From the IMG/VR virus record IMGVR_UViG_3300030061_001088, positions 11,963 to 41,661 of that record: 29,699 nt of DNA; one strand, 5' to 3'. The notes beneath the pieces are model-generated. The model was not told the origin of the DNA. It made no database searches and saw only the letters and a program-made list of their open reading frames with translations. This DNA comes from a virus. Shown here piece by piece: positions 1 through 29,699 of the stretch (positions within the stretch are counted from its first letter, which is position 1; every line of letters begins with the position of its first letter). The position numbers and the translations under genes are program-made.

Positions 1-770
1 TCAGGAAGTGCGACAGTGCTTACCAGTCCAACGAATTGGTCAGTCAATACGCTCTCAGCAGATGCGTTTGCTGCATCAGCGTGTTGCATACCTACATCCA
101 TCGCAGGTGTCGTGAAAGGTAAGATAGTCATTACATCATTAGTCTTAGAATCTTTATCTAGTGTTTCATGAAGAGTTTTTAACGCAGGTGTAATAGTAAT
201 TTCAGTACATCCGTTGTTATCACCACTTGTAGCAACTTCTTGTTTAATTATAGTAAACATCCTACCCGATACCGCATAATCGTCTTGCGTATCCCATTCA
301 GGACTACCGCTTCCTATTGTGAATATTACTTTACTACCAACTAACATACCGTTTGGGTATTCAAGAATGCCTTGAAACACAGGGGTATCTTCTTGCCCAC
401 CTCTAAAAGAAATAACACTGGTGTCCTTTACTGTATCTTTATCGCCACCACCAGCGATGAACTTAAAATCAGGGTCAAAAGTAAGCGTCTGACTGCTTAA
501 ACTACCCCCAGTTGTTGATACTGATAATTGAAATGTAGTAGTACTTAATATCGCTGCAACGTATGCATCGGCTGGAATACCTGTACCTGTTACTCGTAAT
601 CCAGTAACTATATTCGCATTAGCACCATGTGTTATTGTTGTAGCATCGTTGTAAGAACATGAGCCTTGAGTGAAAGATGTACCTGCTGCATAATCGTGTT
701 CTAATCTCACTCCAGTTTCGTGTCCGAATGTAATCTCGGACAAATCACTCTTGTATACTGTCGACGGCAT
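1..770 (-). CDS. Tail-tube-like virion protein (3' end beyond window)
   Basis: This reading frame begins at an ATG at 770 and stays open for 256 codons to the window edge, so the protein is partial. A strong ribosome-binding site (GAGGTGAGAG) lies just upstream, in the short gap after the preceding gene. The N-terminus (MPSTVYKSDLSEITFG) is followed by a Thr/Gly/Ser-rich beta stretch near residues 35-95, with the phrase GLRVTGTGIPADAYV and a TTTFQLS strand. That kind of module recurs in marine phage tail and fibre proteins. It follows a tail-terminator-like gene, and in HK97-type neck and tail operons the major tail (tube) protein commonly comes next. The family assignment is inferred from position and beta-rich character; no diagnostic motif was recognised. 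Confidence 0.6.
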   Translation of the reverse strand, partial: MPSTVYKSDLSEITFGHETGVRLEHDYAAGTSFTQGSCSYNDATTITHGANANIVTGLRVTGTGIPADAYVAAILSTTTFQLSVSTTGGSLSSQTLTFDPDFKFIAGGGDKDTVKDTSVISFRGGQEDTPVFQGILEYPNGMLVGSKVIFTIGSGSPEWDTQDDYAVSGRMFTIIKQEVATSGDNNGCTEITITPALKTLHETLDKDSKTNDVMTILPFTTPAMDVGMQHADAANASAESVLTDQFVGLVSTVALP

Positions 771-784
771 GGCTCTCTCTCACC

Positions 785-1234
785 TCATGGGATTAACTCT
801 GCAAAGATAACAACTTCTATCTGAAAGGTCATTCTGAACAGTTTTTTACTCCTATCTGACAAATCGGTACGTGTTTTGTACACTAGCCTGTCAAAGTTTA
901 CACCGTCGCCTTTTCTTTTAAGATGTATGCATCTTCTTAATTCATTTTCCATTTTTTTCAGTTGGTCTCTGCTTCTCGTAGTGCGCATATCTACTGTGAT
1001 GTTGATACGTGTAGTGACGAAATCGTATAGCATTTCAGGCAACTCTTCGTTATGCGCTGTCTCAAAGACCATGATGTAATCGGTTCTATCAAGGTCAAGT
1101 CTCTTTCCACGTTCAGGTGAAACATCTGCTATATCTATGATTACTGGTTTGAAGTTGTTAGTGTTACTTCTAGTCCAGTTATCTTTTAGTACACCAAGTA
1201 CTACATCAATACCCTCATCAAATGTCGCTACCAT
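785..1234 (-). CDS. Probable tail terminator/tail completion protein
   Basis: A 149-aa protein whose ATG overlaps the stop of the preceding gene (ATGGTAG). It has a mixed alpha/beta look: an N-terminal helix (FDEGIDVVLGVLKDNW), a strand pair near residues 50-80 (DYIMVFETAH, INITVDMRTT), a central charged helix (residues about 87-105) and a C-terminal strand (FQIEVVIFAELIP). Size, pattern and position between a connector-like gene and the tail-tube-like gene fit tail terminator or completion proteins, which cap the tail tube at the neck. No diagnostic motif is visible, so the call is by position and general fold character. A head-closure protein is an alternative. Confidence 0.5.
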   Translation of the reverse strand: MVATFDEGIDVVLGVLKDNWTRSNTNNFKPVIIDIADVSPERGKRLDLDRTDYIMVFETAHNEELPEMLYDFVTTRINITVDMRTTRSRDQLKKMENELRRCIHLKRKGDGVNFDRLVYKTRTDLSDRSKKLFRMTFQIEVVIFAELIP

Positions 1235-1560
1235 TCTGCAAACTCCTTTTTGCGCTTTTCACGCTCATGTGCTTCAAAATCAGGCACTAAGTTACCACCA
1301 TCATTCTTGAGTTTGTGTTCCATAAGCCCCGGTGATTCAGTCATCATACGTCTGTTGACTCTATCTTTTAACGCAACTTCTTGTTCAAAAGTCATGTCTT
1401 CTGACTCTAACTCTCTTTCTGAACGTTCAACAGATTCCCTATATTCAGATGGTCCTTCTGTAATAGCCTTCTGCAAATCCGCTTGATATTCCTTTTTACT
1501 CAATTCCAAAGATATAGTTTCTTTCCACTCATCGTAGACTATCTTTCTAGTATCACTCAA
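1228..1560 (-). CDS. Small charged helical protein of unknown function
   Basis: A 110-aa protein, almost entirely charged and helical (SDTRKIVYDEWKETIS, then many Glu/Arg/Lys residues, ending KRKKEFAEW). It begins at an ATG that overlaps the end of the connector gene and ends inside the start of the tail-terminator-like gene, so it is translated as part of the neck cluster. There is no membrane segment, cysteine motif or recognisable domain. A small coiled-coil neck or assembly factor is possible on position alone. I do not recognise a family. Confidence 0.55.
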   Translation of the reverse strand: MSDTRKIVYDEWKETISLELSKKEYQADLQKAITEGPSEYRESVERSERELESEDMTFEQEVALKDRVNRRMMTESPGLMEHKLKNDGGNLVPDFEAHEREKRKKEFAEW

Positions 1561-3118
1561 AGGTTACCACCTCTATGTAACGTGGGAATGTTCTATCTAT
1601 ATCTGCTCGATATAATTGTATTTTAGACGCTAAGTCAACGTTTTGTGTACCTTCGGGTATCAACACACTTCGGTCATCACTCATTAGTAAATCGATAGCC
1701 ACCATCTTTGTACAAATATCCTCTATCGCTTTATCTACATATCTCTCACCATAAATGTATGATGTCTTAATGGCGTTCCACTCAAAGAATGGATATGAAT
1801 TGTTGAAGTAGATAATACCCATCTCATGGTCTATCCACCAGTCACGTAATCTACCTTGGTCTCCACTACCACTACCACCATGCAAATCGACTTGTAGAAT
1901 ATGTTGAGTGAGAGTTCCGGCGATATCAGACAGGGCAGAACCTACCACTATTACGCAACCAGTAAATGTTGTATCTGTTTTGCCTGTGTATCTGAACACA
2001 TCACCACTGGCATCTACTACTACACCTGCGTTAGCAAACCCAGCAGTGCTATCTACTGTAATAGTAGTGCTATCCAAACTAGAGAATGTAGCGTTGTTAG
2101 ATTGTGTTTGATTAATTTCTATGTTAGAATCAGTGCTAACAATGGAGCAAGACTCTCCGGCAGAGGTTTGTCTCATGCTAGTAATTTTTACTCTACCAGT
2201 ACCATAGTCAGAATTAGCAGTTGCAATAAACTCGTTGTGTACAGCAACATTAGATGTGCTACCCTCTAATGTAAAGTTAGGTGAGAAGGTAACTTCAGTC
2301 TTGCTAACCCTATCTTCTTTATTGATTAAATCAGCAAGATTCTGTGCTGTTGTTGTCTTATCAAAGTCAGCGCGCCAATTCGCAGTACCAGTGCCGATTG
2401 TGAGTAAACCTGCACTACCATTGCCGGGTGAGACGACTAAAGAACCACTCAATGCACGAACATCATCGGGTAATATGATTCTAGCCTCAGCAGCAGCGAT
2501 TTCTCTGTAATCATCTCCTTGCCATAATTCTAACCTCAAGACTTGTTGTACGTTTCTAAATAGCAACGGGCTAGTACCAACGTAGTCTGTATAGTACCTA
2601 CGACGATATGGTTTGTAAGTATCAAAGTTGATGTATTCCGCTTGTACTAAATATGGTCTCCAAGCATTGTGAGTCTTGTTATCTATGTGGTCTTGCATAC
2701 GAAGTATGATGCTCTCGACTTTGCTCTTCGTAATGCCTCTTGTTCTTCCGTTTGAAAATGAGGCTTGATTCTGAATGTATGTATTGTCAGCAGTCTGATA
2801 ATCTGCCGCAGTCACGTTACCACTGAATGCTAGTTTTACACCATTGATTGAACTTGTTATTGCAGTAATAGTACGCTCAAAACCCAATGGGTCAGCATCT
2901 GAATAAACTAATATCGAGTCTCCAACTGAGAATCCGATGTTTCTGTAATCATTACCAGTGACATACACTGCATCTGCATCACTGTTGTAAGAGGCTGCTA
3001 TTGCTTCTTGTGGTCCTATATCTAATAAGTCAGCAACCTTTTGTGCTGTTGTATAGACAATCGCTGTTGGGTCAAGTGGTCTTGTTTCTCCTTCACCCGG
3101 ACTAAACACTTGTGGCAT
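1553..3118 (-). CDS. Head-tail connector (adaptor), unusually long
   Basis: A 521-aa protein translated by a TAATG overlap with the zinc-ribbon gene upstream. The first 40 residues (TTAQKVADLLDIGPQEAI) resemble the opening helix of HK97 gp6-type adaptors. The C-terminal 80 residues (GERYVDKAIEDICTKMVAIDLLMSDD and following) look like the helical core that docks on the portal ring. Between them are some 350 residues of beta-rich, Ser/Thr-rich sequence, far more than the roughly 100 residues of a classical adaptor. Position just before a tail-terminator candidate supports a head-tail joining role. I infer that the beta region is an insertion exposed on the neck. A fused whisker or decoration domain is an alternative. 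Confidence 0.6.
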   Translation of the reverse strand: MPQVFSPGEGETRPLDPTAIVYTTAQKVADLLDIGPQEAIAASYNSDADAVYVTGNDYRNIGFSVGDSILVYSDADPLGFERTITAITSSINGVKLAFSGNVTAADYQTADNTYIQNQASFSNGRTRGITKSKVESIILRMQDHIDNKTHNAWRPYLVQAEYINFDTYKPYRRRYYTDYVGTSPLLFRNVQQVLRLELWQGDDYREIAAAEARIILPDDVRALSGSLVVSPGNGSAGLLTIGTGTANWRADFDKTTTAQNLADLINKEDRVSKTEVTFSPNFTLEGSTSNVAVHNEFIATANSDYGTGRVKITSMRQTSAGESCSIVSTDSNIEINQTQSNNATFSSLDSTTITVDSTAGFANAGVVVDASGDVFRYTGKTDTTFTGCVIVVGSALSDIAGTLTQHILQVDLHGGSGSGDQGRLRDWWIDHEMGIIYFNNSYPFFEWNAIKTSYIYGERYVDKAIEDICTKMVAIDLLMSDDRSVLIPEGTQNVDLASKIQLYRADIDRTFPRYIEVVTFE

Positions 3119-3417
3119 TAAAGTCGTGCCTCCTCATTGCGTGTACCGAGGTTATACTCCATAGGTTTATTGCAAGAAGCACAAGTGGCTCGCCACATAA
3201 AATGCAGTAATCCACAATGTGTACAACGAGTACCAGCGCCTATGTCTAGTACATCTGCAATATCAGATACTCTTGCTCTTTGTTTCTTAGTAATACCCTT
3301 CAATGGAGCATCTGTGTTTTGCACAGTACCTGCATCATAATGAATATCTGAGCGTACGTTTTGCTTTTGTGCTCGGCTTATGTCTTCAATATCAAGCGTT
3401 TGTAACTCGAAACCCAT
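3118..3417 (-). CDS. Zinc-ribbon protein in the neck/capsid cluster
   Basis: A 99-aa protein with a four-cysteine zinc ribbon, C65-x2-C68-x10-C79-x2-C82, near the C-terminus. It starts at ATG 3417 after a GGTGAGGGG ribosome-binding site. The first 60 residues are polar and probably partly helical (DIEDISRAQKQNVRSD). Small zinc ribbons are common in archaeal viruses and may bind nucleic acid or staple a small structural protein. Position between decoration-like proteins and the connector favours a minor virion or assembly role. The exact function cannot be read from the sequence. Confidence 0.6.
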   Translation of the reverse strand: MGFELQTLDIEDISRAQKQNVRSDIHYDAGTVQNTDAPLKGITKKQRARVSDIADVLDIGAGTRCTHCGLLHFMWRATCASCNKPMEYNLGTRNEEARL

Positions 3418-3432
3418 ACATACCCCTCACCA

Positions 3433-3627
3433 TCAAACGTATGTCACCAATATGTAGATGTTACCTAAGACCGTAAAAGGGTCCGATGCTATTAGACTAG
3501 TAGTGCTCGATGCATCACCCAATGTACCCACAGCCGTGGCTATGGTGGTTGACACCGTAGATGTGTCACTGAACTCCTTCGGTGAGAAAGGTCCAACAAC
3601 TTTGTATTTCGGTGTTAGGTTAGCCAT
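3433..3627 (-). CDS. Small hydrophobic/Thr-rich protein, possible virion component
   Basis: A 64-aa protein starting at ATG 3627 with a well-placed GGTG ribosome-binding site six bases upstream, which supports real translation. It is rich in Ser, Thr, Ala and Val (STVSTTIATAVGTLGDASSTT), lacks a charged core, and ends in a hydrophobic strand (LGNIYILVTYV). It sits among decoration-type small beta proteins after the major capsid gene. A small capsid decoration or stabilising protein is plausible but not shown. No family recognised. Confidence 0.5.
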   Translation of the reverse strand: MANLTPKYKVVGPFSPKEFSDTSTVSTTIATAVGTLGDASSTTSLIASDPFTVLGNIYILVTYV

Positions 3628-3640
3628 TTAGGTCACCGCC

Positions 3641-3928
3641 TTAACTGCGGTTACCCATAGCCCACCAAGTACCATCTTGGCCCGCTACACAATTAATAAC
3701 AATCTTAGGTCCAGTGGTGTTAATACTTGCAAAAACACCATCTACACCTGAGCCGCTACCTGCTGTGCCGCTACCTGCTGTCGCTCCGCAAGCGACTATA
3801 TTAGCCAAAACACCAGTCAAATCGACTGTATTTGCTACTTCGCTTCCACTGTTAGTAAAACTTCCAGTAACCATATGTAGGTTACCCATTGTGTGTGGTC
3901 TCTCATCTATTGTATTTGTTGCTGCCAT
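3641..3928 (-). CDS. Candidate capsid decoration protein
   Basis: A 95-aa protein that is Gly/Ser/Thr/Ala-rich and probably beta-structured (GNLHMVTGSFTNSGSEVANTV; GPKIVINCVAGQDGTWWAM). It starts at ATG 3928 after AAGGAAGTG. It has a Gly-Ser-Ala-rich loop (ATAGSGTAGSGSG) in the middle. Its style matches the 133-aa protein encoded nearer the capsid gene, so both are likely surface or decoration components. The call is by composition and gene position; no catalytic motif or membrane segment is visible. Confidence 0.45.
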   Translation of the reverse strand: MAATNTIDERPHTMGNLHMVTGSFTNSGSEVANTVDLTGVLANIVACGATAGSGTAGSGSGVDGVFASINTTGPKIVINCVAGQDGTWWAMGNRS

Positions 3929-3948
3929 AATTTTTCACTTCCTTAATT

Positions 3949-4380
3949 TTATTCTGTAACCGGGTCTTCCACTGCTTCTTCTGCTACTTCTTCTACTGCT
4001 TCTTCTAGTATTTCGTCAACAACTTCTTCCGCGACTGGTTCCGGTTCTATCTCTTCCTCAGCAGCCGGGCTTAAAACCATGTCGACCATTGTGAGTAAAG
4101 ATGACTTTGTTTTGTATCCACCGGGTACTGCTACACCGTATGATTTCAACCAAGTTTCAATCTGCGCCTTGCGCCATCCTGAATCCGGTATTCCATCACC
4201 TAATGCATCTGAATGTGGTGCTTCATCACCCTCGATGAGCATACCGTCACCCATCTTACGCCTAAACTGGTCCACCCAAGCCTGACTAACTTGTCTTGCT
4301 TCACCACGTTGGAAATCCCTGACTGTTGGGTCAGGAGATTTCTTTTTGTAGTAAGGTCCAGTATATGTTACTGTGGGCAG
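3949..4380 (-). CDS. HeH/SAP-like small virion protein with a CTG start
   Basis: The coding frame continues 35 codons upstream of the first GTG (4275), back to a CTG at 4380 that directly follows an in-frame TAA. A GGTGG ribosome-binding site lies five bases before that CTG. The added N-terminus (LPTVTYTGPYYKKKSPDPTV, then RDFQRGEARQVSQAW) reads as genuine protein and has no other start codon, so I choose CTG, giving 143 aa. Residues about 68-102 (GWRKAQIETWLKSYGV followed by KTKSSLLTMVDMVL) look like a helix-extended-loop-helix fold of the HeH/LEM/SAP type. The last 35 residues are very acidic (many EE pairs). HeH domains occur in small phage head and neck proteins. The role here is inferred. 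Confidence 0.6.
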   Translation of the reverse strand: MPTVTYTGPYYKKKSPDPTVRDFQRGEARQVSQAWVDQFRRKMGDGMLIEGDEAPHSDALGDGIPDSGWRKAQIETWLKSYGVAVPGGYKTKSSLLTMVDMVLSPAAEEEIEPEPVAEEVVDEILEEAVEEVAEEAVEDPVTE

Positions 4381-4390
4381 TTAAACCACC

Positions 4391-4792
4391 TCAGTTGTAC
4401 AATACTAGCAGTTGTCCGGCTGTTACTGTGCCACTTGTTTCTAGAGTAATTACTAATCCGCTATGGTTTGAGCCTAGTGTTTGACCACTGTTTGCTGTAC
4501 CGTTTGCAGGGAATACTCCAAGAATAGCACTTGCTCCACCACTTAGTGTTACTGTGTTACTGTCTGCTACTGTTCCTAATGTTATGATTGCCATCTTTGG
4601 CGCTGGGTCGTATCCGTTTGCTCCATCGCTATTTACTGCGCTGAATGTACCCGGACCACCGCCCGGATATGATGTATCTGCTGCTCCATCTAACCACTCA
4701 GTAGTGCTTTGAGAACCTGCTCTAAGTTCCCATGCCCCTACTAGGGTTGCTGTCATACTTCCACCTGCTGCTGTTACTGTTAATGTATCCAT
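4391..4792 (-). CDS. Candidate capsid decoration/spike-like protein
   Basis: A 133-aa protein located just after the major capsid gene, with a strong GGAGGAAG ribosome-binding site eight bases before its ATG. It is nearly all beta-type sequence, low in charge and rich in Gly, Thr, Ser and Ala (TLTVTAAGGSMTATLVGAWE; DSNTVTLSGGASAILGVF; ending GTVTAGQLLVLYN). Such small proteins beside HK97 capsid genes are often trimeric decoration proteins that stabilise the capsid surface. The strong initiation signal fits a high-copy structural protein. No specific family recognised. Confidence 0.5.
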   Translation of the reverse strand: MDTLTVTAAGGSMTATLVGAWELRAGSQSTTEWLDGAADTSYPGGGPGTFSAVNSDGANGYDPAPKMAIITLGTVADSNTVTLSGGASAILGVFPANGTANSGQTLGSNHSGLVITLETSGTVTAGQLLVLYN

Positions 4793-4828
4793 CTTTTCTT
4801 CCTCCGTTTATTATTTCCCGCAATAACC

Positions 4829-5968
4829 TCACTTTAGGTTACGAATGCTCCCTTGTGCACCAAAGAAAGTTGTCCATACTTCACCCATGGTTCGGTATAG
4901 TCCCTCTTGGCCTAGTCTGTTAATTGCGAATGGGTCACCAGTCTCGATTCCACTCTCGAAGTACTGTGTTGGTATTGCTGTGCTAAAGTGCAGGTAATCT
5001 GTATCTAGGTAGTAGATTTTTGATAGGTTACCATCGTCATCCATATCCTTTGTTGGTATGATTGGTACTCCGTTGTATGTTGCAACTATGAAACCTGCTT
5101 CCATACCGGGAACACCCTTTACACCGTTGTAGGTTGGTGTTACTCTCTTCTCTTCCATGAATCTCTGCTGTGACTGCAATAGTTGTTGTAGTCTCATCAA
5201 TGTGTCATATCCAGTTAGCATAACTTTTGGATTTCCACCACGTACCCATATCTTTTGGAATAGGTCATCGATTTGGTCTAGAGATAGAACTCTATCTGCT
5301 CCAGCAGTACCAAGGTTGGTTTCTGCATCTGACCATGAGTTAGCAGACCTGTCTATTGAATAGATGTCTAAATCTGCTGCTGCGGTCACCCAGTTTGTGT
5401 CTCCACCCATAGTTGAGTGGCTTGCAGTAACTCTGTCTAGTGACTCGAAGTTGTTTCCAACAGGTGAGTCTGTGTCTACAAGAAGCATCTTGTTGACCAT
5501 TTCTGCGTGGTGCTTACCCATTTCTTCTTTAAGAACTGAGCGAATGTCTCCCATTCCGTCATCCTTGTCTGCAAGGAAGATTGCTGTCTCAGACATATCG
5601 AATGTGTGTGCGATTGTCTTTGGCTTTGCAGCAATGTGCTGGAAAGTAGGTTTTACAGTCTCAGGTAGTGTTGCGTTTTCTGCTACTCCACCGTGTACAA
5701 CACCAGCATTTGGTCTGCCAGTGATAACACGCCATCCGCTTCTGTCCCATGGTTTCTTAGGTAGTATTGAGAAGGCGTTAAACTCTTGGTTCAATTGTGA
5801 CCATACTTTGCGACCATAGATTGCTTGGTATGTTCCGCCTGTTGTGGACAGCATAGGGCTGTCAGCCTTGAGTAATTCACTACCAGTGTATGAGTAACCC
5901 ATTGCGTTACCTGCACCGTAGTAGTATCTTTCCATATCTGTTATTGTTCGTACATAATCTCTTGCCAT
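4829..5968 (-). CDS. Major capsid protein, HK97 fold
   Basis: A 379-aa protein between the prohead protease and decoration-type genes, the standard place for an HK97-type major capsid protein. Its ATG follows a near-consensus TGGAGGAAT ribosome-binding site, consistent with high expression. The sequence shows an N-terminal arm (about 1-40), an E-loop-like region around the IYGRKVWSQLNQEF segment, and central A/P-domain features such as GGNPKVMLTGYDTLMRLQ and GVPIIPTKDM. It ends GEVWTTFFGAQGSIRNLK. Length is usual for a capsid subunit that does not carry its own long scaffold; the scaffold appears to be fused to the protease gene instead. Capsid identity is strong from context and general pattern. 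The particular family (magrovirus or other archaeal) cannot be fixed without a search. Confidence 0.85.
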   Translation of the reverse strand: MARDYVRTITDMERYYYGAGNAMGYSYTGSELLKADSPMLSTTGGTYQAIYGRKVWSQLNQEFNAFSILPKKPWDRSGWRVITGRPNAGVVHGGVAENATLPETVKPTFQHIAAKPKTIAHTFDMSETAIFLADKDDGMGDIRSVLKEEMGKHHAEMVNKMLLVDTDSPVGNNFESLDRVTASHSTMGGDTNWVTAAADLDIYSIDRSANSWSDAETNLGTAGADRVLSLDQIDDLFQKIWVRGGNPKVMLTGYDTLMRLQQLLQSQQRFMEEKRVTPTYNGVKGVPGMEAGFIVATYNGVPIIPTKDMDDDGNLSKIYYLDTDYLHFSTAIPTQYFESGIETGDPFAINRLGQEGLYRTMGEVWTTFFGAQGSIRNLK

Positions 5969-5999
5969 ATTTTATTCCTCCATTTAATTCCTTTTTTAT

Positions 6000-7361
6000 T
6001 CACTCCGGGGTGAAGGCTTTTGATGCTAGATGATGAACCTCATCCCAAGACATCTTAGCCATATCCTCCGTAGAAGGTACTACAACTGATGTAGTATCTA
6101 CTGATTTAGCGATTGTTTCTCCTGTTTCTGCTGGAGTACTGATTGATTCAATGCGCTCTGATAGTGCACTGATTGCTTTTGTTATTTCATCTAGAGGACC
6201 GCGAGCGTCATATGCTGCTGCCTCTGCTTTTGCGATTTCTGCTGCGCGCTCTGTTGCGAAGCGGGATGCAAATTGTGATTCTAGAGAGCCACGGAACTCT
6301 TGCTCCATTGCTGCTGCTTTGTATACTTCGTATGCAGATTCGATATCTGAATCTGATAGTGTTGCTGGATTAACGAAATCCGATTTCTTTACTGCTCCAG
6401 TGGTTTTGCCTAGAGCGTTAGTAGATGGACTACCGTTCTCTTGTGCTCGACCCTTTACTTGACCTGTTCTCTGTACTTCGTACGCAGCAAGTTCCTCAGG
6501 TGTAGAACCCAAGTTTGCCTTTTCTAGACCATCGAAGTGTGCACGTGCTTCAGCAGTGTCGACTCCAGCACTCTTTAGAGTGTCTTCCATCCAGTTAAGG
6601 TAATCAGAAGTGATTACATCAGAGTATTCTGATTTCTCTACTTCTGCATCTTCTTTCTTTTTGTCGTCTTTCATGTCTTCTTTCTTGTCATCTTTCTTGT
6701 CAGCGATGGCTTCCTTGAGCGCTGGAGGCATTTCGCCTTTCTCCATGTTGTCAAGTCGACCTTCTAAGCGACTTAGTACGTCACTCATTTGCTTCATCAT
6801 ATCATCATCATTTTCTGTTGTCATATTTTTCACTTCCGTGTCTTCTTTTAATATACTAAATGTCGCTTCGGGGTTTATGCCTTTTTCGCAAATTGTTATT
6901 TCATGAAGTTCCAGTTTACTTATTTCTTGGTAATCTCCTCGTTTTGCATCAGATTTTCTGACTCTTTTAAACGCTTGACCACCGATACTGAATCCTCTGA
7001 GAACGCCTTTTCTGATTTCTGCTGAAACCTCTTTTGCTTTCTCGATGTCGTTTCTGAGTTGTACTACTACAAACATCCCGACATCATCAACTTCGCTTTT
7101 CCACAACCTCCCTTCGCTATCTGTGTAATTCGGTACTACATCTCCAACTTGTATATTACTGTGAGCCAATTGAACGTTTCTGTATGACGGATTTTCCATG
7201 AACTTCCGAAATGCTTGTTTCAATGCCTCCTTTGTTATTACGTCGCCTTGTTTGTCTACAACTTCCACACTAGCGTAACCAGCGACAATGAGGTCATTAG
7301 CACCCTTAAGGATGGTAATTGGTTCATCGCCATATCTGAATTGCTGTTGACTACCGAGCAC
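6000..7361 (-). CDS. Prohead protease fused to a scaffold-like C-terminal region
   Basis: A 453-aa protein starting at GTG 7361. Residues about 1-175 match the HK97-type/assemblin-like prohead protease fold: VDKQGDVITKEAL, a catalytic His candidate in LAHSN (H67), a catalytic Ser candidate in GFSIGG (S125), and the closing phrase EITICEKGINPEA. The remaining 280 residues are charged and helical: a Lys/Asp low-complexity stretch (around 224-238), Ala/Glu-rich coils (EIAKAEAAAYDARG; ITKAISALSERIESIS), and a C-terminal tag-like peptide, MSWDEVHHLASKAF. Fusing protease and scaffold lets the protein guide shell assembly and then digest the scaffold. The gene lies directly before the capsid gene. 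The start is uncertain because the ribosome-binding site before GTG is weak. Confidence 0.85.
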   Translation of the reverse strand: MLGSQQQFRYGDEPITILKGANDLIVAGYASVEVVDKQGDVITKEALKQAFRKFMENPSYRNVQLAHSNIQVGDVVPNYTDSEGRLWKSEVDDVGMFVVVQLRNDIEKAKEVSAEIRKGVLRGFSIGGQAFKRVRKSDAKRGDYQEISKLELHEITICEKGINPEATFSILKEDTEVKNMTTENDDDMMKQMSDVLSRLEGRLDNMEKGEMPPALKEAIADKKDDKKEDMKDDKKKEDAEVEKSEYSDVITSDYLNWMEDTLKSAGVDTAEARAHFDGLEKANLGSTPEELAAYEVQRTGQVKGRAQENGSPSTNALGKTTGAVKKSDFVNPATLSDSDIESAYEVYKAAAMEQEFRGSLESQFASRFATERAAEIAKAEAAAYDARGPLDEITKAISALSERIESISTPAETGETIAKSVDTTSVVVPSTEDMAKMSWDEVHHLASKAFTPE

Positions 7362-7409
7362 ACTAATCCCTGTAACGTATATCCTTACTACTTAATTGCT
7401 ACGCGACTA

Positions 7410-10400
7410 CTAATCAAGGTTCTTTTTATCAAAAACGCTAGACTGCTCTGCACTTTCTTTCTTTTTCTGTTTTCTACCCGGATAATCTTCAGGTTTCTCC
7501 AAATCTTCAGTAGGGCGGTTTTTCATATCCCAATCAGGTAAAGATTGTTCTGAAGTCAATCTTGTCGGCCCTCTAGGGCTTTCTACACCACCACCAACAT
7601 CTATGCCTAATCCTCTTCCAGCAAGGTTACTGTGACCTTTTTCTATTTTATCAAGTATCTTTTCCATGATTAGTAACGCCTTGTACATTTCTTTTTGTTT
7701 TGGTTTTAACAAGATGTTCCTATCTGTCTTGGGTTTTAATATTCCCGCACTTTCTTCTTCTACCTTATCTTCATCCATTTCTGCGTGTATTTCAGATTCA
7801 CCTTTCAATAGGTCTTCTAAATGAGAACTCCAGTAAGGTTCTAGGCTTTTTGCTAATCTTAAAGAATAATCCGATTCCGTTAAACTACCTATGGCTGATA
7901 CAGGATTAACGGCTTTACCTTCTACAATTTCGTACTTAACTAAATCCTCAGGTAGATGAATGATAAAATGCCCATTGTTCATTTCAGTAGCAAACGTAAC
8001 ATGATAATCGATTTCACTCTTAGCCAAAATAACCCATTTAGGGTGTTTCTCTTCTCCCTTCATGTATGTAGACTTTGCATCACGAAGCATAATCCTATCA
8101 GATTCTTTACCTAAATCCTTAACAGCCGCTTCTAGACCCACCTCATCAGTAATTCTAACATCAGAAGGACTAGGTATGAATACAGGGTGATAACTTTCAA
8201 ATTGCCCTCTTAGTATCTTTATTCTTTCTCTAGTCGTTAGTTCAGTAACGTCATCGTCATCGTAGTGAAGTATATCGTTAACGTAAAACTCACCATCTTT
8301 CATCATACCATCTATAACGTAATCCTTCTTACAAACTAATTTTAACGAATCTTTAACATCATCGTCTGCTGGTATTTTTTCAGCCTTTTCATCAAACACA
8401 ACTATTCTATTGTTCTTCTTCACTACTTTGCATCTTTTACCGTCAACTAATGTTGAAACTACCCATTCTCCAGTAAACCCTCTTAATTGATTTAAATCTT
8501 CTAAATCGAATATACGATGCAATGGGTCGATTAAGGGTACTTCTTTGGGTAAATCTGCCTTACCAATATTGTAAGGATTATCAGCATACGATGTACCAGT
8601 AATAGCATTAAGTTGATTCCAAGCAGGTTGTGTTTGTAATATTCTAGGATTAGTAATATCTACATTACCTATGATGTTATCATACATCCCTTCACCAAAT
8701 ATATGATGCCATGCTGCTTGAGGCATACTAGGGTATGCAGAAGTTTGAGGGTTACTACCCACGACAGGTCTTCCATCTCTTTCAAACTCAAAACCAATAG
8801 TCGGCTCTGCTACATGCCCATGTTCTCTAGGCCAATTAGCATGAAGCAAAACCCCATCTTGAGATTTTAATGGTCTCAAGGGTGTAGTAGTAAAATCTAC
8901 TGTTGGTTTTTGCTGTAATTCAAAAGGTGTAAATTGATTATCTTCTGTTTTAGCAGCAGATTGCTCATCATAAGTTATTATCTGACTTGCTATATCTTTG
9001 TAAGTGGAATGCTGATTATTGATATTTTTTATCGGTTTGCCCTTGCTATTCAATTCTTTAGAATGTAATGGGACTTTTGATTCATAATGAGATAAACCAT
9101 AATGTTCCAATTCATCTTTATCTAAAACAGAACGCTTAGAACTCGGTCTAACTCTTCTTCTTAACTGACTTAAAGTTTGATAAGAGGGCATTGATTGAGC
9201 AACAGCATTAGGTTTTCTCATATTTTCATATAGTGTTCTGTTATCTCTCTTTTTAGGTATGGAGTTTCTATAATTTACTAACCTGCTATCCATATGTGCA
9301 TGTAAATCCGTAATACCATCTCTACTCAAAGCATCCATGTGTTTACTTCCTTGAGGCATAATTTCTTGACCCCATGTTGCGATTTGTCCTAATGATGCTG
9401 CTCTAACTGGACCATTTAGCGAAGATAAATAATCTCTAACATAATCTTGATGCGCTTCATCATTAGGTAGACCTAGAACCTCTAACGCCTTATCGACTTT
9501 CATAGTCGGATTTATCTCGTACATCGTTCTACCACTTTGGTGCATCATATCAAATAGACTTGCTACATTTTTATGAAAAGAGCCACCTTCCATCTCTTCA
9601 ATTGATTTCCTATCACCCTCACCTATGTGATAACCCATGGTTGTAATATTATGATTGGGGTCATGGATAAGACCCCTGCCAGCGTCTTCCCACAACCTTT
9701 GAGAATTATGCATGAACTTAATTGGGTCGCTTGGGTCAAAAGCACTTGGGTCATGTTCTAACGCCATTGGAAGTAAAACGGTCTTAGCATACTCTGCTTG
9801 TGCTTGTTTATCTGCTAATCTTTTATTGTAAAAATCTATACTTGGTTGTTTTGTGACACTACGTCCTAATCCTAAGTCTCTCATCTCATCAGGATATAGT
9901 AAATCGTTCAATTCTCTAACTCTATCTTCTGCTCTTTTAACTTCAAGATTTTTGAAATCTTGTGGATTCATGTTAGTTCCTTTTTCATCCATATATTGTT
10001 GGAGTTCTTCACCCTCTAAGTTTCTAATACGGTCTAATTCCTCTTCAAGAAATAGTAAATCATCACCCTCTAATCCAAGACCTTCAGTTTCTCTACGACC
10101 TGCATCTCCCATAAGTCTTAGGAAATCAGTGTGAGATACACCCATAGAACTTCTCAAATCAGGATTATTGTACAATTGCTCATAAGAAGTTACACCCCAA
10201 CTGGGATGAGCATCCCAAGGTGGATACCCATTATCAGTAAGAAGACGGTGGTGCATAGAACCTACATCCAACAAGGAAGTATCACCTCTTTCTGCTGAAC
10301 CTACACGTGTAAAAGGATTATCTGAATGAAGGGTTTGCATAGCCCCATCTCTGGAAACATTACGTTTTGTGTCGTATTTATCAGAATCAATATCAAAATT

Positions 10401-12683
10401 AGTTTCTAAGTTTGTACCACGTGTCATGAGATTAGGGAAACTAGTAGATTGAGTGTCACTTGAATTATTGTGATTATTTCTCAACACCCTACCTCTAGCG
10501 TTAGGACGAGATTTATCAGTATTAGCCATTATTTCAAGAGCACTTCCACTACCAACAACACCTGTGTCTCTTTGCACATTATGTAAATTACCAAACATTC
10601 CAGTATTACCACTGTTAGGAATAATACTATACTGAGTCTGCCCTCTACCCTTTTCATCAGTCTGTAAATAACCTAAAGGAGAAGTTTTACCACCATCGGT
10701 AGAAAGATGATTATGAAGAATATCTAGATAACTAGTATGAGTTTTTCCGATGCCCGGACTATGTGTATAAGCATCTTCTTCCATATGTGCCCAACCTTTT
10801 AGGTTTCCATCACTATCTTTAAAATAATGAGACTTCTCTTCAGGTGTTAGTTTTTCATCATCATGTTTAGGGCCGTTATTACCTAGCCTTGCAACAGACA
10901 ATGCTCTTCTAATTGGTTTTTCTTCTGTCGCTAATCCTTTTTGAAATTGAACATTATTCATAACTTGTTGCATAATTTCTTTATCTAGCAAGGGTTCATT
11001 ATAAGCATCAAATATTGAATGGTTATCAAGTTCGTTTAATTTTTCATCATAGCCAACTAGAGACTGTAATCCCTCTTCTGTTAACTTAACATCACTAGTT
11101 TTATGTATTTTACCAGTGATTATATCCTTCAAACTCTTACCCATTTTTCTTTCTCTCTTAATAGCAGCAACATCAGAATTGGAAAAAGAAAATAAATTAC
11201 TAATATCATCTAAATCAACATCACCTTCAAACATACTAACAATGTTCTTTCGTAATCTATCATGCGCTGAATCTTCTATCATACTAGTTTCACCAGTATC
11301 AGGGTCTGTATATTCATAAGGTTCTAAGTAAACAGACTTTAACGCTCTCCTTACAGCACCTTCTATACCACTGGTTATATTATCTTCTGAGGTTTCTAAG
11401 TGTTGATGTGTATTAGGACCAAAATGATGTGGCATTCTCGTCCAATGATGCAATTCAGCATTTGTCCTTCTTTCTTTGTTTAGTTTTAATCTAGACATTG
11501 GCATAATATGCCCATCAGATAATTTAATGTCTTGATGTTCAGGATTGTCTGTTCCATGTTCATGTATATGTTGTAAGATTTTAGTTCTGTCTTGAGGGGC
11601 AACAAACTCTAATCCGTAAGCCCAAGTTTCCCAACCTAATTTTTTATTATGCTTAACAGAGTTCTTGCTTCTCAAGTCTCTTTTAGCAGCAGCCAAATCT
11701 TCAAACTGTGGATTATTCAAAAGATGGTCTTGATATTCTTGTTCAGATATCTTTCTAGTTAGTTTACCTCTAGTGTTACCACCTAGTATCAAATCACCCA
11801 TACGTTGGTCAAAATGCTCTTTCTCTAAATCAATGCCATCTGCTTCTAGTTTTGCAAGTTTCTCATCGCCTTGTTCTTTCTTCCACCTTTCAAAATCTGC
11901 TAATCTTGTGGTGTGAATGTGTTTGTAATGACTTTGACCATGATTAGATTTAGAGCCAAGAAAAGCCTGTTTTCTAGGTAGTTCTTCTTGGTAGTCTTCT
12001 TGTTCATAAATAGGTGACTGTTCGTTATCATACATCAATAACCCCTCAGTGTTTTTAGCATGAATCGGATTTCCTTTAGAATCAAGTTTGTTTCTTTTTG
12101 CTCTTCTAGTTCCACCTCTAACACCTCTATACAGAGAATGGCCTTGTTTCAAATGATATGCTTCATGAGAGTCTTCCTTCGCCATCAATCGCTCTGCGAA
12201 AGAGGGACTATCATCATCTGAAAAATACATTTCACTAAGTTTTCTTTCCCATTCGGGTTTTCCTGTTACAGCGTTTTTTCTTCTAAGAGGATGGTTGTCT
12301 TCTGAAAAAGGCCAGTATCCGTAACTACTAGTAGTCTCAGGCCATTTACCATGTCTTTGATTCATAGTATGGTCACTTTTCACTTGACCTGACCATGGGT
12401 GGTCAACTGATTCTTGTTGAAGTAATCTAGATATATTGATGTTTTTTTCTTTTTGAGGTCTTGCCTTATTCAACATATACGCTGTATATGAAAAAGCCAT
12501 TTCATCGGCTTTAGTAATATCAAAAGTTATATTTTGATTTTCTAAGTTTTGCAGAGACTGTATGTAAAAACCAACTTCATCATCCGCATATACATTATCG
12601 TATATGGCTTTGATTAAGTCATCACGATGTCGGATGTAAACATCAACTGCATTTTCTTCCACAGATTCATCCCTCAGTGACAT
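7410..12683 (-). CDS. Giant 1757-aa protein with degenerate DNA-ligase-like domain
   Basis: The largest gene in the window, starting at ATG 12683 inside the end of the upstream gene. Most of its length is polar, His/Asn/Asp-rich sequence without a recognised fold. Near the C-terminus (residues about 1395-1555) the order of motifs matches ATP-dependent DNA ligase/nucleotidyltransferase domains: LVDGKR at 1412-1417 for motif I, IDGMM around 1458 for motif III, ELTTRERIKILR, then DRIMLRD at 1529-1535 for motif IV, STYMKG, and PKWVILAK at 1548-1555 for motif V. The residues usually catalytic are replaced (motif I Lys by Leu, motif III Glu by Met, motif V Lys by Ile), so enzymatic ligation is unlikely. 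Position between portal-associated genes and the protease suggests a virion-internal or injected protein. That role is inference. Confidence 0.7.
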   Translation of the reverse strand: MSLRDESVEENAVDVYIRHRDDLIKAIYDNVYADDEVGFYIQSLQNLENQNITFDITKADEMAFSYTAYMLNKARPQKEKNINISRLLQQESVDHPWSGQVKSDHTMNQRHGKWPETTSSYGYWPFSEDNHPLRRKNAVTGKPEWERKLSEMYFSDDDSPSFAERLMAKEDSHEAYHLKQGHSLYRGVRGGTRRAKRNKLDSKGNPIHAKNTEGLLMYDNEQSPIYEQEDYQEELPRKQAFLGSKSNHGQSHYKHIHTTRLADFERWKKEQGDEKLAKLEADGIDLEKEHFDQRMGDLILGGNTRGKLTRKISEQEYQDHLLNNPQFEDLAAAKRDLRSKNSVKHNKKLGWETWAYGLEFVAPQDRTKILQHIHEHGTDNPEHQDIKLSDGHIMPMSRLKLNKERRTNAELHHWTRMPHHFGPNTHQHLETSEDNITSGIEGAVRRALKSVYLEPYEYTDPDTGETSMIEDSAHDRLRKNIVSMFEGDVDLDDISNLFSFSNSDVAAIKRERKMGKSLKDIITGKIHKTSDVKLTEEGLQSLVGYDEKLNELDNHSIFDAYNEPLLDKEIMQQVMNNVQFQKGLATEEKPIRRALSVARLGNNGPKHDDEKLTPEEKSHYFKDSDGNLKGWAHMEEDAYTHSPGIGKTHTSYLDILHNHLSTDGGKTSPLGYLQTDEKGRGQTQYSIIPNSGNTGMFGNLHNVQRDTGVVGSGSALEIMANTDKSRPNARGRVLRNNHNNSSDTQSTSFPNLMTRGTNLETNFDIDSDKYDTKRNVSRDGAMQTLHSDNPFTRVGSAERGDTSLLDVGSMHHRLLTDNGYPPWDAHPSWGVTSYEQLYNNPDLRSSMGVSHTDFLRLMGDAGRRETEGLGLEGDDLLFLEEELDRIRNLEGEELQQYMDEKGTNMNPQDFKNLEVKRAEDRVRELNDLLYPDEMRDLGLGRSVTKQPSIDFYNKRLADKQAQAEYAKTVLLPMALEHDPSAFDPSDPIKFMHNSQRLWEDAGRGLIHDPNHNITTMGYHIGEGDRKSIEEMEGGSFHKNVASLFDMMHQSGRTMYEINPTMKVDKALEVLGLPNDEAHQDYVRDYLSSLNGPVRAASLGQIATWGQEIMPQGSKHMDALSRDGITDLHAHMDSRLVNYRNSIPKKRDNRTLYENMRKPNAVAQSMPSYQTLSQLRRRVRPSSKRSVLDKDELEHYGLSHYESKVPLHSKELNSKGKPIKNINNQHSTYKDIASQIITYDEQSAAKTEDNQFTPFELQQKPTVDFTTTPLRPLKSQDGVLLHANWPREHGHVAEPTIGFEFERDGRPVVGSNPQTSAYPSMPQAAWHHIFGEGMYDNIIGNVDITNPRILQTQPAWNQLNAITGTSYADNPYNIGKADLPKEVPLIDPLHRIFDLEDLNQLRGFTGEWVVSTLVDGKRCKVVKKNNRIVVFDEKAEKIPADDDVKDSLKLVCKKDYVIDGMMKDGEFYVNDILHYDDDDVTELTTRERIKILRGQFESYHPVFIPSPSDVRITDEVGLEAAVKDLGKESDRIMLRDAKSTYMKGEEKHPKWVILAKSEIDYHVTFATEMNNGHFIIHLPEDLVKYEIVEGKAVNPVSAIGSLTESDYSLRLAKSLEPYWSSHLEDLLKGESEIHAEMDEDKVEEESAGILKPKTDRNILLKPKQKEMYKALLIMEKILDKIEKGHSNLAGRGLGIDVGGGVESPRGPTRLTSEQSLPDWDMKNRPTEDLEKPEDYPGRKQKKKESAEQSSVFDKKNLD
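8004..8501 (-). other. Degenerate nucleotidyltransferase (ligase-like) domain within the 1757-aa gene
   Basis: This stretch encodes residues about 1395-1560 of the giant protein. Motif order and spacing follow ATP-dependent DNA ligases: W-V-V-S-T-L-V-D-G-K-R, then I-D-G-M-M, a strand resembling the FYVFDIL region (FYVNDILHYD), the R-E-R helix, and I-M-L-R...S-T-Y-x-K-G...P-K-W. The nucleophilic Lys of K-x-D-G-x-R is Leu (L1412). The match was made by eye. It predicts a fold, not activity. Confidence 0.6.
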
Positions 12684-13062
12684 GGCCTACACTAGCCCTG
12701 TCATGAGTATTCATCTTTGGAGAAAGTGAATCTAGGCTAACGGATTCATTCGTAGCACCCTTATTTGCAACATCTGTTGAATCGAGTAGATGTTGGTTAG
12801 TGGAATAACCTGCATTACGTGTTTGGCCACCACTTTCTGAGTGGAACTCCACCCCTCCCGGTTCTGTTGAGAATGTAGTTTGATAATGTGCTTTACTAAC
12901 GTAACTACCACACCCTGCTTTAGACATACAATCCATTTTCTTCATACCACACTCTGCACACTCATCTGCCTTCTCTAAACTATCAAGTCTGTTCTCTAAC
13001 GAAATTGCTTTCTTTAGCATATCATATACCTCAGGTGAGGCGTTTTCATATCTTGGTTTCAT
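12667..13062 (-). CDS. Small Cys-knuckle protein of unknown function
   Basis: A 131-aa protein. Its ATG is coupled by TAATG to the stop of the preceding gene, and its 3' end overlaps the start of the 1757-aa gene. The N-terminal third is helical (EVYDMLKKAISLENRLDSLE) and leads into a cysteine cluster, C35-x2-C38-x6-C45-x5-C51, likely a zinc knuckle. The last 75 residues are Ser/Thr/Asn/His-rich and probably disordered. Position between portal and protease suggests a head-assembly partner. No family recognised. Confidence 0.55.
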   Translation of the reverse strand: MKPRYENASPEVYDMLKKAISLENRLDSLEKADECAECGMKKMDCMSKAGCGSYVSKAHYQTTFSTEPGGVEFHSESGGQTRNAGYSTNQHLLDSTDVANKGATNESVSLDSLSPKMNTHDRASVGHVTEG

Positions 13063-13409
13063 TAATACATCTCCTGAACTGTTTTGTGTTGGTCTGCCAT
13101 AGCATGTATTTCATTCCATGACATTTCATGAACTTCTTCATTACTGAACTTATCTAAATCAGAATTACCGTCAATATCTCTAGATTTCATTATAGTATCC
13201 ATATCTGCTCTAAAAGCATCTGTTCTAACATCATCTGATAAAGGAGTAGAGTAAGGTACGAAGCCCGCTTTGCGAAGTAATACTTGTGGGTTCTCCACGG
13301 TTCTCTTGAGGATGGCGTTCTCTGCTTTCAGAATCTGCACCTCATTATCCATGCTCTCCATCTTGGAGATTAGGGTATTCATAAGTTTTTCAGCGCCATC
13401 TTCTTCCAT
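13062..13409 (-). CDS. Coiled-coil protein with an MSWNE C-terminal motif
   Basis: A 115-aa protein that starts at ATG 13409 with a GGTGA ribosome-binding site and is coupled to the next gene by TAATG. The first 40 residues form a probable coiled coil (LISKMESMDNEVQILKAENAILKR). The C-terminus carries EMSWNEIHAMADQHK, which closely resembles the C-terminal peptide MSWDEVHHLASKAF of the prohead protease/scaffold protein. The shared tail suggests that both dock on the same partner during head assembly. A scaffold-like or capsid-cargo role is therefore the best guess. No domain family recognised. Confidence 0.6.
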   Translation of the reverse strand: MEEDGAEKLMNTLISKMESMDNEVQILKAENAILKRTVENPQVLLRKAGFVPYSTPLSDDVRTDAFRADMDTIMKSRDIDGNSDLDKFSNEEVHEMSWNEIHAMADQHKTVQEMY

Positions 13410-13419
13410 CTAAATCACC

Positions 13420-13848
13420 TTAATTAGACCAGCGACCAAAAGTTCCTGATGTTTTCTTCATTCGTGGATTGTTTCTAGATGAAATAATAGTGCCGGGTAA
13501 CTGTCTGTCTCTTTGAGATGTATCGAAATTAGAGCCTGATTCGTTCCATTTCAACACAGGAACATTGTTTACCCAACCGTTGTCCGGTGAAACTACCTCA
13601 GTAGACTCTGCTTTCTTAATAGCATGATGTAAGTCTTCTTCTAACGTGCTTGCGTACTTCATTATTTCATTTAAGTGATTTTTAGCATCGTCTGCATTAC
13701 CGTCTTCGATAGCCTTAGCAAAGGCTTCGTTATGGGCGGTAAGTTTCCTAGCCATTGGGTGCATTTTTAGTAGGTCCATGGTAATCGCCGGTAGTACGCT
13801 ATACGCTTCTCTATTTGAATTATGCCCCTTTAATACGCCTTGAATCAA
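13420..13848 (-). CDS. Small helical protein downstream of the portal
   Basis: A 142-aa frame that begins at TTG 13848 and overlaps the portal stop by about 29 bases. An internal ATG at 13779 (MDLLKMHPMARKL) would remove the overlap; neither start has a clear ribosome-binding site, so the N-terminus is uncertain. Residues about 24-75 are helical (AFAKAIEDGNADDAKNHLNE; STLEEDLHHAIKKAE). The C-terminal half is polar, with many Asn, Ser and Arg residues. It may be a portal-associated or head-interior factor on position alone. No family recognised. Confidence 0.5.
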   Translation of the reverse strand: MIQGVLKGHNSNREAYSVLPAITMDLLKMHPMARKLTAHNEAFAKAIEDGNADDAKNHLNEIMKYASTLEEDLHHAIKKAESTEVVSPDNGWVNNVPVLKWNESGSNFDTSQRDRQLPGTIISSRNNPRMKKTSGTFGRWSN

Positions 13849-15538
13849 TTAATGCACGACTATTATCTTGTGCTAGCGAGTTTTTTGGTCCACGTTGTTG
13901 TACGCTGGTTACGGGAGAACCTATACCCGGACTTCCTCTGTTTTGAGGACTAGCCGGTCCTCTTGGTGTACGTATCCCTTGACCCTCACCACCGGGTTGC
14001 GATGGTGGTAAAATACCGGGTGGTAAAGCAGCCATTTGCTGTGCCATTGGACCACCAGTGCCGGGTGGCATTCCTTGAGGTGGTTGCATACCCGGAGGCA
14101 TTGGCGGTGCACCGTCTTGTTCTTGATTCAACTTACGATATGTAAATCTGATATCTCTTTCACCCTCTTCCATCAATTCAGGTTTGTACCCAAGCATCAT
14201 CATTCTCTGAGCGAGGTTAACTTCCATCTCATCTCTACGTAGACGTGTAATTTCATCTTCCTCTTCGTTTGGATAAAGGGTCAATTTCCAATCTGTTACT
14301 TCCATCTTTTCTAATAATCTTGGAAACAATACCTGAGTATACACCTTTTGACCAAACTCAACTGCTCGATTAGTAACTAGAATCTGCATACCTTCATTGT
14401 TAAGCCCACCACTCTTACCACTATCAATCATAAAGATACTACTCACACCATAGAACGCCGCTATCCTATTTCTTAGTTCATCTCTGACAGCAATATACTG
14501 CATTTCTTCTAGTGTATCCATGAACTTAACCCAATTCACACCCCCTCTTCCAGTGGAACTTTCTATTCCGACTTTAGGTATGTAATGAGGGTCACGTTCC
14601 ATCTTCTCGTCGACAGATTTCCAAAAGGACTTCATAGATTCTAAGTTATCAGTGGTAACTGATATGATACCTTTTGGACTTCTTCTCTTCTGATAAGCAG
14701 TGTACATGTAGTTGTCCATCGCTGTAAGAGTCATCGCTTGTCTCCACATTGTGTTTACCGGGCTTCTACCGTATAGTTTAGATGGGTTATATTTACTCAG
14801 GTGGATAACTTCATCTTCAAGATAATATTGAGTCTTACCACTTCCAGCCATATTAGCATAGTGGGCTTCTTGCATGTTATTGCCACAAACTTCGCATTTG
14901 TCGTCTTGACCGGGATAAGCAATTTGGTCTCTATGCAATGGACATACCTTGTATCTACCGCCACGTACACCACGCTTATCAGAAATAATTCTCATAAAGA
15001 TAGGGTCACCCCTAATCATTTCTTTTACTCTAAAGAACTTAATATCAGATGTCTCAGGTTCTACATAGTATTCTTTTATCAAAATCATAAAAGCATCATC
15101 TACTACTTCTAAGTCTCTTTCTATTTCTTGCAGCACGTGCATGAAATCTTGTTCCATAGAGTTCTGTTGCTCTAACAACCATTTCGGATAAAGTAATTGT
15201 TCTACATCAGGAGTTCTCACTTCACCATCGCATAATGTACATTGTTGGACTTCATGTTTGAACTCTTCACCACATTCAACACACTTGTGTTGGAACTTCT
15301 TTTCCCAGTAGTACCCTCTTCTAAATATCTCTTGACTTAACTTAGATATTACTGTTCTAAGAATTAAGTTTTCATGAGAAACAGCATACAACGCTGGTAT
15401 TGTAATTCCTTGTGCTAGTACGGGTTCTTGTATACCAGTAGTATACAGAGGCATTTGTGGTTCAGGTGTAGTTCGAGTTCTGAAGGGATTTGCTAGCCCT
15501 GATAGAAACCGAGCAATTCTTCCTTGTTCTTCTGCCAT
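13820..15538 (-). CDS. Portal protein with two zinc-knuckle insertions
   Basis: A 572-aa protein located one gene after the large terminase. Portal features include ENLILRTVISKLSQEIFRRG near the N-terminus, VVDDAFMILIKEY, the long-helix region DELRNRIAAFYGVSSIFM, then NNEGMQILVTNRAVEFGQ and a C-terminal helix. These match phage portals that form the dodecameric DNA channel at the capsid vertex. Two cysteine knuckles sit inside the core: C86-x2-C89-x10-C100-x2-C103 and C199-x2-H202-x12-C215-x2-C218. The C-terminal 110 residues are Pro/Gly/Met/Gln-rich (MPPGMQPPQGMPPG), probably a flexible tail inside the head. The ATG at 15538 follows GAGGCGAT and the TAA of the upstream gene by one base. Confidence 0.85.
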   Translation of the reverse strand: MAEEQGRIARFLSGLANPFRTRTTPEPQMPLYTTGIQEPVLAQGITIPALYAVSHENLILRTVISKLSQEIFRRGYYWEKKFQHKCVECGEEFKHEVQQCTLCDGEVRTPDVEQLLYPKWLLEQQNSMEQDFMHVLQEIERDLEVVDDAFMILIKEYYVEPETSDIKFFRVKEMIRGDPIFMRIISDKRGVRGGRYKVCPLHRDQIAYPGQDDKCEVCGNNMQEAHYANMAGSGKTQYYLEDEVIHLSKYNPSKLYGRSPVNTMWRQAMTLTAMDNYMYTAYQKRRSPKGIISVTTDNLESMKSFWKSVDEKMERDPHYIPKVGIESSTGRGGVNWVKFMDTLEEMQYIAVRDELRNRIAAFYGVSSIFMIDSGKSGGLNNEGMQILVTNRAVEFGQKVYTQVLFPRLLEKMEVTDWKLTLYPNEEEDEITRLRRDEMEVNLAQRMMMLGYKPELMEEGERDIRFTYRKLNQEQDGAPPMPPGMQPPQGMPPGTGGPMAQQMAALPPGILPPSQPGGEGQGIRTPRGPASPQNRGSPGIGSPVTSVQQRGPKNSLAQDNSRALIDSRRIKGA

Positions 15539-15539
15539 A

Positions 15540-16682
15540 TTATATCGCCTCTGCCCACTTAGTTACGTCGTCGGCTTGTACGCCCCACTCAGAGAGGAGT
15601 GCAGTAGACTTTTTGGTGTCATCGCTCCAATTGTAGTACCTAACCACTTTCTTTAATTCTTCTTTCTTCATAGAATCTTTTTCTTCTATAAACGCTAAAA
15701 CCGCTTTTGCTTGTGTTTTCTTCATTTCTAAAAAAGGTAACAAACCTTTCAAAAGTTTGCTAATATCTGATTTAGAGTAAAACTGTAATCTATGTTGGCT
15801 TCTTTGTGTGTCACTATACACTTTTTGGTCTAGTTGTAATATACCGCAATCTAATGTTTTTTGTAATTGTTCACAATGTATCTTACCTCTCGTACCAGTA
15901 GCGATAAATCCAGCACGTGGCTCGCCTCTTTTTGTAATTGTAATATAACCATCAGCATCTAAAAACCCAGCAGCATAAGCCCAAGGGTCTTTTATGATTA
16001 ATCCAGTCTTATCCATTTTAACAAAAGTACCTCTTTTACCACCTGCTATGATATCAACTTCTTCTCCATACATAGAAAGAAGTTTTGCTAATTTCATAGA
16101 TGTCATGCTTTTGTGTAAGACTTTTCTTTCTTTTAGATTTTCAAATAATGTACGACCTGACATAGCACCTCTAGATTTCAATATCTCTTCGCTTTTGTGT
16201 AGTGCTTGTTGTTCTTTATCTGTGAGTTTTTCTATTTGGTTTAGTGTAGATTTCCACATTTTACGTGCATCTCTTTTGCTATCCATAGCAGAAACCCATG
16301 CTTTTCTTTCTTGGTCTCCCCAAACATCTTCGTATTCATCTAAGGCTTTCAATGCCTCATCTGCTTGCTCCCACTGCATACACGCTCTTGTCAAACCTAT
16401 TCTTCTTGAATCTCCAAATCTTCTTAACGATTTCATAGTTTTATCTGACATGCCGAGTTCTCTTATTGTATCAGAATGTTTTTCTGTCCAAGGATGCATC
16501 TTCAAAGTAGCATCCATTTCCATACTTTTCATTGTTCTTATGTCTTGTATTGCTTTGTCAATAAAATCTTTTTCTTCTTTATTGTGTCTTCTTGCTTTCC
16601 TCAGTCGATAAACTAAATCAGATGCAGAGCAGCCTATATTAGATTCAAACCACCCATCTCCGTTCTGTGGAAACATGCTCAT
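15540..16682 (-). CDS. LAGLIDADG-domain fusion protein between TerL and portal
   Basis: A 380-aa protein. I start it at ATG 16682, eight bases after GGAGATA, rather than at the upstream TTG (16697). The N-terminal 230 residues are helical and charged, with a possible winged-helix segment (SGRTLFENLKERKVL through KRGTFVKMDK). Residues about 235-246 hold a clear LAGLIDADG signature, AYAAGFLDADGY, followed by the expected strand pair and a C-terminal helical region. A single LAGLIDADG motif normally works as a homodimeric homing endonuclease or as a DNA-binding domain. Lying between the terminase and portal genes, it could be a free-standing homing endonuclease, or a domesticated DNA-recognition subunit of the packaging machine. 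I cannot decide between these from the sequence. Confidence 0.7.
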   Translation of the reverse strand: MSMFPQNGDGWFESNIGCSASDLVYRLRKARRHNKEEKDFIDKAIQDIRTMKSMEMDATLKMHPWTEKHSDTIRELGMSDKTMKSLRRFGDSRRIGLTRACMQWEQADEALKALDEYEDVWGDQERKAWVSAMDSKRDARKMWKSTLNQIEKLTDKEQQALHKSEEILKSRGAMSGRTLFENLKERKVLHKSMTSMKLAKLLSMYGEEVDIIAGGKRGTFVKMDKTGLIIKDPWAYAAGFLDADGYITITKRGEPRAGFIATGTRGKIHCEQLQKTLDCGILQLDQKVYSDTQRSQHRLQFYSKSDISKLLKGLLPFLEMKKTQAKAVLAFIEEKDSMKKEELKKVVRYYNWSDDTKKSTALLSEWGVQADDVTKWAEAI

Positions 16683-16750
16683 TTTTTTTATCTCCAAAAG
16701 GTAGTGTTCATATTTTTTTCATCTATTGTTGTATCATTCATATTAATTCC

Positions 16751-18229
16751 TCAAGGTATCATCAGCGAGTCGTTTTTGCTCTCGCCCCTAAACCAGTTAT
16801 CAAAGCCCGGCATGTAATCATCTAAGAGCATAACGCTTCCTTTGAACTCCTTCGAGGCCCAATTAGCAAGTGCTAAACTCATAGCCAAGTCATCGTGTAC
16901 CCCCACACTCTCCAACTTTCCGTTTTTCTGCATACCGAACCTATTCAATTCCTGTTCCAATTTGTGAGTGTAAGCCCTGCTCCTTTCATCACCATATGGA
17001 AGTTTAATGTGTCCCTGCTCAAAAGCGAGAAGAAGGCTCATGAACAAAGATTCTTTTCTCGTACGTGTAGTCATAAACACCCTAATTGGCATGTCTGCTC
17101 TTAATTCTCTCATTTCTTGTTCTAGCATTCTTTGAAAATTGTTACCTTCAAGTTCTATTAACTCAGGTTGAAACTTATTATTCAAGATAACCATCATGCG
17201 TTTCTGCGCCATTGAAGACATTCCTCTTTCATGAACTACGTGTACTATCTCCTTAACATCCTCATCGGGTTTCATTCTCATAACAGTCATCGCTGTAAAA
17301 TCAGCGTTCTTATCAGATGCTATCGCTGGGTCATGACCTACGAAATGTTGTCCAAACACACCACTCGCTTCTCCTTCTTCATTGTAAAATGTCTCTGCTT
17401 TGTCAAGAAGAACAAGGTTCGGGTCTCTACATTTTTCAAGTAATGGACCCGGAAACATACTGGCTACGTCATGTATTGGTTCACACAGGTACTCACGTGT
17501 AAATTGTATAGCGGGCATAGATAGCCTTCTTTTTTCTAGAGAGTCAATGTCCCACCTTTCAGGCCATAGCGCAACCCCTTCTTTGTTTATCGCCGGATAG
17601 GTTTCTACTCTGAAAGTCTCCTTTTGCTCCAACTCAGCGTACAAATCGTTGTAACTAAACGGCGTACCAACCATCATGAGTTTACTGCTGTGGTGAAGCA
17701 CTGGTAGTAGAACACCGTAAAACCAATCTGCTGTCTTAGCAAGTTCACTAGCAGTAGTACCCCATAGAATATCGTCACACACAACAACATCAGGGTGGAA
17801 ACCACGGGTTGCTCCACCAACTGATTTTGCCATCATACGGCTACCGTTAGAAAACTCAAAGTAGGATTTAGCCCATGGTTTGCCTTGTGGTTTTAGATGA
17901 GATAATACATCATTACCTTCTATGTTGTTACGTACAAATCTCATATGCTCAAGTGTTTGTTCTAGAGAATGAGAGAATATCATCACGTGTGTATTAGGTT
18001 TGAATGCGGCTAACCACAATGCGTATGTCATAAAAAATACAGATTTACCATGGTCACGCGAAGCCTTAACGCAATAGTACTGTGACTCTTCTAATCCGTT
18101 TTTCCAAGACTCATGATGATGATTGTACATGAAACCTAGAACATCAACGAAAAAATATTTGAAGGACTTCTCACACATCTTCCTATCCATATTAAGGATA
18201 AACTCTTCCATCTCTTCCTTGTTAGACAT
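16751..18229 (-). CDS. Terminase large subunit (DNA-packaging ATPase/nuclease)
   Basis: I choose ATG 18229, eight bases after a GGGTG site and overlapping the previous stop, over a GTG nine bases further upstream (18238); this gives 492 aa. In the numbering from the GTG, the ATPase half shows a Walker A variant ASRDHGKS (59-66), a Walker B VVVCDD (151-156) and a coupling motif GTP (191-193). The C-terminal RNase H-like nuclease half begins around GHDPAIASDKNADF (D303) and ends with HDDLAMSLALANW, the usual last acidic pair. It powers DNA translocation through the portal and cuts the genome. Length is normal for a TerL, and all key residues are visible. Confidence 0.92.
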   Translation of the reverse strand: MSNKEEMEEFILNMDRKMCEKSFKYFFVDVLGFMYNHHHESWKNGLEESQYYCVKASRDHGKSVFFMTYALWLAAFKPNTHVMIFSHSLEQTLEHMRFVRNNIEGNDVLSHLKPQGKPWAKSYFEFSNGSRMMAKSVGGATRGFHPDVVVCDDILWGTTASELAKTADWFYGVLLPVLHHSSKLMMVGTPFSYNDLYAELEQKETFRVETYPAINKEGVALWPERWDIDSLEKRRLSMPAIQFTREYLCEPIHDVASMFPGPLLEKCRDPNLVLLDKAETFYNEEGEASGVFGQHFVGHDPAIASDKNADFTAMTVMRMKPDEDVKEIVHVVHERGMSSMAQKRMMVILNNKFQPELIELEGNNFQRMLEQEMRELRADMPIRVFMTTRTRKESLFMSLLLAFEQGHIKLPYGDERSRAYTHKLEQELNRFGMQKNGKLESVGVHDDLAMSLALANWASKEFKGSVMLLDDYMPGFDNWFRGESKNDSLMIP

Positions 18230-18938
18230 TAGTTGCACCCTTCTCTCTCATTTCTTTTAGTTTAGCAGGGTCGATAACTGCAACTGGAGGGTCTGTGTAT
18301 TGTGTTAACGGGATTTGTTGTGTACCTGTACCAGTAGGAGCATATGGTTCATCCGCCGGTAAGTAACTAACAATTGAATTATTGGCATCTGCTCCGGGTG
18401 CTGGCATATGAGATACTGGAGTACCGAATTGTGGTGAATGAGTAGGTGGTAATATCATACTAGGTCTTATACCAATTAAGTTTTGAAACTCTTGATAAGG
18501 CATATTCATTGCTTTATCATAATCACGCTGTTCATTTTCTGCTTGTGCTTCATCATAAGCATCAGCGCTTTCTCTGTTGTCTCTTCTCACACCAACCTTT
18601 GCACCCTGTCTTGCCGCCGCACGTTCAAGACCCTGTGAACCATAATATCCACTCATAGCACCACTACCCATCGATGTTAAAGCACCGGGGTTGCCGCTAG
18701 CAGTGGTATTGTAGAAAGCATTCAAAGCACCTAACGCACCTAATCCATATCTAGCCTTACTACCAATGTCACCAAATCTTCTTGCTAATCTATTCTGAGC
18801 GCTTTGAGATGGACCGAACTTTGTGTAGTCTATATTTTCAGGACTTGGGTTTATCATAAGTCCCAAGCCCTGATTACTCAAAGTTGGTTGTATAGGCATA
18901 CCTGTATCTTGTTTTGCTAAAACGTAAACCTTACCCAT
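18222..18938 (-). CDS. Gly/Ala/Pro-rich protein of unknown function before TerL
   Basis: A 238-aa protein whose ATG directly follows the TAA of the upstream gene (TAAATG). After about 50 residues comes a small-residue-rich segment (KARYGLGALGALNAFYNTTASGNPG...), then a charged helix (NRESADAYDEAQAENEQRDYD), then a Pro/Gly/Thr-rich tail. The Gly/Ala-rich segment resembles parts of phage internal or membrane-penetrating virion proteins, but no transmembrane helix is certain. Its place between two giant proteins and TerL suggests virion content. No family recognised. Confidence 0.5.
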   Translation of the reverse strand: MGKVYVLAKQDTGMPIQPTLSNQGLGLMINPSPENIDYTKFGPSQSAQNRLARRFGDIGSKARYGLGALGALNAFYNTTASGNPGALTSMGSGAMSGYYGSQGLERAAARQGAKVGVRRDNRESADAYDEAQAENEQRDYDKAMNMPYQEFQNLIGIRPSMILPPTHSPQFGTPVSHMPAPGADANNSIVSYLPADEPYAPTGTGTQQIPLTQYTDPPVAVIDPAKLKEMREKGATNV

Positions 18939-21410
18939 TTAGATACCCCCGAATGAAACCTTGACGACCTTAACCACCTTATCAGGATATCCGTATGCCT
19001 TAGTAATTCTCTCCCAGTCACCTTTACTGTGTAGGATAGTGCGTACATCTGCTGTTGTGATGTCCATTTTTGTAGCCATACTACGAATATCATCTAAAGA
19101 TTCATCGTTCATTTTCTTAACAGGTACGTGCTTAATTACATCATCATCTTTCTTAGCATCTTCTATCTGTAATATTTCAATTGCTTTGACTAATCTATCT
19201 TTAGCGTCTTCAGGATTGTCACTACTCTTAGCATATTGTGTTATGAACCTTTGATATGGGTCACCGACATTTTGTTGGAACTGTTGTATTCTTTCAGGAG
19301 TTAATGGTGCTCTTTGTGGCGCTGCACCTGATTCTTGCATTAACTGTCTAACTTGCTCTTGTGGAGCAGATGCGAATTGTAGTCGTTGTCTCTGTTGTGG
19401 TGTTAGATTTAGTGCTTCGGGTCTTGATATTGGTCTACCCCGTTCATAAGTCATTTGTGGTGGATAAGTCGATACGGGTTCAGGTGGTGGGCTTGTAGCA
19501 GCATGTTGTGCTACTAACGCAGGTGGTGCATTAGGTGGAGGTGGTGTAACTGCCACTCTTTGTGTCGGGGTTGTAGAGACAGAAGGTGGAGGAGGTGGAG
19601 GAGGTGGAGGAGGTGGAGGAGGTGGAGGAGGTGGACCCCCCGCCGTTGCAGCCGATGGGGGTCCAGTAGGAATTGTAGTAGTTACTGGTGGTACAGGGCT
19701 GACATATCTATTTTGCATATATGCTGGAGCGTCCATTATAGAGTCATCATCGCCAAACATCGCACCCCCTACAATAGTGTTTTGAATTAATGGTGCTAGT
19801 TTGTCAATTTCTTCTTGTGATGGTAACATTCTTTTTTCTTGATGTCCTCTTGAAAGTGATTGATGATGTGCTATTTCTTCAATTATCGCTCTTATGATAG
19901 GTGCATTAGCCATAGATGCATCATCAGTTTTTAATCCAAGACCTGCTGCTTCTATTTCTTCACGTGTCAAAGCATCGTTTCTAAAATTAGAATGTCCATC
20001 GCCTGAATTACCTGCTGCTAGGGCTTTAGCCCATATTTTTCTAGCATTGGTATGTGTTCCCAATGTTCTTGTAGTACCCTTTCCCGACCTATATGAGTCA
20101 GGTGTGTTAGTGCTATGTGACATGTATTTTTCAAGTCCAGTATCTGCATCGCCGTATCTTTCAGAATAATGATTATGCAACTTAGCAAGAGTACCCTGTG
20201 TCTTTCCAAATAAGGCTTGGAAAGCCGGGTACTCTGAAAGTTGTTCTGTTAACATCGCTCTACCCTGTGGGCTTGATAACAAGTGGGAGACCTTGTGTTG
20301 CTTTCCATTAAAATCTGTAAATGTACTATTGAAGAAATTAGGTGGCACTGACCCTGCTATTAAAGTTCCAAAGGCTTTGCTATCCATACCAAGTGCTTGT
20401 TCTATGTGAAAATTAGCAGAGCGAATAACTTCTGCTCTATTCTTCCTTCTACCACTTTGTGGTAAGAAATACGTGTCAGGTAAATGGTGTGTCACATCCC
20501 AAGATGTTATGTCTTTGAACTGGGCTTGACTAATACCCAAATCACTAAACCTTTCCATATGATGTGGTGGTAGTTTGTCAGTACCCCTTAGATGTCCCAT
20601 TTCTAAATGATGTGCTCCGGGTGTTAAACTTCCAGTAACAGGGTTAATCATATAATTTAGTTTAGCAGGTCTGATATATGGGAAACTTTTCTTACCATTA
20701 CCAAAATCAAGTATATTGTATTCTTTTCCATTTCTACCGACAGCAGTGTTATTGAATCCAATCTCATTAAGCAAACTTGCTAACTGTGTGTGAAATGGTA
20801 CAGTATAGGATTCAAGAAACTTACCATACTTATGTGCATCTTTAGTAGGATGGTCAATGTTGTGGTGTCCGTTTGGTGTTGTTGTAATTAATTGACCATC
20901 TGCACTGTAATTCCCTCTGTCAGTATGTTTACCTCTTTGGAAATCTGCCATGACTATTTTCCTCCAAGCCATAGAATCTGTATTAGGAAGATGGTTATTC
21001 CTATCAGGTGATTCTTCATTATGCATATCTATGGCTTTTTGAACTAAATCTTTAGCATTTACATTAATCCCTTGTTTTTTCAATTCTTCACCGACAGACC
21101 TGATTACACCATCTATACCATGCAGATGATGACCACCCCTTTCGTCTTGGAAAAACATTTCACCATGCTCACCTCTTTGTGGTTTAGTGTGGTCTACCAT
21201 TGATTTACCGACACCGGGTATACCAGTTTCTTGTTCATGAGCAGCACCAGTATGTGCAAAAGCAGGTGCATCCGGCTGATTAGGGTCAGGGTGAAATGAT
21301 TCCTCAGGTGGATATCTCTGCACTAAAAACGCACCATCATGAAAGTGATAATTGCCATCTCCCTTTAGTATTGTAATAGATTTCAATATTAAAGGGCGGG
21401 ATGTTATCAT
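18939..21410 (-). CDS. 823-aa His-rich protein with a 17-proline tract
   Basis: Translated through an ATGA overlap with the 848-aa gene upstream. The first 540 residues are rich in His, Gly, Asn and Asp (GERGGHH-, HHLEMGHLRG- and HHMERF-type clusters) with no domain I recognise. Residues about 570-650 are Pro-rich and include 17 consecutive prolines, encoded by a 9-bp tandem repeat. Further Pro-rich segments follow (TPPPPNAPPAL; SPPPEPVSTYPP). The C-terminal 150 residues are helical and charged (EDAKDRLVKAIEILQIEDAKKDDD). A Pro linker between two folded parts is the simplest reading. Genomic position suggests a virion-internal or injected protein. Function unknown. Confidence 0.55.
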   Translation of the reverse strand: MITSRPLILKSITILKGDGNYHFHDGAFLVQRYPPEESFHPDPNQPDAPAFAHTGAAHEQETGIPGVGKSMVDHTKPQRGEHGEMFFQDERGGHHLHGIDGVIRSVGEELKKQGINVNAKDLVQKAIDMHNEESPDRNNHLPNTDSMAWRKIVMADFQRGKHTDRGNYSADGQLITTTPNGHHNIDHPTKDAHKYGKFLESYTVPFHTQLASLLNEIGFNNTAVGRNGKEYNILDFGNGKKSFPYIRPAKLNYMINPVTGSLTPGAHHLEMGHLRGTDKLPPHHMERFSDLGISQAQFKDITSWDVTHHLPDTYFLPQSGRRKNRAEVIRSANFHIEQALGMDSKAFGTLIAGSVPPNFFNSTFTDFNGKQHKVSHLLSSPQGRAMLTEQLSEYPAFQALFGKTQGTLAKLHNHYSERYGDADTGLEKYMSHSTNTPDSYRSGKGTTRTLGTHTNARKIWAKALAAGNSGDGHSNFRNDALTREEIEAAGLGLKTDDASMANAPIIRAIIEEIAHHQSLSRGHQEKRMLPSQEEIDKLAPLIQNTIVGGAMFGDDDSIMDAPAYMQNRYVSPVPPVTTTIPTGPPSAATAGGPPPPPPPPPPPPPPPPPSVSTTPTQRVAVTPPPPNAPPALVAQHAATSPPPEPVSTYPPQMTYERGRPISRPEALNLTPQQRQRLQFASAPQEQVRQLMQESGAAPQRAPLTPERIQQFQQNVGDPYQRFITQYAKSSDNPEDAKDRLVKAIEILQIEDAKKDDDVIKHVPVKKMNDESLDDIRSMATKMDITTADVRTILHSKGDWERITKAYGYPDKVVKVVKVSFGGI
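19584..19635 (-). repeat. 9-bp tandem repeat coding for poly-proline
   Basis: On the plus strand the unit GGTGGAGGA is repeated about 5.7 times without a mismatch. Read on the coding strand it gives CCT/CCA codons for 17 prolines in a row. The plus strand is G-rich with regularly spaced GG pairs, so it may form a G-quadruplex. The coding RNA carries repeated CACCUCCUCC, which resembles the anti-Shine-Dalgarno end of 16S rRNA. The perfect repetition suggests recent slippage expansion. Confidence 0.9.
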
Positions 21411-23953
21411 GGTGTTCTTCCACCTCTACTTGTGTACAAATCTAATGGGTTGATACCAAATCTTCGTGCATCCGTTTCATCTTCCGTTGCACCTTCAGGT
21501 TTTGTGCTTGTAACTGGTCCGTTTTCAGAATGGCGTGGTAGATTACTTCCAGCGCCACTAGTGTCCCCAGTACCCTTACCCTTCTTCTTCGATTCTTTTC
21601 TTTTCAAAGCACGACGAGCATCGTTGACTAATTGTCTCAATTCTGCAATGTCATAGTATGATAGTCGCTTTTTCTGTAACTCACTCCCTTCACCTATTGG
21701 TCCTGTCATGACTCCTTGAACAGACGATGTAGGTACTCTTGATGGATTGAACATTGGTCCTTGTGCTGCCATACCCTGTACCGCTACACCTCTACTTGGT
21801 TGTGAAATAGGTGGTGGGCTAGGCATTGGTAATTGAGGCATTGATGGTGCATGTGGTGTTCTTGGTGGAACTAACGGTGGTGCTCTATGTGGTTTTAAGG
21901 CTGGTCTTCTAACCATCGCTCCTCGACTTTGTAACATACCAGCACCAGTTGGACCTGCTCTGTAAGAACGTGTACCAAATCTAGCGGGTTGAGAAGATAC
22001 GGTTCTTACACCACCTAATCTTTTTCTACCTTCTTGCTGACCCATATATTGTCTGTATTTTTTTGGGTCTTTAGATTGTGGTTGTTTAGTTTTTACACCC
22101 CGATGCGACATCTCAACCGCTAAGTGTGCTCTACCTAATCCAGTTTTCTTTGCTCCTTTGATACCACGCATTCTTGCTTTTGCTCTACGAGCAGTAGCAG
22201 ATTGAGGAGTCATACCACCCGGTGGCATCTTAAATTGACCAGTTGATGGTCTCCATTTCTTGGAGCGCTCTTTCTTATCTTTCTTAGCACGAATAGCAAC
22301 TTTTTTGTCTTCCTTAGTTTTCTTTGGTTTTTCTTTCTTTGGTGTACCAATGAAACCCTGTCTTTCGTCATGTCCTTTAGCCTTCAAGACATTCATAACT
22401 AAATCCATAGCATCTAAAGATTTGTGTATAAATTGCCCATTGTTATCATATAACGACGCTTCATATCCCGGTGTATTCATCAATTTATCTTGATGCATAT
22501 AAAACCGGCCCGCATCAGGATACTTTTGATGCATTGCAGTAAACATATCTTGCCCTAAAGATTCTACCTGCTCAGGTGTCATACCTAACTGTACGTTTTC
22601 TTGTAAAGTGTTCACTGCACTTGCTACGGTATGTAAGTCATGCACAACATTTGGTAGTTTTGATACTTCATTTGGGGCATTCCAATTGTTCTTAGGATTT
22701 GGTGCAGCATAGTTTACTCTATGACCCAATCCTTTTGTTTTGGGAAATGACAAGAGTTTTCTTCCATGTTGCCCACTGAGATTTTCATTAAAATGTGTCT
22801 TTAAAAAATCTAACGCCTCATTGGGTATATCATGATAATTATGCTCATCAGGAGGTGTTTGTCTTTCTGCAATATCAAAATATTGGTTTAGTTCAGGTGA
22901 TTGATATTTTTCATGATATCCAATTTCATCATCCATTACAGAATATGTTCTACCCTCATGTGGCTCAAAAGGCTCTAATGTGTCTTTTCTAACACCACCC
23001 GGAGTAGTGTCTCCCATTATCGATGATATTGCATGACCATCAGGGTTATCAATATCTCTTACTAGATTTATAACATAACCACCTAAATTATTAGTTCCAT
23101 ATTCACTATGTGTAAAATCTCTACTAGGGTCTTGTCCTCTATCGGCAAAATGAATATTTATACCCGGTTGGTCTTGTGGTTCAATACCATGTTGTGCTAC
23201 AAACACACGTGCTAAATCACTCAAGTAATTCATCATGTTAGGATATTTACTCAACCCTTTTGCAGAAGAAAATACATCTTTTTCATGATTTGTATAAACA
23301 GCACCGGGTTTTTTATTCCTAACCTTACCTTCTGAATGATGGTAAAGATTACGAGAGACTGCTCTTGCATCTGCATGGTCAGTAAATCTAACGTCATGCC
23401 CTAATAATTTATTTCTATTATCAGGGTTTTTTATAAAACTATGAATACTCTTAGGAGAATAATCTCCAGTAGGTAAAGTGTGTTGAGGGTTTCTTTGTCT
23501 CCTACCTCTACCTTTTAGTAACTGAGATGATATTTCCATTGGTTCACCAGTGGCAAACGCGTGTCCACCTGCTGCACCCGGTCCTTTTGCCTGATTTGCT
23601 AAACTAGTTAAGAATCCCATATTACCCGGTGGGCCAGTTAGTTTTGATGGTTCTACTTCACGATTTAATTTTTCGTCTTCTTCTTGTTCATCATCATCCG
23701 AGATAGATTCTATATCAGAAGGCTTAACCTTAATGTGTTTTAATTTTGACATTTCTTTCTTTCTGTCGTCTCTTTTCTTTTTCTTTTTCTCAGTCATCTC
23801 ATCACGATATGCACCATCTTCATTTCCGGTGTATGTAGTTTCGTCTTCATCGTTATTGCGAAACATGTATGATGATTCGCTTCTTGGATTGTAAATACGA
23901 GTATCACTAAGACTCATAGTCCCACTACTAGACTTAACGAAGATTTTACTCAT
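21407..23953 (-). CDS. 848-aa basic, low-complexity protein (virion-internal candidate)
   Basis: Coupled by ATGA to the genes on both sides. Residues 1-110 are charged with Lys/Arg and Asp/Glu runs (TEKKKKKRDDRKKEM). About 180-530 is a polar, His/Asn-rich region (FTDHADARAVSRNLYHH; INIHFADRGQDPSRDF). Residues about 540-720 are strongly basic (KKEKPKKTKEDKKVAIRAKK; ATARRAKARMRGIKGAKK), then Pro-rich. The basic part suggests nucleic-acid binding, for instance with packaged DNA. The C-terminus is Ser/Gly-rich and polar. It resembles the 823-aa and 1757-aa proteins in composition. No domain family recognised. Confidence 0.55.
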   Translation of the reverse strand: MSKIFVKSSSGTMSLSDTRIYNPRSESSYMFRNNDEDETTYTGNEDGAYRDEMTEKKKKKRDDRKKEMSKLKHIKVKPSDIESISDDDEQEEDEKLNREVEPSKLTGPPGNMGFLTSLANQAKGPGAAGGHAFATGEPMEISSQLLKGRGRRQRNPQHTLPTGDYSPKSIHSFIKNPDNRNKLLGHDVRFTDHADARAVSRNLYHHSEGKVRNKKPGAVYTNHEKDVFSSAKGLSKYPNMMNYLSDLARVFVAQHGIEPQDQPGINIHFADRGQDPSRDFTHSEYGTNNLGGYVINLVRDIDNPDGHAISSIMGDTTPGGVRKDTLEPFEPHEGRTYSVMDDEIGYHEKYQSPELNQYFDIAERQTPPDEHNYHDIPNEALDFLKTHFNENLSGQHGRKLLSFPKTKGLGHRVNYAAPNPKNNWNAPNEVSKLPNVVHDLHTVASAVNTLQENVQLGMTPEQVESLGQDMFTAMHQKYPDAGRFYMHQDKLMNTPGYEASLYDNNGQFIHKSLDAMDLVMNVLKAKGHDERQGFIGTPKKEKPKKTKEDKKVAIRAKKDKKERSKKWRPSTGQFKMPPGGMTPQSATARRAKARMRGIKGAKKTGLGRAHLAVEMSHRGVKTKQPQSKDPKKYRQYMGQQEGRKRLGGVRTVSSQPARFGTRSYRAGPTGAGMLQSRGAMVRRPALKPHRAPPLVPPRTPHAPSMPQLPMPSPPPISQPSRGVAVQGMAAQGPMFNPSRVPTSSVQGVMTGPIGEGSELQKKRLSYYDIAELRQLVNDARRALKRKESKKKGKGTGDTSGAGSNLPRHSENGPVTSTKPEGATEDETDARRFGINPLDLYTSRGGRTP

Positions 23954-24357
23954 AGTTCCACCCCAGCAAATCTTTTTGTCAATGTTTGGACCATTGCACC
24001 TAAATTATGATAAAACTGTTTCATAGTATATGGTGTTTTGAAACAGTTACCCATATCTTTACAATGTTCTACAAACTCTAATGATGCACTTACTAAAGCA
24101 GCCCTCAACGGAAAAACTATCTCAGGGTCATCCGTTTCGTCTAATTCTTTTACTATATCTATGACTTTCATTAAACTATTTTCTGTAACTAATCTTTCTG
24201 TATGTTGTGATGCATAGTGTCTAAACCTTTCACAAACACATGTACAGTAATCTAAAAACACAGGTAAATGTAAATCAGGATTGCTTCTTTCTGCTCCTAA
24301 AGTATACACTTGATAACCCGGATGTGTAACTTGCATTAAATCAGTAATCGGTATCAT
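23950..24357 (-). CDS. Small helical protein with a Cys triplet, unknown function
   Basis: I start this gene at ATG 24357 (MIPITDL), because that ATG overlaps the TGA of the upstream zinc-HTH gene as ATGA. A start 16 codons earlier, at 24405, would overlap by 52 bases. The 135-aa product is mostly helical, with a Cys-rich phrase (DYCTCVCERFRHYASQHTER) near residues 37-56 and two later cysteines. It is coupled by ATGA to the 848-aa gene. Lying beside the small-terminase candidate, it may be a packaging or head-assembly accessory. No family recognised. Confidence 0.55.
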   Translation of the reverse strand: MIPITDLMQVTHPGYQVYTLGAERSNPDLHLPVFLDYCTCVCERFRHYASQHTERLVTENSLMKVIDIVKELDETDDPEIVFPLRAALVSASLEFVEHCKDMGNCFKTPYTMKQFYHNLGAMVQTLTKRFAGVEL

Positions 24358-25052
24358 TCCATACTCTCCACTGTTTCTTGTAATTGAGACTTTATCCTCT
24401 TCCACGTTTCCGGGCTTTCTTTTGCTAATTCCACATTTAGAATATTAATAGTTTGATTGACTTGAGAACCTTCACCCATAGCACCCCATTGGTCTTGGAA
24501 CTTTGTTAGGTCTTTTATTGACTCTCTGACTTCTTTATGTAAAGAAACTGCATTTCTAACAAATCCTTCTTCGTGAACATTACCCTCGTCCATCAATTCT
24601 GTGAGTTTTCCGTTAAGTCTTTCGACGTTGCTTCGTAACACAGTAATTTCATTTCCAACTGTAATTGCAACCTCAGTTGCAGCCGAGCGTTGAACCAACG
24701 GCTGAAAATGGTGTTTCATATGGTGATACACAGTGCTCTCTTGTATTCCTAGTTCAGCAGCAATGGCCTCTGATTCAGAACCGTCAGCGAAGAATCTTTC
24801 TTCAAACCTTGACCTATTTTCATTAGAACATATGACACAAGATGGATTTGCTGCCATATGATATTGACCCATATGATTACGGTAATGTCTGTCAGCAGTA
24901 TTGGCTCTCCATCCCATATCTTTGTCCAGTTGTTTACAAGATATTTCACCATTCTTAACTGCCTCCTCAAGAGCGTCCCTGTCATCACTTTGACAGAACG
25001 CACAGGAGCGTTTCATAACTGGCTCTCGCTCAACCATGTTAGACCGGAACAC
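24354..25052 (-). CDS. Tandem zinc-HTH DNA-binding protein, small terminase candidate
   Basis: A 232-aa protein with two copies of a zinc-stapled helix-turn-helix. Copy 1 is C17-x2-C20-x35-H56-x3-H60 and copy 2 is C72-x2-C75-x35-H111-x3-H115, with identical spacing. Each contains an HTH-like stretch (ISCKQLDKDMGWRANTADRH; SEAIAAELGIQESTVYHH). After residue 120 comes a coiled coil (VLRSNVERLNGKLTEL) and a C-terminal helix (WKRIKSQLQETVESM), suiting an oligomer. Single zinc-HTH units of this kind are common in small phage DNA-binding proteins. DNA-binding domain plus oligomerising coil, within the packaging block, makes a small terminase the best inference. The start is uncertain: GTG 25052, ATG 25037 or ATG 25016. 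Confidence 0.65.
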   Translation of the reverse strand: MFRSNMVEREPVMKRSCAFCQSDDRDALEEAVKNGEISCKQLDKDMGWRANTADRHYRNHMGQYHMAANPSCVICSNENRSRFEERFFADGSESEAIAAELGIQESTVYHHMKHHFQPLVQRSAATEVAITVGNEITVLRSNVERLNGKLTELMDEGNVHEEGFVRNAVSLHKEVRESIKDLTKFQDQWGAMGEGSQVNQTINILNVELAKESPETWKRIKSQLQETVESME

Positions 25053-25073
25053 TACCCGCTTAATCAGTATTGC

Positions 25074-25343
25074 TTATACAAACCGTGTTATTCTTTGATA
25101 TATAGATGTCAAGAGTATAAACGAAAGAAACACTCCTACCATATACATTGACATTTCTGACTGGCTAATATCTGCATTTTTGAATATTAAAATACCCATG
25201 AATACAAGTATGGCACTAATTAGTTGTACCATTACCATATCTACTATGACTTCTCTTTTGGGTGCAAGCATATGCATTGACATATCTGCTATTTGTCTAG
25301 GTACTGGTACACCTATATTTCCAAAATTATTTCCACCAATCAT
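25074..25343 (-). CDS. Two-helix membrane protein
   Basis: An 89-aa protein coupled to the gene upstream by TAATG. Two hydrophobic helices are visible, about residues 33-55 (IVDMVMVQLISAILVFMGILIF) and 66-84 (YMVGVFLSFILLTSIYQ), separated by a short polar loop (KNADISQSEMS). The N-terminal 30 residues are polar and Met-rich. The size and topology would suit a holin, but holins normally sit with lysis genes and none is seen here. It is the last gene of the membrane-associated module, so a virion or host-membrane role is also possible. Confidence 0.6.
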   Translation of the reverse strand: MIGGNNFGNIGVPVPRQIADMSMHMLAPKREVIVDMVMVQLISAILVFMGILIFKNADISQSEMSMYMVGVFLSFILLTSIYQRITRFV

Positions 25344-25990
25344 TATGCTCTACCTCCTGTCAAAAAACTGCGAAAGAAAGTACCAGTACCCTGTGCTGCG
25401 TTTTGCATTAAACCGGGGTCAGATAGTGCATTTGTCAATTGGCTTTGTAACATGCTTTGTTGAGCATTTTGCATAGTCTGTTGTCTCTGAGCATCAGCAC
25501 TAGATACCAATTGATTAACCATGTTAGTCATAGAGTTCATTTGTGACATTACATTTTCCGAACTCATAGTTTGCAAATCTGCTGGTAAACTAGCAACATC
25601 TAGTTTGAATACACCGTTGTCTTCGTCAAAATTGTAACTAGCATTCTTCAAAACATTAAGTAAAGAAAAAGTATTTATTTGACTAATTACATCTAATAAC
25701 ATAGGAAAAAGTTGAGATTGAAGAAACCTTTCTACTGGATATGCCGTGTTTAGCATAGTCAATAGTATCTCTGTATCACTAGGAGGTGCAATTGCTTGTT
25801 GATTATACGGGTCTTGTCCAGTTGCACCAGCCCATAATGAACTCGCTAGACTTGGTTGCTGTGGTTGTTGATACCATCCTTGCTGTGGTGGTGAATAATT
25901 ACCACCATAAGGACTAGAACTTGGTGCACCAGTTTGGCTAAGGTTTAGTGAATTATTAGCGGGAGGTTGAGTATTCCAATTCATTGTCAT
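25343..25990 (-). CDS. Gln/Asn-rich protein of unknown function
   Basis: A 215-aa protein coupled by ATGA to the gene upstream. Residues 1-70 are low-complexity, rich in Gln, Asn, Pro, Ser, Tyr and Gly (YSPPQQGWYQQPQQPSLASS). Residues about 75-125 form a hydrophobic helical region (ILLTMLNTAYPVERFLQSQL; MLLDVISQINTFSLLNVL). The rest is Met/Gln-rich and helical (SQMNSMTNMVNQLVSSADAQ; QTMQNAQQSMLQSQL). No recognised domain. It resembles other Q/N-rich viral structural proteins in composition only. Confidence 0.5.
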   Translation of the reverse strand: MTMNWNTQPPANNSLNLSQTGAPSSSPYGGNYSPPQQGWYQQPQQPSLASSLWAGATGQDPYNQQAIAPPSDTEILLTMLNTAYPVERFLQSQLFPMLLDVISQINTFSLLNVLKNASYNFDEDNGVFKLDVASLPADLQTMSSENVMSQMNSMTNMVNQLVSSADAQRQQTMQNAQQSMLQSQLTNALSDPGLMQNAAQGTGTFFRSFLTGGRA

Positions 25991-26952
25991 TGTGCTCCCT
26001 CCATTACTGCTTCCGGTATCGTCGGAGGGGGGTTGAGAACTTGAGCCTGTTGGTTTAGAATATCTTGAAATGCTACATTAGGTCTATTCATCTCCAATAG
26101 TTCTTTTTGAAACATTCTCATGTCAAATGTAATTGTTGTTATATCATTTTCTCCGGTAACAGGATTGGTATAATGTTGCATAGTGATACCATTACTACCT
26201 CTCGCATCTGCTGAAATCTCAGCAAAGAAAGGCTCATACTTGGTAATCATAGGATGGGCTGGTCCTGATTGATTACCAGTTACAGTAGAAACAGGTACAG
26301 TAACAATACTAACCCCTTTCTTTATTTTATCACGGAAACGGCTAGGTCTCAATTCTGCTTCTTTTTCTTCTTCTGCTTCCCATTTGCAAAGTAAGTGATA
26401 CAAATGTAGATGTTCAGGACAATATGTTGCTCTAAGTTTTCTTCCACTAGTTACCCCTTCTCTAGCGATAAACGCTTCAGGTTCTCCAGTTATAGGGTTC
26501 TGCCAGTACATTTCCCAAAGAGTTCTACCAGTTTCCTCATCACTTATTCTAGAATATAGGTTATCATATTGAATCAATTCCATAACATCACAACCATCAA
26601 CAGCACAAACAGCAGTGTCTTTGTTGTATCTGTATTTACTTCCAAGCCATCTTCTTGGGTCAAGAATAGAACGTTTTGTAGGTTTTAGTAGTCTATACGC
26701 CTGTCTTATATCTGCCCTTCTAGCCTTTCTTGGGTCAGCATGACGAGATGGATAAAAGTTAACTTTAGGAACTTCTATGTTTTTCTCTACTGCCATCCTT
26801 TGCATTTGTTGTTGTGCAGCAGCCTGTTCAAGCATTGCAGCATGTGAAAACTGAGGGTTTCCCTGTTGTGACAACGCTTTCAAAGTAGCATCGTTTACTT
26901 GAGCAAGGTTTGGTTGTTGTTGATTATAAAAGGGGTTCATGCCCATTACCAT
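25987..26952 (-). CDS. Cys/His-containing protein of unknown function
   Basis: I start this gene at ATG 26952, eight bases after GGAG at the end of the AbrB-type gene. The longer frame to 27015 overlaps that gene in another frame and is rejected. The 321-aa product begins MVMGMNPFYNQQQPNLAQ, Gln/Ala-rich. Basic residues around 70-100 precede a probable zinc site: a Cys pair in AVCAVDGCDVME and, some 65 residues later, Cys-Pro-Glu-His (TYCPEHLHLYHLLCKW). The C-terminal 100 residues contain beta segments and a helical end (FQKELLEMNRPNVAFQDILN). No family recognised. Zinc binding is likely, function unknown. Confidence 0.6.
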   Translation of the reverse strand: MVMGMNPFYNQQQPNLAQVNDATLKALSQQGNPQFSHAAMLEQAAAQQQMQRMAVEKNIEVPKVNFYPSRHADPRKARRADIRQAYRLLKPTKRSILDPRRWLGSKYRYNKDTAVCAVDGCDVMELIQYDNLYSRISDEETGRTLWEMYWQNPITGEPEAFIAREGVTSGRKLRATYCPEHLHLYHLLCKWEAEEEKEAELRPSRFRDKIKKGVSIVTVPVSTVTGNQSGPAHPMITKYEPFFAEISADARGSNGITMQHYTNPVTGENDITTITFDMRMFQKELLEMNRPNVAFQDILNQQAQVLNPPPTIPEAVMEGAQ

Positions 26953-26957
26953 ATTTA

Positions 26958-27137
26958 TCACTCCTGAGGGATAACAGAAATAGACATTTCGCCATTTTTT
27001 ACTTCTAAAGCCCATTCTATCTTAGAGCCAGCAGATAACCCAAATTGTTGTACAATCCACATTGGAATAGTAGTTCTAAGTGAATTACTAGCCCCGCCGG
27101 TAGATACCAATGCAGTCGTCGTCGTACCCTTACCCAT
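26958..27137 (-). CDS. SpoVT/AbrB-type swapped-hairpin DNA-binding protein, 59 aa
   Basis: A short gene encoding 59 residues, starting at ATG 27137 (MGKGTTTTALVSTGG). The core NSLRTTIPMWIVQQFGLSAG followed by SKIEWALEVKNGEMSISVIP matches the AbrB/MazE/SpoVT swapped-hairpin fold: the S-L-R-T-T-I-P strand, the I-V-x-x-F-G-L turn, the G-S-K-I-E-W strand and the closing I-S-V-I-P strand. Such proteins dimerise into small transcription regulators or antitoxins and are common in archaea. No toxin gene is adjacent, so a regulator is more likely than an antitoxin. Its 3' end carries the ribosome-binding site of the next gene, which supports co-translation. Confidence 0.85.
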   Translation of the reverse strand: MGKGTTTTALVSTGGASNSLRTTIPMWIVQQFGLSAGSKIEWALEVKNGEMSISVIPQE

Positions 27138-27180
27138 AGCCCTCGCACACCCTACTACATCAAAAAGGTCACTATTGAGG

Positions 27181-27897
27181 TCAGTAATCTACCATCTCTA
27201 ATAATGTGTTTTCTACATTCCATCCTATACGTGTTGCCATGAAAGAACGTCTAGTAGGAATACCTGCTTTTTGCAAGCGAATTAAATCCTCTCTAAAGGG
27301 GTCGAATATCTTATGTTCGCCAATTCTACCCTCTCTCCATAATTGGGCGGCTTTGTTGTCAAAATATCTATCTGCTTTATTAGCGACTAGAAGAATCATT
27401 TTTGGTGCATACTTCTTTCCTTTTCTCCAACTTTTCCAATTTCTGTATCTGTAATTTCTTTCGATTACATTATCAACTAAAAATCTAAAACCACCAACTT
27501 GCGTTAAAGCATCGTCTCCGCCCTTGAAAGCCCTATCATCAAACATGAAAATAACATATTCACACTGTCTTGCAACCATATCATCTATCCAAAGATTCCA
27601 ATATCTATCTTCTCCACCTATATCAGCAGAATGTATAACTCTTCTCTCACCTTCCCAACGTATTCTTTTACGTGTAGGTTTAGGTAAAATATATCTAGTA
27701 ATTATTTTAAAATGTTTAGTTCTTTCATGTTCAGGTATTTCTTCCATTTCACCGGGCGTTGTCATATATTTATCTAAAGTAGTTTTACCTACCATAGATG
27801 AACCATATACCCCTACTCTTCTAGATTTCCAATTATTGTAGGCTTGTTTACCATATAAGGCTACACCAACTAAGATACTCCCACTAGCGGCTACCAT
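27181..27897 (-). CDS. Membrane-anchored Arf-like small GTPase
   Basis: A 238-aa protein with the ordered motifs of a Ras-superfamily GTPase: G1 GSSMVGKT (G32-T39), G3 DIGGE (D92-E96) followed by R-Y-W-N-L-W as in Arf-type proteins (DVGGQDKIRPLW), G4 NKAD (N173-D176), and a G5-like ATRIGWNVEN near 221-230. The DIGGE phrase and the FMFDD strand favour the Arf/SAR side of the family. Residues 4-16 (ASGSILVGVALYG) form a short hydrophobic N-terminal segment that may anchor it to a membrane. Genes on both sides encode membrane proteins. GTP binding is strongly suggested by the motifs; the role in the virus is unknown. Confidence 0.85.
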   Translation of the reverse strand: MVAASGSILVGVALYGKQAYNNWKSRRVGVYGSSMVGKTTLDKYMTTPGEMEEIPEHERTKHFKIITRYILPKPTRKRIRWEGERRVIHSADIGGEDRYWNLWIDDMVARQCEYVIFMFDDRAFKGGDDALTQVGGFRFLVDNVIERNYRYRNWKSWRKGKKYAPKMILLVANKADRYFDNKAAQLWREGRIGEHKIFDPFREDLIRLQKAGIPTRRSFMATRIGWNVENTLLEMVDY

Positions 27898-27903
27898 ATG
27901 ACA

Positions 27904-28191
27904 TCAACTGAACTTGCTGGTTAGCCAAGTTCCGAAATCTGCTATTTTTTGATATACCCACTCGACTGTCATTTCCCAAAGATTCCAATCTGAGTTGGCT
28001 TCCATTGCTGAAACGGCCATAGCCGCACCGACTGAACATAAAATTGTCCTAATCCAACCTAATCCCCATTCATATGTATTATCTACCGTATTAGCCAAAT
28101 GCATAGCACGAAGTGTTTCTTCAACAGAATCATCTCCTACATTGCGAAAAATGCGCATTGGTGAAGGAATTAGTTGTCCCGGTAGTACCAT
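27904..28191 (-). CDS. Small membrane-associated protein
   Basis: A 95-aa protein starting at ATG 28191, eight bases after GAGGT near the stop of the upstream gene. One hydrophobic helix spans about residues 46-64 (WIRTILCSVGAAMAVSAME). A C-terminal amphipathic region follows (WEMTVEWVYQKIADFGTWL). It lies directly before the GTPase gene and after a two-helix membrane protein, so it probably belongs to the same membrane-bound set. No family recognised. Confidence 0.55.
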   Translation of the reverse strand: MVLPGQLIPSPMRIFRNVGDDSVEETLRAMHLANTVDNTYEWGLGWIRTILCSVGAAMAVSAMEANSDWNLWEMTVEWVYQKIADFGTWLTSKFS

Positions 28192-28202
28192 GTTGGTTTA
28201 CC

Positions 28203-28868
28203 TCAGGGGGTCTTATATCTTAAATCCGGTGTCCCGTCTTTCTTCAATCGCTGTGTTACAGGTTTTCCATCTCTTGGTGGTACAGGTAAGTTTCGTGGTG
28301 GTAGATTTGACTGTCCAGTCATAGCATCAACTGCTCTTTGTGTGCTAGATAGTCCTAGATTCATAGGTGCATCATTTTTTGCTGAATGTGTTGGAACTCC
28401 AAACGGATTAGCGGTATTGTGAAAATCACCTGCTACTCCTTCTGTTACCCCGCCACCGTTAAAAAATTGTGAACCCTGTAATAATCTACTTGGGTCTTCT
28501 TGCATTAAACGTAATTCATGTTCTAATTGTAATTCCATTTGCCTTAATTCTAAGTCTGCTCTACGTTGGTCAAACCCCATTTGTTGCTGTCTATACATGT
28601 TTTGTCTATTTCTTTGCATTTCAGCAACTTCTACCTTTTCTTTCATAGATTGTTCAAAGAACATTTTGAATAAGTAATATGCTATTGTTTGTACTGCGAG
28701 AGCGCCCATAGCATATGTCATTCCATTAATAGTCGAATTAGCATTAGCCCCTGTGGGTAACCATAACCCTGAACTGTATACTCCGACTGCTACGCCTACC
28801 AAGGCAGATTGAGACAAAATTAGTCCCGTCATTTTCATTTCATTTGTATCTCCGATGTCTCTACTCAT
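28203..28868 (-). CDS. Two-helix membrane protein with a long coiled coil
   Basis: A 221-aa protein, first gene after the promoter-bearing gap, with a GAGGT ribosome-binding site six bases before ATG 28868. Hydrophobic helices lie about residues 13-32 (TGLILSQSALVGVAVGVYSS) and 48-68 (NGMTYAMGALAVQTIAYYLF). A Gln/Arg/Glu/Met-rich coiled coil follows, residues about 75-125 (RQQQMGFDQRRADLELRQME). The C-terminus is polar and Pro/Asn-rich. The architecture suits a membrane-anchored scaffold. It leads the module with the GTPase. No family recognised. Confidence 0.6.
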   Translation of the reverse strand: MSRDIGDTNEMKMTGLILSQSALVGVAVGVYSSGLWLPTGANANSTINGMTYAMGALAVQTIAYYLFKMFFEQSMKEKVEVAEMQRNRQNMYRQQQMGFDQRRADLELRQMELQLEHELRLMQEDPSRLLQGSQFFNGGGVTEGVAGDFHNTANPFGVPTHSAKNDAPMNLGLSSTQRAVDAMTGQSNLPPRNLPVPPRDGKPVTQRLKKDGTPDLRYKTP

Positions 28869-28941
28869 ACTGTGACCTCGCTCTAGCCCACACGGGGGGT
28901 CATCTTAAGCCTTATCTGTCCTAAGTGTCTTATGTATTGTC

Positions 28942-28949
28942 TATATATA
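28942..28949 (-). promoter_or_regulatory. Candidate archaeal TATA box
   Basis: TATATATA lies in the only gap over 100 bp in the window, upstream of ATG 28868. A start about 25 bases downstream would leave a leader of roughly 50 bases. No clear BRE is visible just upstream; two further AT-rich boxes (ATTAATAT, TTATATGT) lie 5-25 bases away and could serve instead. Confidence 0.4.
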
Positions 28950-28982
28950 GAGATTAATATAGTTATATGTATAGATGAATAC

Positions 28983-29000
28983 TCGGAATTATCGGAATTA
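28983..29000. promoter_or_regulatory. Tandem 9-bp direct repeat, candidate operator
   Basis: TCGGAATTA occurs twice back to back without a mismatch, about 35 bases upstream of the candidate TATA box. Perfect tandem 9-mers beside a promoter often mark a binding site for a dimeric regulator or activator. The AbrB-type protein or the winged-helix-like protein encoded nearby are possible binders; that link is inference. Confidence 0.4.
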
Positions 29001-29003
29001 TAT

Positions 29004-29222
29004 TCACAAACCATCCATCAATATAACATCACCATGAGGTGACATTTTGACATTCTTCATTTTTCTAATGACTTTCATACACTCTTCTTTTGAAACACCA
29101 CATTCCTTAGCACAGTCTTCAAGACTAGCGGCCCCGCCTTCCTTTTTTAAGCAAGCAATGATTTTCTTTTCATGTTCTTTGTTTTCTTTTAACAAAGTCC
29201 ACGCTTGGTCGAAGGGGTTCAT
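29004..29222 (-). CDS. Small winged-helix-like protein with the MNPFDQAW tag
   Basis: I start this gene at ATG 29222, seven bases after GAGG, rather than at GTG 29237, because the ATG start gives the same N-terminal MNPFDQAW-x-LLK as the neighbouring gene. The 72-aa protein has helices suggesting a winged helix or HTH (KKIIACLKKEGGAASLEDCA; CGVSKEECMKVIRKMKNV), then the phrase SPHGDVILMDGL. Two cysteines sit close together around residues 37-41. It may regulate transcription at the promoter just downstream of it, but that is inference. Confidence 0.6.
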   Translation of the reverse strand: MNPFDQAWTLLKENKEHEKKIIACLKKEGGAASLEDCAKECGVSKEECMKVIRKMKNVKMSPHGDVILMDGL

Positions 29223-29223
29223 T
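29199..29223. repeat. Direct repeat copy A (25 bp)
   Basis: The 25 bases CCACGCTTGGTC-GAAGGGGTTCATT recur identically at 29630-29654. They encode the MNPFDQAW start of the winged-helix-like gene. Flanks toward lower coordinates are also similar, but the rest of the two genes differs. This is a duplicated gene start rather than a duplicated gene. Confidence 0.9.
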
Positions 29224-29233
29224 TTTATTCCTC

Positions 29234-29653
29234 TCACATTGGTACAAGATACTCTCTTGGAATTGGATTGCTGAATCTAACCTCTTCTCTAACACGTCTG
29301 TTTTGGGGGGTTTCAGAGACACCTTCTCTTATCCCATACACTTTACTTGATTGGTTTCTATCTAGACCTCTCGCATGAGCGTAACTTTGGGCATCCTCTA
29401 AATCACCTGTTGCATAAACCCCCTTTGGGAACTGAGAAAGCAAAGAGGGGTTCAACATTGCCGATAATGTGTTGTGATAATCAGGTGTTTGGGGAGATAA
29501 GCCTACACTATTGATTATTGAAGAGGGTCTTGCTGTTGTGCCGTGATACCACATCACATCGCCGTGTGGAGAAGGGAAATCGGGATGAAACTCGCCCAAT
29601 GTGCTCTGACGGGTCTGTTTTAGCAAAAACCACGCTTGGTCGAAGGGGTTCAT
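29234..29653 (-). CDS. ADP-ribosyltransferase-like protein
   Basis: A 139-aa protein starting at ATG 29653, which overlaps the preceding stop as ATGA. The N-terminal tag MNPFDQAW-x-LLK is followed by DFPSPHGDVMWYHGTT (H37), a middle GVYATGDLEDAQSYA (Y80) and a late EEVRFSNPIP (E123/E124). This order resembles the H-Y-E pattern of small ADP-ribosyltransferase-fold proteins, including phage-encoded toxins and DNA/RNA modifiers. The core is short, so a minimal or degenerate enzyme is possible. Its target is unknown. It may be carried in the virion or act early on the host. Confidence 0.65.
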   Translation of the reverse strand: MNPFDQAWFLLKQTRQSTLGEFHPDFPSPHGDVMWYHGTTARPSSIINSVGLSPQTPDYHNTLSAMLNPSLLSQFPKGVYATGDLEDAQSYAHARGLDRNQSSKVYGIREGVSETPQNRRVREEVRFSNPIPREYLVPM

Positions 29654-29654
29654 T
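29630..29654. repeat. Direct repeat copy B (25 bp)
   Basis: This copy is identical over 25 bases to 29199-29223 and encodes the MNPFDQAW start of the ADP-ribosyltransferase-like gene. The two copies are 431 bp apart and in the same orientation. Confidence 0.9.
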
Positions 29655-29699
29655 CCAAATCCTCCCTCACAGGAAAACCTTCAGGGTTACCGTGTTCCA
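29650..29699 (-). CDS. C-terminal end of an upstream gene (partial)
   Basis: The last 15 codons of an open frame (EHGNPEGFPVREDLE) end in TGA, which overlaps the ATG of the ADP-ribosyltransferase-like gene as ATGA. The overlap is typical of this operon and supports real coding. Too short to identify. Confidence 0.45.
   Translation of the reverse strand, partial: EHGNPEGFPVREDLE

Follow-up and report, generated by a model that had tools for sequence, protein, structure and literature searches.

Locus and gene neighbours

The DNA analysed here (the window) is a 29,699-nt stretch of IMG/VR virus record IMGVR_UViG_3300030061_001088 (positions 11,963-41,661), and all coordinates below are those of the window. 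On its minus strand, among genes for the virus head, a 1757-aa open reading frame carries a stretch with the motifs of an ATP-dependent DNA ligase but not the residues with which such an enzyme works. This raises the question of whether the stretch is a ligase domain at all and, if it is, what has kept it in a head operon. The features are as follows.

4829-5968, minus strand: major capsid protein gene (SU10_MCP, 1.5e-11; PHROG major head protein, 2.6e-58)
6000-7361, minus strand: prohead protease gene (Peptidase_S78, 1.1e-9; synteny)
7410-12683, minus strand: giant protein of the head operon, containing the ligase-like domain (open reading frame and translation, 1757 aa)
7413-8003, minus strand: C-terminal region (residues 1561-1757), conserved across the dead clade and standing where the lost OB domain would be
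8004-8531, minus strand: catalytically dead ligase-type nucleotidyltransferase (NTase) domain (residues 1385-1560; Pfam DNA_ligase_A_M, AlphaFold2 model, structure matches)
8019-8099, minus strand: motif IV to V, DRIMLRDAKSTYMKGEEKHPKWVILAK, with the motif IV Glu replaced by Asp and the motif V Lys pair gone (Ile1552, Ala1554)
8208-8285, minus strand: motif IIIa with the RERIKILR helix after it (YVNDILHY...RERIKILR)
8304-8315, minus strand: motif III, IDGM, with Met1460 replacing Glu
8433-8474, minus strand: motif I, TGEWVVSTLVDGKR, with Leu1412 (8448-8450) at the catalytic Lys position
8574-12683, minus strand: N-terminal 1370 residues of the giant protein, fast-evolving, with residues 1-720 folded and without recognised relatives
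13820-15538, minus strand: portal protein gene, upstream of the giant-protein gene (Phage_portal, 1.2e-11; PHROG portal, 2.1e-62)
16751-18238: large terminase gene, a head-gene neighbour

The portal, protease, capsid protein and large terminase genes nearby bear out an earlier reading of the sequence alone (the sequence-only reading), which had placed the giant protein among head genes. Residues 1-720 of this protein gave a confident model (pLDDT 78) with no structure match at E <= 0.001 in PDB or BFVD.

Between the large terminase and portal genes, a 385-aa protein (15540-16697, minus strand) has a LAGLIDADG-like stretch, GFLDADGYITI. Its homologues adjoin the portal gene in dead and active relatives alike (51% identity in L120, 35-44% in L130 and L132), and it is perhaps a homing endonuclease co-opted by the packaging module. 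An 823-aa open reading frame (18939-21410, minus strand) contains an unbroken run of ~17 prolines and had no notable Pfam, PHROG or NCBIfam match, and a 139-aa open reading frame (29234-29653, minus strand), with no significant family match, has a WYHGTT segment that recalls ADP-ribosyltransferase-like proteins.

Identity of the domain

Bases 8004-8501 (minus strand), corresponding to about residues 1395-1560 of the giant protein, had been read as a degenerate ligase domain that keeps the motif order and the fold, with the catalytic residues of motifs I, III and V replaced by Leu, Met and Ile. Every named motif was found in order on the minus strand, namely TGEWVVSTLVDGKR (I), IDGM (III), YVNDILHY...RERIKILR (IIIa and helix), IMLRD (IV), STYMKGEEKHPKW, and WVILAK (V), and the three substitutions are as described (Leu1412, Met1460, and Ile1552). 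Further changes are Thr at the motif I Glu position, Asn1469 for the motif IIIa Phe, Asp1529 for the motif IV Glu, and Ala1554 for the second motif V Lys.

Pfam DNA_ligase_A_M matched residues 1411-1550 at E = 1.6e-5, slightly below the curated cut-off when the whole protein was searched and above it in the whole-record search, which covered 41.7 kb and turned up no other ligase. The same model matched 13/13 long relatives independently at the same position. A profile of related active ligases scored 78.7 bits against the window domain, compared with 9.4 bits for the best of 2000 shuffles, and the window family and the active head ligases were matched by profile-profile comparison at E = 2.9e-21 over 168 columns. 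With sequence alone, the window family profile had no significant match to solved ligases (E = 0.075), and the active head ligase matched the solved Thermococcus sibiricus ligase at 1.2e-14. When the replicative ligases of these viruses were used as the probe, the sequence profile did not score above shuffles, and the profile-profile comparison gave E = 4e-5.

The AlphaFold2 model of the domain, built from the alignment, is of middling quality (mean pLDDT 71), with the KGEEKHPKW loop among its weak parts. Nearly all of the best 50 Foldseek matches were DNA or RNA ligases (best E = 6e-7), and VIA-align gave Z = 11.9 to T4 DNA ligase (3.7 A, 158 residues), Z = 11.5 to human LIG1, and Z = 9.7-9.9 for monkeypox rows among the structure matches. 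Profile match and fold together establish membership of the ligase family, and both the fold and the significant profile score agree with what the sequence-only reading had expected of a domain that lost catalysis. Residues 1385-1560 are a ligase-family NTase domain devoid of catalytic residues. Set beside ATP-dependent DNA ligases (PF01068; T4 ligase 6dt1, Thermococcus sibiricus ligase 4eq5, and human LIG1), the domain agrees with them in NTase fold (Z = 10-12 over ~160 residues) and motif order, but it lacks every mark of an active ligase that was looked for (the motif I Lys, the motif III and IV Glu, the motif V Lys pair, and the OB domain), as well as ~25 residues between motifs III and IIIa.

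Conservation and selection

An IMG/VR scan recovered 46 loci with relatives, and full-length relatives of the giant protein have 1700-2150 aa; neither an annotated phage collection nor the genomes of bacteria and archaea yielded any. When 32 sequences were aligned, 63 columns were invariant in the C-terminal domain, including nearly all of RGFTGEW and of RDAKSxYMKGEEKHPKW, the most conserved stretch, and very few in the N-terminal 1350 residues.

The residue comparison used 68 active and 38 dead domains, all distinct. Five catalytic positions, namely the Lys of motif I, the Glu of motifs III and IV, and the Lys pair of motif V, were intact in 68/68 active domains, a complete retention that is partly selected because some of the patterns used to find the active set contain the motif I or V Lys. 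They were intact in 0/38 dead domains, and for the motif I Lys this count is unbiased by the patterns of the dead-family scan (YMKGEEK and RGFTGEW), which exclude that Lys. In its place the dead domains carry H, Y, Q, M, L, W, or F. All 38 keep the Gly and Arg of motif I, the Asp of motifs III and IIIa, the Arg in the helix after motif IIIa, the Ser, the Tyr, the Gly, Pro-Lys-Trp, and the last Lys, and the motif IIIa Phe is kept in 5/38. The mean net charge of the dead domain is -4.8, below that of active ligases. Two residues past motif I, Lys1419 (8427-8429, minus strand) occupies a position that is Lys in 36/38 dead domains, Gln in 68/68 active domains, and invariant in the 32-sequence alignment.

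Pairwise dN/dS was 0.011-0.079 for the NTase domain versus 0.12-0.38 for the N-terminal part. In all pairs that allowed the comparison, it was also lower in the NTase domain than in the C-terminal region. Within the giant protein, conservation is highest in the dead NTase domain, which is under strong purifying selection; selection keeps the fold, not the chemistry. A chance match to ligases is ruled out by the shuffles, the dN/dS values, and the conservation.

Sister ligases and evolutionary history

A profile scan with the dead domain reached two further groups of loci, L120-L125 and L127-L132. The latter encode a protein of about 840-850 aa in which the ligase active site is complete (QEKYDGMR, ILDAEL, AEGVVIKD, and KWIKWKK; Pfam 1.8e-31). 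A second scan returned 344 stretches of this active kind, of which 80 were kept, and QEK[YF]DG was conserved in 82/82 second-scan sequences with a readable motif I. The sequence-only reading had left open whether any relative keeps the active Lys: within the dead family none of the 38 distinct domains has it or restores the active site, whereas sister viruses carry it intact in the same slot. One locus labelled as dead within the active capsid clade (L156) was rejected as a dead ligase because its contig begins after motif I.

In all groups, and in almost all loci that extend far enough, the ligase-bearing gene lies downstream of the portal gene and directly upstream of the prohead protease gene, which is followed by the capsid protein gene. 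Identities between the window and the active viruses are ~43-49% for the portal, ~38-43% for the capsid protein, and mostly ~36-40% for the protease. The sister-clade head-module ligase (L127-L132 and L147-L226), apparently undescribed so far, shares with the window domain the portal-to-protease slot, the domain start (MYRIF/LHRIF...LRGFTGEWVV), and the motif order, and differs from the window protein in its intact active site, its OB domain, its length of ~840 aa, and its unrelated flanks. Profile-profile comparison detected no homology between the N-terminal 1370 residues of the giant protein and the ~900-aa open reading frame upstream of the active ligases, and none was found between its C-terminal region and the C-terminus of those ligases. 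Synteny, the profile match, and the trees described below indicate that the window domain is orthologous to the active head ligase.

A second ligase of ~510 aa is encoded elsewhere in 7/7 large genomes that have the active head ligase, and another recognised ligase was found in 1/9 large dead-clade genomes. The latter (L050, in the 102-kb record of L007) has 379 aa and is not of the same type as the active clade's ~510-aa replicative ligases. No NAD-dependent ligase was found in the large relatives, and the RNA_ligase model matched none of the nine large dead-clade genomes, its only matches being to the DNA ligases of the seven active-clade genomes. The dead clade is mostly without any recognised ligase, as far as contigs that may be incomplete can tell.

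The L120-L125 group is dead at motif I (CWPKGQR) yet keeps the OB domain, which lies between the NTase domain and the C-terminal conserved region, matches the OB domain of active ligases at 4.9e-12, and is absent in the window's branch. In the NTase-domain tree all dead sequences fall on one side of a branch with support of 100/100, although long branches make its inner branching uncertain. The capsid protein, as an independent marker, yields a tree that is likewise divided into dead and active, with the OB-retaining dead branch basal in the dead clade. From the intact ligase in the same slot, the trees, and this OB-retaining dead intermediate, we infer an active ancestor and stepwise loss. 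The common ancestor of the two clades would have had an active head-module ligase; the branch leading to the dead clade would have lost the catalytic residues, in a single event, and the window's branch would later have lost the OB domain, an order drawn from parsimony, with the NTase core persisting within a protein of 1700-2150 aa.

The portal and capsid proteins of the window are nearest to those of the archaeal tailed viruses HVTV-1 and HCTV-1 (Druskaviridae). A family B polymerase was found in 16/16 large relatives and was matched in two pieces in 5/7 active-clade genomes; the polymerase of the reference magrovirus YSH_150918 is likewise split (PolB-NTD/CTD) (PMC10768690). These polymerase and portal/capsid affinities appear to point to Magrovirales or near kin, and the dead-clade viruses are marine archaeal tailed viruses that probably infect Poseidoniales.

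Possible function

The former active head-module ligase has probably become a non-catalytic docking module of the giant protein, acting in head assembly or within an internal head protein. The NTase core would work without catalysis as a rigid docking surface, and the faces formed by the invariant RGFTGEW and RDAKSxYMKGEEKHPKW segments would most likely hold a protein partner and less likely DNA. What points to a virion role for the giant protein is the position of its gene. The docking reading draws on an analogy with vaccinia A20, where a ligase domain without catalytic activity is built into a viral machine, the polymerase complex, as a structural part (PMC11142717). The closest analogue of the window domain is this inactive domain of poxvirus A20, a processivity factor called A22 in monkeypox virus, both being inactive ligase domains that a virus has kept as a part; A20 belongs to the DNA polymerase complex and keeps its OB domain, whereas the window protein belongs to a head operon and has none. 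No evidence was found for common descent of the two dead domains.

Alternatively, the domain might still bind DNA, recognising a nick or the end of the genome but leaving it unsealed, and could in this way hold or protect the packaged end near the portal; its descent from a DNA-binding enzyme, its head-operon position, and the motif I Arg, STYxxG segment, and Pro-Lys-Trp kept in 38/38 dead domains speak for this. The invariant KGEEKHPKW-type loop sits near the DNA and nucleotide side in active ligases, so a ligand-binding role may have been kept. However, the window's branch lost the OB domain, with the help of which ligases close around DNA, and the mean charge, lower than in active ligases, lends DNA binding by the window domain no support, so that we regard this reading as doubtful. 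Likewise, it seems unlikely that one clade's head-operon ligase became a capsid pseudo-ligase, that is, a protein inside the head that senses or clamps the ends of packaged DNA but does not join them. The missing Lys/Glu/Lys set argues against ordinary nucleotide binding, which the sequence-only reading had also entertained.

In HVTV-1, a related halovirus and archaeal tailed virus, the portal-to-protease interval holds gp115 (L048 4539-8480), which like the window protein is very large (1313 aa) and carries enzyme domains, but of zeta-toxin and ADP-ribosyltransferase type; no ligase domain was found in the HVTV-1 genome. Archaeal tailed viruses may use this interval as a slot for enzymes, and the giant protein, together with the active ligase of the sister viruses, could be packaged in the head, ejected, and act on host factors with the ligase fold as an effector module. 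This is improbable, as besides the dead ligase the giant protein shows no likeness to a known effector, and a literature search found no virion proteomics for it or for the sister ligase. Continued catalysis with Lys1419 as a relocated nucleophile would fit the Lys/Gln division at that position, but the motif III and IV Glu and the motif V Lys pair, which are needed for metal and phosphate chemistry, are also gone, and we give this reading very little credence. That the domain is a decaying, functionless relic is scarcely credible: the loss of all catalytic residues, and of the OB domain in the window's branch, would suit it, but this domain has the lowest dN/dS and the densest invariant columns in the protein and is kept in every long relative examined, and the strength of purifying selection contradicts decay. 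The docking reading accommodates a fold held under such selection.

The new points are that sister viruses have an intact ligase in the same slot, that the loss probably went in steps, and that selection on the dead domain is strong. A second ligase among the head genes, intact in one sister clade and dead but conserved in the other, amounts to a natural experiment in which the fold is needed and the chemistry is not, and with the dead/active pair one can test directly whether a capsid carries a DNA ligase or is acted on by one. Beside poxvirus A20, this is a second viral lineage that retains a dead ligase domain as a part, and 'DNA ligase' annotations made from profile or fold matches in these viruses may be pseudoenzymes.
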